Under the pieces are notes generated by a model, which was not told where the DNA came from, made no database searches, and saw only the letters and a program-made list of their open reading frames with translations. This document shows positions 1 through 64,000 of a stretch of 64,000 nucleotides of DNA, piece by piece. Where the stretch lies: NCBI GenBank assembly GCA_902596675.1, contig CACJUO010000005.1, forward strand, positions 1 to 64,000, in the 5' to 3' direction. The stretch comes from an uncultured Pelagibacteraceae bacterium (GTDB lineage: Bacteria; Pseudomonadota; Alphaproteobacteria; Pelagibacterales; Pelagibacteraceae). How positions within the stretch are numbered: the stretch's first letter is position 1; every line of letters starts with the position of its first letter. The position numbers and the translations under genes were made by a program.

Positions 1-140
1 ATATCATTTAAAATTAGAATTAATAAATCATATTAATAAATTTGTGAATTGAAATTAGAAAATAATTTAAATAAATTATATTTAATACAGGATTTTAAAT
101 AAAATAAATGGTCTAAATTGAAGTACCTTACACAATAAAC
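1..140. other. AT-rich non-coding edge of window
   Basis: No open reading frame or RNA gene is recognisable here. The stretch is almost entirely A and T. It precedes the first membrane-protein gene and may hold that gene's promoter, but no convincing -35/-10 pair stands out from the AT background. Confidence 0.5.
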
Positions 141-1919
141 ATGATTATTAAATTTTTACTCTTGGTATTTTCTATATTAAGTTTATATTTTTTGGGTAAT
201 TTCTCAGTTCAACTTTTTAAGAATAAACTAAAATTTTCAAATAAATTCTTATCTGCTTCAGAGAGTATAATCATCGGACTATATTTATGGGGATCTTTTG
301 TTTTTATTTTTAATTTTTTTTTTAAAATAAATTCAAATGAATTCTATATTTCTGCAACTTTATTTTTTTTTATAATTTTACTGCCATTTCATAAATTTGA
401 GATTAACAAAAAACATTTAAAATATTTAGCTATTTTTACTTTACTCTCATTCCCATTAGTTCTCTCTATGGATTCAGGTTATGATGCAGGTCTATATCAT
501 TTATCCCACCAAAAAATTATAAGAGAAGAAAAGATCATTTTTGGATTATCAAGTTTTCATAATGTCTATGGTCTTGCTTCATTTTATGAATATTTAGTTG
601 CACCACTATGGATTGGTAATACATTTGATAATTTAGCTAACATTCAAGTTATTTTTTATATTACATTATTTTTATTTTTATATGAAATATCTAGAAGTGA
701 TAAATTAGTTAGTGTTTATGTTTTAATATTTTTATTATCAGTACCATTTTGGTTAAGGTATGCTCCTATAAAATGGGGACTAGTCGATTTTCCTTTTGGA
801 GTATTATTTTTTTTAAGTGTTGTAACCTCAACAATTTTATTCAAATCAAGAGATAATATAAGATCTAAACATTTGTTTTCTTTTTTAATTATTTCAACCA
901 GTATGGTTTTTTTTTTAAAACCTGGAGGTTTCATAATTGGGATTATAACTATTAGTAGTATTTATTATTTAATTAAAAAAAATTTATTTACACCATTACA
1001 AATAATAAAACTTTTAACAATTCCAACCTTTATTGTAATACTTTGGATGGTAAGAGGTTTTATTAATACATCATGTTTATTATATCCTTTTGCGTTTAGC
1101 TGCATAGATACTAAATGGGGAAGTGCAGCACAGGCCGAATTTCATTGGAGTATTACAAAAGATTGGGGTCAAATAATAATTGATACAATAGTTCTTAATT
1201 TAAATATTACGACAACAAATTTATATATTATATTTATAGCTATTATTATACTCTTTATTTTAACACATAACTTAATAGTAAAAAAAAATTTTAAGATAAA
1301 AATAAAATATTTTTATATTTCAATTATTATTATATTTTTAATTCAACTTTTAATTTCTAATAAAAATATTGACTTTGCTCGAGATCAATTAACTTTCAAT
1401 AAAATAATTATAGAAAGTATTTATCTAATTGGTACTTTTATTACATTTTACATTTTGCAAATTTATTGTTTTGGTTTAAAGAAAATAAATAGTGAATTGC
1501 TCAAATTTAAATTTATCCCACTTTTTTTTAGTATATTGGTAGTTTTAATATGGATTAGCACAGCCCCTATTCCAAGATTAGGGTATTCTTTTATTGGTTC
1601 ATTTTTTCTAACTTTTTTACTCATGCTAAATGAAAAAAATACAGACAAAACTTCTTTAAAATTAAATATTAATTTATTGTTAATATTAATTTTTTTGTAC
1701 AATTTCACACACACTTTTTTTTCAGATTTAAAAATAAAAAGATTTAATTTTGATCCCCTTATAATTCCACAAATAATAACAGAAAACAGAAAGGGTTTCG
1801 GTGTGAAACCAAAAATTGGGGACCAGTGTTGGGATACTATTTGGTGCAGTCCAATAGAACCATATATATTGAAAATTGTTGAAATTAATAGCTACAAATT
1901 TTTGATTAAAAAAAAATAG
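141..1919 (+). CDS. Polytopic membrane protein, GT-C glycosyltransferase-like
   Basis: A 592-residue protein made mostly of hydrophobic segments, with roughly 12 or more predicted membrane spans. A soluble-looking stretch around residues 110-150 contains SMDSGYDAGLYHLSHQK. A later loop near residue 305-325 (RGFINTSCLLYPFAFSC) resembles large bacterial membrane proteins that behave like lipid-linked-sugar glycosyltransferases of the GT-C fold, including the LIC_10190-like group. I recognise that resemblance from memory and cannot confirm it. It sits upstream of an acyltransferase gene, so a role in surface glycan assembly or modification is plausible. No catalytic residue is assigned. It probably belongs to the variable island that ends near 3785. 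Confidence 0.6.
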   Translation: MIIKFLLLVFSILSLYFLGNFSVQLFKNKLKFSNKFLSASESIIIGLYLWGSFVFIFNFFFKINSNEFYISATLFFFIILLPFHKFEINKKHLKYLAIFTLLSFPLVLSMDSGYDAGLYHLSHQKIIREEKIIFGLSSFHNVYGLASFYEYLVAPLWIGNTFDNLANIQVIFYITLFLFLYEISRSDKLVSVYVLIFLLSVPFWLRYAPIKWGLVDFPFGVLFFLSVVTSTILFKSRDNIRSKHLFSFLIISTSMVFFLKPGGFIIGIITISSIYYLIKKNLFTPLQIIKLLTIPTFIVILWMVRGFINTSCLLYPFAFSCIDTKWGSAAQAEFHWSITKDWGQIIIDTIVLNLNITTTNLYIIFIAIIILFILTHNLIVKKNFKIKIKYFYISIIIIFLIQLLISNKNIDFARDQLTFNKIIIESIYLIGTFITFYILQIYCFGLKKINSELLKFKFIPLFFSILVVLIWISTAPIPRLGYSFIGSFFLTFLLMLNEKNTDKTSLKLNINLLLILIFLYNFTHTFFSDLKIKRFNFDPLIIPQIITENRKGFGVKPKIGDQCWDTIWCSPIEPYILKIVEINSYKFLIKKK

Positions 1920-1976
1920 TCAATATATTTAATATAAGATTTACTTAGTTTTATAAACCAGGATTAAAAGAATGTT

Positions 1977-2000
1977 ATAGTTATTTTAGCTATTTTTTTT
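1977..2000 (+). terminator. Possible weak rho-independent terminator
   Basis: A 6-bp stem (1977-1982 with 1988-1993, including one G-T pair) closes a 5-nt loop. It is followed directly by a run of seven T at 1994-2000. It lies between the membrane-protein gene and the acyltransferase gene. The stem has only one G-C pair, so it is weak, and the AT background makes chance occurrence possible. Confidence 0.35.
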
Positions 2001-2025
2001 ATTTAATTGGTATAAATATAACTAT

Positions 2026-2445
2026 GTGATAATTTTTAAACGTTTTCTTTGCTTAATAGGAAATTACTTGCCCCCTCCAATAAACAAGTATTTTTATTTT
2101 CTCGCTGGAGTAAGTTTTAATATAAATAAAGTTTGGATAGGAAATCAATGTTATTTTGATACTGTGAGGCCTGATCTAATAAAAATTGAGGATGAAACGT
2201 GTATTAGTTTTAGAGTAATGATTATTACGCACTTTGACCCAACTAAATCCATAAAAAATCATGATATGAAAAATTATTATAAGCCTGTTATAATTAAATC
2301 TAAAAGTTTTATAGGACCAGGGTCGATCATAAACCCCGGTGTTATAATTGGTAAAAATTGTTTTATCAAATCAGGATCAGTTGTTCATAAAAGTATTCCC
2401 GATAACAGTATGGTTGGTCAAGCTTCTGAAATCAAAACTATTTAA
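2026..2445 (+). CDS. Hexapeptide-repeat acyltransferase (left-handed beta-helix)
   Basis: A 139-residue protein whose C-terminal half carries hexapeptide-type repeats (GPGSIINPGVIIGKNCFIKSG, then VVHKSIPDNSMVGQ). This is typical of the trimeric acyl/acetyltransferases that use acetyl-CoA or acyl-ACP to modify sugars. The end resembles maltose/galactoside-type O-acetyltransferases, but the substrate cannot be told from sequence. The start is GTG at 2026. The ATG overlapping it at 2024 meets a stop at once (ATGTGA), so GTG is the only reasonable start. It is shorter than typical family members (about 180-200 residues), so it is a minimal version. Neighbours suggest surface polysaccharide modification. 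Confidence 0.75.
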   Translation: MIIFKRFLCLIGNYLPPPINKYFYFLAGVSFNINKVWIGNQCYFDTVRPDLIKIEDETCISFRVMIITHFDPTKSIKNHDMKNYYKPVIIKSKSFIGPGSIINPGVIIGKNCFIKSGSVVHKSIPDNSMVGQASEIKTI

Positions 2446-2456
2446 TAGATAATTAA

Positions 2457-3104
2457 ATGGAAACAAATATTGATGAACTGCTAAAGCAAGGTGCTATCAA
2501 TTATAACAATAGAAATTTTATCCAAGCGGAAGAGTGCTATAGAAAAATAATAAAACTCAAACCAAATCATGTAGGCGCACAAAATAACTTGGGTATAATA
2601 CTACAGGCATTAGGAAAGCTTGATGAGGCTGAGCTTAGATTTAAAAAAACTATTGAACTTAATCCAAATCATGTGATTGCTCATAATAATTTAGGTATTA
2701 TTTTTCAATCACTAGGTAAATTAAAAGAAGCAGAAACAAGTTATAGAAGAACTATTGAGCTAAAACCAGATCACATTGGTGCATACAATAACTTAGGTAC
2801 AATATTGCAACTACTAGGCAGACTTGATGAAGCAGAATTATACTTTAGAAAGATCATTAAACTCAATCCTGATTTTGCAATGGCCTACAGCAACCTAGGT
2901 ATTACAGTTGAAAGACTTGGAAGACTAAATGAAGCTAAAGAAATCTTAAAAAAAGCTATGACTCTTGATTCAAATAATAAAAAAACGGTAATAGCATTCG
3001 GTGAACTACTTTTAAAATTAAATGATCACAATAATGGACTTAATTTAATTTCACAAGCACAGGGCGTTATTGAATTTAATCAAAAAGATTTTAAAATTAT
3101 TTAG
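2457..3104 (+). CDS. TPR-repeat protein
   Basis: A 215-residue protein built from about five consecutive 34-residue tetratricopeptide repeats. Each shows the N-NLG-I-Q-LGK--EAE--(Y/F)--I-L-P pattern, from roughly residue 8 to 180. TPR units form an alpha-helical superhelix for protein-protein binding. No signal peptide or membrane segment is visible, so it should be cytosolic. The next gene, a 2OG-Fe(II) oxygenase, starts 2 nt after this stop codon, so the two are almost certainly co-translated. TPR and prolyl-hydroxylase domains also occur fused in other proteins, so a joint function is likely. The partner and substrate are unknown. Confidence 0.85.
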   Translation: METNIDELLKQGAINYNNRNFIQAEECYRKIIKLKPNHVGAQNNLGIILQALGKLDEAELRFKKTIELNPNHVIAHNNLGIIFQSLGKLKEAETSYRRTIELKPDHIGAYNNLGTILQLLGRLDEAELYFRKIIKLNPDFAMAYSNLGITVERLGRLNEAKEILKKAMTLDSNNKKTVIAFGELLLKLNDHNNGLNLISQAQGVIEFNQKDFKII

Positions 3105-3106
3105 AA

Positions 3107-3754
3107 ATGAAAAGAATAAAGATAAAAACAAAAAAAAATAATAATGATAAGATTTTAATTGAAAATGAAAATCCACATTTTATCGGTGCTTGGAATATAG
3201 AAAATGATGATTTATGTAGAGAAATTATAAATTTTTTTGAGGAAAATAAAAACTTACAGAGAGACGGTGTTACAGGTTCTGGAAAGAACCAAGAAATAAA
3301 AAAAACAACAGATATAGTTGTAAATCCAAATGATTTAAAATACCCAAAATTTAATTGTCTTAACAAGTACATTCAACATTTATATAAGAATTTTAAAGAT
3401 TATCAGAACCAGTGGCCATTCCTTAAAAATTTGGTAAAAGAAATGCACATTGGAAAGTTTAATATTCAAAGATATACGCCTGGAGGCCATTTTGCAAAAG
3501 TTCATACAGAAAGAAGTTCAATTGCTTCGTCACATAGATTGTTTGCCTGGATGACTTATTTAAACAATGTTGATGATGGAGGTACAACACATTTTTCTCA
3601 CTACAATATAGATATCAAACCTGAAACTGGCAAAACACTAATTTGGCCAGCTGAATGGACACATGCACATAATGGAAAAATTTTGAATAGTGGTGTTAAA
3701 TATATAATTACTGGTTGGTTGCATTTCCCACATATTACAAATCATGAGAAATAA
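3107..3754 (+). CDS. 2-oxoglutarate/Fe(II)-dependent dioxygenase, prolyl 4-hydroxylase type
   Basis: A 215-residue protein with a P4H-like double-stranded beta-helix core in its C-terminal half. Visible ligands are H133-T-E135 (an HxE variant of the usual HxD iron motif), H188 as the distal iron ligand, and K198 as the likely 2-oxoglutarate carboxylate-binding residue. DDGGTTHF (156-163) precedes the second half as in prolyl hydroxylases. It would couple 2-oxoglutarate decarboxylation to hydroxylation of a protein or small substrate. It follows the TPR gene by 2 nt. The HxE form is less common but occurs in active members. The actual substrate is unknown. Confidence 0.8.
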   Translation: MKRIKIKTKKNNNDKILIENENPHFIGAWNIENDDLCREIINFFEENKNLQRDGVTGSGKNQEIKKTTDIVVNPNDLKYPKFNCLNKYIQHLYKNFKDYQNQWPFLKNLVKEMHIGKFNIQRYTPGGHFAKVHTERSSIASSHRLFAWMTYLNNVDDGGTTHFSHYNIDIKPETGKTLIWPAEWTHAHNGKILNSGVKYIITGWLHFPHITNHEK

Positions 3755-3785
3755 AAAAAAATCTAAAGCGGTTGCGATAATGTAA

Positions 3786-3837
3786 AGTGATGGTGCCCCC
3801 GCACGGACTCGAACCGCGGACCTATTGATTACAAATC
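3786..3837 (-). repeat. Partial tRNA-Thr 3'-half, att-like direct repeat
   Basis: These 52 bp match 4774-4825 with one mismatch (3808 versus 4796). Read on the minus strand they hold the tRNA-Thr sequence from the last two bases of the 5' anticodon stem through the anticodon loop, T-arm, acceptor strand and encoded CCA, plus 5 nt beyond. The 5' half of the tRNA is missing, so this cannot be a functional tRNA. Duplication of a tRNA 3' half with its boundary at the anticodon loop is the classic footprint of tyrosine-recombinase integration into a tRNA gene. Confidence 0.88.
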
Positions 3838-3897
3838 TTGTATCATCAATCAAATAAATATACTTTAGCAATACTTATAAACAATCATCAGTAATCT

Positions 3898-3918
3898 CGA
3901 CACACGTACGACACAATG
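3898..3918 (+). repeat. Left CGACAC repeat pair, 11-bp spacing
   Basis: CGACAC occurs at 3898-3903 and 3909-3914, exactly 11 bp apart. The pattern is CGACACAC-3 nt-CGACACAAT. The same pattern recurs at 4705-4724 on the other side of the gene. It lies 15-35 nt upstream of the start at 3933. Confidence 0.8.
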
Positions 3919-3932
3919 TTAAAACTCTCATA

Positions 3933-4670
3933 ATGAAAAAACTTTTAGGGATCGTTGTTCTTGGTTTGTTGTTATGTGCAAATGTGTTGGCAAATGGCTC
4001 TGGACTTAAAAATACTCTTCTAAACTCTGAACTTGTGCTTAAATATACAGACGGCTCTATTCATAAAATTAAGTTTTATTCATCAGGAAATGCAGAATGG
4101 AAAACTGGAAAAAGATCATTTGATGTTGTTTGGAATGTAATAGACGACATGACGCTTTCTATTTATAACCCTAAATTATTAAAAGGAAAGTCTCCTCCTA
4201 TTGCAAATATAGATTTTAACAATCTAACATTTACAATTGACCAACTAAATGGAAAGAGCATGTCTTATAAAATTTTATCCCCAAAACAGTTTGCAAGTGG
4301 AACACAACCAACCAAAAATGAGATGAAAAATAATGAAATAATGTTCACGATTAAAGATAAACGTGAGCAATGCGAAGCTATAGGATTTACACCTAAAACA
4401 GAAAAATTTGCTGATTGTGTTTTAAGATTAGTCGAATTAGATGTTAAACAAAAACAATCAAATAAAATTGCACAAGCTCAACAATCTGGAAATGATGCAT
4501 TAGTTAAGCAATTACAAAGACAACAGTATGATAGAGATACGGATGCTTTATTAAGTCTTGGCCAGCAGTTGTTGAATCCTGGAACAACTAATTCAAATAT
4601 CTATATGCCTCAAACTCAACGTTGTACTATCCAAGGTTTTGGAACGTTTGCAAAAATGGTTTGCAGATAA
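3933..4670 (+). CDS. Secreted hypothetical protein, cassette cargo
   Basis: I do not recognise a named family. The 245-residue product begins with a clear signal peptide (MKKLLGIVVLGLLLCANVLA, likely cleavage after A20). C15 is not in a good lipobox because L14 precedes it. Residues about 30-115 are beta-rich (LKYTDGSIHKIKFYSSGNAEW) and look like a small lipocalin- or META-like sheet. Residues 143-172 hold a C-AIGF-P-TEKFADCVL-L pattern with C147 and C162. A Gln-rich helical stretch follows, and a C-terminal pair C231/C244 could form a disulfide. It is the only gene between the two tRNA-Thr copies and is read toward the intact tRNA. Function is unknown; periplasmic or exported location is inferred. 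Confidence 0.75.
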   Translation: MKKLLGIVVLGLLLCANVLANGSGLKNTLLNSELVLKYTDGSIHKIKFYSSGNAEWKTGKRSFDVVWNVIDDMTLSIYNPKLLKGKSPPIANIDFNNLTFTIDQLNGKSMSYKILSPKQFASGTQPTKNEMKNNEIMFTIKDKREQCEAIGFTPKTEKFADCVLRLVELDVKQKQSNKIAQAQQSGNDALVKQLQRQQYDRDTDALLSLGQQLLNPGTTNSNIYMPQTQRCTIQGFGTFAKMVCR

Positions 4671-4693
4671 TATTTAAAACGACTACTTGATCA

Positions 4694-4726
4694 CGACACT
4701 AGCTCGACACACTCTCGACACAATAG
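4694..4726 (+). repeat. Right CGACAC repeat triplet, 11-bp spacing
   Basis: CGACAC occurs at 4694, 4705 and 4716, each exactly 11 bp after the last. The last two units have the same form as the left pair (CGACACAC then CGACACAATAG). They start 24 nt after the stop of the cargo gene and 48 nt before the tRNA-Thr-containing repeat. Helical-turn spacing suggests protein binding sites on one face of DNA. Confidence 0.82.
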
Positions 4727-4778
4727 TTTAGATTTTTTATCTTTAGCAAAAATAATAAATGTTGAATTTATTGAGTGA

Positions 4779-4854
4779 TGGTGCCCCCGCACGGATTCGA
4801 ACCGCGGACCTATTGATTACAAATCAATTGCTCTACCAGCTGAGCTACAAGGGC
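4779..4854 (-). tRNA. tRNA-Thr(UGU)
   Basis: A complete 76-nt cloverleaf on the minus strand. The acceptor GCCCTTG pairs with CGGGGGC through G-T pairs. The D-arm is GCTC/GAGC, the anticodon stem ATTGA/TCAAT has loop TTTGTAA (anticodon TGT), and the T-loop is TTCGAAT. Discriminator A and CCA are encoded. It lies downstream of the rlmB-like gene on the same strand and is the intact partner of the truncated copy at 3786-3837. Confidence 0.95.
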
Positions 4855-4895
4855 ACGTAAGGTTTTGTAATATCATTTAATATATTATCAAGAAA

Positions 4896-5633
4896 TTATT
4901 TTTGTTGATTTATATGGTGAAAAACAATTGCAGCACTGTTAGATATATTTAAACTCTCAATATTTTTATTCATATTAATTTTTACTTTAAAATCAGTATA
5001 TTTTTCAGTATGCTTGTTTAGACCATGTCCTTCAGAACCAAATAGTAAAATATTATTTCCATTCCATTTTATTTCAGTAAAATTTTTATCACTATTCGCG
5101 GTAAATCCATAAACCCAAAAATTTTTATCTCTTAAAAATTTTAAAGTAGTATTTATATTTGATACTTGAAAAATATTTAAGTATTCAACACAACCACTCG
5201 CAGATTTATATAAAGCTTTACTTTCGCTTGGAAAGTGTCTTTCTTTAACTATAAGACCATCAATATTAAATGAGGCCGCACTTCTAATTAATGAGCCAAT
5301 ATTTCTTGGATCAGTTACTTCATCCAAGCAAACAAATGTTAAATTATTTTTTTGTTTAATAAATTCTTTTAATACCAGATTTTCTAAATGTTCTATTTCT
5401 GCAACATAACCTTGATGAAGGATATCTTCACTTCTGCAATATTTATCTAGCTCTTTTTTTGTTTTAAAAAAAACCTTTATGTCCTTTAGTAAATTTCTAT
5501 TAGGGCTCTGTTTGTGAATATTTTTTTTACTTTCTTCTGTTAAGAAAATTTTTAAAACCCTTCTTTTGGGATTTTTTAAAGCTTCAATAACCGCATGGCG
5601 ACCAGCTATGAAAAAGGAAGATTTTTGAGTCAT
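4896..5633 (-). CDS. rlmB: TrmH/SpoU-family rRNA 2'-O-methyltransferase, RlmB-like
   Basis: A 245-residue SPOUT methyltransferase that would transfer a methyl group from S-adenosylmethionine to a ribose 2'-OH, most likely G2251 of 23S rRNA as in RlmB. The N-terminal substrate-binding domain begins FFIAGRHAVIEAL, typical of RlmB. The three SpoU motifs are present: DEVTDPRNIGSLIRSA (motif 1, with N and R), LLFGSEGHGL (motif 2) and LNISNSAAIVFHH (motif 3, which forms the trefoil knot). Family length is about 240-250, so it is complete. It lies between tRNA-Thr (same strand, downstream) and the divergent tRNA-Tyr/Gly-tuf unit. The exact target nucleotide is inferred from family. Confidence 0.87.
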   Translation of the reverse strand: MTQKSSFFIAGRHAVIEALKNPKRRVLKIFLTEESKKNIHKQSPNRNLLKDIKVFFKTKKELDKYCRSEDILHQGYVAEIEHLENLVLKEFIKQKNNLTFVCLDEVTDPRNIGSLIRSAASFNIDGLIVKERHFPSESKALYKSASGCVEYLNIFQVSNINTTLKFLRDKNFWVYGFTANSDKNFTEIKWNGNNILLFGSEGHGLNKHTEKYTDFKVKINMNKNIESLNISNSAAIVFHHINQQK

Positions 5634-5684
5634 ATTTTATGAATTTTAAGGGTTTTTTATACTATTTTTCCTGAAATTCACGTA

Positions 5685-5712
5685 TTGCATTTGTATAATA
5701 AAAATATATAAA
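5685..5712 (+). promoter_or_regulatory. Putative sigma70 promoter for tRNA-Tyr/Gly-tuf unit
   Basis: TTGCAT at 5685-5690 and TATAAA at 5707-5712 are separated by 16 bp. Transcription would start near 5719, some 47 nt before tRNA-Tyr. This is the only spacing-correct pair I see in the 132-bp gap between the divergent rlmB gene and the tRNA. The AT-rich background lowers certainty. Confidence 0.5.
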
Positions 5713-5765
5713 ACGCATGTTGTTTAAAGCTTTATTGAACAAGGGGACGCTTCCTCTGCTATTAG

Positions 5766-5851
<86 letters not shown>

Positions 5852-5893
5852 TTCAATAAAATTTATGCAATATTGGAGTGCACACTTGGGTAT

Positions 5894-5967
5894 GCGGGTG
5901 TAGTTCAGTGGTAGAACACTAGCCTTCCAAGCTGGTTGCGTGAGTTCGATTCTCATCACCCGCTCCA
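5894..5967 (+). tRNA. tRNA-Gly(UCC)
   Basis: A 74-nt tRNA with acceptor GCGGGTG/CACCCGC, anticodon loop CTTCCAA (TCC), T-loop TTCGATT, and an encoded TCCA end. It lies 42 nt after tRNA-Tyr and 39 nt before tuf, so it is probably processed from a common transcript. Confidence 0.95.
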
Positions 5968-6006
5968 AAAAATAAAATATTAAATATAAAGTGAGGAAAA
6001 AAAGTA

Positions 6007-7197
6007 ATGTCGAAGGAAAAATTTGTAAGAAATAAACCGCATTGTAACATTGGAACAATCGGACATGTTGATCATGGTAAAACAACTTTAACAGCAGCAA
6101 TAACAAAAGTATTAGCAGAAGGTGGTGGAGCAAATTTTGTTGCTTATGATCAGATTGATAAAGCTCCAGAAGAAAAAGAAAGAGGTATAACTATATCAAC
6201 TGCTCACGTTGAATATGAAACTGCAAATAGACATTATGCTCACGTTGATTGTCCAGGACACGCTGACTATGTAAAGAACATGATTACTGGAGCTGCTCAA
6301 ATGGATGGTGCAATTTTAGTTGTGAATGCGGCTGATGGCCCGATGCCACAAACTAGAGAACATATTCTTCTTGCTCGTCAAGTTGGAGTTCCAGCGATCG
6401 TTGTATATTTAAACAAAGTTGATCAAGTAGACGACAAAGAAATGATAGACTTGGTGGAAGAAGAGATTAAAGATTTATTAACATCTTATAAATTTCCAGG
6501 AGACAAAACTCCAATCGTTAAAGGTTCAGCTCTGGCTGCAGTTGAAGGAAGAGATGATGAAATTGGAAAAAATTCAATTATGGATTTAATGAAAGCAGTT
6601 GATGAATTTATTCCACAACCGGACAGACCTAAAGATAAAGATTTCCTAATGCCAGTTGAAGATGTTTTTTCAATTTCTGGAAGAGGAACTGTTGTAACTG
6701 GAAGAGTAGAATCTGGTGTTATTAAAACTGGGGAAGAAATTGAAATAGTTGGTATCAGAGAAACCAAAAAATCGGTTTGCACTGGAGTAGAGATGTTTAG
6801 AAAACTGTTAGATTCAGGTGAGGCAGGTGATAATATTGGAGCTCTATTAAGAGGTGTTGAAAGAACTGATGTTGAAAGAGGTCAGGTTTTATGTAAACCA
6901 GGATCTATCAAACCTCATACAAAATTTGAAGCTCAAGCATATGTTTTGAAAAAAGAGGAAGGTGGAAGACACACGCCTTTTTTTACCAAATATAGACCTC
7001 AATTTTACTTTAGAACGACAGATGTAACAGGTGAAGTTGAATTGCCTTCGGGTACAGAAATGGTAATGCCAGGTGATGATGCAAAGTTTACAGTAAAATT
7101 AATTACACCAATTGCTATGGATGAAAAACTTAATTTCGCGATTAGAGAAGGTGGTAGAACAGTAGGAGCTGGAGTAGTAACAAAAATATTAGAGTAA
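6007..7197 (+). CDS. tuf: Elongation factor Tu
   Basis: A 396-residue GTPase that brings aminoacyl-tRNA to the ribosomal A site. The G1 motif GHVDHGKT (residues 19-26), DCPGHADY (G3) and NKVDQVDD (G4) are intact, as is the switch I segment RGITIS. Domains 2 and 3 follow at normal length. A good Shine-Dalgarno GAGGAA (5993-5998) sits 8 nt before the ATG, unlike most genes here. It lies between tRNA-Gly and tRNA-Trp as in the tufB locus, rather than after fusA. No second tuf copy lies in the window. Confidence 0.98.
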
Positions 7198-7204
7198 ACT
7201 CAAT

Positions 7205-7280
7205 AGGAGTGTAGCTCAATTGGTAGAGCGCCGGTCTCCAAAACCGGAGGTTGGGGGTTCGATTCCCTTCGCTCCTGCCA
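7205..7280 (+). tRNA. tRNA-Trp(CCA)
   Basis: A 76-nt tRNA with acceptor AGGAGTG/CGCTCCT, anticodon loop CTCCAAA (CCA), T-loop TTCGATT and an encoded GCCA end. It sits 7 nt after the tuf stop codon and 19 nt before secE, so it must be excised from a tuf-secE transcript. Confidence 0.95.
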
Positions 7281-7299
7281 AACTTTGTTATACGGAAAA

Positions 7300-7491
7300 A
7301 TGAAAAATCCACTTAAATTTATTCAAGATGTGAAGCAAGAAGCATTTAAAGTTACATGGCCAACTGCCAAAGAAACTGTTCAGGGAGCTTTGATGGTTTT
7401 TGCAATGGCAGTTTTGGCATCTTTATTCTTTTTATTATTAGACCAGGTTTTAAAGTTTTTTTTAGAAATTATTCTAAAGGTAAGTATATAA
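7300..7491 (+). CDS. secE: Preprotein translocase subunit SecE
   Basis: A 63-residue short-form SecE, the small essential subunit that clamps SecY in the inner membrane. An amphipathic segment (FIQDVKQEAFKVTWPTAKE) is followed by a single transmembrane helix at roughly residues 30-55. I take the ATG at 7300 as start. An upstream TTG in frame at 7285 would begin only 4 nt after tRNA-Trp. The stop overlaps the nusG start by one base (TAATG). Confidence 0.93.
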   Translation: MKNPLKFIQDVKQEAFKVTWPTAKETVQGALMVFAMAVLASLFFLLLDQVLKFFLEIILKVSI

Positions 7492-8021
7492 TGAAAAATT
7501 GGTATATTGTTCAATCACATTCAAGTTTTGAAAATAAAGTGGCAAGTCAAATTAAAGACGAAGCTGAAAAGGCAGAAATTTCTGACAAAATTGAGGAAAT
7601 TATAGTTCCAACACACGATGTCACTGAGGTAAAGAGAGGTAAAAGAATTCAAAGAAAAAAGAAATACTTTCCTGGTTATATCTTAATTAAAAGCGAAATG
7701 GATAATAACATTTATCATATGATCAAAAATTTAAAAAAGGTAAGTGGATTTTTAGGTTCAAGAGGCACACCAATACCGGTTTCCGATAAAGAGGTAGAAA
7801 AAATACTAGGTCAAATAAAAGATGGTGTTGCACAACCTAAATCAGCTGTTGAGTACAATATCGGAGAAAAGGTCCAAGTAATTGATGGACCATTTGCATC
7901 ATTCAATGGATTGGTTGAGGACATAGACGAAGAAAAACTTAGATTAAAAGTTTCTGTCTCAATTTTTGGTCGACCTACCCCAGTTGATTTAGAATTTAAC
8001 CAAGTAGAAAAGGCAAGCTAA
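7491..8021 (+). CDS. nusG: Transcription termination/antitermination factor NusG
   Basis: A 176-residue NusG. The N-terminal NGN domain ([18 protein letters not shown], later FPGYILIK) binds the RNA polymerase clamp. The C-terminal KOW domain ([23 protein letters not shown]) contacts Rho or ribosomal protein S10. The start is the ATG at 7491, which overlaps the secE stop; a longer reading frame upstream is just secE out of frame. The stop overlaps the rplK start. Family length is normal. Confidence 0.96.
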
Positions 8022-8449
8022 TGGCAAAAAAAGAAATAAGTGGATATGTAAAGTTACAAATTAAAGGCGGACAAGCAAATCCAGCTCCTCCAGTAGGTCC
8101 TGCTTTAGGTCAAAGAGGAATTAATATAATGGAATTTTGTAAAGCTTTTAATGATAAGACAAAATCATTTGCTGGGAAACCAGTGCCAGTAATAATCACT
8201 GTTTATAAAGATAAAAAATTTGATTTTGTGATTAAATCGCCGCCCGCATCGCATTTTATTAAGGAAGCAATCAAGCTAAAAAGCGGTTCAAAGGAGCCTG
8301 GAAGAAACATTATTGGCACTATTTCCAAAAAACAATTAAAAGATATTGCTGAAAAAAAGATGGAAGATTTAAATGCTCACGATTTGGATGAAGCTGCAAA
8401 AATTATTGCAGGATCAGCCAGATCAATGGGAATAGAGGTAAAAGAGTAA
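8021..8449 (+). CDS. rplK: Ribosomal protein uL11
   Basis: A 142-residue L11, which binds the GTPase-associated region of 23S rRNA. The N-terminal domain contains [23 protein letters not shown], the hallmark proline-rich segment. The RNA-binding C-terminal domain includes [12 protein letters not shown] and ends with [12 protein letters not shown]. The start overlaps nusG by one base, and rplA follows after 2 nt. Confidence 0.98.
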
Positions 8450-8451
8450 AC

Positions 8452-9138
8452 ATGTCTAAAAGATATAAAAAATTACCAAATGATAGTAAAGAATTAAGCC
8501 CTGACACTATTGATAAAATTTTAAGTATAATTAAAAATAATTGTACAACAAAATTTGATGAGTCTATTGATTTAAGTTTTCGAATAAACAATAAACAAAA
8601 AAAAAATGAAATTAACCTTAGAACGGTTGTTAATTTACCAGGTGGTACAGGAAAAACCGTTAAGGTAGCAGTTGTATGCGAAGATGCAAAAATAGAGGAA
8701 GCAAATAGTGCAAATGCAGATATTGTAGGAGGAGACGATTTAGTAGAAAAAATCAAGAATGGAGAATTAAATTTTGAAAAACTTATATGCACACCATCAA
8801 TGATGATTAAATTATCAAAATTAGGTAAAGTTTTAGGACCAAAAGGATTAATGCCAAATCCAAAATTAGGCACTGTAACAAATGATATTGCAAAAGCAGT
8901 AAATGAAGCAAAAGCGGGTCAAGTTGAGATTAGAAATGACAAAGATGGAAATATTGGATTAAGTATTGGAAAAAAATCATTTGAGGATAATAAATTACTC
9001 AAAAATTATAATGCTGTCATTGAAACACTAGAAAAAGAAAAATCAAATTTGTCAATAAAAGGAGACCTAATAAAACAAGTTTTCATTACTTCAAGTATGG
9101 GAGTGTCATATAAACTTAAACTAGAAAAGAGCTTTTAA
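8452..9138 (+). CDS. rplA: Ribosomal protein uL1
   Basis: A 228-residue L1, the mobile L1-stalk protein next to the E site. In other bacteria it represses its own L11-L1 mRNA. Diagnostic features are NLPGGTGKTVKVAVV, the segment MMIKLSKLGKVLGPKGLMPNPKLGTV, and the C-terminal FITSSMGVSYKL. It is slightly shorter than the 234-residue E. coli protein. No obvious L1-binding mimic is visible in the short rplK leader. Confidence 0.97.
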   Translation: MSKRYKKLPNDSKELSPDTIDKILSIIKNNCTTKFDESIDLSFRINNKQKKNEINLRTVVNLPGGTGKTVKVAVVCEDAKIEEANSANADIVGGDDLVEKIKNGELNFEKLICTPSMMIKLSKLGKVLGPKGLMPNPKLGTVTNDIAKAVNEAKAGQVEIRNDKDGNIGLSIGKKSFEDNKLLKNYNAVIETLEKEKSNLSIKGDLIKQVFITSSMGVSYKLKLEKSF

Positions 9139-9140
9139 CT

Positions 9141-9650
9141 ATGATGAATAAAGAACAAAAAAAGCAGTATATTAATGAAATGACCTCTCAGTTTGACAAA
9201 ACCGAAGCTGTAATAGTTACGCATTATCAAGGATTAACAGTTAATCAACTGGACGACTTAAGAAAACAGATGCGAGAACATGGTATAAAATTTAAAATTA
9301 CTAATAATAGAATTACCAAATTAGCTTTAGAAAAAACTAAGTGTAAAGATTTGTCAGACTTGTTCGCTGGTCCAACGGCTGTAGCATTCTCAGAGGATGC
9401 AATTGCCTCAGCAAAAATTTTAACTAAATTTTCAAAAGAAAATGAAAATTTAAAAATCTTGGGTGGAATCATGGGTAAAGACATTTTAGACGTAGCTGCA
9501 GTCAAAAATGTAGCAACCTTACCATCCTTGGAGGAAGCAAGAGCTAAAATTGTAGGTATTTTAAGGTCTCCTGCACAAAAAATAGCAAGTATTTTACTTG
9601 CGCCAGCGTCAAAAATCGCTATTTTAGCGCTCGAAAAATCAAAAAAATAA
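9141..9650 (+). CDS. rplJ: Ribosomal protein uL10
   Basis: A 169-residue L10, the stalk base that carries L7/L12 dimers. The N-terminal globular domain includes TEAVIVTHYQGLTVNQLDDLR and FKITNNRITKLA. A C-terminal helix (SLEEARAKIVGILRSPAQKIASIL) forms the L12 docking platform. Two adjacent ATGs (9141, 9144) could serve as start. It lies 2 nt after rplA, so the separate long leader that carries L10 autoregulation in E. coli is absent here. Confidence 0.96.
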   Translation: MMNKEQKKQYINEMTSQFDKTEAVIVTHYQGLTVNQLDDLRKQMREHGIKFKITNNRITKLALEKTKCKDLSDLFAGPTAVAFSEDAIASAKILTKFSKENENLKILGGIMGKDILDVAAVKNVATLPSLEEARAKIVGILRSPAQKIASILLAPASKIAILALEKSKK

Positions 9651-9672
9651 CCAGGGATAAAAAATTATTATT

Positions 9673-10044
9673 ATGGCTGACTTAAATAAAATTATAGAGG
9701 ATTTATCAAGCTTAACTGTTGTCGAAGCAGCGGAGCTTTCAAAGCAATTAGAGGAAAAATGGGGAGTTACAGCTGCAGCAGCTGTTGCAGCAGCACCAGC
9801 AGCAAGCGGCGGAGAAGCACCAGCAGAAGAAAAAGATGATTTTACAATAATGCTCACAGCAGCAGGTGATAAAAAAATTAATGTTATTAAAGAGGTAAGA
9901 TCGATAACAGAACTTGGATTAAAAGAAGCAAAAGATTTAGTAGAAGGTGCGCCTAAAGAAGTTAAATCAGGTGTTAATAAAAAAGAAGCTGAAGAAATTA
10001 AAGCTAAGTTAGAAGCGGCTGGCGCAACAGTAGAACTTAAGTAA
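9673..10044 (+). CDS. rplL: Ribosomal protein bL12 (L7/L12)
   Basis: A 123-residue L12. The N-terminal dimerisation helices ([25 protein letters not shown]) are followed by an Ala-rich hinge (residues about 33-55). The C-terminal factor-binding domain contains [27 protein letters not shown]. It forms the stalk that recruits EF-Tu and EF-G. A perfect hairpin lies 22 nt after the stop, before rpoB. Confidence 0.97.
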
Positions 10045-10066
10045 TATAAAAAAGAAAGAATTCACA

Positions 10067-10089
10067 TACTGAATAAAAATTATTCAGTA
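10067..10089 (+). promoter_or_regulatory. Perfect 10-bp hairpin in front of rpoB
   Basis: The sequence 10067-10076 pairs perfectly with 10080-10089 around an AAA loop. The stem has two C-G pairs and the rest A-T. The structure ends 5 nt before the rpoB ATG at 10095. No T-run follows, so a simple terminator is unlikely. The rplL-rpoB gap is where other bacteria partly attenuate or cleave the transcript to set the ratio of ribosomal protein to polymerase subunit. Function here is inferred. Confidence 0.7.
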
Positions 10090-10094
10090 GTAAA

Positions 10095-13000
10095 ATGTAT
10101 ATGCAATTATCTTTTACTGAGAAAAAAAATATAAGAAAAAGTTTTGGAAAACTAAAGGAAAGTTTATCAATACCTAACTTAATTGAAGTTCAAAAAAATT
10201 CATATAAAGAGTTAACAGAGTTTAAAGAAGAAATTGAACAGCATTTATCTAAAGGTTTTCATAGAGTATTTAAAAGTATTTTTCCAATCGAAGATTTAAA
10301 TGATAAAGCTACACTAGAATATGTATCATATAGACTAGAAAAGCCAAAGTTTGATGTAGAGGAATGTATTACAAGGGGCTTAACATATTCAGCAGCATTA
10401 AAATGTACCTTAAGACTTGTTGTTTATGAAATAGATCAAGAAAATAATACAAAAGATATTCTATCAGCAAAAGAACAAGAGGTGTATATGGGTGAGGTTC
10501 CAATGATGACAAATAGTGGAACTTTTATAACCAATGGAGTTCAGAGAGTAGTGGTCAATCAAATGCATAGAAGTCCAGGTGTATTCTTTGATCATGATAA
10601 GGGCAAATCACATGCAAGTGGAAAGCTTTTATTCAATTGCAGAGTAATTCCCAACCGTGGTTCATGGTTAGATTTTGAATATGATGTAAAGGATTTTTTA
10701 TATTTTAGAATTGATAGAAAGAAAAAAATTTTTGTAACGACCTTATTGCAAGCATTGGGTTACTCTAAGTCAGATATTGTAAACGAATTTTACGATAAAG
10801 AGATATTTAAATATGATCAAAAATTGCAAAAATGGAAAACAAAATTTGATCCAGAAAATTATAAATCAAAAAATTTTTCAGAAGAAGTAATTGACGCTAG
10901 CAGTAATAAAATTTTAGTAAAAATTGGTGAACAAATTAACTTCTTAACTGCTAAAAAATTACAAAATGAAGGTCTTAAGGAAATATTAGTTTCGAATAAT
11001 TATTTGTATGGAAAATACTTACAAGAGGACATTGTAGCGGGTGAAGATAATTTTAAAATTGGAACAGAATTAAATGAAACTATTGTTCAAAAGATTTTAG
11101 AGAATAATATTAATGAAATCAAGGTTGCAAAAACTAATTCTATCTCAAAAGGACCATATCTGCTTAACACTATTTTAAATGACAAAAATGAAAACAAGAA
11201 TGATTCAATCACAGAAATATATAAAGTTTTAAGACCGGGTGAACCTCCGACAATTGAAATTGCAACACAAATTTTCAATAACCTATTTTTTAGTTCGGAT
11301 AGATATGATTTATCAGATGTAGGTCGAGTAAAGATGAACTCTAGATTGGATCTTAATTGTTCAGATAAAATTACTATTTTAAGAAATGACGATATTCTTG
11401 CTATCATTAAAAAAATGCTAGATTTAAGGGATGGAAAAGATGAAGTGGATGACATCGACCATTTAGGAAACAGAAGGGTTAGATCTGTAGGCGAGCTTGT
11501 AGAAAATCAAGCACGAATAGGTGTTTACAGAATGGAAAGGGCAATAAAAGAAAAAATGACTACACTTGATGTTGAGTCTGCAATGCCACAAGATTTAATA
11601 AATGCTAAACCATTAACTATTTCATTAAAAGATTTTTTTGCAACTTCTCAGCTATCTCAATTTATGGATCAAACAAATCCTTTATCTGAAATTACACATA
11701 AAAGAAGAGTTTCTGCATTAGGTCCTGGAGGACTTACAAGAGAGAGAGCTGGTTTTGAGGTTAGAGATGTGCATCCAACTCATTATGGCCGTATTTGCCC
11801 AATCGAAACTCCTGAAGGACCAAATATTGGTTTAATAAATAGTTTATCTACATATTCAAAAATTAATAAATATGGTTTTATTGAAAGTCCTTATAAAAAA
11901 GTTTTGAATGGTGTGGTACAAGATAAGATAGAATATCTCTCTGCAATGGAAGAAACTAAATTTACTATTGCTCAAGCTAATTCAGTTATAGATAAAAATG
12001 GAAAATTTGTTGAGGATTTGGTTTCATGTAGAGCTAATTTAGATTTTATATTGTCTAAACCAGAAAACATTGACTATATAGATGTATCTCCTAAACAGCT
12101 AGTTTCAGTTGCTGCATCATTGATACCGTTTCTGGAAAACGATGATGCCAATAGAGCTCTGATGGGATCGAATATGATGAGGCAAGCTGTTCCATTATTA
12201 AAGCCCGAGGCTCCACTTGTAGGTACTGGAATTGAAAGTGATGTCGCCTTAGACTCTGGTGTAACTATAGTTGCAAAAAGAGAGGGAATTGTTGATAAAA
12301 TCGATGGAAAAAGAATCGTAATTAAAGCTTCTAATGAAAAAGATTATTCTCAATCTGGAGTGGATATTTATAATCTACAAAAATTTAAGAGATCCAACCA
12401 AAATACTTGCATAAATCAAAAACCATTAGTTAGAGTAGGAGACAAAGTTAAACCTGGAGATATTATTGCTGACGGACCATCTACGAAAATTGGAGAGTTG
12501 GCTTTAGGTAAAAATGTTACGGTAGCGTTCATGCCATGGCAAGGATATAATTTTGAGGACTCAATACTAATATCAGAAAGATGTGTTACGGACGATGTAT
12601 TCACATCAATTCACATAGAAGAGTATGAGGTTATGGCTAGAGATACAAAATTAGGCGAAGAAGATATAACAAGGGATATTCCAAATATTAATGAAGAAGC
12701 TTTAAAAAATCTTGATGAGTCTGGAATTGTATATATAGGTGCTGAAGTAAAACCGGGCGACATTCTTGTTGGAAAAGTAACACCAAAAGGAGATTCGGCT
12801 TCTGGTCCTGAAGAGAAACTTTTAAGATCAATATTTGGAGAAAAAGCTATAGATGTAACTGACACTTCATTAAAAATGCCTAGCGGAAGTGGAGGTATTG
12901 TAGTTGATGTAAGGGTTTTTAACAGACACGGAATTGAGAAAGATGAAAGATCTATAACTATTGAAAGGGCAGAGATTGAAAGTGTTCAACAAGATAAAAA

Positions 13001-14183
13001 TGTTGAGGAGGAAATTTTAGAGAGAAGTATAAAGCAAAGAGCCTCTTCAATATTAAATAATACTAAATTAAATAAGAAAATAAAAAATTATGCAGAAGGT
13101 TCAAATTTATCAGAAGAAATTATTTTTGGTTTATCGGTTTCTGAATTACTCAAAATTTCAGTAGATGATCCCAAAAAAATAGAAGCATTAAATCAACTAA
13201 GATCTCAGTATGAAAAAGCTAGAAATGACATTCAAGAAAGATTTGAAGATAAGGTATTAAAGATTAGACAAGGTGACGACCTACTACCGAGTGTAATGAA
13301 AATGGTAAAAGTCTTTGTTGCAATTAAAAGAAGATTAAGACCCGGTGACAAAATGTCAGGAAGGCATGGTAATAAGGGAGTCGTAAGTAAAATAGTTCCT
13401 GTTGAAGATATGCCATACAGAGAAAACGGTAAAGCTGTAGACATTGTTTTGAATCCATTAGGAGTACCAAGTAGAATGAATGTTGGTCAAATATTGGAAA
13501 CCCATCTTGGATGGTCATGCAAAGAATTAGGAGAACAACTTAACGATTTGATAAATGAAAATCAAAAAAAAATTGAGAAAGAAGAGAAAATTTCAAAATT
13601 TTTGAAATCAATTTATGGTGAGACTGTGTACGCAGAGAATATTGATACTTTAAGTAATACGGAATTCAAAGATCTGTGTGAAAATATTCTTACTGGTATT
13701 CCAATATCTACGCCTGTTTTTGATGGTGCAAAAGAGAGAGATGTTACAAAAATGTTAGAATTAGCTAAATTACCCAATTCTGGTCAAACAGCTTTATGGG
13801 ATGGAAGAACCGGAGAAAAATTTGATAGGGATGTAACTGTTGGTATAATTTACATGCTTAAACTTCACCATTTGGTCGAAGACAAGATACACGCAAGATC
13901 AACGGGACCATATAGTTTAGTTACACAACAACCTCTCGGAGGAAAAGCTCAACTAGGAGGACAAAGATTTGGAGAGATGGAAGTTTGGGCATTGGAAGCC
14001 TATGGAGCATCATACACACTTCAAGAAATATTAACAGTTAAATCAGATGATGTTGCTGGAAGAGTTAAAGTGTATGAGACAATAGTTAAAGGAGAAGAGA
14101 ATTTTGAGTCTGGTATACCAGAGTCATTCAATGTATTAGTAAAAGAGATCAAATCATTAGCATTAAATGTGGAGCTTAATTAA
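10095..14183 (+). CDS. rpoB: RNA polymerase beta subunit
   Basis: A 1362-residue catalytic beta subunit. The rifampicin-pocket segment is present and unmutated in appearance ([20 protein letters not shown]). [25 protein letters not shown] and the C-terminal [13 protein letters not shown] segment, which binds beta-prime, are present. Length matches the E. coli protein (1342) closely. The ATG at 10095 is taken; a second ATG two codons later is possible. The start region is close to a hairpin and has no Shine-Dalgarno. rpoC follows after 3 nt. Confidence 0.98.
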
Positions 14184-14186
14184 AAT

Positions 14187-17100
14187 ATGAGTAAAGAATT
14201 AACAGATTTATTTAAATCTTCCGAAATATCTGAAGCACAAAATTTTAATAGTATCAAAATTACTTTAGCTAGTCCTGAAAAAATAAAATCTTGGACATTT
14301 GGTGAAATTAAAAAACCTGAAACAATAAATTATAGAACATTTAGACCTGAAAAAGATGGTTTGTTCTGTGCAAGAATATTTGGCCCAATCAAGGATTATG
14401 AATGTTTATGTGGAAAATACAAGAGAATGAAATTCAGAGGAATCATATGTGAAAAATGTGGTGTGGAAGTTACAAAATCAAATGTTAGACGTGAAAGAAT
14501 GGGCCATATTAATCTTGCAACACCTGTTGCACATATTTGGTTTTTAAAATCTTTGCCAAGTAGAATTTCTCTGGTTGTTGATATGAAACTGAAGGAAGTA
14601 GAGCGTGTTTTATATTTTGAAAATTTTATTGTTATTGAGCCTGGATTAACTGGTTTGAAGAAAAATCAGCTATTAAACGAGGAGGAGTTGATTAAATATC
14701 AAGATGACTACGGAGAGGAAGCATTTACAGCAGGTATTGGAGCTGAAGCTATTTTAGAGATTCTTAAATCAATTAATTTAGAGGAAGAAAGAGAAATATT
14801 AATTAAAAATATTAAAGAGACAAAATCAAAAGTAAATGAAGAAAGATCAATAAAAAGATTAAAATTAATAGAGTCATTTATTGAAACTGGAAATAAACCA
14901 GAATGGATGATATTAACTACAGTTCCTGTAATTCCACCGGAATTGAGACCTCTTGTTCCATTAGATGGTGGTCGTTTTGCTACATCTGATCTCAATGATT
15001 TATATAGAAGAGTAATAAATAGAAATAATAGATTGAAAAGATTAATAGATTTAAAAGCTCCAGACATTATTGTGAGAAATGAGAAAAGAATGCTCCAAGA
15101 GTCAGTAGATGCTCTATTTGATAATGGAAGGAGAGGAAGAGTCATAACTGGTACTGGTAAAAGACCTCTCAAATCTTTAGCTGAAATGTTAAAAGGGAAA
15201 CAAGGCAGATTCAGGCAGAACCTTTTAGGCAAAAGAGTAGACTACTCAGGAAGATCTGTAATTGTGGTTGGACCAGATCTTAAATTACATGAATGTGGAT
15301 TACCCAAGAAAATGGCTTTAGAATTATTTAAACCATTCTTGTATGCTAGGTTAAATAAATTGGGCTTAGCATCAACAATAAAGCAAGCAAAAAAATTAGT
15401 TGAAAAAGAAAGAACTGAAGTTTGGGATGCATTAGAATTAATTGTTAGAGAACATCCTGTAATTCTAAATAGAGCACCAACGCTTCACAGATTAGGTGTT
15501 CAAGCCTTCGAACCAAAATTAATAGAAGGTAATGCGATTGAACTACATCCATTAACTTGTGCTGCATTTAATGCTGATTTCGATGGTGATCAAATGGCTG
15601 TACATGTGCCATTAAGTTTAGAGGCACAATTGGAAGCTAGAGTTTTAATGATGTCTACAAATAATATTTTAAGTCCGTCTAATGGTAAACCTATAATAGT
15701 GCCAAGTCAGGATATGATTCTTGGAATTTATTATTTATCACAACCTCCAGTTCAAGAGGAAAGAATTGAAGGTTATTTTATTAATACATCTGAAATAGAA
15801 CACGCATTAGAAACTGGACAAATTAAAGTACATTCAAGAATAGTTTCTAGATTTGAAACTATCGATGAAAAAGGAAATACAAAATTTGAAAAACATATTA
15901 GTACAGCAGGAAGATTTTTATTATCAAATATAATACCAAAAAATTTCAATAATAAATTTGCGTTAATTGATAGACTATTGCCTAAAAAGATAGTTTCAGA
16001 AGTCATAGATCATGTTTTCAGATTCTCTGGTCAAAAAAGTACTGTTATATTCTGTGATAAGTTAAAAGATATTGGATTTAAGCATGCGTTTAAGGCGGGA
16101 ATTTCATTTGGAAAAGACGATCTTTTGATCCCTGATAACAAAGAACAATTAATTGATGAGACTAAAAAATTAATTGCAGACTATGAGGGACAATACGCAG
16201 AGGGACTTATAACAAGAGGTGAAAAGTATAATAAAGTTATTGATGCTTGGTCTAAGTGTACAGATAGAGTTGCATCAGAAATGATGAAAAGAATTTCAGC
16301 TACAGAAGTAACAAATGAGGGATTAAAAATTAATTCTGTATTTATGATGGCAGACAGTGGTGCTAGAGGTTCAGCTGCACAAATGAAACAATTAGCTGGA
16401 ATGAGAGGTTTAATTGCTAAACCATCTGGTGAGATTATTGAAACTCCAATAACATCGAATTTTAAAGAAGGGCTTACAGCATTAGAATATTTTAATTCTA
16501 CACATGGTGCAAGAAAAGGATTAGCAGATACAGCTCTTAAAACAGCTAGTTCTGGCTATTTAACAAGAAGATTGTGTGATGTAGCACAAGATTTGACGAT
16601 TACAAAAAAAAAATGTGACAATCCAAGTTATATAAAACTTTCAGAGGTTCTAGAGGGTGGGAATATTATGGTAAGTCTCTCAGAAAGAGCTTTAGGCAGA
16701 GTTACTGCTACCGATGTTAAGAACCCGCTGTCAGGAGAAGTAATAATTAAAAAAGAGGAAATGATTGATGAGGCTGCTTGTGAAAAAATTGATGCAGCAG
16801 GTGTTAAAAATTTAAATGTTTATTCGGTAATGACGTGTAGTTCAAAAGAGGGTGTATGTGCAAGATGTTATGGAAGAGATTTATCAAGAGGAAAAATGGT
16901 TCATGTTGGCGAAGCAATTGGTATGATCTCTGCACAATCAATTGGTGAACCAGGAACACAACTAACTATGAGAACTTTTCATGTCGGTGGCACAGCTTCA
17001 GTAAAACAAGAATCACAAATAATATCAAATTCTGCAGGTATTTTAAAAATAGTGAATACAAATTTAATTAAAGATTCAAAAAATAATCAAATTGTTATGG

Positions 17101-18350
17101 GAAGAAATACAGAAATATCAATAGAGGATGAAAATGGATTGCAAGTTGCATCTTATAAAGTTCCATACGGATCTAAACTATTTTTTGAAAATGAACAAAA
17201 AGTTAAAAAGGGTGCAAAAATTTGTGAGTGGGATCCATACACAACTCCTGTAATTGCTGAAAAAGACGGTATTGCAAACTATGTAGATTTAATCGATGGT
17301 GTTTCAATAGCGGAAACAGTTGATGATGCTACAGGTATTTCAACTAAAGCAGTAGTTGATTGGAAGACGCAATCCAAAAATACTGACTTAAAACCAAGAA
17401 TTACATTAAGAGACGCAAAAGGAAATGTAATAAAAAAAGCTGATGACAATGAAGCTAGATATTATCTTGTGCCAGACTCAATTCTGTCTGTTAAAGATGG
17501 ACAAAAAATTACAGCAGGTGACGTTATTGCAAGATTACCAAAGGAAACAACCAAAACTAAGGACATAACCGGTGGACTTCCAAGAGTTGCAGAATTGTTT
17601 GAAGCAAGAAAAGCTAAAGATAGTGCAATCATAGCTGAGAACGATGGAAGTGTCATTTTTGGAAAAGAAGTTAGGGGAAAACAAAGAGTAACAATAGAGT
17701 CTGAAAATGGTGACACATCAAGTTATTTAATTCCAAAGGGTAAACATATAAATTTCAATCAAGGTGAAAAAATTAAAAAAGGTGAATACTTGCTAGATGG
17801 TCAACCGCTACCTCATGATATTTTAAGAATATTAGGAATTGAGGAATTAACTGAATATTTTGTTAACCAAGTTCAAGATGTTTATAGACTTCAAGGAGTT
17901 ATAATTAATGATAAACACATTGAAACTATTCTGAGACAAATGTTGAAAAAAATTGAGGTCAAAGACACTGGAGATAGTAAATTTTTACCTGGGGAAATAG
18001 TAGATAGAATAAAGTTCGAAACAATGAATCAAGAATTAGTTTCAGAGGGTAAAAAACCTGCAATTGGTGAAAGAATTTTAATGGGAATTACTAAAGCATC
18101 ACTACAAACTGAGTCTTTTATATCAGCTGCATCATTCCAAGAAACAACTAGAGTTTTAACAGATGCTGCAATAAAAGGTAAAGTTGATAAACTTTCAGGC
18201 TTAAAAGAGAATGTTATAGTTGGTAGACTTGTCCCAGCTGGAACTGGTGCAATAAAAAGTTCTTGGAATAAAAAAGCCATAGATGACGATCAAAAGTTTT
18301 TATCTGAGCAAGAGACTACTGAGACCCCAGAAGCACAAATTAACCAGTAA
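14187..18350 (+). CDS. rpoC: RNA polymerase beta-prime subunit
   Basis: A 1387-residue beta-prime. The catalytic magnesium loop is NADFDGDQM with D464, D466 and D468. The N-terminal zinc finger (CLCGKYKRM...CEKCGVEV) and the second zinc site (a Cys near 810 with [13 protein letters not shown]) are intact. The bridge helix and trigger loop segments ([18 protein letters not shown]) are present. It ends the tuf-to-rpoC block. A 158-bp gap with a promoter-like pair separates it from rpsL. Confidence 0.98.
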
Positions 18351-18370
18351 TTTAAACAACTTTTAAGTTT

Positions 18371-18481
18371 TTATTTAGTTTGACAAATACAATTTCTAAT
18401 GTATTTTGGCCATGTTTTTGGTTGGAATGTAGTGACTAGAGCACTAAACGCTGCCACGAATAACACGCCAGTTATTTTCAT
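18371..18481 (-). CDS. Possible 36-residue small membrane protein
   Basis: An open frame on the minus strand inside the rpoC-rpsL gap encodes 36 residues. A hydrophobic N-terminus ([19 protein letters not shown]) could be a single membrane helix or signal anchor. A basic tail with two cysteines follows. No ribosome-binding site precedes it, which is usual here. It overlaps a good plus-strand promoter match (18380-18407), so it could be a chance frame. Length, charge pattern and position in the otherwise unexplained gap are the only support. Confidence 0.35.
18380..18407 (+). promoter_or_regulatory. Putative sigma70 promoter for the rpsL-rpsG-fusA operon
   Basis: A consensus -35 TTGACA (18380-18385), a 16-bp spacer and TATTTT (18402-18407) lie about 100 nt upstream of rpsL. 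This is the only sizable gap between rpoC and rplQ apart from the one before rpsM, and a str-operon promoter is expected here. Confidence 0.5.
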
Positions 18482-18508
18482 CAAAAATATAAATTAATTA
18501 TAAATTTT

Positions 18509-18880
18509 ATGCCGACTATAAACCAGTTAGTTAGAAAAAGTAGAGATAAACAGATTACTAGAAACAAAGTTCCAGCTTTACAAAAACAACCTTTAAAAAG
18601 AGGAGTTTGTGTAAAAGTTTATACAACAACACCAAAAAAACCAAATTCTGCTCTAAGAAAAGTTGCTCGTGTAAGATTATCTAACGGTTTTGAAGTGACG
18701 GCTTATATACCGGGAGAGGGTCACAACCTTCAAGAACACTCTGTTGTTTTAATAAGAGGAGGTAGAGTAAAGGATTTACCTGGTGTTCGATATCATATTT
18801 TAAGAGGAAATCTAGACACACAAGGTGTTGCAAACCGTAAACAAAGACGATCACTTTACGGAACTAAAAAAGGTAAATAA
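18509..18880 (+). CDS. rpsL: Ribosomal protein uS12
   Basis: A 123-residue S12, the decoding-centre protein. [20 protein letters not shown] carries the lysine associated with streptomycin sensitivity in other bacteria (K in PKKPNSA), and [31 protein letters not shown] carries the second resistance region, both in wild-type form. First gene of the str operon; rpsG follows after 2 nt. Confidence 0.98.
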
Positions 18881-18882
18881 TA

Positions 18883-19353
18883 ATGTCAAGAAAAAGAAAA
18901 GCTCCCAAAAAACTAGCCATTATTGATCCAAAATATAAATCTACAATCATTCCAAAATTGATAAACTCCATTATGTATGATGGAAAAAAAACTATAGCTG
19001 AAAAAATAATTTACGATGCAATAGAAAAAATAAAAAGCAAATCTAAGGATGAACCTTTAAATGTTTTTAACGATGCAATTAATAATATACGACCTACAGT
19101 TGAAGTTAGATCAAGAAGAGTAGGAGGCGCAACTTATCAAGTTCCTGTTGAAGTTAAATCAAAAAGATCACAAGCTTTAGCTTTAAGATGGCTAGTTGAT
19201 GCCTCTAGAAAAAGAAAAGATAAAAAAATGTCAGATAAAATATTTAACGAAATATATGATGCATATCAAAATAGAGGTTCAGCAATTAAAAAAAAGGAAG
19301 ACACACATAAAATGGCAGAGTCAAACAAAGCTTTTGCTCATTTTAGATGGTAA
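18883..19353 (+). CDS. rpsG: Ribosomal protein uS7
   Basis: A 156-residue S7 that nucleates assembly of the 30S head. It contains the diagnostic [19 protein letters not shown] and [12 protein letters not shown] segments and ends [14 protein letters not shown]. Five nt separate its stop from the EF-G start used here. Confidence 0.98.
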
Positions 19354-19358
19354 TAAAA

Positions 19359-21434
19359 ATGTCAAGATCTCATACATTAGATAAATATAGAAATATCGGT
19401 ATTATGGCTCACATAGATGCTGGAAAAACAACGACTACAGAAAGAATTTTATACTATACAGGTAAAAGTCATAAAATTGGTGAGGTACATGATGGTGCTG
19501 CAACAATGGATTGGATGGAACAAGAACAAGAAAGAGGTATTACAATCACATCAGCTGCCACTACTTGTTTTTGGAATGACCATAGAATTAATATAATAGA
19601 TACACCAGGACATGTTGATTTCACGATTGAAGTTGAAAGGTCTTTAAAAGTTCTTGATGGTGCAGTGGCAGTATTTGATGGTGTTGCAGGGGTAGAACCT
19701 CAATCAGAAACAGTTTGGAGACAAGCGGATAAATATAAAGTTCCAAGAATATGTTTTGTTAATAAGTTAGATAGAACTGGTGCAGATTTTTTTAGGTGTG
19801 TTGGAATGATAAAAGATCGTTTGGGAGCTAAACCTCTAGTGATGCAGATACCAATAGGGATTGAGGCATCATTAAAAGGAGTTGTTGATCTTGTTAAAAT
19901 GAAGGCTGTTATTTGGAAAAATGAAGATCTAGGCGCAGCTTGGGAACTAACAGACATACCTGAAGATTTAAAAGAAATTTCATCAAAGTACCGACAAGAA
20001 TTAGTTGAGACTGCAGTTGAGCAAGATGAACAACTTATGGAAGATTATCTTGGCGGTAAGGAAATTTCAGAAGATGACTTGATTAAGTGTATTCGAAAAG
20101 GATGTTTAGGCTTTGATTTTGTTCCAGTTTTGACTGGTTCAGCCTTTAAAAACAAGGGTGTGCAACCACTTCTGGATGCAGTGGTTAACTTTTTACCAAG
20201 TCCAAAGGATATTGGATCAATAAAAGGAACTAAACCAGGTTCAGATGAAGAGGTAGAAATGCAGTTTGAGGACAGCGCTCCATTTTCTGCTCTTGCTTTT
20301 AAAGTTGCAAATGATCCATTTGTTGGAAGTCTTACGTTTATAAGAATTTATTCAGGAACCGTTAAATCCGGAACAGGAATTTATAATACTTCAAAAGATA
20401 AAGAAGAAAGAGTTGGCCGTATGCTTTTAATGCATGCTAATTCTAGAGAAGATATTAAAGAGGCAAATGCAGGAGATATAGTTGCATTAGCTGGCTTAAA
20501 AAACACTATAACAGGTCATACACTTGCAAATAAAGAAACACCTGTTTTACTCGAGCCAATGGAATTCCCTGATCCAGTAATAGAAATTGCTGTAGAGCCA
20601 AAAACAAAAGCTGACCAAGAAAAAATGGGTGAAGCTTTAGGAAGATTAGCTAAAGAGGACCCATCATTTAGAGTTACCTCTGATGAGGAGTCGGGTCAAA
20701 CGATTATTAAAGGAATGGGTGAATTACACTTAGACATAATTGTCGATAGAATGAAAAGAGAATTTAAAGTTGAGGCCAACGTAGGAGCACCTCAAGTTGC
20801 GTACAGAGAAACAATACTTTCCGCTGCAGAAAACGATTACACCCATAAAAAACAGAGTGGTGGTGCCGGCCAATTTGCTAGAGTAAAACTTACCGTAGAA
20901 CCTCTTGAGCCTGGAAAAGGTAGAGAAATTGAAAGCAAAATTAAAGGTGGAGCAATACCTAAAGAATTCATACCAGGAGTTGAAAAGGGAGTTGAAACTG
21001 TTGCTGATGGAGGAATTTTAGCTGGATTTCCACTTATAGATTATAAAGTAACAATAGTTGATGGACTACATCATGATGTCGACTCAAGCGTTTTAGCTTT
21101 CGAATTAGCTTCAAGACAATGTTTTAAAGAGGCCTGCACTAAAGCAACACTTAAATTGTTAGAGCCCATTATGAGAGTAGAAGTTGTTACACCTGAAGAT
21201 TATATGGGTGATGTAATTGGAGATCTAAATAGTAGACGTGGTCAAATAAGTACACAAGAACAAAGGGGTAATGCTACAGTGATTACTGCAATGGTACCTC
21301 TAGCCAACATGTTTGGCTACATAAACAATTTAAGATCAATGTCACAAGGAAGAGCTCAATATTCAATGTTTTTTGATCATTACGACAAAGTTCCACAAAA
21401 TGTACAAGATGAAGTAACGAAAAAGACAGGTTAA
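19359..21434 (+). CDS. fusA: Elongation factor G
   Basis: A 691-residue translocase GTPase. [15 protein letters not shown] (G1), [16 protein letters not shown] (G3) and [10 protein letters not shown] (G4) are intact; domains II-V follow at normal length. I choose the ATG at 19359 ([12 protein letters not shown]) over one 12 nt upstream inside rpsG, because the shorter form matches the family N-terminus. It is followed directly by rpsJ rather than tuf, which lies 13 kb upstream in this genome. Confidence 0.97.
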
Positions 21435-21436
21435 AT

Positions 21437-21745
21437 ATGGAAAAACAAAACATTAGAATCAAACTAAGAGCGTACGACAATAAAGTTCTAGATCAGTCTA
21501 CTGAGGAAATCGTTAACACTGTCAAAAGAACAGGCGCAAACATTAAAGGACCAATACCTCTTCCAACAAAAAAAGAAAGATATACCGTGTTAAGATCACC
21601 ACATATTGACAAAAAAAGTAGAGAACAGTTTGAAACAAGGACTCATAAAAGATTAATAGATATTATTGAACCAACACCAGCTACAGTCGAAGCACTAATG
21701 AAATTGGATTTAGCATCAGGAGTAGATGTGGAGATTAAAATATAA
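21437..21745 (+). CDS. rpsJ: Ribosomal protein uS10
   Basis: A 102-residue S10, also known as NusE, which links NusG to the ribosome. Contains [16 protein letters not shown] and [20 protein letters not shown]. First gene of the S10 cluster, only 2 nt after fusA, so the str and S10 operons are fused with no leader for L4-type autoregulation. TAATG junction with rplC. Confidence 0.98.
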
Positions 21746-22452
21746 TGAGCGAAATATCTCTTATTGGAAAAAAAATTGGTATGACAAGAGAATTTTTTAA
21801 AACTGGACAATCAGTCCCTGTAACAGTTCTAAAGGTTGAAAAGGGTAGAGTAATTCAATTAATTGATAAGGAAAAAAGAGGGTATAACGCTGTTCAAGTA
21901 GGTTTTGGAAAAATCAAAAATTCAAAATTATCAAAATCAATGAAAGGATACTTTTCAAAAAAAAATACAGAAGCTAAAAGAATATTAAAGGAATTTAGAG
22001 TAAAAGAACTATCTGAATACAAAGAGGGTAATGAATTTGGTATTGAAATTTTTAAAGATATTAAGTTTCTAGATGTGAGAGCAAAAACAATTGGAAAAGG
22101 TTTTGCAGGTGCAATGAAAAGGCATAATTTTGGTGGATTAAGAGCATCACACGGTGTTTCCATATCTCATAGAGCTCATGGTTCAACAGGTCAAAACCAA
22201 GACCCAGGAAAAGTTTTTAAAGGAAAAAAAATGGCAGGTCATATGGGAGATAAATTAAGATCGATGCAAAATCTTGAAATTATTAAAACCGATATGGATA
22301 ACGAGCTGATATATTTAAAAGGTTCTATCCCAGGATCCAAAAACTCTGAAGTTTTATTAAAAAAATCAGTCAAAAACATTAATAAACTAACTATACCAGA
22401 AAAAATAGAAATTTTAGAGAAGTCTAAAAAAGTAAAAGAAAAGAAAAAATAA
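21745..22452 (+). CDS. rplC: Ribosomal protein uL3
   Basis: A 235-residue L3 that reaches the peptidyl-transferase centre. Core features are LIGKKIGMTREF at the N-terminus and RHNFGGLRASHGVSISHRAHGSTGQ, which holds the region near the glutamine methylated in other bacteria. It is about 25 residues longer than the E. coli protein because of a Lys/Glu-rich C-terminal tail. Confidence 0.97.
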   Translation: MSEISLIGKKIGMTREFFKTGQSVPVTVLKVEKGRVIQLIDKEKRGYNAVQVGFGKIKNSKLSKSMKGYFSKKNTEAKRILKEFRVKELSEYKEGNEFGIEIFKDIKFLDVRAKTIGKGFAGAMKRHNFGGLRASHGVSISHRAHGSTGQNQDPGKVFKGKKMAGHMGDKLRSMQNLEIIKTDMDNELIYLKGSIPGSKNSEVLLKKSVKNINKLTIPEKIEILEKSKKVKEKKK

Positions 22453-22455
22453 ATT

Positions 22456-23076
22456 ATGAAAATAGAGATATTAAATTTAGAAGGAAAAAAAGATTCAATA
22501 GAGGTTTCTGATAAAATAATCTCTGCTAAAATTAACGATAAGCTAGTTAGTAATGTTTTGTATAAAACAAATGCAAATTACAAAGGCAGAAAAGCTAAGA
22601 CTAAACAAAAAAATGAGATTAAAGGGTCAACATCAAAAATTTATGCTCAAAAAGGCACAGGTAATGCAAGACATGCTAGTAAAAAAGCTCCCATATTTGT
22701 TGGTGGAGGTGTAGCACATGGTCCAAAAGGTGAATTAAATTACAAAAAAAGAAAACTCAATAAAAGTGAAAAAAAATTAAGTATAGCATCGCTAATAACT
22801 AAAAAAAATAACTTAAAAGAATTAATAATAATGAGTGATTTTGAAAAAAAAATTTTGAAAACGAAAGAAATGAACACTATACTCATAAAGTTTGAAGCAA
22901 AAAATTCAATAATAATTGCAGATAAAAAATCTAAAGATAATATTTTTAAATCAGTTAAAAATATTCCTAATGTAAAAATTACTGATATAAACCATTTCAG
23001 CGCTTACGATTTAGCCAAGTTTAAAAAAGTAATATTTACAGAAACCTCAATTAAAGAATTAGAAAAAAGATTTTAA
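22456..23076 (+). CDS. rplD: Ribosomal protein uL4
   Basis: A 206-residue L4. The central loop that lines the exit tunnel is recognisable (KGSTSKIYAQKGTGNARHASKKAPIFVGGGVAHGP). In E. coli L4 represses the S10 operon through its leader; no such leader exists here because rpsJ abuts fusA. rplW follows after 2 nt. Confidence 0.97.
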   Translation: MKIEILNLEGKKDSIEVSDKIISAKINDKLVSNVLYKTNANYKGRKAKTKQKNEIKGSTSKIYAQKGTGNARHASKKAPIFVGGGVAHGPKGELNYKKRKLNKSEKKLSIASLITKKNNLKELIIMSDFEKKILKTKEMNTILIKFEAKNSIIIADKKSKDNIFKSVKNIPNVKITDINHFSAYDLAKFKKVIFTETSIKELEKRF

Positions 23077-23078
23077 AA

Positions 23079-23372
23079 ATGGAAAAGATACACCTATACG
23101 ACAAAATAATTTCACCTTTAGTAACAGAAAAGTCAACTAATCTATCTGAACAAAATAAAATCATATTCAAAGTTAATGCTAAAGCTAACAAAAAAAACTT
23201 AAAAACTAATATTGAAAAAATTTTTAAAGTAAACGTTACAAAGGTAAATATTATCAATAAAAAAACTAGAACTAAATTAACTAGGGGAAAAAAAGTTAGA
23301 GTTAAAGGATATAAAAAGGCGATTATAACTCTTAAAAAAGGTCAAAATATTGATCTTACAACGGGTATTTAA
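23079..23372 (+). CDS. rplW: Ribosomal protein uL23
   Basis: A 97-residue L23, the docking site at the tunnel exit for trigger factor and SRP. Contains IISPLVTEKSTNL and, further on, the KVNVTKVNIINKKTRTKLTRG region. Four nt separate its stop from rplB. Confidence 0.97.
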   Translation: MEKIHLYDKIISPLVTEKSTNLSEQNKIIFKVNAKANKKNLKTNIEKIFKVNVTKVNIINKKTRTKLTRGKKVRVKGYKKAIITLKKGQNIDLTTGI

Positions 23373-23376
23373 ACAA

Positions 23377-24210
23377 ATGGCATTAAAAACATTTAAACCA
23401 TACACTAAGTCAACTAGAGGAACAATTCTTGTTAGTAGAGAAGGCCTCTGGAAGGGCAAACCATTTAAAGCTTTAACCTCAGCAAATAATTCATCAAAGG
23501 GAAGAAATAATTATGGGAGAATAACTTCAAGAAATCATGGTGGTGGACACAAACACAAATATAGAAAAATAGATTTTTATCGAAAGAAAGTAAGTTCAAT
23601 GGCTGAGGTAGAAAGAATTGAATATGATCCAAATAGATCATGCCATATAATGCTGGTGAAATTCGAAGATGGTGAAAGATTTTATTATTTAGCACCCAAA
23701 GATATTAAAATTGGAGATAAAATTCAGAACGGTTCGAACTCAGAAATCAAAATAGGTAATTGTTTGCCATTAAAAGATATACCAGTGGGAATAAATATTC
23801 ATAATGTGGAGATTAATCCTGGTGGTGGCGGGAAAATAGCAAGATCAGCTGGTACCTCTGTATCTATTTCAGGAGTAGATGGAAACTATTCAATAGTAAA
23901 AATGATTTCTGGTGAGGTTAGAAAAATAAATTCAAATTCAATGGCAACTATTGGGGTTTTATCAAACCCGGACCAAAAAAATATTAAAATTGGTAAAGCA
24001 GGAAGATCAAGATGGTTAGGTATAAGACCGCATACAAGAGGTGTTGTTAAAAATCCTGTTGATCACCCTCACGGAGGTGGTGAAGGAAAATCAGCTGGAG
24101 GTAGGCATCCAGTCTCTCCGACAGGACAATCAGCAAAAGGACTTAAAACAAGAGACAATAAAAGAACAGATAAATTTATAATAAGAAGAAGAAAGAAGAA
24201 GAGAGGATAA
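23377..24210 (+). CDS. rplB: Ribosomal protein uL2
   Basis: A 277-residue L2, needed for subunit association and the peptidyl-transferase centre. SKGRNNYGRITSRNHGGGHKHKYR and the C-terminal HPHGGGEGKSAGGRHPVSPTG with the conserved histidine are present. The start is the ATG at 23377 (MALKTFKPYTKSTRG), the family N-terminus, not an in-frame upstream codon inside rplW. Confidence 0.98.
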   Translation: MALKTFKPYTKSTRGTILVSREGLWKGKPFKALTSANNSSKGRNNYGRITSRNHGGGHKHKYRKIDFYRKKVSSMAEVERIEYDPNRSCHIMLVKFEDGERFYYLAPKDIKIGDKIQNGSNSEIKIGNCLPLKDIPVGINIHNVEINPGGGGKIARSAGTSVSISGVDGNYSIVKMISGEVRKINSNSMATIGVLSNPDQKNIKIGKAGRSRWLGIRPHTRGVVKNPVDHPHGGGEGKSAGGRHPVSPTGQSAKGLKTRDNKRTDKFIIRRRKKKRG

Positions 24211-24213
24211 TCA

Positions 24214-24510
24214 ATGGCTAGATCAGTTTGGAAAGGACCATTTGTTGAGGAAAGTTTGATAAGAAAAGTTGAAAAACAAAAAACAGAGACAATTAAAAAA
24301 CCTATTAAAACTTGGTCAAGAAAATCAACAATTATTCCAGAATTTGTGGGAATAAGTTTTTTGATTTACAATGGTAAAAAATTTATCCCTATAACAATAT
24401 CAGAGGATATGGTAGGTCATAAGTTTGGTGAATTTGCTCCAACTAGGCAATTTTTTGGTCATACACCAGCTGATAAAAAAGCTAAGGTAGAAGGTGGAGC
24501 GAAAAAATAA
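24214..24510 (+). CDS. rpsS: Ribosomal protein uS19
   Basis: A 98-residue S19 of the 30S head. [16 protein letters not shown] and the C-terminal [16 protein letters not shown] are diagnostic. It shares a TAATG junction with rplV. Confidence 0.98.
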
Positions 24511-24905
24511 TGTCAAAGTTAAAAAAACAGATAGACACTAAAATAGTTAAATCAGTGAACAAAAACATAAGATCTAGTACAAAAAAATTAAACCCAATTC
24601 TAAAATCATTAGTTGGAAAAAAAGTTGATATTGCAATTAGAAATTTATCCTTTTCAGATAAGAGAATATCCAATGATATTAAGAAAACTATTTCTTCAGC
24701 AATTGCAAATGCAGAAAATAATTTTCAATATGATATTGATAAATTGATTATAAAAGAAGCTTATTGTGGTAAGCAAGTTATGATGAAAAGATTTAGAGCT
24801 AGAGCAAAGGGTAGAGCTGCAGAAATAATGAAACCATATTCTAATTTAACAATAATATTAACAGAGCAATCTAAACAAATGGAAAATCATGGGACAAAAG
24901 GTTAA
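24510..24905 (+). CDS. rplV: Ribosomal protein uL22
   Basis: A 131-residue L22 of the exit tunnel; the tunnel hairpin [23 protein letters not shown] is clear. The N-terminus carries a Lys-rich extension of about 20 residues compared with E. coli. The last 17 bases overlap rpsC. Confidence 0.95.
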
Positions 24906-25548
24906 TCCAGTAGGTTTAAGACTAGGCATCAACAGAGGATGGGACTCTGTATGGTATGCAAAGAAAAAAGATTTTGGAAAAAATCTGATAGAAGATTTTA
25001 GAATAAGAGAATATGTAAAAAAAAATGTAGTAAATTCAGGGGTATCCAAAGTAATGATTGAGAGAACAACTCAAAAATGTTTTGTAACAATTTATACTTC
25101 TAGACCAGGTTTTGTTATTGGAAAAAAAGGATCTGATATTGAAAAAATAAAAGGTAGACTTTCAAAATTAACATCTAATGAAGTTGTATTAAATATTAAA
25201 GAAGTAAAAAAACCAGAGACTAATAGTTATTTAGTTGCAGAAAATATTGCACAACAGCTTGTTAAAAGAGTATCTTACAGAAGAGCAATGAAACGAGCTA
25301 TGCAATCAGCCTTAAGATTGGGTGCAAAAGGAATTAAAGTTTCAATCAGTGGAAGATTAGGAGGAAATGAAATAGCGAGAACTGAATGGTTAAGAGAAGG
25401 AAGCATACCTTCTCATACATTAAGGGCAGATATTGATTACGCAGAGGCAGAGGCTTTAACTACTTATGGCATAATAGGTATCAAAATCTGGATTTATAAA
25501 GGTGAAATATTTTCAAGAGAATTCAGTCAAGAAAGGAATAAAGCATAG
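24889..25548 (+). CDS. rpsC: Ribosomal protein uS3
   Basis: A 219-residue S3 of the mRNA entry channel. [18 protein letters not shown] begins the protein. The KH domain motif [16 protein letters not shown] is intact, and the C-terminal [21 protein letters not shown] is present. It starts 17 nt inside rplV. Confidence 0.98.
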
Positions 25549-25552
25549 TCAA

Positions 25553-25960
25553 ATGTTACAACCAACTAGAACAAAATTTAGAAAAGCTCACAAAGGAAGA
25601 ATACATGGAACGGCATCTAGATGTAATATAATGAATTACGGTTCATTTGGTTTAAAGGCAATTCAACCAGAAAGAATAATATCACGACAAATAGAGGCTG
25701 CTAGGGTTGCATTAACAAGACATATGAAAAGGCAAGGTAGAGTATGGACCAGAATGTTTCCAAATATTCCTGTATCAAAAAAACCCACAGAAGTAAGAAT
25801 GGGTAAAGGTAAAGGATCTCCAGAATTTTGGGCGTGCAGAGTTAAACCAGGAAGAATTTTATTTGAAGTAGATGGTGTTTCTGAACAAATAGCAAAAGAA
25901 GCACTTTATAAAGCTTCAGCTAAGTTGCCTATTAAATGTAAATTTATAAAGAGAATATAA
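25553..25960 (+). CDS. rplP: Ribosomal protein uL16
   Basis: A 135-residue L16 near the A site. [16 protein letters not shown] is the family N-terminus and fixes the start at 25553; an in-frame codon upstream lies within rps[28 protein letters not shown] is diagnostic, with the conserved Arg that is hydroxylated in some bacteria. Confidence 0.97.
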
Positions 25961-25961
25961 G

Positions 25962-26150
25962 ATGAAAAAAAAAGAGATAAAGAAATTAACTAAGAGTCAA
26001 ATGATAGATAACATAGAAAAACTTAAAAAAGACCTGTTTAATTTTAGATTTCAAAAAATTAATGGTCAATTGAAAAGTCCAGCTAAAATAACAGAAACTA
26101 AAAAAAATATTGCACGTTTAAAAACATTAATTGAGGTAAAAAATGCCTAA
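25962..26150 (+). CDS. rpmC: Ribosomal protein uL29
   Basis: A 62-residue L29, a two-helix protein beside L23 at the tunnel exit. [33 protein letters not shown] matches the family. Its last 8 bases overlap rpsQ. Confidence 0.95.
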
Positions 26151-26379
26151 AAAAGTGTTAAGTGGAATTGTAGTGAGCGATAAACCAAATAAAACTATTA
26201 CTGTTTTAGTAGAGAGAAAATATCAACATCCTGTTTTGAAGAAAGTTATGAAAGCAAGAAAAAAATATAATGTTCATGATGAGGAAAATAAATTTAAAAC
26301 TGGAGACAAGGTTAACATTATAGAATGCAGACCACACTCTAAGAATAAAAAATTTGAAGTAATGGGGAGTATTAAATGA
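26143..26379 (+). CDS. rpsQ: Ribosomal protein uS17
   Basis: A 78-residue S17 with an OB-fold: [25 protein letters not shown] and [20 protein letters not shown]. It overlaps rpmC by 8 bases and rplN by 4 (ATGA). Confidence 0.97.
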
Positions 26380-26744
26380 TTCAAGTTCAGACTGAATTAA
26401 TGGTTGCTGACAACACAGGTGCAAAAAAAATCGAGTGCATTAAAGTACTGGGAGGATCAAAAAGAAGATACGCAAGTATTGGAGATACTATCGTTGTTGC
26501 TATAAAAGAGGCAATACCCAAAGGAAAAGTTAAAAAAGGTGCTGTACACAAAGCGGTGGTTGTTAGAGTAAAAAAAGGAATTCATAGAAATGATGGATCT
26601 AAAGTTAGATTTGATAATAATGCTGCGGTCTTGACTGACGATAAAGGTGAACCGATAGGAACTAGGATTTTTGGACCTGTTACTAGAGAACTTAGAAGTA
26701 GAGGACAGATGAAAATAATTTCATTAGCACCAGAGGTTTTATAA
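26376..26744 (+). CDS. rplN: Ribosomal protein uL14
   Basis: A 122-residue L14 that forms an intersubunit bridge. [33 protein letters not shown] and the C-terminal [23 protein letters not shown] are diagnostic and complete. Confidence 0.98.
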
Positions 26745-26980
26745 TGATTAAAAAAGGTATGAAAGTTAAAATTTTAACTGGAAAAGACAAGAGTAAAGAG
26801 GGTGAAGTTATTGAAATTGATAGAAAGAATTATAGAGCCAAAGTCAAAGGAATAAACATAGTAAAAAAACACGTCAAAACCACAAAAGAAAAGAAAGGCG
26901 GTATAGTTTCAAAAGAAAATTTTATTCATCTATCAAATTTAATAAATATGGAAAATAAAAAACAAGAGGCTAAAAAATAA
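26744..26980 (+). CDS. rplX: Ribosomal protein uL24, short form
   Basis: Only 78 residues against about 100-105 in most bacteria. The KOW-type N-terminal part is intact ([25 protein letters not shown]) and extends through [18 protein letters not shown]. The usual C-terminal segment, which carries the VGF-x(n)-R/K-(Y/F)-K block, is missing and is replaced by a short Lys-rich tail. The stop overlaps rplE by one base, and the frame is open and clean, so this is real shortening and not a frameshift. Confidence 0.93.
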
Positions 26981-27534
26981 TGGAACCAAGATTAAAATCT
27001 TTAATAACAAATGAAATAAATCCAAGTTTGAAAGAGAAATTTGGTTACAAAAATATGTATATGGGACCAAGAATTGAAAAAATAGTGTTAAATATGGGAC
27101 TTGGTTTAGACGGTAACGATACTAAAATTTTAACCTCTTGCATGGAAGATTTAGCAAATTTGACGGGACAAAAACCAGTTATTACAAAATTTAGAAAATC
27201 AATCGCTAATTTTAAAACTAGAAAAAATACCAACTCAGGCTTAAAGGTTACATTAAGAAAGAATAAAATGTACGAATTTATTGATAGATTGGTAAATATT
27301 GCATTACCTAGAATAAAAGATTTTAGAGGACTTAGTTCAAATGGATTTGATAAATTTGGAAACTATACATTTGGTATAAAAGAGCAAATAATATTTCCAG
27401 AAGTAAATTTTGACAAGATAGATAAGGTTAGAGGTCTTGATATAACAATTGTAATTAAATCCATTAATAGAAAACATAGTTATGAACTTTTAAAAAAATT
27501 AAATTTCCCATTCAATGAAAGTAGAGGTAATTAA
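26980..27534 (+). CDS. rplE: Ribosomal protein uL5
   Basis: A 184-residue L5 that binds 5S rRNA. Contains [33 protein letters not shown] and [16 protein letters not shown] junctions on both sides. Confidence 0.98.
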
Positions 27535-27839
27535 TGGCAAAGTTAAGTGCAATTAATAAAAATAACAAAAGAATTAAAATGTCTGAAAAATTTTATAAAA
27601 AAAGATTAAATTTAAAAAAAATAATTATGAACAAACAATTAAGTTTTGAAGAGAGATTTAAGGCTCAACAAAAACTTTCAAAATTACCAAGGAATTCTGC
27701 AAAAACTAGAGTTAGAAATAGGTGTCAAATAACAGGTAGACCACATGGTGTTTATCGAAAATTAAAAATATCAAGAATTGCTTTAAGACAGTTAGGCTTA
27801 GAGGGAAAAATTCCTGGTATGGTAAAATCAAGTTGGTAG
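27534..27839 (+). CDS. rpsN: Ribosomal protein uS14, long zinc-free form
   Basis: A 101-residue S14 of the long C-minus type: the zinc-binding CxxC pairs of the short form are absent. RLPRNS-like [28 protein letters not shown] is diagnostic. Ten nt separate it from rpsH. Confidence 0.97.
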
Positions 27840-27849
27840 AAAGGTATTT

Positions 27850-28245
27850 ATGAGTTTAAGTGATCCAATTGGAGATATGTTAGCAAGAATTAAAAATTCA
27901 CAAATGAGAAATCATAAGAAAATTGAGCTGCCATCTTCAAAGTTTAAAACCAAAATAGCGGATATTTTAAAGTCTGAAGGATACATAATTGACTATGAGA
28001 TTAAATCAGAGGAAAATAAAGTAAATTTGCTAATAAGTTTGAAATACAATTCAGGTAACCCAGTAATAAGTTCAATAGAAAGAGTATCAAAACCCGGTAG
28101 AAGAATATTCTCAAGTGCTGAAAGTTTACCAAAAGTAAATAATGGTCTTGGTATTGCAATAATATCTACTCCAAAAGGGGTCATGACAGATATTGACGCT
28201 AGAAAACAAAAAGTTGGTGGTGAAATAATTTGTAAGGTATTTTAA
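27850..28245 (+). CDS. rpsH: Ribosomal protein uS8
   Basis: A 131-residue S8. MSLSDPIGDMLARIKNSQMR and GLGIAIISTPKGVMTDIDARKQKVGGEIIC are diagnostic. In other bacteria S8 represses the spc operon; no S8-binding mimic was recognised in this compact junction. Confidence 0.97.
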   Translation: MSLSDPIGDMLARIKNSQMRNHKKIELPSSKFKTKIADILKSEGYIIDYEIKSEENKVNLLISLKYNSGNPVISSIERVSKPGRRIFSSAESLPKVNNGLGIAIISTPKGVMTDIDARKQKVGGEIICKVF

Positions 28246-28784
28246 TGTCTAAAATTGGTAAAATAAGTATATCGATTCCAGAAAAAGTAAAAGTCATATT
28301 AAGTGGTAATATGATTAACATAGAGGGACCATTAGGAAAAAAATCATTAAATATAGATCTAGATATCTTTGATTTAAATATTAACGAAGGTAAAGAAGTA
28401 TCAATTAAACCAAAAAAAAATAACCAGGGTACAAAAAGACTTTGGGGGATGAATAGAAGTTTAATTAATAATGCGATAATTGGAACTAGCAAGGGATATG
28501 AGAAAATTTTAGAACTTTCAGGTGTAGGTTATAGAGCAGCTTTAAAAGGTAATATTCTAAATATGCAATTAGGTTTTAGTCATGATATAAACTTTAAAAT
28601 TCCTGAAGGTATTAAAATTCAAGTTGAGAAACAGAATATTCTTAAAATCACGGGCACAGACAAACAAAAAGTTGGAATGGTAGCATCACAAATTAAAAGT
28701 ATTAGGCCGCCCGAGCCATATAAAGGCAAAGGAATTAAAGAACAAGGTCAGTATATTTTAAGAAAAGAAGGTAAAAAGAAATAA
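28245..28784 (+). CDS. rplF: Ribosomal protein uL6
   Basis: A 179-residue L6 with two similar domains, next to the sarcin-ricin loop. [22 protein letters not shown] and the C-terminal [27 protein letters not shown] signature are complete. Confidence 0.98.
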
Positions 28785-29137
28785 TGAAAATAAAAAAAAT
28801 AGATAAAAAAAAATTTAGAATTCGAAATAAAATTAAAAAAATCTCTGCAAATGACAGATTTAGATTAAGTGTAAATAGATCAACTAGAAATATAAGCGCA
28901 CAAATAATAGATGATAAAAATAGAAAAACATTGGTATCTGCTACTTCAATTAGTAAGGATATAAAGTCACAAAAAAAAAATAAGAAAGAATTATCAACTC
29001 TTGTAGCGGAGGAATTAGCTAAAAAAGCAAAAGAAAAAAAAATTACAAAGGTTTATTTTGACAGAGGTGGATATAAATATCATGGAAGAATAAAGTTGTT
29101 AGCTGATGAGCTTAGAAAAAATGGATTGGAATTTTAA
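28784..29137 (+). CDS. rplR: Ribosomal protein uL18
   Basis: A 117-residue L18 that binds 5S r[23 protein letters not shown] and the C-terminal [27 protein letters not shown] are diagnostic. The start overlaps rplF by one base. Confidence 0.97.
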
Positions 29138-29140
29138 ATT

Positions 29141-29641
29141 ATGGAAAAAAACACAGAATTTGTTGAAAAGCTAGTTCACATTAATAGAATTACTAAAGTT
29201 GTTAAAGGCGGAAGAAGGTTTGGATTTTCCGCATTAGTTGTCGTGGGAAATCAAAATGGAAAAATAGGTATAGCACATGCTAAAGCTAAACAAGTTCCTG
29301 ATGCGATCAAAAAAGCTAATGAATTGGCAAGAAGGAGTCTTGTGCAGATACCTCTCAGAGAGGGACGAACAATACATCACGATATTTATGGCAAAGATGG
29401 AGCTGGTAAAATAAAGTTAAGAGCAGCTCCAAAAGGTACAGGTATAATAGCAGGTGGTGCTGTTAGAGCGGTATGTGAGGTACTTGGTATCAAAGATATA
29501 GTAGCCAAATCATTAGGAACTGCAAACCCTCATAATGTTATTCGAGCATGTATGAAAGCACTTTTAAGACAAAATTCCCCAAAAAACATTTCACTAATAA
29601 GAAATAAAAAAATATCGGAAATTATTGAGAAAAGAGGATAA
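29141..29641 (+). CDS. rpsE: Ribosomal protein uS5
   Basis: A 166-residue S5 of the mRNA entry and decoding area. [25 protein letters not shown] and [19 protein letters not shown] are diagnostic. Its stop overlaps the rplO start directly, so rpmD (uL30), which usually sits between the two, is not here. Confidence 0.98.
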
Positions 29642-30099
29642 TGAGTATTTTAAACAAAACTGTAAAAGTTAAAATTTCAAAGAAAAGATTAGGAAGAGGT
29701 ATAGGTTCTGGTAAGGGAAAAACTTCAGGAAGAGGAGTTAAAGGACAGAAATCAAGATCAGGTGTAGCTATTAACAGCTTTGAGGGTGGACAAATGCCAC
29801 TTTATAGAAGATTACCAAAAAGAGGCTTTAATCCAATAAATAAAAAGAAGATTGCAAAAATAAACTTAGATCAACTACAAAGTTTCTTGGACAGTAAAAA
29901 GATAGATTCTCAAAACCTGATTAATTTAGAGACATTACAACTTAAAAAGATAATAAATAAATCATATTCAAAATATAAAATTCTTGCCAATGGAAATTTG
30001 ACTTCAAAAATAAATATAGAAGCTGACTTTTCATCAATTACAGCAAAGGAAAAAGTAGAAAAGCTTGGTGGTGTTTTAAAAATCAAAAATCCTAATTAG
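29641..30099 (+). CDS. rplO: Ribosomal protein uL15
   Basis: A 152-residue L15. GRGIGSGKGKTSGRGVKGQKSRSG and FEGGQMPLYRRLPKRGF are diagnostic. Two nt precede secY. Confidence 0.97.
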   Translation: MSILNKTVKVKISKKRLGRGIGSGKGKTSGRGVKGQKSRSGVAINSFEGGQMPLYRRLPKRGFNPINKKKIAKINLDQLQSFLDSKKIDSQNLINLETLQLKKIINKSYSKYKILANGNLTSKINIEADFSSITAKEKVEKLGGVLKIKNPN

Positions 30100-30101
30100 C
30101 T

Positions 30102-31382
30102 ATGAGCGATTCATCTCAAACAAATGATTTAAGGAATCGGATTTTATTTACAGTTTTAATACTTGCAATATACAGATTAGGCACATTCGTACCTTTGCCA
30201 GGTATAGATCCAGAGCAACTCAAAGTTATGATGGACAGCAACCAAAAAGGATTGTTGGGAATGTTTAATGTATTTGCAGGTGGTGCAGTTAGTAGAATGG
30301 CAATATTTGCATTAGGCATAATGCCTTATATCTCATCATCAATTATTATACAGTTGTTAACTGGAGTTACTGACTATTTCAAAAATCTTAAAGCACAAGG
30401 AGAAATAGGAAGACAAAAAATTACTCAAATAACGAGATATGGAACAGTTTTATTAGCAACCGTTCAAGGGTATGGGCTTGCTGTAGGTTTAGAGTCATCA
30501 GCTGACTTAGTAATAAATCCTGGAGTTTTTTTTAAAATTTCTACAGTATCAACAATTGTTGCTGGTACGATATTTTTAATGTGGTTGGGTGAACAAATAA
30601 CGCAAAGAGGAATAGGTAATGGAATTTCTTTAATAATTTTTTCAGGTATTGTAGCTGAAATCCCGAGAGCATTAGTTACAACATTTGAACTGGGTAGAAC
30701 TGGCGCTATTTCAACATTAATGATTATAGTTATTTTTATTCTGTTAATTTTAACAATATTATTTATCGTTTTTATGGAAAGAGCATTAAGGAAAATATTG
30801 ATTAATTACCCCAAAAGACAAATGGGAAATAAAATGTATGGTGGTGAGTCATCTCATTTGCCATTGAAGATAAACTCAGCTGGTGTTATACCAGCAATTT
30901 TTGCCTCTGCATTATTATTACTTCCTGTAACATTTTCAAATTTTAACGTTTCTCAAAGTGAAACTTTTCTAAATATTTCCTCATACTTTTCGCAGGGCCA
31001 ACCTCTTTACATGATATTATACGCATCAGGAATAATTTTTTTTACTTTTTTTTATACTTCAATAACATTCAATCCTAACGAAACAGCTGAAAATTTAAGA
31101 AAATATGGAGGTTTCATTCCAGGCATAAGACCTGGTGAAAGCACAGCATTATACATCGACACAATTTTAACAAGACTTACAACAATTGGAGCCTTATATT
31201 TAACTCTAGTTTGTTTGATGCCTGAGTTTTTAATAGCAAACTATCCTATACCTTTTTATTTGGGTGGAGCATCTGTATTAATTGTAGTTGTTGTTGCTAT
31301 AGATACTGTAACCCAGGTTCAAACAAGATTAATGAGCTCACAATACGAGCAATTGATAAAAAAAACCAAATTTGGAAGATAG
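30102..31382 (+). CDS. secY: Preprotein translocase subunit SecY
   Basis: A 426-residue inner-membrane protein with ten transmembrane helices, forming the protein-conducting channel with SecE. AIYRLGTFVPLPGID precedes a plug region (GLLGMFNVFAGGAVSRMAIFALGIMPYISSSI). The cytosolic loop ending PKRQMGNKMYGGESSHLPLKINSAGVIPAIFAS and the C-terminal GIRPGESTALYIDTILTRLT segment are conserved. Located at the end of the spc operon with adk. Confidence 0.98.
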   Translation: MSDSSQTNDLRNRILFTVLILAIYRLGTFVPLPGIDPEQLKVMMDSNQKGLLGMFNVFAGGAVSRMAIFALGIMPYISSSIIIQLLTGVTDYFKNLKAQGEIGRQKITQITRYGTVLLATVQGYGLAVGLESSADLVINPGVFFKISTVSTIVAGTIFLMWLGEQITQRGIGNGISLIIFSGIVAEIPRALVTTFELGRTGAISTLMIIVIFILLILTILFIVFMERALRKILINYPKRQMGNKMYGGESSHLPLKINSAGVIPAIFASALLLLPVTFSNFNVSQSETFLNISSYFSQGQPLYMILYASGIIFFTFFYTSITFNPNETAENLRKYGGFIPGIRPGESTALYIDTILTRLTTIGALYLTLVCLMPEFLIANYPIPFYLGGASVLIVVVVAIDTVTQVQTRLMSSQYEQLIKKTKFGR

Positions 31383-31388
31383 TCCAAA

Positions 31389-31952
31389 GTGAATGTTGTA
31401 ATATTTGGACCACCAGGAGCAGGCAAGGGTACTCAAGCTTCAAATATAGCTAAAAAATTTGAACTTTATCAAATTTCTACTGGAGATCTTTTAAGAAATG
31501 AAGTTGAAAATCAAACAGATATTGGCAAAGTTATTGAGAATATAATTTCGAAGGGAGATTTTGCAACTGATGAAATTGTAAATGATTTAATTGAAAAAGT
31601 TATTTTCGACCCACAAAAAAAAAACAAATTAATATTTGATGGATACCCAAGATCTGTAAACCAAGCCGAAAATCTTGATTTATTATTAAGTAAATCTTCC
31701 CAGAAAATAGATTTTATTTTTTTTCTAAATGTAAAAAAAGAAACGATAATTAAAAGAATAGAAAAGAGAAAAATTTTGGAAAATAGAGCTGATGATAACA
31801 TTTCAACACTTCTTAAAAGATATGATACTTATATGAAAACAACTAAACCTGTCTTAGATTTCTATTCTCAAAAACACAATTTTCATGAAATTGATGGAGA
31901 TAAGAAAATAGTAGAAATATCAAGTAAAATAGAGCAAATACTATCAGTTTAA
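31389..31952 (+). CDS. adk: Adenylate kinase, short form without LID insertion
   Basis: A 187-residue kinase that interconverts AMP, ADP and ATP. P-loop GPPGAGKGTQA (residues 7-17), AMP-binding region YQISTGDLLR, and DGYPRSVNQAE are intact. Between KRIEKRKILENRADD and LKRYDTY the roughly 30-residue LID domain of the E. coli type is absent, giving the short variant common in alphaproteobacteria and cytosolic eukaryotic AK1. The start is GTG at 31389. It follows secY by 6 nt. rpmJ and infA, often found here, are absent. Confidence 0.95.
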   Translation: MNVVIFGPPGAGKGTQASNIAKKFELYQISTGDLLRNEVENQTDIGKVIENIISKGDFATDEIVNDLIEKVIFDPQKKNKLIFDGYPRSVNQAENLDLLLSKSSQKIDFIFFLNVKKETIIKRIEKRKILENRADDNISTLLKRYDTYMKTTKPVLDFYSQKHNFHEIDGDKKIVEISSKIEQILSV

Positions 31953-31956
31953 GACA

Positions 31957-31984
31957 TTGACTTTAAAAGAACTTCTTATATAAA
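31957..31984 (+). promoter_or_regulatory. Putative sigma70 promoter for alpha operon (rpsM)
   Basis: TTGACT (31957-31962) and TATAAA (31979-31984) are separated by 16 bp, about 24 nt before rpsM. The 55-nt gap is one of the few in the ribosomal cluster. An independent promoter would allow separate control of rpsM-rpsK-rpoA-rplQ. Confidence 0.5.
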
Positions 31985-32007
31985 AGGCTAAATTTTATCT
32001 CATTATT

Positions 32008-32391
32008 ATGGCTCGTATAGCAGGTGTAAACATTCCGCAAAATAAATTGGTTCGTATTGGACTTACTTATATTTATGGTATTGGAGAAAAAAACTCTAAT
32101 GATATTTGTAAATCATTAGAAATTCCAAGCACAAAACGAGTTAATGAATTAACTGATGATGAAATTTTAAAAATAAGAGAATTTATAGATCAAAAGTTCT
32201 CTGTTGAAGGAGATCTAAGAAGAGATACTTCATTAAACATTAAAAGATTAATTGATCTTGCCTCATATAGAGGCTCTAGACATAGAAAAAAACTGCCTGT
32301 ACGAGGACAGAGAACAAGATGTAACGCTCGTACACGTAAGGGTAAAGCTATCGCAATTGCAGGTAAAAAATTAACACCACTAAAAAAATAA
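32008..32391 (+). CDS. rpsM: Ribosomal protein uS13
   Basis: A 127-residue S13 of the head and intersubunit bridge. [26 protein letters not shown] and [25 protein letters not shown] are diagnostic. rpsK begins on the next base after its stop. Confidence 0.98.
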
Positions 32392-32835
32392 ATGTCAAAA
32401 GAAAAAATTGAAAATAAAGAACAAAATAAAGATATTAAAGCCAAAACTAAAAAAAGTTCTTATTCAAAAAAGAAAAAAAATAAGAAAAATATTTTAAATG
32501 GTATCGCATATGTGCAATCTACTTTTAATAATACCATTGTTTCGATAGCAGACACAAATGGAAATATAATCTCTTGGGCTTCCGCAGGTCAAAAAGGATT
32601 TAAAGGTTCTAGAAAGTCAACACCTTATGCAGCGCAAGTAGCTGCAGATTCTGCTGCAGTAAAAGCTTTAGAGGTTGGTATGAAAATTCTTTCTGTTGAA
32701 GTTAAAGGACCAGGCTCAGGAAGAGAAACAGCCCTTAGAGCATTGCAGGCAAGAGGCTTCAAAATAATTTCTATAAAAGATACAACCCCAATGCCACATA
32801 ATGGTTCACGGCCGCCAAAAAAAAGGAGAGTGTAA
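32392..32835 (+). CDS. rpsK: Ribosomal protein uS11 with basic N-terminal extension
   Basis: A 147-residue S11 of the platform. [23 protein letters not shown] and the C-terminal [19 protein letters not shown] are diagnostic. The first 35 residues are Lys/Glu-rich, and the protein is about 18 residues longer than E. coli S11, so part of this is an added tail. rpoA begins at the very next base. Confidence 0.97.
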
Positions 32836-33864
32836 ATGGACACAACTGAAGTTAATGTAAAAAATTGGAAGTCATTAATAAAACCACCTAAACTAGATGT
32901 TAAACTCAGCGAAGATAAGTCTTATGCTAAAATAATAGCTGAGCCTCTTGAAAAAGGATATGGGCTTACATTAGGTAATTCATTAAGAAGAATTTTATTA
33001 TCCTCTATTAGAGGTACAGCAGTAACAGCAATTCAAATAGATGGTGTTTTGCACGAATTTACATCAATTAAAGGCGTCAGGGAAGACGTAACAGATATTG
33101 TTTTAAATGTTAAATCACTTGCTCTTAAAAGCAACTCGGAAACTACTTATAAACTTATTCTCGATGCAAAAGGACCAGGCGAAATAAAAGCATCAAACAT
33201 TACTACATCAGGAGATATTGAAATATTAAATCCAGATTTAGTAATTTGTAATTTAGATGAAAATACTAATTTTCATATGGAAATGACCGTAAATAATGGA
33301 AAAGGTTATGTATCAGCCGATATGAATAAGCCCGAGGAACCACCATTAGGTCTTATACCAATAGACTCACTATTTAGCCCTGTTAAAAATGTATCATATT
33401 CAATTAGCACTGCTAGAGAAGGTAAAGCACTGGATTATGATAAATTAACAATGGAAGTTCAGACAAATGGATCGATTTCAGCCGAAGACGCTGTTGCTTA
33501 CTCAGCAAGAATATTTCAAGACCAACTTGGAATGTTTGTAAATTTTGATGAGCCTCAGGAAGTAATTATAAGAGAACAACCCACTGAACCAGAGTTTAAT
33601 AAAAATTTACTTCGAAAAGTTGATGAATTAGAGCTTTCAGTCAGATCAATGAACTGCCTGAAGAATGATAATATTATATATATCGGAGACCTGGTTCAAA
33701 AGTCTGAAGGTGAAATGTTAAGAACACCTAATTTTGGAAGAAAATCTCTTAATGAAATAAAGGAGGTTCTAACTGGCATGTCTCTTTACCTTGGAATGGA
33801 GATACCTAATTGGCCCCCAGATAATATTGCTGAATTATCTAAAAAACTAGAGGAAGCAATATAA
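32836..33864 (+). CDS. rpoA: RNA polymerase alpha subunit
   Basis: A 342-residue alpha subunit. N-terminal assembly domain: [30 protein letters not shown] and [15 protein letters not shown]-terminal domain: [26 protein letters not shown] and [19 protein letters not shown]-like segment, which contacts UP elements and activators. Both domains are complete. TAATG junction with rplQ. Confidence 0.98.
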
Positions 33865-34304
33865 TGAGACATAGAATGGGCTATAAAAAGCTCAATAGAA
33901 CATCTGAGCATAGAAAAGCATTAATTAAAAATATGCTTAATTCATTAATAAAGTATGAACAAATAACAACAACATTACCAAAAGCAAAAGTCTTAAAACC
34001 ACAAGCAGACAAAATAATTACATTGGGCAAGAAAGACACTTTATCAAATACAAAAATGTTAATTTCAAAGTTACAAGATATTAAATCTTCAGATAAGGTA
34101 AAAAAAACTCTTTCTAAAAGATATGAAAATAGAAAAGGTGGATATACGAGAATAATTAAGGCTGGTTTCAGATATGGCGACAATGCACCAATGGCAGTGA
34201 TTGAGTTTGTCGATAGAGACGTTGAGGCAAAAAAAGTAGATAGAAAGAAAAAAGATACAGCTAAAGATCAAAATAAAGAAATACCTAAAGAAACAAAAGC
34301 TTAA
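33864..34304 (+). CDS. rplQ: Ribosomal protein bL17
   Basis: A 146-residue L17. [29 protein letters not shown] is diagnostic, with [26 protein letters not shown] near the C-terminus. A charged tail of about 20 residues extends beyond the E. coli length. It ends the ribosomal cluster; the next gene begins 10 nt later with no terminator visible. Confidence 0.97.
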
Positions 34305-34314
34305 ACCAAACTAA

Positions 34315-35223
34315 ATGAAAAAACTTATACACGTTGATAAGACGTTCAACGGTATGCGTATTGATAGATTTTTAAGAAATCAATATGGGCAAATTCCTCA
34401 AAGTTTAATAGAAAAGAATTTAAGAAATGGAAAGATTAAATTAAATAAAAAAAAAATTAAAAGTTCCAAAAAAATTCAATTAAATGATAAGATTGAATTA
34501 TTTAACTTTAAATTTGAAAATATTTTAAAGCAAAATAAACAAAAATTTGTACCTACTAATGAAATTATAAAAGAAAATGAGGATTTAATTATTGAAAATA
34601 ATGATAATTTTGTAGTTTTAAATAAACAATCAGGAATTTCAGTACAAGGTGGCACAAAATCTAAAAAAAATTTAACCGATATCTTTTCAAAAAGCGATCT
34701 ATTTAAAGATACTAAACCATTTTCTGTACATAGATTGGATAAAGATACGTCTGGAGTATTTATAATTGCAAAAAATAGAGAGACAGCTCAATTATTAACA
34801 TCACTTTTTAGATTAAGAAAAGTTTACAAAACCTACCTTGCAATATGTAATGGTGAATTAATTTTAAATAATGAAGGCTTAATGAAAGATGATTTATTAA
34901 GATTTGAAAATAAAAAAAAAATAATAGAAAGTGCAGAAACAAAATACGAAATTTTAGACAAGAATAGTAATGCTACATTTATAGAATTGCATCCAATTAC
35001 CGGAAGAAAACACCAATTAAGAAAACAATTATTTAATCTTGGAAACTCAATTATTGGAGACAAAAAATACCATACAAGTAATAGCTCAAAAAAGAGTAGT
35101 AAATATCTCATGTTACACTCTTATGAAATAAAATTTAAAATTAACAAAAAAAAATATACATTTAGAGCAACACCACCTGATTATTTTAGAAATATGTTAA
35201 AAGCAAAAAGACTTAATTTTTAA
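34315..35223 (+). CDS. rluC: RluC/RluD-family 23S rRNA pseudouridine synthase
   Basis: A 302-residue enzyme that isomerises uridines in 23S rRNA. An N-terminal S4-like RNA-binding segment ([29 protein letters not shown]) precedes the catalytic core. HRLDKDTSG contains the catalytic Asp142. [16 protein letters not shown] is the RluA-family motif near the end. The S4 domain rules out the RluA subgroup. RluC rather than RluD is chosen from the general N-terminal pattern and is less certain than the family call. It converges with lipB, overlapping it by 11 bp. Confidence 0.85.
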
Positions 35224-35836
35224 TGTTTGACAAAAAATTCTTAATTAAAGTGTTTTTAATTTTTTTATAGCTTTGATTTTTGATTGTTACTAAATTTGTA
35301 ACCCCTTTGTTACTAATTCCACAAGGTATTATTTTTTTATATGCATCAAGATTGTTTGATACATTTAATGCAAAACCGTGGTATGCTATCCATTTTTTAA
35401 CTTTAATCCCTATTGCTGCAATTTTATTTTCTTTTCCTGATTTATCCTTAAACCAAATTCCAATATTTTTTCTATCAGCAAAGGTATTTATGTTGTAATC
35501 CCTTAGTGTATCGATAATTGTTTTTTCAATAGCAGTTAAAAGTTTTTTTATATTTTTACCTCGTTTGTTTAGATCTAACACAAAATAGAAAACTATTTGG
35601 CCTGGGCCATGGTACGTTATTTTTCCACCCCTATTCGTTTTTATAAAATTTATTGATTTATCTAAAATTTCGTTATTTTTAAAACTAGTACCACCTGTAT
35701 ATATTTCTTCGTGTTCTAGAATCCATATAAGTTCATTACCTTCATTTATTTTGATTTGTTCTAATTTATCTTCAAGTTTATCTATTGCAGATTTATATTT
35801 TATTGGTTTTACTGACTTTTTGATCTCTATTGTCAT
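35213..35836 (-). CDS. lipB: Lipoyl(octanoyl) transferase LipB
   Basis: A 207-residue enzyme that moves octanoyl from acyl carrier protein to the lipoyl domains of 2-oxoacid dehydrogenases and the glycine cleavage H protein. Key segments are [15 protein letters not shown], the catalytic lysine in NKIAAIGIK, and the catalytic cysteine in KIIPCGI. The last 11 bp overlap the end of the convergent pseudouridine synthase gene. Confidence 0.95.
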
Positions 35837-35897
35837 TATAAATTTGTATTATTTTTATTTTGTATTAATAGTGCGAACTAAATTAAAGGTAAATTTT

Positions 35898-37271
35898 ATG
35901 ACTATAGTAAAAAAAATTAAAGATAAAAAAGTAAATTTTGAATTTAATAAGGAATTTATTAAAGTTGTTACAGATAAAATTGCCTCCAATGATGCTGAAT
36001 TTATAACAAATTCATTTAATGATATGCATCCAGCCGATGCAGCTGACATAATTGAGCATTTAAGTCAAAACGATAGAGAAAATTTAATAAAATTAAATAA
36101 TTTTAAAGTAGACCCTGAGGTTTTCGTTGAGTTAAACGAGTCAATTCAATCTGAGATGATTACTTATTTGTCGTCTGAATCAATAGTAAATATTTTGAAA
36201 AATTTAGAGTCAGATGATGCAATTAAAATTTTAGAAAATGTAGATGAAAAAGATAAAAATACTATTCTTGGTTCATTACCACCCAAAGATAGATTTGCTT
36301 TACTAGAAAGTTTAAGTTATCCAGAAGACTCAGCCGCAAGAATTATGCAGCGTGAGTTTACAGCAATACCAAGTAATTGGTCTGTAGGCCAAACAATAGA
36401 TTATCTTAGAGAAAATAAGGAACTCCCAGAGGAATTCCTTGAAATATTTATTGTTGACCAAGAATTTAAACCTATAGGCACTGTTCCGTCATCAAGAGTG
36501 TTAAGAACACCAAGAGATACAAAAATGATGTCTATAATGGCTGAGTCGCAAACATTGATACCTGTAGATATGGATAAGGAAGAAGTAGGTAATTTATTTG
36601 AAAATTATAATTTAAGTTCTGCCGCTGTTGTTGATAAATCAGACAAGTTAGTTGGAATGATTACTTATGATGACGTATTGACTGTATTAAAAGAAGAGGC
36701 TGAAGAAGATGCTCTTAGATTAGCCGGAGTAGGTGACGAAGAAATTACTGATGGAGTAATTACGAAAACAAAAAGAAGATTCAATTGGTTACTTTTAAAT
36801 TTATTTACCGCTTTTCTCGCAACCTATTGTATCAGTTTATTCGGAGCCACAATTGAACAGATGGTAGTATTAGCTTTTTTAATGCCAATTGTTGCTTCAA
36901 TGGGAGGTAACGCTGGTATGCAAACTTTAGCTGTTACTGTAAGATCGTTAGCAACACAAGATCTTACAAAAAATAATTTTACCAATAATATTATTAAAGA
37001 ATTTAATATAGGAGTGTTAAATGGAATTATTTTTGCAATAATAAGCTCTATAATAGTTTACTTTTGGTTCAACGATACTCAACTTGCTTTTATAATTTCT
37101 ATTTCTATGATTTTAACAATGATAGTTGCCGGATTGTTTGGAATATTAATACCTGTAACTTTAAAAAAAATGAATATTGATCCAGCAATTTCTTCTAGTG
37201 TTTTTGTGACAACTATAACTGATGTAATAGGTTTTGTTTCTTTTTTAGGTGTAGGTGCTTATTTTTTATAA
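35898..37271 (+). CDS. mgtE: Magnesium transporter MgtE
   Basis: A 457-residue Mg2+ channel. An N-terminal superhelical domain with repeated DAADIIEHLSQNDRE and DDAIKILENVDEKDK units is followed by paired CBS domains (roughly residues 145-265). Five transmembrane helices follow, with the pore motif PIVASMGGNAGMQTLAVTVRSLA. The start is ATG at 35898; an in-frame upstream extension would run through the divergent promoter region and lipB. Its stop touches the convergent panC stop. Confidence 0.95.
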   Translation: MTIVKKIKDKKVNFEFNKEFIKVVTDKIASNDAEFITNSFNDMHPADAADIIEHLSQNDRENLIKLNNFKVDPEVFVELNESIQSEMITYLSSESIVNILKNLESDDAIKILENVDEKDKNTILGSLPPKDRFALLESLSYPEDSAARIMQREFTAIPSNWSVGQTIDYLRENKELPEEFLEIFIVDQEFKPIGTVPSSRVLRTPRDTKMMSIMAESQTLIPVDMDKEEVGNLFENYNLSSAAVVDKSDKLVGMITYDDVLTVLKEEAEEDALRLAGVGDEEITDGVITKTKRRFNWLLLNLFTAFLATYCISLFGATIEQMVVLAFLMPIVASMGGNAGMQTLAVTVRSLATQDLTKNNFTNNIIKEFNIGVLNGIIFAIISSIIVYFWFNDTQLAFIISISMILTMIVAGLFGILIPVTLKKMNIDPAISSSVFVTTITDVIGFVSFLGVGAYFL

Positions 37272-38084
37272 TTAAAAGTTATCTATTAATCTTACACCAT
37301 TAATATTGTAGGCGACAAAGAGCCTAAATTTATTTTTTCGATTATTAAGTTTCAGACTTTTTTCATCTCTGAACTCTAAATAATCTATTTTTATATTAAA
37401 TTTATTCTCAAGTTTTATTTTATAATCAGATAAATCTAATTTAAGTTTTGATGAGTGCAATTGAGATCTTTCTTTTATTTTGATTAGTAATTTTGCAATT
37501 TTTGATGCTTTTTCTAATGATTTTTTATTAAGCAATTTATTTCTTGTAGATAAGGCAATTTTGTCAGCTGTTCTTATTGTTGGGCATGCATTAATTCGTA
37601 CACCAAATTTTTTCGATAAAAATTTTTTAATTAAGTGTAATTGTTGGTAGTCTTTTTCACCCATAAATAAATCTTTTGATTTAATAATAGACATCAATCT
37701 ATTCATAACATTAAGCACTCCCTCAAAATGGCCTTTTCTAAATTTAGCGCATAATATTTTATCTTTTTTTCTTAAAACAAATTTTCTAGAATTAAACTTA
37801 TAAATATCTTTTATCTTGGGTATGAATAAGTAGTTAACGTTTAATTTTTTTAAAGAAATTATGTCTTTTTTAATATTCCTAGGATATTTCCTAAAGTCAA
37901 TTTTTTTATTAAATTGAGTTGGGTTTACAAAAATACTTACAATAGTCTTATTTTTTTTCTTTTGTGAGGCTTTTATTAGGGATATGTGACCGTTATGAAT
38001 TCCACCCATAGTTGGCACAAATCCGACATTTTTATAGTTTTTAATTTCTTTATTTAAATTAAAAATACTTGTAATTATTTTCAT
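37272..38084 (-). CDS. panC: Pantothenate synthetase
   Basis: A 270-residue ligase joining pantoate and beta-alanine with ATP to make pantothenate for coenzyme A. VPTMGGIHNGHISLIKAS holds the HxGH nucleotide-binding motif, FVNPTQFN binds pantoate, GEKDYQQLHLIKKF matches the GxKDxQQ block, and RTADKIALSTRN stands in for the KMSKS-like loop. Complete. No panB is adjacent. Its stop codon abuts that of mgtE with zero gap. Confidence 0.95.
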   Translation of the reverse strand: MKIITSIFNLNKEIKNYKNVGFVPTMGGIHNGHISLIKASQKKKNKTIVSIFVNPTQFNKKIDFRKYPRNIKKDIISLKKLNVNYLFIPKIKDIYKFNSRKFVLRKKDKILCAKFRKGHFEGVLNVMNRLMSIIKSKDLFMGEKDYQQLHLIKKFLSKKFGVRINACPTIRTADKIALSTRNKLLNKKSLEKASKIAKLLIKIKERSQLHSSKLKLDLSDYKIKLENKFNIKIDYLEFRDEKSLKLNNRKNKFRLFVAYNINGVRLIDNF

Positions 38085-38118
38085 TTTATAAATATATGTT
38101 TATAAATAAATTATCTAA

Positions 38119-38934
38119 ATGATTAAACAAGCTATTATTCCACTAGCAGGATTGGGTACAAGACTTTTACCTTTAACAAGTGTCTTTGCTAAAGAGTTAC
38201 TACCAATAAATGGTAAACCAGGAATTGAATATATTCTTGATGAATGCATAGAAGCTGGAATTACTGAAATAATTTTTATTATTTCAAAAAAAAAAGAAAT
38301 GATAAAAAGGTATTTTTATAATGATAATTTTTATAAATCCTTAATAAAAAAGAAAAAAGACTCAAGAATTATTGAAGAATATAAAAAAATTTTAAAATAT
38401 AAAAAGAAAATTAAATTTGTATATCAAAACAAACCTTTAGGCACAGGTGATGCCGTTCTTAAGACAAAAAAATTTATTAAAAATAGTTATTTTCTTATGC
38501 TTCTGCCAGATGATTTAATTATAAAAAAGAACTGTTCAAAAGATATGATTAGATTACATAAAAAATATAATGCCTCAGTTATGGCTAGCATGTCAGTAAA
38601 AAAAAATAATGTTAATCGTTGGGGAATATATTCTGTTGCTTCAAATATAGATAGGAGAAATTTTGTAATATCTGATGTTATAGAAAAACCAACTGTTAAC
38701 GAAGCACCCTCTAAAAACGCAGTGATCGGAAGATATATATTAAGTAGAGATATATTCAAAATTTTAAAAAAACAAAAAAAAGGAAAAAATGGAGAAATTC
38801 ATATTACAGATTCAATTAAAACTATGATTGATAATAAATCCTTATTTATTGGCCATAAATTTTCAGGAAAATATTTAGACTGTGGTTCTATGGAAGGGTA
38901 TATAAAATCAACTCTAGAGATCTCCAAATTATGA
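38119..38934 (+). CDS. galU: UTP-glucose-1-phosphate uridylyltransferase
   Basis: A 271-residue nucleotidyltransferase producing UDP-glucose. AIIPLAGLGTRLLPLTSVFAKELLPI is the GalU N-terminal signature; LMLLPDDLI binds the metal-nucleotide, and VIEKPTVNEAPS binds sugar phosphate. Slightly shorter than E. coli GalU (302). It overlaps ugd by 4 bases (ATGA), so the pair forms an operon producing UDP-glucose and UDP-glucuronate. Confidence 0.94.
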   Translation: MIKQAIIPLAGLGTRLLPLTSVFAKELLPINGKPGIEYILDECIEAGITEIIFIISKKKEMIKRYFYNDNFYKSLIKKKKDSRIIEEYKKILKYKKKIKFVYQNKPLGTGDAVLKTKKFIKNSYFLMLLPDDLIIKKNCSKDMIRLHKKYNASVMASMSVKKNNVNRWGIYSVASNIDRRNFVISDVIEKPTVNEAPSKNAVIGRYILSRDIFKILKKQKKGKNGEIHITDSIKTMIDNKSLFIGHKFSGKYLDCGSMEGYIKSTLEISKL

Positions 38935-40223
38935 AAATTTGTATTATTGGTTCTGGCTATGTAGGTTTAGTCAGCGGAACATGTTTTTCAGAGCTGGGAA
39001 ATAAGGTTATTTGTATTGATAATAATAAGCAAAAAATTGAAAATCTCAAAAAGGGAGTAATTCCAATATTTGAACCTGGGTTAGAAGAATTAATAATAAG
39101 AAATGTTAAACAAAAGAGACTTAATTTCTCTACAGATGTAAATAATTCAATAAGAAATTCAGATATTATATTTATTTGTGTAGGTACCCCAACTAACAAA
39201 AATTCTAATAAAGCTAATTTAAAATACGTTTATAAAGTTGTTTCAGACATAAAAAAAAACTTAAATAAATATAAAATCATAGTCACAAAATCTACTGTTC
39301 CTGTAACTACTGGTGATCAAATAGAAAAAATATTAGAATCAAAAAACAAAATTAAATTTGATGTTGTTTCAAATCCTGAATTTTTAAGAGAAGGTGAAGC
39401 AATCAGGGATTTTATGTATCCTGATAGAGTGGTAATTGGCACTGACAGCAAAAAAGCAAATAATATACTGAAAAACCTTTATTTACCTTTAATAAAAAAA
39501 ACAAATAGATATTTTCATACAACTAGAAGAGCTGCTGAGTTAATAAAATATGCCTCAAATGCATTCTTAGCTACAAAAATTTCTTTTATAAATGAAATTG
39601 CAAATTTATGTGAAAATACAAACATAGATGTAAAAGAAATATCTACTGGAATTGGACTAGACAATAGAATAGGTGATAGATTTTTAAGAGCAGGGCCTGG
39701 ATATGGTGGATCTTGTTTTCCAAAAGATACAAGTGCTTTAGTTTCAACATCTAAGCAATTTAAAACTAACCTCTCAATTGTTAAAAGTGTAATAAATTCA
39801 AATAAATCAAGATATAAAATTTTACTAAATAAAATAACTAAAATTATGAAAAATAAACTTAAAAGTAAAAATATTACTTTTTTAGGAGTTACCTTTAAAC
39901 CAGGCACAGATGATATGAGAGAGGCTACTTCTTTAAAATTAATACCTTACTTAATAAATAAAGGGTCTAATGTTTCCTATTATGAACCTACGGGCATAAA
40001 AAGTAATTTTAATAAAAATAAAGTAAAATATATAAATAATATAAAAGACGCCTGTAAGAAGGCTGATTTAGTTATAATTCACACAGAATGGAATGAATTT
40101 AAACAACTAAATCTTAAAAAAATAAGTAATAAGAAAAATTGTAAAATTTATGATTTAAGAAATTTATATTCTCCTGAAAAAATGAAAAAAAATAAAGTTA
40201 GTTATTTTAGTATAGGCAGATAA
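38931..40223 (+). CDS. ugd: UDP-glucose 6-dehydrogenase
   Basis: A 430-residue NAD-dependent enzyme oxidising UDP-glucose to UDP-glucuronate. IGSGYVGLVSGTCFSELG is the Rossmann motif, STVPVTTGDQIE and FLREGEAI precede the catalytic region, and GPGYGGSCFPKDTSAL holds the catalytic cysteine. The third domain with LGVTFKPGTDDMREATSL is complete. It works directly on the product of galU. Its stop abuts the convergent RidA gene. Confidence 0.95.
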   Translation: MKICIIGSGYVGLVSGTCFSELGNKVICIDNNKQKIENLKKGVIPIFEPGLEELIIRNVKQKRLNFSTDVNNSIRNSDIIFICVGTPTNKNSNKANLKYVYKVVSDIKKNLNKYKIIVTKSTVPVTTGDQIEKILESKNKIKFDVVSNPEFLREGEAIRDFMYPDRVVIGTDSKKANNILKNLYLPLIKKTNRYFHTTRRAAELIKYASNAFLATKISFINEIANLCENTNIDVKEISTGIGLDNRIGDRFLRAGPGYGGSCFPKDTSALVSTSKQFKTNLSIVKSVINSNKSRYKILLNKITKIMKNKLKSKNITFLGVTFKPGTDDMREATSLKLIPYLINKGSNVSYYEPTGIKSNFNKNKVKYINNIKDACKKADLVIIHTEWNEFKQLNLKKISNKKNCKIYDLRNLYSPEKMKKNKVSYFSIGR

Positions 40224-40685
40224 TCAAATAATCTCAAATATAGCATCAACTTCTACCGCAACACCTAACGGTAAACTATTTGTGCTTACAGCAGCTCTAG
40301 TGTGAGTTCCATTTTCACCAAAAACATTCTTGATTAAATCTGAAGCACCATTAATTACTTTAGGTTGTTCAGTAAAGTCTTCGGTTGAGTTAACAAATCC
40401 GGTTAATTTTATACATGACTTTATTTTTGATAGATCGTCACCACAAGCTTTTTTAGCCTGAGAAATAATACTTAATGCACATCTCTCCGCAGCTTTGTAA
40501 GCTTGATCTGTGTTAAAATCCTTTCCAACTTTCCCTTTGATTAACTTACCCTCAGCATCAATGGATATTTGTCCTGAAATAAAAAGCAAATTACCAGTGA
40601 TTTTAGTTGCTACATATGATCCAACGGGGTCAGTAGCTTTTGGCAAAGTAATACCCATTTCATTCAATTTTTTATCAATATTCAT
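40224..40685 (-). CDS. RidA/YjgF-family enamine/imine deaminase
   Basis: A 153-residue RidA-like protein that would hydrolyse reactive enamine or imine intermediates or act as a related small-molecule binder. NLLFISGQISIDAEGKL and GTHTRAAVSTNSLPLGVAVEVDAIFEI are family segments; the conserved Arg in THTRAAV corresponds to the carboxylate-binding Arg of RidA. It is longer than E. coli RidA (128), matching a subgroup of about 150 residues. It follows topA on the minus strand with a TAATG junction. Confidence 0.85.
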   Translation of the reverse strand: MNIDKKLNEMGITLPKATDPVGSYVATKITGNLLFISGQISIDAEGKLIKGKVGKDFNTDQAYKAAERCALSIISQAKKACGDDLSKIKSCIKLTGFVNSTEDFTEQPKVINGASDLIKNVFGENGTHTRAAVSTNSLPLGVAVEVDAIFEII

Positions 40686-43246
40686 TATTTACTTTTTTTT
40701 TTCTTTTTATTTTTATCGTACTCTTTTCTTTTCTCAATTAAAATAAGCGCCTCTTCCATTGTTAATTCAATGGGGTCTTTCTCCTCAGGTATTGTGGCAT
40801 TTAATGATTTATATTTAATATATGGCCCATATTGACCTTTCATTATTCTTACTGGTTTTTTATCTTCTGGGTGTTCTCCAAGATCTTTTATTAATGATGA
40901 TGAAATTCTACCAGGTTTTGCTTCAGCAATTAATGTTACAGCTCTATTTATTCCAATGCTAAATATTTCCTCTACATTCTCTAAACGAGCAGATTTATTA
41001 TCGCATTTTAAATAAGGGCCGAATCTTCCAACATTTACGGTTATATCTTTATCATTTTCAGGATTTTTACCTAAGATTAATGGTAAAGAGCACAAATATT
41101 TTGCTCTTTCTAAATCTATACTTTTAATATCAATCCCTTTTGGTATTGAGACATTTTTCATATTATTTTCTTCTTTTTTCAATTTCCTTTTTTTCTTTGT
41201 TGTTTCCTCTTCTTCTTTTTCTTTTTCATATTGCAAATAAGGGCCAAATCTTCCATTTTTTAAAAATATATCTTTACCAAGATCATTTTGACCAATGAGC
41301 TTCGGCTCTGCCAAGGTTAATTGCTGAGCAGCCTTAGATTTAGATAGAGGTCTGGTAAATTTACAATCTGGATAATTTGAGCATCCAATAAATGCACCAC
41401 CTCTGAAACTATTTTTTAAGCTTAATTGGCCACTAGAACAAAGTCTACATTTTCTATTAATATTTCCATCTTTATCTACTTCGAAAATTAACGATCCCAG
41501 ACTTTCATTAAGCAAGTCTAGAACTTCTCTTGTTCGTTTTTCCTTAACATCTGTTACATTTAAGTTAAAATCTTTCCAAAATTCTTCCAAAACCTTTATC
41601 CAATTCTCTTTACCTGAGGTTATGTCATCTAATTGATCCTCTAATTTTGCAGTAAAATCATAATCAACATATTTAGAAAATAATTTTTCTAAAAAAGCAG
41701 ATAGCAATTTTCCTCTATCAGTTGGGAAAAATCTTTTATTTTCTATATCAGCATATCCTCTATTTGAAATAACAGAAATGATACTAGCATAAGTAGACGG
41801 TCTACCAATTCCTAATTCTTCAAGTTTTTTAACAAGACTAGCTTCAGAATATCTTGGAGGAGGTTGGGTAAAGTGTTGTTCATCATAAAAATCTTTATAA
41901 GTTACTTCTCCTTTACTAATATCTGGTAAAATAGTTTCCTCCTCCTCTTTATTTCCATCTAATTTTGAAATTTTTAAAAAACCATCAAACTTTAAAGAAG
42001 AGCCACTTGCTCTAAATATATTTTTTTCATCATCAGATGAGATAGTAACAGTTTTTCTGTCAAATTTTGCAGATTCCATTTGTGAGGAAATGGATCTTGA
42101 CCAAATTAAATTGTAGAGTTTATATTGATCTGTACTTAGGTATTTTTTCATTTCATCTGGAACTCTACTTATTTCTGTTGGCCTGATTGCTTCATGTGCC
42201 TCTTGAGCATTTTTTGCCTTTTTTCCTGAATAATTTAATGGTGAAGGTGGTAAATAATCATTTCCATAGTTCTGACCAATGAAATTTCTGAATGAGGCAA
42301 CAGCATCCTTTGAAATATTTGTACCATCTGTTCTCATATAAGTAATTAAGCCAACTGTTTCACCATCTATATCTATCCCTTGATATAATCTTTGTGCAAT
42401 TTGCATTGTTCTTGATGCTCCAAACCCTAATTTACTAGATGAAGTTTGTTGTAAAGTTGAAGTAGTAAATGGACCAGATGGGTTTCGAGTGTATGTTTTA
42501 GAAGTTATATCACTAACTTTATATTTTTTGTTTTTTATTAATTCTACTCCTGAATTAACTTCCACTTTATTTTTAAATGAAAACTTTTCAATTTTTTTTC
42601 CATCAAGTTGATTAATATTTGTATTTATTATTAAATTATCTTTTGTTAAAAAATTTATATTTAGTGTCCAAAACTCTTTAGGTTGAAATACCTCTATTTC
42701 ATGCTCTCTCTCTGTAAGCAATCTAAGTGCTACAGACTGAACTCTTCCTGCTGATTTTGATCCAGGTAGCTTTGTCCATAAAATAGGTGATATATTAAAA
42801 CCTACTAGATAATCTAAAGCACGTCTTGCCATGTAAGCATCAACAAGTTCATTCTCAATATTTCTAGGATTATCTATCCCATTTATTACAGCTTTTTTAG
42901 TGATTTCGTTGAAGACTACTCTTTCAACTTTTTTGTCTTTCAGTAGTTTTTTTTCATCTAAAAATTCTTTTACATGCCACGCTATTGCTTCACCTTCACG
43001 ATCAGGGTCGGTAGCAAGAATAATTTTGTCTGAATTCTTGGCTGTATCAGTTATTTCTTTTAAATATTTTTTAGAAAAACTGTCAACTTCCCAAATCATC
43101 TTAAAGGAATTTTCTGGATCAACTGAACCATTCTTTGATGGTAAATCTCTGATATGACCATAGCTAGCTAAAACTGTGTAATCTGCACCAAGATATTTAT
43201 TTATAGTTTTAGCTTTTGCAGGACTTTCAACAATTACAAGATTCAT
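40685..43246 (-). CDS. topA: DNA topoisomerase I
   Basis: An 853-residue type IA topoisomerase relaxing negative supercoils. The TOPRIM domain begins LVIVESPAKAKTINKYLG and includes DPDREGEAIAWH (80-91). The active-site tyrosine is Y303 in ITYMRTDGT. One four-cysteine zinc module (CRLCSSG...GCSNYPDC) follows the core, and then three RFGPYL-type repeats of the alphaproteobacterial C-terminal kind, ending in a Lys-rich tail. Complete. Confidence 0.97.
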   Translation of the reverse strand: MNLVIVESPAKAKTINKYLGADYTVLASYGHIRDLPSKNGSVDPENSFKMIWEVDSFSKKYLKEITDTAKNSDKIILATDPDREGEAIAWHVKEFLDEKKLLKDKKVERVVFNEITKKAVINGIDNPRNIENELVDAYMARRALDYLVGFNISPILWTKLPGSKSAGRVQSVALRLLTEREHEIEVFQPKEFWTLNINFLTKDNLIINTNINQLDGKKIEKFSFKNKVEVNSGVELIKNKKYKVSDITSKTYTRNPSGPFTTSTLQQTSSSKLGFGASRTMQIAQRLYQGIDIDGETVGLITYMRTDGTNISKDAVASFRNFIGQNYGNDYLPPSPLNYSGKKAKNAQEAHEAIRPTEISRVPDEMKKYLSTDQYKLYNLIWSRSISSQMESAKFDRKTVTISSDDEKNIFRASGSSLKFDGFLKISKLDGNKEEEETILPDISKGEVTYKDFYDEQHFTQPPPRYSEASLVKKLEELGIGRPSTYASIISVISNRGYADIENKRFFPTDRGKLLSAFLEKLFSKYVDYDFTAKLEDQLDDITSGKENWIKVLEEFWKDFNLNVTDVKEKRTREVLDLLNESLGSLIFEVDKDGNINRKCRLCSSGQLSLKNSFRGGAFIGCSNYPDCKFTRPLSKSKAAQQLTLAEPKLIGQNDLGKDIFLKNGRFGPYLQYEKEKEEEETTKKKRKLKKEENNMKNVSIPKGIDIKSIDLERAKYLCSLPLILGKNPENDKDITVNVGRFGPYLKCDNKSARLENVEEIFSIGINRAVTLIAEAKPGRISSSLIKDLGEHPEDKKPVRIMKGQYGPYIKYKSLNATIPEEKDPIELTMEEALILIEKRKEYDKNKKKKKSK

Positions 43247-43255
43247 TATTGTTGA

Positions 43256-43282
43256 AACTACTTATAACTACTTAACTGTCAA
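43256..43282 (-). promoter_or_regulatory. Direct repeat and TTGACA upstream of topA
   Basis: AACTACTTA occurs twice in tandem (43256-43264 and 43266-43274, 10 bp apart), and TTGACA (minus strand, 43282-43277) lies just upstream. This is the 37-bp gap between plsY and topA. A convincing -10 at the right distance is not seen, so the promoter call is weak. Confidence 0.3.
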
Positions 43283-43283
43283 A

Positions 43284-43859
43284 TTAATAAATTTTACTCT
43301 TTGTTTCTTCTTTGTTTTTTAATCTTTTTATATTTTCTCTATGAGTATAAAAAATTAAAACAAACATAATGGTAAAAAAAATAAAATTACCATTACCTAA
43401 AATTAATATGTAAATTGGTATTGAGATTGATGCAATTAAGGAAGATAGGGAAGAATATTTAGATATAATAAAGGTTAAAACCCAAATAATCCCAAATATT
43501 AATGCATAATAAATATTTATTGAAATTAGTATTCCCACAAATGTTGCAACACCCTTACCTCCATCAAATTTTAACCAAACTGGAAATAAATGACCTAAAA
43601 AAGCACAAAGTGCTGAAATAAAAATTAAATCAGGATAATAAAGCTTTACATAAATAACAGGTATAACAGCTTTTAAAATATCTAGTATTAGGGTTAAATA
43701 TCCTAATCTTTTATTTCCTGTTCTTAAAACATTTGTTGCTCCTATATTTCCAGACCCAACATCTCTTATATCTTTTTTAAGAAATATTTTTGTAAATATG
43801 TATCCAAAAGGAATTGAACCAAATAAATAAGATATTAAAGCTGTAATTATGTAATCCAT
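43284..43859 (-). CDS. plsY: Glycerol-3-phosphate acyltransferase PlsY
   Basis: A 191-residue inner-membrane enzyme transferring acyl from acyl-phosphate to glycerol-3-phosphate. Multiple helices are visible, with the conserved loops SIPFGYIFTKI, RDVGSGNIGATNVLRTGNK and HLFPVWLKFDGGKGVATFVG. Normal length. Preceded by the pyrC-like gene with a TAATG junction. Confidence 0.95.
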   Translation of the reverse strand: MDYIITALISYLFGSIPFGYIFTKIFLKKDIRDVGSGNIGATNVLRTGNKRLGYLTLILDILKAVIPVIYVKLYYPDLIFISALCAFLGHLFPVWLKFDGGKGVATFVGILISINIYYALIFGIIWVLTFIISKYSSLSSLIASISIPIYILILGNGNFIFFTIMFVLIFYTHRENIKRLKNKEETKSKIY

Positions 43860-45148
43860 TATTCAGCTTTAAATAATTCTTCTCCATTAACAAAAGTATT
43901 CGTTACTTTGCCTTGCAATTTTTTATCTTCTATTGGAGTATTTTTTGATTTTGATATTAATTTTTCTTTTCTCACTACCCATGGTTTGTTTATGTCTACA
44001 ATACAAAAGTCAGCATCATTACCTATTGATAAATTACCTTTGTTAATTTTAAGTATTTTTGCAGGACTAGATGTTAAAGCCTTTATAATAGTTTCTAAAT
44101 TTACTGAACCATTGTGATATAACTCTAAACTTAAAGGTAATAAAGTTTCGATACCTGATGCACCAGTTTCTGCTTGTGCAAAAGTTAATCTTTTATTTTC
44201 CTCGTCTTCAGGTTTATGATCTGATACTATTACATCAATCGTTTCATCAACCAACCCTTGAACTAGAGCATTTCTATCATCTTCGGTTCTTAAAGGTGGA
44301 GACAACTTTAAAAATGTTTTGAAATCACCAATATCATTTTCGTTTAAAGATAAATTATTAATTGAAACACCGCAGCTAAAATTAACTTTATTCTTTCTCT
44401 CTCTAATTATTTCAACTGAACTTGCTGATGAAATTTGTGATATATGATATCTGCAATTGTTATACTCTAATAAAGTTAAATCTCTTTCTAAGATTAACAA
44501 TTCTGCACTTACAGGAATTCCCTGCAAACCAAGTTTTGTGGCAATTATGCCATCATTAATCATTCCATCTTTTGATAACTCTGCATCTTCTGCATGTTGT
44601 ATAATTAAAGAATTTAAATCTGAGGCTGAATTCATAATTCTATTCATTATTCTTGGGTTTTGAATAGTTTTAATTCCATCTGTAAATCCAATAATCCCTT
44701 TTCCTTGCAATAACCCAAATTCAGTCATGTTCTCTCCCTCTGTATTTACAGTTAATGCAGCAGTTGGAAAAATATTTATTTTAGATTTATCTCTTCCTCT
44801 TCTTCTAAGAAAATCAACAATCGAAACATTATCAATCACTGGATTAGTGTTAGGCATTGTTACAACGGATGTCACTCCACCTGATAAAGCAGCTTCGCTT
44901 AATGTTCTAAAATTTTCTTTATATTCAAAACCAGGCTCACCAACAAATACACGCATATCTACCAAACCAGGGAATATATGCTTACCTTTTAAATCGATTA
45001 CTTTTTCTCGAGATGGAATATTATTAGTATTTACTTTTTTACCAACACCTTCAATTTTTCCATTTTCGTCAATTATTAATCCACCTGTCTCATTTAATGA
45101 ATTATACGGATCAATTATATTAGCATTTATAAAGTATTTTTTTTTCAT
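43859..45148 (-). CDS. pyrC: Dihydroorotase-like protein, probably non-catalytic PyrC'
   Basis: A 429-residue amidohydrolase-fold protein beside pyrB. The expected HxH metal motif after PGLVD reads R66-V-F68 (GLVDMRVFVGEPG). The barrel residue usually His in the HVST motif is Gln (YHISQISSA). HAEDAEL and DHKPED remain. Class I dihydroorotases need the His pair for zinc, so this copy probably cannot close carbamoyl-aspartate to dihydroorotate by the usual mechanism. It resembles the inactive PyrC' subunits that complex with PyrB. Related sequences are often annotated pyrC in alphaproteobacteria; I keep the symbol tentatively. Residue changes are seen directly; loss of activity is inference. 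Confidence 0.8.
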   Translation of the reverse strand: MKKKYFINANIIDPYNSLNETGGLIIDENGKIEGVGKKVNTNNIPSREKVIDLKGKHIFPGLVDMRVFVGEPGFEYKENFRTLSEAALSGGVTSVVTMPNTNPVIDNVSIVDFLRRRGRDKSKINIFPTAALTVNTEGENMTEFGLLQGKGIIGFTDGIKTIQNPRIMNRIMNSASDLNSLIIQHAEDAELSKDGMINDGIIATKLGLQGIPVSAELLILERDLTLLEYNNCRYHISQISSASSVEIIRERKNKVNFSCGVSINNLSLNENDIGDFKTFLKLSPPLRTEDDRNALVQGLVDETIDVIVSDHKPEDEENKRLTFAQAETGASGIETLLPLSLELYHNGSVNLETIIKALTSSPAKILKINKGNLSIGNDADFCIVDINKPWVVRKEKLISKSKNTPIEDKKLQGKVTNTFVNGEELFKAE

Positions 45149-46090
45149 TTATTCACAAAATATCTTTAAGCAAGCCATTCTTACTGCTACTCCTAATTCA
45201 ACTTGTTCTTTAATTACACTTTTATTAATATCGTCTGCTAAGTTTGTATCAATTTCAATTCCTCTGTTCATTGGACCCGGGTGCATTATAAGCGCATCTT
45301 CTTTAGCAAATTTTATTTTGTCTGGTGTTAAACCGTAATATTCATAGTATTCTCTGTTAGAAGATAGAAAAGAACTTGTCATTCTTTCATTCTGAAGTCT
45401 TAACATCATCACTATGTCACAGTCTTTAACCCCTTTTTTCATATCTGAAAAAATATTGACACCAAATCTTTCTATTTCATTTGGCATAAGATTAGTTGGA
45501 GCTACTATATTTACTTCAGCACCTAACATGTTTAGTAAATAAATATTTGATCTTGCTACTCTTGAATGAAGAATATCTCCACATATAGCTATTTTAAGAC
45601 CTTCTATTTTTTTTCTTCTATTTATTATAGTTAACGCATCTAGTAGAGCTTGAGTAGGGTGTTCTCTTCGTCCATCTCCTGCATTTAGAACTGCACAATT
45701 AACTTTTTGAGATAACAAATTACAAGCACCAGAATCTTGATGCCTTATAACGATGATATCTGGATGCATTGCATTTAATGTCATTGCTGTATCTATTAGA
45801 GTTTCACCTTTTTTTATTGCAGAGTTTGTAATATTCATTGACATTACATCTGCACCTAATCTTTTTCCTGCTAATTCAAAAGAACTTTGAGTCCTGGTCG
45901 AAGGTTCAAAAAATAAATTTATTTGCGTTTTACCTTTTAAAATATCAAGCTTTTTGTTTTTACTTTTGTTTAACTCAATGAATTTTGAGGCTTCATTCAA
46001 AATTATATTTACATCATTGACTGATAAGTCTTGAATACCTAACAAATGTTTTTGAGAAATTTTAATAGCTTTTTTAGATTTAATTGCCAT
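45149..46090 (-). CDS. pyrB: Aspartate carbamoyltransferase catalytic subunit
   Basis: A 313-residue enzyme condensing carbamoyl phosphate with aspartate in pyrimidine synthesis. The carbamoyl-phosphate motif [22 protein letters not shown] is intact, as are [26 protein letters not shown] and MLRLQNERM. No pyrI regulatory subunit is adjacent; the downstream pyrC-like gene begins 1 nt after the stop, the pyrBC' arrangement. A perfect 11-bp hairpin ends 5 nt before its ATG. Confidence 0.96.
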
Positions 46091-46095
46091 TAAAA

Positions 46096-46121
46096 TTAAC
46101 TCTATAACTATATAGAGTTAA
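46096..46121 (-). promoter_or_regulatory. Perfect 11-bp hairpin in front of pyrB
   Basis: 46096-46106 pairs perfectly with 46111-46121 around a 4-nt loop. On the minus strand it ends 5 nt before the pyrB ATG (46090) and 11 nt after the ruvX stop. It could terminate ruvX transcripts (TTTTA follows), or occlude or position the pyrB start. Its geometry matches the rpoB hairpin. Confidence 0.7.
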
Positions 46122-46132
46122 CTATGCAAGCA

Positions 46133-46588
46133 TTAATTCTGTAAATAATCTAGGGCTCCTTGTAAAATAAATGCTGCAGCAAATTTATCTATATCTTTCT
46201 CTCTTTTGCTAACGTTTATATCTAATTCACTGGACAAATTAAAAGCTCCAACTGTAGATAATCTTTCATCCCATAGACAAACAGGAATGTTAATTTTATC
46301 TGCAAGATTGGTTGCTATGTCTTTAGCTGATTGTGATGATTTTCCATATGAACCATCCATATTTATTGGATTCCCAACTATTATGCCTTTGACATCGTTC
46401 TCCTTGATTATACTCTTAATATCTTCAATTAATTTAGAAGACTTTATTTTTTCTATAGTTTTAAAAGGTGTAGCAATTTTTTGATTGCCATCGCTTATTG
46501 CAATTCCAATCCTTTTTGAACCCAAATCTATACCTATAATTCTTGATCCATCTGATACTTTTGATTTGAATTCATTAATTGTGATCAT
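46133..46588 (-). CDS. ruvX: RuvX/YqgF-family Holliday junction resolvase-like nuclease
   Basis: A 151-residue RNase H-fold protein. RIIGIDLGSKRIGIAISD holds the first catalytic Asp, KGIIVGNPINMDGSYGKSSQ is the central block, and LWDERLSTVGAF with DKFAAAFILQGALDYL supplies the later acidic residues. Family members act in 16S rRNA 5' processing or resolve junctions. It diverges from gatC across a 50-bp gap. Confidence 0.92.
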   Translation of the reverse strand: MITINEFKSKVSDGSRIIGIDLGSKRIGIAISDGNQKIATPFKTIEKIKSSKLIEDIKSIIKENDVKGIIVGNPINMDGSYGKSSQSAKDIATNLADKINIPVCLWDERLSTVGAFNLSSELDINVSKREKDIDKFAAAFILQGALDYLQN

Positions 46589-46638
46589 ATTGTATATTTT
46601 TAACTTAAGTGGTAGTTTGCGACAATATTTTTTACCAT

Positions 46639-46926
46639 ATGACTATAGATCTTAAAACTGTAAAACACATATCAAAATTAGCTAGAATCTCACTAGATGA
46701 GAAAAAAGCAGAAAAACTAGCAACTGATATGAATTCAATATTTGAATTTATTGAAAAATTAAATGAATTAAATACAGATAATGTTGAACCATTAACTTCT
46801 ATAGCCGAAACAAAGTTAAGATTTAGAGATGATAAAATAACTAGTGAAAATATAAGAGAAAAAATATTAAAAAATTCACCAGAAAAAAATGATGATTTTT
46901 TTGTTGTACCGAAAGTTGTTGAGTAA
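46639..46926 (+). CDS. gatC: Asp/Glu-tRNA amidotransferase subunit C
   Basis: A 95-residue GatC that wraps and stabilises Gat[50 protein letters not shown] is the family pattern. I take ATG at 46639 ([10 protein letters not shown]) and not an in-frame upstream codon in the divergent promoter region. TAATG junction with gatA. Confidence 0.95.
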
Positions 46927-48383
46927 TGTCTGAAATAACATCTTTAACACTTTATGAATTAATTAAAAATATTAAAGAGAAGAAAATATCTTCAAATGAA
47001 GCTGCAAAATCTTTTGTTGATAGAGCTGAAAAGTCAAAAAAAATAAATGTATATGTAACTGAAAATTTTGAAAATTGTCTTAAACTTTCAAAAGAGTTTG
47101 ATGATAAACCAAACTTTGATTTAAAACTTCCAGGCATTCCAATTGCTGTAAAAGATCTCTTTTGTACAAATGAAGTAAGAACAACAGCTGGAAGCAATAT
47201 CTTAAATAATTTTGTACCAACCTATGAATCTACTGTTACACAAAATATATGGAACGAAGGAGGCATATTGCTTGGCAAACTTAATTGTGATGAATTTGCA
47301 ATGGGATCATCTAATGAAACAAGTTTTTTTGGCAATGTTCAAAACCCAATCGCAGAAGATTTAGTTCCTGGTGGATCATCTGGTGGTTCTTCAGCGGCTT
47401 TAGCAGCTAATTTAACACCTGTAACAATAGGTACTGACACTGGTGGATCTATTAGGCAACCCGCCTCCTTCACTGGTACAGTAGGACTAAAACCTACTTA
47501 TGGCAGCTGTTCAAGATATGGGATTGTTGCTTTTGCATCATCTCTAGATCAAGCAGGTCCAATGAGCAAAGATGTCAAAGATAGCTCCATTCTTTTAGAG
47601 GTGATCTCATCATTCGATAAAAAAGATTCAACCTCAATTGATTTTAAAAGAAATAATTATTCATCAGAGCTAACTAGAAATATTAAAGGTTTAAAAATCG
47701 GTATTCCAAAAGAATATAGAATTGATGGGATGCCAGACGAAATTGAGAAACTTTGGAAAAAAGGTATTGAGTATGCAAAAGATTGTGGAGCAGAAATAAT
47801 TGACATTTCATTACCTCATACTAGCTATGCTTTACCAACTTATTATATTGTAGCGCCAGCTGAAGCATCATCTAATTTAGCAAGATATGATGGTGTTAAA
47901 TATGGTCTAAGATCTTCCGGGAAAAATTTAATTGATATGTATGAAAAAACTAGATCAGAAGGATTTGGTGAAGAAGTAAAGAGAAGAGTAATGATTGGCA
48001 CCTATGTTTTATCTTCTGGATATTATGATGCTTATTATCTTAAAGCTCAAAAAGTTAGACAATTAATTAAACAAGATTTCGACCAAGCTTATAATAAAGT
48101 AGATGCAATTTTGACACCTTCAACACCTAGTTCTGCATTTAAAATAGGAGAAAAATCTAATGATCCAGTTTCAATGTATTTAAATGATATATTTACTGTT
48201 CCAGTAAACCTTGCAGGTTTACCTGGGATTTCAATACCTGCAGGTGTAGATAAAAATAATTATCCATTGGGTTTACAAATAATAGGTAAACCGTTTGATG
48301 AACAAACAGTTTTAAATATTGCTTATTCAATGGAGGAAAAAATCAATTATAAAAATAATATAACTGATTGGTGGATGAAATAA
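46926..48383 (+). CDS. gatA: Asp/Glu-tRNA amidotransferase subunit A
   Basis: A 485-residue amidase that releases ammonia from glutamine for transamidation of misacylated Glu-tRNA(Gln) or Asp-tRNA(Asn). The Lys-cisSer-Ser triad is visible as K76 (AVKDLF), S151 (PGGSSGGSS) and S175 ([12 protein letters not shown]). Length is normal. Its presence implies that Gln-tRNA and/or Asn-tRNA are made by the indirect route. TAATG with gatB. Confidence 0.97.
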
Positions 48384-49858
48384 TGTCTAAAAATAATTCG
48401 GAATATTTAATTGAAAGAAATGATAATGTTTATGAAGTTGTTATAGGACTTGAAGTTCATGCTCAAGTAACATCAAATTCAAAACTTTTTTCATCTTCTT
48501 CTACAAAATTTGGTGCTGAACCTAATACTCAAGTAAGCTTAGTTGATGCAGCTTTTCCAGGCATGCTTCCAGTAATTAATGAATTTTGTGTTAAACAAGC
48601 TATAAAAACTGGAATTGGTTTAAAAGCTAAGATCAATAATAAGTCTGTTTTTGATAGAAAGAATTATTTTTATGCAGATTTACCTCAGGGTTATCAAATT
48701 TCACAATATAAATACCCAATCGTGGGTGAGGGTAATGTCATTTTAGATATGCCTGAAGGTCAAAAACAGGTTGGAATTGAAAGATTACATTTAGAGCAGG
48801 ATGCAGGTAAAAGTATTCATGATATTGATCCTAGTAATACACTAGTTGATCTTAATAGATCAGGTGTAGCTTTAATGGAGATTGTTAGTAAGCCTGATCT
48901 AAGATCACCAGATGAAGTGAATGCCTATATAAAAAAACTTAGATCTATTATGAGATATTTAGGAACTTGCGATGGGAACATGCAAGAGGGATCATTAAGA
49001 GCTGATGTTAATGTGTCTGTAAGAATAAAAGGCTCAACAGATTTAGGAACAAGATGTGAAATAAAAAATGTTAATTCTATCAAATTCATGCAAATGGCAA
49101 TTATTTATGAGGCAAATAGACAAGTCGATTTAATAGAAGAAGGTCAAGAAATAGATCAAGAAACAAGGCTTTTTGATACAAAAAAAAATGAAACAAGATC
49201 AATGAGGTCGAAAGAAGATGCTCATGATTATAGATACTTTCCAGATCCAGATTTACTTCCATTAGATGTTACGGATGAATTTATTGATAAACTAAAATCT
49301 GAAATCCCTGAATTACCAGATGATAAAAAGAAAAGATTTATTGATGAATTTAAAGTGTCACCTTATGATGCAACAATATTGGTCTCTGATATCGATACAG
49401 CTAAATATTTTGAAGAAGTTGTTGCCAAAATGGGTAAAAACCGTGACATAAAACTAGCCGTAAATTGGATTACAGGAGAATTATTTGCTGTTTTAAATGA
49501 TAAAAATATTGAAATTGCTCAAAGTCCTATAAGTGCAAAAAACTTAGCAAAATTGATTAATTTAATTAAAAATGGAACAATCTCAGGAAAAATTGCTAAG
49601 ACAATATTTGAATTAATGTTGGATGGTGACATAGATCCTCAAATAATTGTTGAGGAAAAAGGATTAAAGCAAGAAAGCGATCCTAAAGCACTAGAGGCAT
49701 TAATTGATAAAATAATCAATGATAATAGAGAAAAAGCCATTGAGTATAAACAAGGAAAAGAAAAGCTATTTGGTTTCTTTGTGGGACAAGCAATGAAAGT
49801 TTCAGGTGGAAAGGCTAACCCTCAATTAATTAACGAAATATTAAAAAAGAAACTTTAA
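48383..49858 (+). CDS. gatB: Asp/Glu-tRNA amidotransferase subunit B
   Basis: A 491-residue kinase-like subunit that phosphorylates the misacylated tRNA and completes amidation. [42 protein letters not shown] and [18 protein letters not shown] are diagnostic, and the C-terminal YqeY-like tRNA-binding domain ends [19 protein letters not shown]. The ATG at 48383 overlaps the gatA stop; a start 15 nt further up is possible but less likely. Confidence 0.97.
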
Positions 49859-49895
49859 TTTAACTAAACCTATAGTCATTATATAATTAAGATAG

Positions 49896-50546
49896 ATGGG
49901 AAAGAATATTGAAATTTCTGAAAAAATTGAAAAATATATTAATAATTTTAGTTTTAAACTAAACTCAGTTCAAAAAGAAATCATAGATTATAATAATACA
50001 CTTGGAAATGAAAAGCGAATGCAAGTAGCAATATCTCAATGTCATTTTCTACATTTAATAATAAAAATATCTAATATAAAAAATGTGCTTGAGATTGGAA
50101 CTTTTACTGGTTTAAGTGCACTTTCTATTGCCCTTGCACTTCCTGATGATGGAAAACTTACAGCACTTGATAAAGACAAAGAGACAAACAAGATCGCAGT
50201 AAGTTTTTTTAAGAAAGCTAATCAAGATAAAAAAATACAAACGATTGTAAAACCTGCGCTAGATAGTTTAGATGAATTAAAAAAACAAAAATATGATATG
50301 GTTTTTATTGATGCTGATAAGCTTAACTATAAAGAATATTATGAAAAATCATTAAAGATAATAAAAAAAGGTGGTTTGATCATTATTGATAATGTTTTAT
50401 GGCATGGTGAAGTTGCAGATGAAGATAATATGGATAAATTTACATTAAATATTAGAGAATTAAATGAGCATGTATCAACTGATGAAAGGGTAGAACAAAT
50501 AATTATCCCATTAGGAGATGGAATGACTGTTTGTAGGGTTTTATAA
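49896..50546 (+). CDS. SAM-dependent O-methyltransferase, CCoAOMT-like
   Basis: A 216-residue class I methyltransferase. VLEIGTFTGLSALSIALALPDDGKLTALDKD is the SAM-binding motif. MVFIDADKLNYKEYYEKSL followed by GGLIIIDNVLWHGEV is the metal and catalytic region of catechol/caffeoyl-CoA-type O-methyltransferases. Small bacterial members methylate catechol-like small molecules, and some act on tRNA (TrmR); the substrate here is unknown. TAATG junction with trhO. Confidence 0.85.
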   Translation: MGKNIEISEKIEKYINNFSFKLNSVQKEIIDYNNTLGNEKRMQVAISQCHFLHLIIKISNIKNVLEIGTFTGLSALSIALALPDDGKLTALDKDKETNKIAVSFFKKANQDKKIQTIVKPALDSLDELKKQKYDMVFIDADKLNYKEYYEKSLKIIKKGGLIIIDNVLWHGEVADEDNMDKFTLNIRELNEHVSTDERVEQIIIPLGDGMTVCRVL

Positions 50547-51448
50547 TGTTCAATATTTTTGGTTTTTATAAATTTAAAAAACTTAATAATCTTAAAAAAT
50601 TAAAAAACAGATTAGAAAATAATCTTAAAGATTATAAAATTAGAGGAACAATAATAATTTCATCTGAAGGTGTTAATGGAACAATTTCAGATAAAAAAAA
50701 TAACCTTTCAAAATTCAATAAACTTCTAAAAAAAATATTATCTATAAAAAAATTTAATTCAGAAAATAATTCTAATAGTAAATTTAATCCATTTCATAAA
50801 CTTAAAATTAAAATTAAAAAGGAAGTTGTTCCAATGGGTTTTAAAGTTAGAAACTATAATTATCCTAAGAACAACCTCAATCCAAGAGAATGGAATAAAA
50901 TAATTAAAAAAAAAGACACAGTTTTGATAGATGCACGGAAATCTTTTGAGTATGATGTGGGTACTTTTAAAAAATCTTTAAATCCAAATATAGAAAACTT
51001 TCGTGAATTTCCTAAATATTTAAATCAATTTAAAAATAGCGAAAATATAGCAATGTTTTGTACAGGTGGTATCAGATGCGAAAAAGCAAATATTTATTTG
51101 AAAAAAAAAGGATTTAAAAATGTATATATTTTAAAAGGTGGAATTATCAACTATCTGAATAATACTAATAAAAAAAATAGTCAATGGAACGGCGAATGTT
51201 TTGTTTTTGATAATAGAGTTTCAATAAAACATGGCTTGAAGCAGGGCAGTTATTCAATTTGTAGTGGTTGCAGAAAACCTCTTTCTATCAAAGAAAAAAA
51301 ATCTTCTAAATATTTAGAAGGCATTCATTGTCCAAAATGTCACGATTATTTAACAGATGATCAAAAATCAAGATTTGCAATGAGACAAAAGCAAATAATA
51401 CTTGCAAAAAAAACTGGCAAGAGACATATCTTTAAAAAAGAGTATTAA
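50546..51448 (+). CDS. trhO: tRNA uridine 34 5-hydroxylase TrhO (rhodanese family)
   Basis: A 300-residue protein of the YceA/TrhO family that hydroxylates wobble uridine-34 using O2. An N-terminal acylphosphatase-like domain is followed by a rhodanese domain with DARKSFEYDVGTFKKSLNP and the active-site loop CTGGIRCEKA (C172, C178). A C-terminal four-cysteine cluster (CSGCRKP and CPKCHDYL) follows, typical of the subgroup. No plain sulfurtransferase partner lies nearby. Confidence 0.92.
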   Translation: MFNIFGFYKFKKLNNLKKLKNRLENNLKDYKIRGTIIISSEGVNGTISDKKNNLSKFNKLLKKILSIKKFNSENNSNSKFNPFHKLKIKIKKEVVPMGFKVRNYNYPKNNLNPREWNKIIKKKDTVLIDARKSFEYDVGTFKKSLNPNIENFREFPKYLNQFKNSENIAMFCTGGIRCEKANIYLKKKGFKNVYILKGGIINYLNNTNKKNSQWNGECFVFDNRVSIKHGLKQGSYSICSGCRKPLSIKEKKSSKYLEGIHCPKCHDYLTDDQKSRFAMRQKQIILAKKTGKRHIFKKEY

Positions 51449-51464
51449 TTAAATTATAATTTTT

Positions 51465-52826
51465 ATGGATTTGCTTAAAGAAAATATACCTTTACTTGTT
51501 AGAAAACTTGCAATTCCAGCAAGTGTAGGCACGCTTTTTCAAACATTATACAATATTGTTGATACTTTTTATTCAGGATTAATCTCACCTGAAGCACTTT
51601 CTGCCCTCAGTAAATCATTTCCAATATATTTTATTATTGTAGCAACATCAATTGGGGTAACAGTTGCGGGAACTTCCTTAATAGGGAATAGCATTGGTGA
51701 AAAAAATGAAAAAAAAGTATCTTATTATTTCACTCATATTGTTATCTATGGACTTATCATATCAGTTTTTATTACATTCATAGGTTTATATTTTGCTGAA
51801 AAAGTTTTTAAAATAATGGGTTCGAATGAGGAAATTACAAATTTAGGACTTCAATATACAAATATTATGTTTTATGGGTCATTTCTTTTTTTTCTTGTTG
51901 TATCACTTAACTCTTTATTACATGCAGAAGGAGATACAAAAACATACAGAAATGTTTTGGTTTTAAGCTTTCTACTAAATATAATTTTAAATCCTATCTT
52001 AATATTTGGGTTTTTATTTATTCCAGCAATGGGAATGATGGGAATAGGCTTATCAACAATTATTGCGCAATTAATCGCTTTTCTTATTATTCTTTTTAAA
52101 GTTTTAAAAAACACAAGAGTAAAAAAAATTACAATTGAATTTTTTAAAGTAAAATTGATTTTTTTAAAAAATATTTTCTTTCAATCAATGCCAATATCAA
52201 TTGCAATATGTGGATATGCAGTTGCTGCTACATTTATATTTACTTATGTTGGTCAAACAAGTGAGCTAGCAGTTGCTGGTTATGGTGCAGCTACAAGAAT
52301 AGAGCAGGTTGTTTTATTACCAATACTGGGAATAAATACTGCAATAATCTCAATTATAGCTCAAAACTACGGTGCAAATAACTTTGATAGAGTTAAAGAA
52401 ACTTACTTCGTTTCAATTAAATATGGACTTATCTTGATGGTTTTTTCAGGAATATTAATTTATTTAACTGCTGATATAGTTCCAAGATTTTTTTCTAGCA
52501 ACGAAGTGGTATTAGAATATGGAAGAAGGTATTTAAAAATCGCAGCTTTTATATTACCAGCTTACCCAATTTTCTTTTTATCAAACGGTTTTTTTATGGG
52601 ATTAAAAAAATCTAATTATGCAATGATAAATAATATGTTGCGAAATGTTTTTGTTCCAATTTGTGTTTTTTACTTAGCCAAATATCTATCTGCAGATTTT
52701 GATAGTTTTTTTTGGTTGTGGTTTATTTTTCAATGGACGCTTTCGATACTTTTATTTAGTTATGTGAGTTATTACATAAAAAAAAAATTAGATAAACCTA
52801 GCGCTATCCTTAATCCACAACAATAA
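51465..52826 (+). CDS. MATE-family efflux transporter
   Basis: A 453-residue inner-membrane protein with twelve transmembrane segments in two similar halves. PASVGTLFQTLYNIVDTFYSG and the matched second-half pattern GYGAATRIEQVVLLPILGINTAIISIIAQNYGA are MATE signatures. It would export cationic or other small molecules against Na+ or H+. The substrate cannot be told. The 3' end overlaps the convergent soxG gene by 39 bp. Confidence 0.93.
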   Translation: MDLLKENIPLLVRKLAIPASVGTLFQTLYNIVDTFYSGLISPEALSALSKSFPIYFIIVATSIGVTVAGTSLIGNSIGEKNEKKVSYYFTHIVIYGLIISVFITFIGLYFAEKVFKIMGSNEEITNLGLQYTNIMFYGSFLFFLVVSLNSLLHAEGDTKTYRNVLVLSFLLNIILNPILIFGFLFIPAMGMMGIGLSTIIAQLIAFLIILFKVLKNTRVKKITIEFFKVKLIFLKNIFFQSMPISIAICGYAVAATFIFTYVGQTSELAVAGYGAATRIEQVVLLPILGINTAIISIIAQNYGANNFDRVKETYFVSIKYGLILMVFSGILIYLTADIVPRFFSSNEVVLEYGRRYLKIAAFILPAYPIFFLSNGFFMGLKKSNYAMINNMLRNVFVPICVFYLAKYLSADFDSFFWLWFIFQWTLSILLFSYVSYYIKKKLDKPSAILNPQQ

Positions 52827-53333
52827 ATCTTCTGAGAAGGATCTTCTAACAAAAAGATTAATTTCATTAATTTCTTTATGGTGGATAATCACATCTGTAT
52901 GGTTTAACACAGTTTGAGTAACTGAATTTTTAGTTATTTTGAAATAGTTAAAATCAAATGGCGATCCAGACGAAAGAAGATCAAAAGTCTTATTTCCTTT
53001 AATATTAATACAAATCCATTGATTTGAAACATCAACGACTGAACCAAAATTAAGTTTTGAAATTTCATTAAAAAGGTTATTGAATAATTGTCGATCTTCA
53101 CCGTTAAAATATACTAACCATTCGTCTGGACTTAACCACAGCGTACTGTATTGTTGATTTGATGAACTTGTATTTGGCTCAATAGGTAAAATTATAGATA
53201 AGATTTTTCCTATTTTGGTAAAAAATTCTTTCTTTTTTCCTCTTAAATTTATTTTTACAATTGGTTCAGTTAAAGAAATTTCGATACCTTCAAATGAACC
53301 TTTTTCAAATTTAGGATATTCTTGATTAAGCAT
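52788..53333 (-). CDS. soxG: Sarcosine oxidase gamma subunit
   Basis: A 181-residue gamma subunit of heterotetrameric sarcosine oxidase. LWLSPDEWLVYF and VDVSNQWICINIKGNKTFDLLSSG with a GcvT-like fold are family features. It has no cofactor and helps the alpha subunit. Last of the soxBDAG genes; it overlaps soxA by 8 bases and the convergent MATE gene by 39. Confidence 0.9.
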   Translation of the reverse strand: MLNQEYPKFEKGSFEGIEISLTEPIVKINLRGKKKEFFTKIGKILSIILPIEPNTSSSNQQYSTLWLSPDEWLVYFNGEDRQLFNNLFNEISKLNFGSVVDVSNQWICINIKGNKTFDLLSSGSPFDFNYFKITKNSVTQTVLNHTDVIIHHKEINEINLFVRRSFSEDLLLWIKDSARFI

Positions 53334-56328
53334 AAATCCTCTTATTTTCTTTATCTAGAAAAACTGAGTCAGACACTGTTACATTTATGTTTTTATTTTC
53401 CATTGGCACAATAAGTTTTTGGCCATTCATTTTTTTTCCACTTTTAACGACAGCAAGTGCGATTGATTTATTTAAATTTGGGCTAAAGTAACTCGATGTT
53501 ACATGTCCAATCATTTCTATTGGTTTTTTGTTCACATCAGAAACAATCTGGGCTCCTTCTTCTAAAACTTCATTTGGATCATCTGTGAGTAATCCTACAA
53601 GTTGTTTTCTATCTTCTCTTATAGTATCACTTCTATAAAGAGATCTTTTTCCAATAAAATCATATTTTTTTTTGCTAACTATCCAATCCATTTGAAGATC
53701 AATTGGCGTCATAGTACCATCTGTATCTTGACCAACAATAATAAAACCCTTTTCAGCTCTTAATAAATGCATTGTTTCAGTTCCGTATGGAGTAATTTTA
53801 AATTCTTTTCCTACCTCAATGCATTTCTCCCATAACGATTTACCGTATTTTGACTCTATATTAATTTCATAACTAAGTTCACCAGTAAAACTTATTCTCA
53901 TTATTCTACAATTAATTTCATCAATTTTGGCATTTTGGTAAGACATATGTGGAAAAGCTTCATCACTAAAATCTGTATCAGGAAATATTTTGGTTAATAT
54001 TTTTTTAGAGTTTGGACCACATATACTTGCTGTCGAGTAGTGGTCAGTGACTGAAGTTAAATAAACATCTAATTCAGGCCACTCTGTTTGTAAATAATCT
54101 TCAAGTTTTGAAAGAACATTCGCTGCTCCTCCTGTTGTTGTAGTCATTAAGTAATGATTTTCACCTAATCTTGTCGTAACACCATCATCATATACCATGC
54201 CATCTTCATTTAACATCAATCCATATCTGCATTTTCCAATTCCTAATTTTGACCATGCATTTGTGTAAACTCTATTTAAAAATTCAGATGCGTCAGTTCC
54301 TTGAATATCTATTTTTCCAAGTGTAGAAGCATCTAAAATTCCTGCACTATCTCTAGCTGCCTTACTTTCTCTTTGAACAGCATCATGCAGACCTTCGTCA
54401 TTAATAGGGTAGTACCAAGGCCTTTTCCATTGTCCAACATTTTCAAATTTAGCATTATTTTGACTATGCCATTCATGAATTGACGTTTTTCTTATAATAT
54501 CAAAAAACTTACCTACACTTCTTCCAACTATTGACCCAAAAGTTAATGGTGTGAATGGTGGTCTAAATGTTGTTGTTCCTAATTTACCCATTTTAACACC
54601 AGCAGTATCTGCAATAATCCCCAATGCATGCATGTTGGATAGTTTGCCCTGGTCAGTTGCCATACCAGTTGTTGTGTAACGTTTTACATGTTCAATAGAT
54701 TTAAAACCTTCTCTAAGCGCAAGTTTTATATCTTTTGCAGTAGAGTCATTTTGAAAATCAATAAAAGATTTACATTTACCCTCTGATATATAATTTGGTA
54801 GTAGCCATATATTTCTTTTATCTAATTCTTTTGAGTTGAGTACAGAAGTGTTGTCAAATTCAGTTTCACTGACCCTCAAAAAATTCTTTACCTTTTTATT
54901 TGTATTATTAATTATTTCTTCTAGCTCAAAGTCACCATTACATGAACCAACATTAATATGATTTTCGTCGATTTCAGTTGGTATAAAAGTTTGATCATTT
55001 TCTCTAAAATATAATTTTCCACCAGATTGTGTATGCATGTGAACCATTGGCGTCCAACCACCACTTACTGCTAAGCAATCACAGTTAATTCTATTTTTAT
55101 CTCCAACAACATTTGATCCATCTTCTGATAAATTCATTATCTCAATAGAATTTATTTTTCTATGACCAAAAGTATTAACTATTGTTGAGTTCCAATAGAT
55201 TTTAACTCCAAGTTTTTCAGCATTTTTAACAATTTTGGAATTAGATTTTTTTCTTATATCTATTATTTCGACAGATATTCCTTTTTCTTTCAATGAAACA
55301 GCTGTTTCGTAAGCACTATCATTATTAGTAAATATCACATTATTAAATCCACAAGATACACCATAAAAATCTAAATATTTTTTTACAGAGTTAGCAAGCA
55401 TTATTCCTGGTCTATCGTTATTATTAAATACAAGCGGCCTTTCAATAGCACCTGTTGCTACTAATACTTTATCAGCTCTAATTTTCCATAATCTCTGTCT
55501 GATGCCACCATTTTTTTTATCCAATGGCAGGTGGTCTGAAATACTTTCTTTTGCTAAGAGGTAATTATAACTATGATAAGCAGCTAAGCTTGTTCTAGTT
55601 TTGATTGTTAAATTATCTAATTTTTGAAGTTCAGCAATCTCTTCATCTAACCATTCACTAGAATATTTATTATTAATTTTATAATTTTCATTCTTTTGAA
55701 ATATTGTTGATCCACCAAGAATATTTTTATCTTCAATCAATATTGTTTTTAAATTGTTTTTTGCAGCAATTTTTGATGCAATAATTCCAGAAATACCACC
55801 ACCTATTATTAATACATCACAATGAACATGTTTATGGTCATACAATTCAGGGTCGGGTTTTGTTGGTGATTTTCCTAGTCCCGCAGACCATCTTATCAGC
55901 GGTTCATAAATTTTTTTCCAGAAACTTTTAGGCCACATAAAAGTCTTATAATAAAAACCTGCAGGTATAAATTGAGATATAAAATTGTTAATTCCCCCTA
56001 TATCAAAATTAACACTCGGCCAACAATTTTGACTTGAGGCTTTTAAACCTTCATACAATTCAATCTCTGTAGCTCGAACATTAGGTTCTGTTAAATCTGT
56101 ATCTTCGTTTATTTGGCATATCGCATTAGGTTCTTCCGATCCACAAGACATTATCCCTCTTGGTCGATGATATTTAAAGCTTCTACCAACTAAATGAACT
56201 CCATTTGAAAGTAGGGCAGATGCCAAAGTATCACCGTCAAAACCGTGATAAGATTTTCCATCGAAATTGAATGAAACTGTTTTAGTTTGATCTACATGTT
56301 TTGTCTTATAAACTCTAAATTTTTTCAT
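53326..56328 (-). CDS. soxA: Sarcosine oxidase alpha subunit
   Basis: A 1000-residue subunit with an N-terminal ferredoxin-like domain (residues about 1-100, including HGFDGDTLASALLSNGV and RPRGIMSCGSEEPNA). A NAD-binding FAD/NAD domain starts CDVLIIGGGISGIIASKIA (GGGISG at 176-181). A C-terminal GcvT-like tetrahydrofolate domain runs from about 600 to 1000 (DASTLGKIDIQGTDASEFLNR; CRIMRISFTGELSYEI). It transfers the methyl carbon of sarcosine to tetrahydrofolate, giving 5,10-methylene-THF and H2O2. Complete. Confidence 0.95.
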   Translation of the reverse strand: MKKFRVYKTKHVDQTKTVSFNFDGKSYHGFDGDTLASALLSNGVHLVGRSFKYHRPRGIMSCGSEEPNAICQINEDTDLTEPNVRATEIELYEGLKASSQNCWPSVNFDIGGINNFISQFIPAGFYYKTFMWPKSFWKKIYEPLIRWSAGLGKSPTKPDPELYDHKHVHCDVLIIGGGISGIIASKIAAKNNLKTILIEDKNILGGSTIFQKNENYKINNKYSSEWLDEEIAELQKLDNLTIKTRTSLAAYHSYNYLLAKESISDHLPLDKKNGGIRQRLWKIRADKVLVATGAIERPLVFNNNDRPGIMLANSVKKYLDFYGVSCGFNNVIFTNNDSAYETAVSLKEKGISVEIIDIRKKSNSKIVKNAEKLGVKIYWNSTIVNTFGHRKINSIEIMNLSEDGSNVVGDKNRINCDCLAVSGGWTPMVHMHTQSGGKLYFRENDQTFIPTEIDENHINVGSCNGDFELEEIINNTNKKVKNFLRVSETEFDNTSVLNSKELDKRNIWLLPNYISEGKCKSFIDFQNDSTAKDIKLALREGFKSIEHVKRYTTTGMATDQGKLSNMHALGIIADTAGVKMGKLGTTTFRPPFTPLTFGSIVGRSVGKFFDIIRKTSIHEWHSQNNAKFENVGQWKRPWYYPINDEGLHDAVQRESKAARDSAGILDASTLGKIDIQGTDASEFLNRVYTNAWSKLGIGKCRYGLMLNEDGMVYDDGVTTRLGENHYLMTTTTGGAANVLSKLEDYLQTEWPELDVYLTSVTDHYSTASICGPNSKKILTKIFPDTDFSDEAFPHMSYQNAKIDEINCRIMRISFTGELSYEINIESKYGKSLWEKCIEVGKEFKITPYGTETMHLLRAEKGFIIVGQDTDGTMTPIDLQMDWIVSKKKYDFIGKRSLYRSDTIREDRKQLVGLLTDDPNEVLEEGAQIVSDVNKKPIEMIGHVTSSYFSPNLNKSIALAVVKSGKKMNGQKLIVPMENKNINVTVSDSVFLDKENKRIYA

Positions 56329-56604
56329 TTATTCTACCGGTGGTTTTTCGCCCATTTTATAAACCGCATGTATCTTGTCATTTGATGTGTCTCTAACCAT
56401 ATTAAACCATTTCCTACACCCATGAGCATGGTTCCATCTTTCGAACTGAACTCCTTTAATATTCTTTCTCATAAATAGATATTCTGCCCATTGATCGTCA
56501 CTTAGCTCAGTTGGTTGTTTGGGTCTAACTATGTGAGCTTCACCTCCACATGAAAATTCACTTTGGTCTCTTTTACCACAATATGGACAATTTATTAAAA
56601 ACAT
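56329..56604 (-). CDS. soxD: Sarcosine oxidase delta subunit
   Basis: A 91-residue zinc protein. C6-P-Y-C9 near the start and H59 with C63 (RWNHAHGCRKWFNMVRDT) match the zinc ligand positions known for the delta subunit. It stabilises the alpha-beta interface. It overlaps soxB by one base (TAATG) and lies next to soxA. Confidence 0.96.
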   Translation of the reverse strand: MFLINCPYCGKRDQSEFSCGGEAHIVRPKQPTELSDDQWAEYLFMRKNIKGVQFERWNHAHGCRKWFNMVRDTSNDKIHAVYKMGEKPPVE

Positions 56605-57857
56605 TAGTGTGCTACAGCGGCTGCACCATGTTCGTCAACTAGATCTCCACTCACAAATCGATTAAGATTAAATGCAGCATTTAATTTATGTGGTTCATCA
56701 TTAGCAATAGTGTGTGCAAATAAATCACCAGATCCAGGTGTTGCTTTAAAACCTCCAGTGCCCCAACCACAGTTAAAATAGAGTCCTTTTATATTTGTTT
56801 TACTAATTATTGGACTTGCATCAGGACATATATCAACAATCCCACCCCATTGTCTCAACATTTTCATTCGGCTAAAAATAGGGTACAGCTCCAATATTGC
56901 TTTTAATGTTCCTTCAACGACATCGTGACTACCTCTTTGAGTATAAGAAACATAAGCGTCCGTGCCAGCGCCAATTACTAGTTCACCTTTGTCAGACTGA
57001 CTAACATATGCATGTACAGCATTGGACATTACTACAGTGTCAATTATTGGTTTGACTGGTTCTGAAACTAATGCCTGTAAAGGTTTGCTTTCCAGCGGTA
57101 ATTTTAATCCTGCCATGTTAGCAATTACACTTGAGTGTCCTGCTGCAACAACACCAATTTTTTTTGTTTTAATAAATCCTTTTGATGTTTCAACACCTTC
57201 AACTTGATCTCCATTTCTTTTTATACCTTTAACTTCACAATTTTGTATTATATCAACTCCCATTTCATCTGCACCTCTTGCATAACCCCATGCAACAGCA
57301 TCGTGTCTAGCAGTTCCCGCTCTTCTTTGTAATGTTCCACCAAGAACAGGGTATCTTATATCTGGAGAAGTATTTATTATTGGACAAAATTCTTTTACTT
57401 GATTTGTATTTAACCACACTGCATCAATGCCATTAAGTCTGTTTGCGTGAGTTCTTCTTTTTAAGTCCCTTACATCTTGAAGGTTATGGGCTAAATTCAT
57501 AACTCCTCTTTGACTGAACATTATATTGTAGTTTAATTCTTGAGATAAATTTTCCCAAATCTTTAATGCATGGTCGTATAATCCAGCACTTGCATCCCAC
57601 AAATAATTTGATCTTATAATTGTAGTATTTCTTCCTGTATTTCCTCCACCAATCCAGCCTTTTTCTAAAACAGCAATATTTCTCATGTTATGCTTTTTAG
57701 CTAGGTAGTAAGCTGTTGCAAGACCGTGGCCACCGCCACCAATTATAATAGCTTCATATTCTCTTTTTGGCTCAGGATCTCCCCAAGCTTGCTTCCAGTT
57801 TTCATGCTGCGAAAAAGCATTTTTAATTAGTGAGAATATCGAATATTTGTTTTTCAT
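56604..57857 (-). CDS. soxB: Sarcosine oxidase beta subunit
   Basis: A 417-residue flavoprotein that oxidises sarcosine. [22 protein letters not shown] is the FAD Rossmann motif, [21 protein letters not shown] is the beta-subunit signature, and [22 protein letters not shown] and [14 protein letters not shown] complete it. The histidine that carries covalent FMN is expected in the region around residue 170, but I do not assign it. First gene of the operon. Confidence 0.96.
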
Positions 57858-57882
57858 AATTGCCAGAAATTACTTGATTAAT

Positions 57883-57896
57883 ATTGAATATTCAAT
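57883..57896. promoter_or_regulatory. Palindrome upstream of soxB, operator-like
   Basis: ATTGAATATTCAAT is a perfect 14-bp palindrome. It is nested inside outer inverted arms ACTTGA (57872-57877) and TCAAGT (57901-57906) with nearly the same centre. It lies 26 nt upstream of soxB and 26 nt upstream of tRNA-Ser in the other direction. It also overlaps a possible tRNA-Ser -35 (TTGAAT at 57884, then 17 bp, then TACACA). Binding by a regulator is inference. Confidence 0.55.
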
Positions 57897-57921
57897 GATT
57901 TCAAGTTACACATCTAAGTAT

Positions 57922-58016
57922 GGAAGGATGGGTGAGCTGGTTGAAACCAGCGGTTTGCTAAACCGCCGTACGCTTGAAAAGGTGTACCGAGGGTTCGAAT
58001 CCCTCTCCTTCCGCCA
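57922..58016 (+). tRNA. tRNA-Ser(GCU)
   Basis: A 95-nt class II tRNA. Acceptor GGAAGGA pairs with TCCTTCC, anticodon loop TTGCTAA gives GCT, it has a long variable arm and T-loop TTCGAAT, and an encoded GCCA end. Its last base directly abuts the stop codon of the convergent slt gene. Confidence 0.95.
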
Positions 58017-60203
58017 TTAATATAGTGGCTTATTTTTAAAAAAATCGCTGAGATAAATTGGTTTTTGAGACAATATGTACCTATAAACATTATAATTTTC
58101 TAAAACTCTTTGAACGTAATTTCTGGTTTCTTTAAATTTTATCAGCTCAACCCAATCCACATAATCTATTTGTTTTTTTTGGGGATCCTTGTTTAATTTC
58201 TTCCAGTACTTAACTCTTTTGGGCCCTGCATTATAAGCAGCTGTAGCAAAAGGGTAGGAGCCTTTATAATTACTAATCAATCCAGCTATATAATGAGATC
58301 CTAAATTTATATTATATTCAGGGTCGGTTGTTAATTTTGATTTAGAGTAACCAAGTTTAGCTTGTTTTGAAACTGTTTTAGCAGTGTATGGCATAAGCTG
58401 CATTAATCCTTGAGCACCAACCCTGCTTCTAGCCGAAGTATCAAATTCACTTTCTTGTCTTATAATAGATAATATTAAAGCTGGATCAGGAATTTTCTTG
58501 CCACCAACAAATTTTGGGACACTCATGATTGGGTAATTAAATTGGTTATGAAATCTTTTTTGATATGATGCTATTTTAGAAACTTGTATTGCAAAATCAA
58601 ATCGTGAAATATCGGACGCCAGTTTCGCAGCCAAAACCTCGCTTCCCTTTTCTATATTATCATTAGCTAAATGTCTTAATATATGTTTGGTGTATTTATC
58701 TTTATTTAAATAATCAAGTAGATCCACAATTGCGACAAGTTTTTTTAAATAAAATTCTTGCTCATATTTATCATCGACAAACATTAATTTATCTAGTTCA
58801 AATTTTTCTTGCGGTTTAACTTTCATATGTGAAAGTTGACCATAATAAGTTGTTAAATAATTTGATCCTTCAAAATACCATTTATTAGAATTTTCTTTAT
58901 CACCAATTTTTTCATAAGTTCTTCCTAACCAGTAAGCACCTCTTGAAAGACTTATTGGATAATTAACACTGTAATAAAAATTTTTAAAATGGTTTTTTGC
59001 CAGCTCAGGGTTTTTTAAAAAACTCAATGCTATCCAGCCGCTCATCCATTCGGCCTCAGCATATTCAGGGCCCTCTGACATTGCATGTTTTGAAACTACT
59101 TTATAAGCAGTATTATATTTTTTTTTATATAATAAAGATCTTCCAATTATTGATCTTTCTTTCCACCATTTATCAGGTCTAACTAAATATTTCTTTGTAT
59201 TTTGAATATCATTTAATATTTCTAATGAACTATCTACACGACCTTTTTTCCGTCTCCATTTTAATCTGTCATATTTTAGGCCTGGATCATTTTTTAATTT
59301 TTGTGGTACTTTTTTTATTGCCTCATCAACACCATAGCCTCTACTAATTAATATTTGTCTAGCTGTATAAAGTAATTGATAATCCTTTGGTAAATATCTA
59401 ATAATTCTTTTAAGGTCCCAGTGTTTACCTTCCCACGCATAATAATCTGCTCGTTTGATATAATCAGAAGTATCTAAAATATTTTTAAATTTTTTCCTAA
59501 AATATTTTAGACTATTTGTATTTAAGTCAGCATTTACAAAACCTTCTTTGACTAGTTTAATACCTTCCCCCGATTTACCAATTTTTATCAAACTTTCACC
59601 TAACATCATTTTTCCATATCCACTTAATGGCTCGTTACTTTGAAACCAATTAATGATTTCTGTAGAAGAATGGTTTTGTAAATTTATTTTGTGTTCAGCA
59701 AGATATCTAATTCTATCAAGTCTTGGATAATCCTTAACTCTTTCGATAAACCTTTTATATTCAGAGAAAGTTGCTCTATTTCCTGAAGTAAGTAGATGTC
59801 TCCATTCAATGAAATCATATATGGATTGAGCTCTAGCTTTTTTTGCTGTATTTTTTGCATCTTTCCAATTAGATTTTTCCATAAATCTAATTGCTTGTTT
59901 TGCATATTCAAAATCTCTCTCACTATAGTATTTTGTTTTTTTTGCAGTTCTTAATAACTGTTTTTTAACAACAAGTGGTTTTTTTGGAGGTAATAAAATT
60001 CCAAATATTTCTTTAGGTAAATCTTTATCATCCTTTAAACTTTGTTTTTCATCAAATGTTCCAGGTTTCAACGGAGGTATTACTATCTGATTTTTAAATG
60101 TTGGTTTTTTCTTAGGTATTATTATTTCATTTGAATATGATGATTGAAAAAAGCTAAAAAAAAATATAGTTGTTAGTAGTAATATAGATTTTCTAAAAAT
60201 CAT
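58017..60203 (-). CDS. slt: Soluble lytic murein transglycosylase
   Basis: A 728-residue periplasmic enzyme that cleaves peptidoglycan to 1,6-anhydro-muropeptides. A signal peptide (MIFRKSILLLTTIFFFSFF) is followed by a Pro/Lys-rich linker, then a long alpha-superhelical U-domain (about 100-560). The C-terminal catalytic domain has IIRQESEFDTSARSRVGAQGLMQLMP with the catalytic Glu, then ATAAYNAGPKRVKYW. It is longer than E. coli Slt70 (about 645). It converges with tRNA-Ser and diverges from dapA. Confidence 0.93.
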   Translation of the reverse strand: MIFRKSILLLTTIFFFSFFQSSYSNEIIIPKKKPTFKNQIVIPPLKPGTFDEKQSLKDDKDLPKEIFGILLPPKKPLVVKKQLLRTAKKTKYYSERDFEYAKQAIRFMEKSNWKDAKNTAKKARAQSIYDFIEWRHLLTSGNRATFSEYKRFIERVKDYPRLDRIRYLAEHKINLQNHSSTEIINWFQSNEPLSGYGKMMLGESLIKIGKSGEGIKLVKEGFVNADLNTNSLKYFRKKFKNILDTSDYIKRADYYAWEGKHWDLKRIIRYLPKDYQLLYTARQILISRGYGVDEAIKKVPQKLKNDPGLKYDRLKWRRKKGRVDSSLEILNDIQNTKKYLVRPDKWWKERSIIGRSLLYKKKYNTAYKVVSKHAMSEGPEYAEAEWMSGWIALSFLKNPELAKNHFKNFYYSVNYPISLSRGAYWLGRTYEKIGDKENSNKWYFEGSNYLTTYYGQLSHMKVKPQEKFELDKLMFVDDKYEQEFYLKKLVAIVDLLDYLNKDKYTKHILRHLANDNIEKGSEVLAAKLASDISRFDFAIQVSKIASYQKRFHNQFNYPIMSVPKFVGGKKIPDPALILSIIRQESEFDTSARSRVGAQGLMQLMPYTAKTVSKQAKLGYSKSKLTTDPEYNINLGSHYIAGLISNYKGSYPFATAAYNAGPKRVKYWKKLNKDPQKKQIDYVDWVELIKFKETRNYVQRVLENYNVYRYILSQKPIYLSDFFKNKPLY

Positions 60204-60230
60204 TTTTAATAACTTATGATATAAATATTT

Positions 60231-61118
60231 ATGTTTAAAGGTTCAAATGTAGCTTTAGTAACACCATTTAAAGGCGATAGTCTTGATGAGGAAACTTATG
60301 TAAAAATTATTAATTTTCATCTAGAAAATGGAACAAATGGGCTTGTGCCAGCTGGTACAACGGGTGAGTCTCCAACTCTTTCACATAGAGAACATGAAAA
60401 AGTTATAGAGTTATGCATACAAGAAGCAAAAGGAAAAATTCCTGTAATTGCAGGCACCGGATCAAATTCTACTGCAGAGGCCATATCACTCACGGAGCAC
60501 GCAGAAAAGGCAGGTGCAGATGGCGCCCTGATAGTTACACCCTATTATAACAAACCCACTCAGGAGGGCTTATACCAGCATTACAAGGCTATAAATGATA
60601 AATGTGGTATACCAATCATAATCTATAATATTCCTGGCAGATCAGTTATTGATATGACAGTAGATACTATGGCAAGATTATTTGAATTGAAGAATATAGT
60701 TGGAGTAAAAGATGCAACTGGTGATTTGAATAGAGTAGATGAGACTTTCAAAAAAATTGGAAATGAATTTATCCAACTAACAGGAGAGGATGGTCTTGCT
60801 TATGAGTATAATAAAAGAGGAGGAGTAGGATGTATTTCTGTTACAGCTAACATAGCTCCTAAAATGTGTTCTGATATGCAAAAATTTTCAAAATCTGAAG
60901 ATAAAGATGACCAAAAAAAAGCAGAAGAGATAGATAAAATTCTTCAACCTGTTCACAAATCTTTGTTTCTTGAGAGTAACCCATCTCCAGTTAAATATGC
61001 AGCTAAATTAATCGGTCTTTGTGATGAAAATGTGAGATTGCCTTTAGTAACAGTTTTAGAACCAACAAAAGCCGAGGTGAAAAAAGCACTTTTATCTGCT
61101 AAATTAATTAATGAATAA
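60231..61118 (+). CDS. dapA: 4-hydroxy-tetrahydrodipicolinate synthase
   Basis: A 295-residue TIM-barrel aldolase joining pyruvate and aspartate semialdehyde in lysine and diaminopimelate synthesis. [33 protein letters not shown] and [11 protein letters not shown] are conserved, and VGVKDATGD holds the Schiff-base lysine. Complete. It overlaps smpB by 8 bases. Confidence 0.96.
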
Positions 61119-61581
61119 AAAAACCATTCCTGGTTTAAAAATTATTACAATTAATAGAAAAGCATCTTTTAATTATTTTTTTAAAGAAGTATTTGAAGCT
61201 GGTATTGTTTTAAAAGGATCTGAAATAAAATCAGTAAGATTAGGTAAAATTAACATAGCTGACTCATACGCTGTAGATAAAGCTGGAGAAATTTTTTTAA
61301 TTAATTCACATATACCTATCTATAAACAAGCGAGTTACTCAAACCATAACCCTTACTCTGAAAGAAAACTATTATTAAATAAAAGAGAAATAAATAAAAT
61401 TATTGGCAGAATTCATGAAGATGGTTTGACTATTGTTCCAACAAAAATGTATTTTAAAAAGGGCAAGGCAAAATTAGAGATTGCAGTAGCAAAAGGTAAA
61501 AAACAATTTGATAAAAGACTGACAAAAAAAACAAGAGATTGGAACCGTGAAAAAGCAAGATATATTAGAAAATCAAGTTAA
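61111..61581 (+). CDS. smpB: tmRNA-binding protein SmpB
   Basis: A 156-residue partner of tmRNA in ribosome rescue. [39 protein letters not shown] and the C-terminal [25 protein letters not shown] are diagnostic; the basic tail occupies the mRNA channel. No tmRNA gene is seen in the window. It overlaps folK by 35 bases. Confidence 0.97.
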
Positions 61582-62074
61582 TATAGCATATTTGGCGTTA
61601 GGCTCTAATCTAGGAGATAAGAAAAATAACCTAAATAAAAGTATAGACTTAATCCAAAAAGAGGGAATTTTTGTAAAGAAAAAATCAAAGTTTTACAGCA
61701 CAAAGTCCTGGCCAAATGAAAATTATCCCGACTTTATTAATTCTCTCATATTGATTGAGACAAAATTAAATATCAAGGAATTATTTTTAAAAATTAAAAA
61801 AATTGAAAAAAAAATAGGCAGAACTAAGTCAAAAAGAAATCACCCAAGAGTATGTGACATTGATATAATTGATTATAATGGTGAAATTATACATATAAAA
61901 CTTGGAAATCATAAAGTTAATATTCCGCATAAAAGAATGCATAATAGAAATTTTGTTCTATTTCCCTTATATGAATTAGATAAAGATTGGGTTCACCCTG
62001 AATTTAATAAAAATATAGTTATTTTAATGTCAAATTTAACCTCAGATCAGTTATTGGGTATTAAAATTGCCTAA
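61547..62074 (+). CDS. folK: 2-amino-4-hydroxy-6-hydroxymethyldihydropteridine pyrophosphokinase
   Basis: A 175-residue HPPK transferring pyrophosphate to the pterin in folate synthesis. [16 protein letters not shown] is the ATP/pterin signature, [12 protein letters not shown] is the central block, and [16 protein letters not shown] holds the catalytic metal Asp pair. [17 protein letters not shown] completes the fold. GTG start at 61547 inside smpB; no closer initiation codon fits. Folate supply links loosely to the THF-dependent sox operon nearby. Confidence 0.93.
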
Positions 62075-62093
62075 TAAAATGATATAAATAGCA

Positions 62094-63836
62094 ATGCTTA
62101 AATCTGAAGAATTAATTAATAAGGTAAAAAATTATAACAAGTTTCTTAATCCAGAAACTTTGTCAAAAGCTTATGATTTTGCTTTAAAGGCTCATGAAAA
62201 ACAAAAAAGAGATGAGGGCTCTCCATATATTATTCATCCAATAGCAGTTGCTAATATTTTAACTGAGTTAAAGTTAGACAGTGCAACTATAGCAACAGGG
62301 TTACTTCATGATACAATAGAAGATACTCACGCAACTTACAACACAATAGAGGCAGAATTTGGAAAAGAGGTTGCTGATTTAGTAGACGGCGTCACAAAAA
62401 TCTCAGTTTTTGAAAATCAGGCTATATCAAACTCTAAAGCAGAAAATTTTAGAAAATTAATACTTGCAACATCTAAAGATATTCGAGTTTTATTGGTTAA
62501 GTTGGCTGATAGACTTCACAATATGCGCACAATCAAGGTTGTTAATAAAGAAAAGCAGATTAGAAAAGCAAAAGAAACTATGGAAATTTATGCCCCACTT
62601 GCAGACAGAATGGGGATGCATCGTATAAGGGATGAGTTAGAAGATCTTTCTTTTGAAGTTTTAAATGAAGACGCAAGAAAATTAATCAAAGACAGATTAG
62701 ACAAAATTAAAGAGAATAATCTTATAAATTTCAATAATATTTCTGATGAATTTTCTGAAATACTTAAAATAAAAAATATTGAGCCAAAAATAGTTGGAAG
62801 AGAAAAAACTCCTTTTTCAATTTGGAGAAAAATTCAAAAAAAAAGAACTTCTCTTGAGCAAATAACAGACATAATTGGTTTTAGAATTATTTTAGATAAT
62901 ATTGATGATTGCTATAAAGCTTTAGGAATTTTCCATAGTAAATGGAATTGTATACCAGGTAAATTTAAAGATTATATTTCATCTCCTAAAATCAATAAAT
63001 ATCAATCATTGCACACAGCCATTATTGGGCCAAATAAAAGACCTATTGAAATACAATTAAGAACAAAGCAAATGCATGAGTTCGCAGAGAGAGGTATTGC
63101 TTCACACTGGAAATATAAATCATCTGAAAAATTTAATTCTTTAACTTGGAAGGAATATGATTGGTTAGCAGATTTGGTAGAAATTATAGATAAAAACGAA
63201 AACCCAGATGATTCGTACGAATATACAAAACTTCAAATGTTTCAAGAAAACGCCTTTTGTTTTACTCCAAAAGGATCAATTATTAAGTTACCTAAAAATG
63301 CTACACCCATAGATTTTGCATATGCAGTCCATACTCAAATAGGAGATGCTGCAGTTGGCTGTGAAATAAACGGAAAAGAAAGCGCTTTGCAATCAATATT
63401 AAGAAATGGTGATGTTGTTAAGATTATAACATCTAAAAAAGCCTCCCCCTCTCTACATTGGTTAACTAGTACAAAAACAGGAAAGGCAAGAGCAGCAATT
63501 AGACGTTATTGGCAGTACCGCGAAAACAGTAAACCGATTAAGGAAAAAAAATATAATACTACACTTTGGATTTCACTTCCAGACGAACCTGGAAAAATGG
63601 GGGATGTAACAACTATGATTGGTGAAAACTTTGTTAATATTTCAAGTGTAGAAATGGTAGAAAAGCTCAATGGTAGGATTAATTTCAAATTTAATTTAAT
63701 TATACATGACCTTAAGAACTTTACAAAATTGATAAGTGAACTAAAACAAAAAGAATATAAATTTAAAATTATTAGACACAAAAATAAAAAATATGCTTTC
63801 TTTAAAAAACTCTTTAGCAGTTTTAAGAAAAACTAA
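62094..63836 (+). CDS. spoT: Bifunctional (p)ppGpp synthase/hydrolase, compact form
   Basis: A 580-residue Rel/SpoT protein. The HD hydrolase domain is intact (H48, H72-D73 in LLHDTIEDT). The synthetase domain has FKDYISSPKINKYQSLHTAIIGP and IEIQLRTKQMHEFAERGIASHWKYK, also intact. A TGS domain follows (FCFTPKGSIIKLPKNATPIDFAYAVHTQIGD). The usual helical and RIS/zinc-finger region between TGS and ACT is missing: a segment of about 50 residues leads straight to the ACT domain (LPDEPGKMGDVTTMIGENFVNISSVEM). Family members are 700-750 residues. The 3' end overlaps pyrE by 44 bp. Confidence 0.93.
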   Translation: MLKSEELINKVKNYNKFLNPETLSKAYDFALKAHEKQKRDEGSPYIIHPIAVANILTELKLDSATIATGLLHDTIEDTHATYNTIEAEFGKEVADLVDGVTKISVFENQAISNSKAENFRKLILATSKDIRVLLVKLADRLHNMRTIKVVNKEKQIRKAKETMEIYAPLADRMGMHRIRDELEDLSFEVLNEDARKLIKDRLDKIKENNLINFNNISDEFSEILKIKNIEPKIVGREKTPFSIWRKIQKKRTSLEQITDIIGFRIILDNIDDCYKALGIFHSKWNCIPGKFKDYISSPKINKYQSLHTAIIGPNKRPIEIQLRTKQMHEFAERGIASHWKYKSSEKFNSLTWKEYDWLADLVEIIDKNENPDDSYEYTKLQMFQENAFCFTPKGSIIKLPKNATPIDFAYAVHTQIGDAAVGCEINGKESALQSILRNGDVVKIITSKKASPSLHWLTSTKTGKARAAIRRYWQYRENSKPIKEKKYNTTLWISLPDEPGKMGDVTTMIGENFVNISSVEMVEKLNGRINFKFNLIIHDLKNFTKLISELKQKEYKFKIIRHKNKKYAFFKKLFSSFKKN

Positions 63837-64000
63837 TGCTTTGTTAGACGGACATTTTGTATTGTCATCTGGACTACATTCACCTTCATATATTCAATGC
63901 GCAAAATTACTTAGCTTTCCAAATAAATCTGAAAAATTTACAAAATCTTTAGCAAATAAAATAAAACGAACATTTAAAAATATTGATTTAATTCTTTCAC
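63793..64000 (+). CDS. pyrE: Orotate phosphoribosyltransferase (partial, runs off window)
   Basis: The first 69 codons are visible before the window ends. The N-terminus MLSLKNSLAVLRKTNALLDG, then GHFVLSSGLHSPSYIQCAKLL matches the orotate-binding start of OPRTase, which adds orotate to PRPP in UMP synthesis. It begins 44 nt inside the spoT gene in another frame. The PRPP-binding motif lies beyond the window, so the assignment rests on the N-terminal signature. Confidence 0.85.
   Translation, partial: MLSLKNSLAVLRKTNALLDGHFVLSSGLHSPSYIQCAKLLSFPNKSEKFTKSLANKIKRTFKNIDLILS

Follow-up and report, generated by a model that had tools for sequence, protein, structure and literature searches.

Organization of the tRNA-Thr(UGU) locus

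The window analyzed here is a stretch of 64,000 nucleotides from an uncultured Pelagibacteraceae bacterium (assembly GCA_902596675.1, contig CACJUO010000005.1, positions 1 to 64,000), whose genome assembly measures 1.08 Mb and is 74% complete. ARAGORN placed an intact tRNA-Thr(TGT) gene at 4779–4854 on the minus strand, and a repeat search of the window detected a pair of 52-nt direct repeats at 3786–3837 and 4774–4825, 98% identical with one mismatch and spaced by 988 bp. A preliminary description had joined the intact gene to a copy of its 3' half through a 52-bp direct repeat with one mismatch, and both searches confirmed this. The boundary had been placed at the anticodon loop; as read from the sequence, the distal copy does end there, being made up of the gene's 3' half and 5 bp more. 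A single main ORF lies between the two copies (the cores), in keeping with the one-gene element that had been described. The features are:

3786–3837, minus strand: distal core copy, tRNA-Thr(UGU) 3' half plus 5 bp; attL-like
3896–3917, plus strand: left pair of 11-bp-period repeats, CTCGACACACGTACGACACAAT; candidate integrase arm-type sites
3918–3932, plus strand: spacer upstream of the cargo ATG
3933–4670, plus strand: cargo gene, 245 aa; single main ORF between the cores
4680–4693, plus strand: right-end block, CGACTACTTGATCA
4692–4724, plus strand: right triple of 11-bp-period repeats, CACGACACTAGCTCGACACACTCTCGACACAAT; candidate integrase arm-type sites
4774–4825, minus strand: proximal core copy, extending into the intact tRNA gene; attR-like
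4779–4854, minus strand: tRNA-Thr(UGU), intact; proposed integration target
4896–5633, minus strand: SpoU-family methyltransferase gene, called rlmB-like; chromosomal neighbour used as identity yardstick

The distal core copy is read as a relic of the original host site. In the consensus of the family, the block at 3918–3932 resembles a putative −10 box, a T-tract and an ATG codon. The repeats with an 11-bp period inside both ends had not been mentioned in the preliminary description. No match to Phage_integrase (PF00589) was found in the 74%-complete assembly of the window's genome, which agrees with the earlier view that the element lacks a recombinase. To the left of the cassette, positions 141–3754 encode a 592-aa protein without a Pfam match, a hexapeptide transferase, a TPR protein and a 2OG-Fe(II) oxygenase. 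This left flank had no match in the other tRNA-Thr loci compared.

Elements between tRNA-Thr cores in the genus

When 300 same-genus genomes were searched at the DNA level, each end of the cassette gave matches separately, the cargo between not being included. The 29-base core was shown by pattern search to be present in 214 of the 300 same-genus (Pelagibacteraceae) genomes. At least two copies are held by 82 of these 214, the window's genome included, a count in which one copy lies on the other strand or on another contig in at least G138 and G153. Because the core recurs to this extent and the reversed-pattern control gave 0 in its rows, a chance origin of the repeat is excluded. Such a mini-element, which had been expected to be unusual, is on these counts common in the genus.

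Inter-core elements were collected from 80 stretches around tRNA-Thr, including L178 and the window; two further stretches of 100 bases were unusable. G298, G253, G155, G285 and G218 were sampled twice, L181 and L187 were excluded from the element counts, and no element was counted double. The set comprises 74 elements in 56 loci, with lengths of 411–7742 bp (median 1541), 61 of them at most 2.5 kb long. Tandem arrays contain up to four elements, and five cores in a row were found in G106. Other cargo between the same repeats, which the preliminary description had proposed to look for, is present in related tRNA-Thr loci. Many loci of this set were chosen as looking occupied; frequency estimates rest on other sets, namely the 300-genome search and 20 near-complete genomes from a completeness-sorted list, four of which have a second core. 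In G155, a 41-bp exact copy of the tRNA-Thr 5' half was observed about 6 kb 5' of the intact gene (contig C2, 217310–217350).

Matching of the end repeats

Arm-type binding sites of tyrosine integrases are short direct repeats that flank the core on both sides. The motif CGACACA occurs five times in the 64-kb window, with four of the copies at the two ends of the element; 1.15 are expected, and five were reached in 1 of 100 shuffles. In a typical element of the family, the core at the left end is followed after about 60 bp by two repeats and then by a block that ends with ATG; at the right end, a CGACTACTTGATTG-like block comes first, then two to three repeats, another stretch of about 60 bp and the core. 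The CGACTACTTGATTG-like block was found near the right end in 49 of the 74 elements (GACTACTTGAT, at most two mismatches in 11 bases). The repeat motif varies by element (CGACACA, GTCACA, GCAACA, GACAACA, TACACA, CTGCA and others), and left and right motifs are the same within one element.

The best 22-base match between the two ends of the same element averages 16.45 for the 74 elements, compared with 13.85 ± 0.19 for shuffled partners (z 13.5; maximum 14.61 in 20,000 shuffles), the shuffles treating the elements as unrelated and ignoring kinship between them. The element in the window matches at 19 of 22 positions, and an earlier set of 52 elements gave z 11. Within 15 multi-element arrays, own pairs score 16.8 (33 pairs) and other pairs from the same array 13.9 (44 pairs), so that the end match is not a genome-wide property. 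Two results on the ends count against movement by an integrase supplied in trans. The own right end ranks among the top 5 of 74 in only 37 of the 74 elements, partly because the repeat classes resemble one another, and decayed or odd ends are found in L079_11813, L195 and L211.

Measured from the beginning of the core, the first gene starts at 142–143 nt in 52 of the 66 elements having a start within 125–175, a peak that is sharpened by the script's choice of the start codon nearest 141 in this range. A plain ORF list, made without a position rule, gave 142 or 143 for most first genes. Searching 25 genomes with the left-end consensus of the cassette (21 bases, at most three mismatches) returned 15 matches, six at tRNA-Thr and nine elsewhere. 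All nine have three mismatches, the reversed control gave four matches, and the pattern misses known cassettes with other left ends.

Cargo of the cassettes

The 245-aa product of the window cargo gene had no Pfam match over the cut-off and no PHROG, PADLOC or phage tblastn match. It is composed of a signal-peptide-like start, MKKLLGIVVLGLLL, a middle part and a C-terminal half. Matches, mostly short, were found in 20 of 297 family genomes, and only two relatives align usefully, each over a different part. The best relative, in G549 (L180, 7449–8424; another SAR11 genus), lies within a cassette of its own, which has ATTACGAG repeats with an 11-bp period at both ends. On one side of it is a tmRNA gene and on the other, 922 bp from that gene, a copy of the alpha-tmRNA 3' part (81% over 54 nt). 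The window cargo is a mosaic, with the signal peptide and the C-terminal half common to G549 and the middle common to a G414 protein that appears, in our reading of its sequence, to be trypsin-domain-like.

Gene starts with at least 12 of 20 positions identical to the peptide MKKLLGIVVLGLLLSGNAYA were found in 23 of the 74 elements, the rest of the proteins being unlike. A near-identical signal peptide, encoded at 3933–3992 of the window and in 22 further elements, was often that of the last gene of the cassette. A shared leader peptide may ease the swapping in of new domains.

The cargo scan covered 99 of 186 ORFs, scanned together, with 25 of 49 Pfam and 25 of 36 PADLOC families listed. Among those listed, the Pfam matches include MrcB_N, HNH, DUF4268, Mrr_cat, DpnI, trypsin, SpoIIE, globin and N_methyl, and the PADLOC matches include candidate defence and methyl-directed restriction models. 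The restriction and candidate-defence matches suggest that the cassettes may spread phage resistance. Clusters of four to six pilin-like genes within one element were observed in L070 (9845–13848), L075 (6937–9228), L210 and L220; their N-terminal helices are near-identical and their C-terminal parts differ.

Empty sites and a cassette common to two species

Seven loci with a single core have a nadK-like gene, recognized by motif, whose stop codon lies 0–4 bp from the end of the tRNA gene. Empty sites, whose presence in relatives the preliminary description had left to be checked, therefore exist. In five occupied loci the nadK-like stop lies 0 bp from the distal core, and NAD kinase was confirmed by Pfam in both copies tested (L162 and L233). 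Precise insertion is expected to give these two states, the nadK–tRNA and the nadK–core junction. Of the 58 loci in which nadK is within reach, most have other DNA between nadK and the first core, which counts against the involvement of a trans-acting integrase and shows the tRNA-Thr locus to be an older flexible region too.

The clearest case of movement is a 1122-bp cassette with a single base difference between G244 and G106, two species in a comparison with one genome per species. The identity starts and ends at the cores; the 60 bp leftward agree at 22 positions, and the tRNA–rlmB side is 82.8% identical over 1615 bp. The cassette adjoins the tRNA in G244, and three other elements intervene in G106. 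For an assembly error to cause this sharing, it would need to be exact at each of the two cores. Site-specific integration at tRNA-Thr, as originally proposed, fits the empty sites and the cassette identity bounded by the cores. Neither a segment fixed in all relatives with no empty site nor repeats unlike att sites, the two outcomes named beforehand as refuting the proposal, was found.

Integrase-bearing elements with the same core

A complete element occupies tRNA-Thr in L233, Pelagibacteraceae isolate AH-326-M17, which is labelled a MAG in its record; names of this type are usual for single-cell genomes. Its cores are 6927 bp apart, and it carries an integrase and a 691-aa primase. The gene order after the element (tRNA-Thr, rlmB-like, tRNA-Tyr, tRNA-Gly, tuf-like, tRNA-Trp) is the same as in the window. 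The 21-bp block at its right-hand side, TGACAACAATCTGACAACACT, recurs in four of the 74 elements (L197_11187, L207_5199, L212 and L214), and a 22-base version of the block is found in one cassette.

The viral contig L138 has the core as an attP, with repeats, core, repeats and then a 328-aa integrase, and also has an AAA primase-like gene and a small-terminase match. G248 (L162) has the nadK stop followed in succession by the core, GCAACA repeats and an integrase. G625 (L178) has a 78-aa integrase stump at the integrase position, beside a peroxiredoxin and a methyltransferase; the stump shares 65% identity with the integrase over 74 aa and gives no Pfam match itself. Integrases start 150–151 nt from the core start; the cargo of a cassette is placed about where the integrase gene starts in an integrase-bearing element. 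The candidate integrases match phage integrase families.

Relatives of the integrase are scarce, being detected in 19 of 399 same-genus genomes (E ≤ 1e-15). Three are above 60% identity, namely those of G253 (at tRNA-Asn) and G248 and the G625 stump. An element with an integrase of the same family and a primase-type gene was observed at tRNA-Asn in L161 (2277–8787), and more distant integrase relatives lie beside copies of tRNA-Met and tRNA-Gly. An integrase of the window's CGACACA class was not found at tRNA-Thr, which counts against an integrase acting in trans. The nearest one lies at tRNA-Met in another genus, where CCTGACACACGTATGACACAACG is like the window's left repeat at 19 of 23 positions.

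L205 holds a second integrase lineage on the same core, comprising an integrase with an Arm-DNA-bind_3 domain, which we label 'P4-like', and a primase. A tblastn search of the loci with three integrase queries gave no match; it also missed this distant integrase, which was found via ORFs and Pfam. Second-lineage elements with TTCACTTCA- or TTGACTACA-type repeats were observed at tRNA-Thr in L205 (1558–9299), L091, L198, L201, L203 and L204; those other than L205 have large genes, e.g. for MmeI-type restriction-modification and a MotA/ExbB-type protein. The elements of L091, L198 and L201–L204 measure 4.9–7.6 kb and have long-style repeats similar to those of L205. Scanning 18 of their ORFs revealed no integrase; MmeI-type, ResIII, Mrr_cat_2, T5orf172, SNase and AAA-domain proteins were found. 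PF00589 gave 23 matches in 25 genomes, all of them outside tRNA-Thr arrays. A conserved tyrosine recombinase of 301–319 aa, perhaps a chromosome-dimer resolvase, was observed away from the arrays in L095, L097, L099, L101–L103, L108, L110 and L113.

Viral contigs with the tRNA core numbered 24 by a 33-base pattern and 35 by a 21-base pattern. As judged by eye, nearly all run on into the rest of the tRNA gene, and L138 is the one attP. Many viral contigs (L117–L140, L221–L231) also seem by eye to encode a whole tRNA-Thr with the SAR11-core anticodon arm. Searching viral contigs for relatives of the L138 integrase returned itself alone, or itself and a 28% relative. Among annotated phages, 324 records were returned, all below 60% identity, the best among those listed at 37%. 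Six viral contigs matched an integrase start with the window's repeats, none of them integrase-like at the start by eye. The exact consensus left end of the cassettes, searched as one pattern, was found in 0 viral contigs, and packaging of cassettes is therefore without support.

Proposed mechanism and alternatives

The segment is best read, with a probability of about 0.85, as a non-autonomous cassette with attP ends whose movement is site-specific and integrase-dependent and is brought about in trans by the integrase of a satellite or phage. What is seen directly is the anatomy, sites in both the empty and the occupied state, a cassette that two species have in common, and a complete integrase-bearing element of like architecture at the tRNA-Thr site. 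Mobilization in trans by a phage or satellite, already raised as a possibility in the preliminary description, fits the integrase elements with the same core and repeat architecture. The ends of the cassette would correspond to both ends of the attP of a temperate element. The model predicts that a satellite or phage supplies a tyrosine integrase in trans, which recombines the cassette core with the 3' half of tRNA-Thr(UGU); the tRNA would be left intact at one end of the cassette, with a relic half of it at the opposite end. The repeats spaced by 11 bp would bind the arm domain of the integrase and set which integrase moves which cassette. The cargo gene would occupy the place where the integrase gene would begin, its promoter probably overlapping the arm sites, and repeated insertion at the restored tRNA would give rise to tandem arrays. 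Since cassettes and satellites have a common core, the simplest route of transfer between cells would be excision of a cassette jointly with an adjoining integrated satellite. Binding, excision, the vehicle between cells and the overlap of promoter and arms are the parts of the model that we infer.

Decay of a prophage or satellite could also leave one passenger gene between att sites, a once complete element having been reduced by deletion and being now immobile. Decay does occur, as the integrase stump at the matching position in L178 indicates, and the 74%-complete assembly of the window's genome (G000) has no integrase. Nevertheless, many elements retain the end architecture with the cargo start at a nearly constant distance, and decay alone fails to explain a one-mismatch cassette in two species at different array positions or matched end repeats that flank unlike cargo; this explanation is considered improbable. 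A similarly low probability is given to homologous recombination between tRNA halves and conserved ends, which would shuffle cargo with no present site-specific recombinase. The cores and outer ends are conserved enough for such exchange, and recombination rates in SAR11 are reported to be high (PMC2217521). Exchange of this kind would explain the shuffling of arrays but not the first insertion into an empty nadK–tRNA site, and it leaves the class-matched inner repeats unexplained.

Less likely still is that a resident chromosomal tyrosine recombinase moves the cassettes in an integron-like manner, in place of a satellite integrase. The conserved recombinase that lies away from the arrays might serve, as the nine compared (301–319 aa) are 61–92% identical and it is usually the sole PF00589 match of a genome. 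In our reading of the sequences, however, it is without the N-terminal segment of phage-type integrases. The phage-type integrases have, at the same core, cassette-like repeats directly upstream of their start codon. Movement in trans by a satellite or phage integrase is preferred. On a wider reading, for which the odds seem to us even, SAR11 may possess its own gene-cassette system as a counterpart of the integron. Its small cassettes would have miniature attP ends, fall into integrase-specificity classes by their arm repeats, accumulate in tandem at tRNA-Thr and at the tmRNA of another genus, and be moved by satellites, so that satellites would parasitise phages and cassettes satellites; the surface, secreted and restriction-like cargo may be anti-phage.

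Comparison with known systems

Pelagibacterales, whose genomes are streamlined, rank with the most abundant cells of the sea. Parts of these genomes turn over fast, and the cassette anatomy provides a concrete, testable mechanism for such turnover. It also provides a cheap marker, as any metagenome can be read for core, repeat class and cargo.

Cis-mobilizable elements (CIMEs), which occur beside integrative conjugative elements, are flanked by att sites, have no integrase, share the site of an autonomous relative and accrete with it. The window cassette resembles them in its att-like flanks (core repeats in the tRNA, with empty sites in relatives) and in having no integrase or transfer genes of its own, and cassettes of its type, att-flanked and integrase-less, are found at the same site as an autonomous relative. 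In contrast to CIMEs, the cassettes described here mostly hold one to few genes and have many end classes, their cargo lies near the integrase start position, and their relatives are satellite-like and not conjugative. Integron cassettes form arrays of small cassettes at one site and are moved by a tyrosine recombinase. Here, in contrast, the core is part of a tRNA and is accompanied by arm-type repeats, the phage-type integrase is encoded elsewhere, and every cassette seems to come with a start region of its own.

PICI, PICMI, VEIME and tycheposon are named together as phage satellites in PMC11389934. L233 and L138 resemble phage satellites in having an integrase and primase-type genes, L138 also having the small-terminase match, whereas the window cassette has no integrase of its own, no primase-type or terminase genes and no replication or packaging genes. 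The recognizable phage genes of a prophage remnant are likewise missing from the window cassette, the cargo being without a PHROG or phage tblastn match.

The SAR11 hypervariable region HVR4 is flanked by tRNA genes, and pilins, a globin and a phosphatase are listed for it (PMC2217521, in the part available). By this description it is like the present cassettes in its tRNA flank and in its pilin, globin and phosphatase content, which some of them have. In the same part of that 2007 study, tRNA genes beside the hypervariable region were noted, no integron attC sites were found and no mechanism is given.

Arm-matched tRNA cassettes were not found in a literature search that covered few subscription papers. 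The available parts of two papers describe cassettes delimited by tRNA fragments, in flexible islands of Ca. Actinomarinales (PMC7771536) and in fGI-2 of Methylophilaceae, where they measure 330 bp to 42 kb (PMC10872708). They share with the present cassettes variable cargo beside a tRNA and direct repeats of part of that tRNA; arm-type repeats, matched end classes and a cognate integrase are unmentioned in those parts of the papers. As far as these parts show, tRNA-fragment-delimited cassettes are already known from two other streamlined lineages, and what is new relative to the literature searched is the matched repeat classes, the integrase-bearing element at the same site and the position of the cargo near the integrase start.
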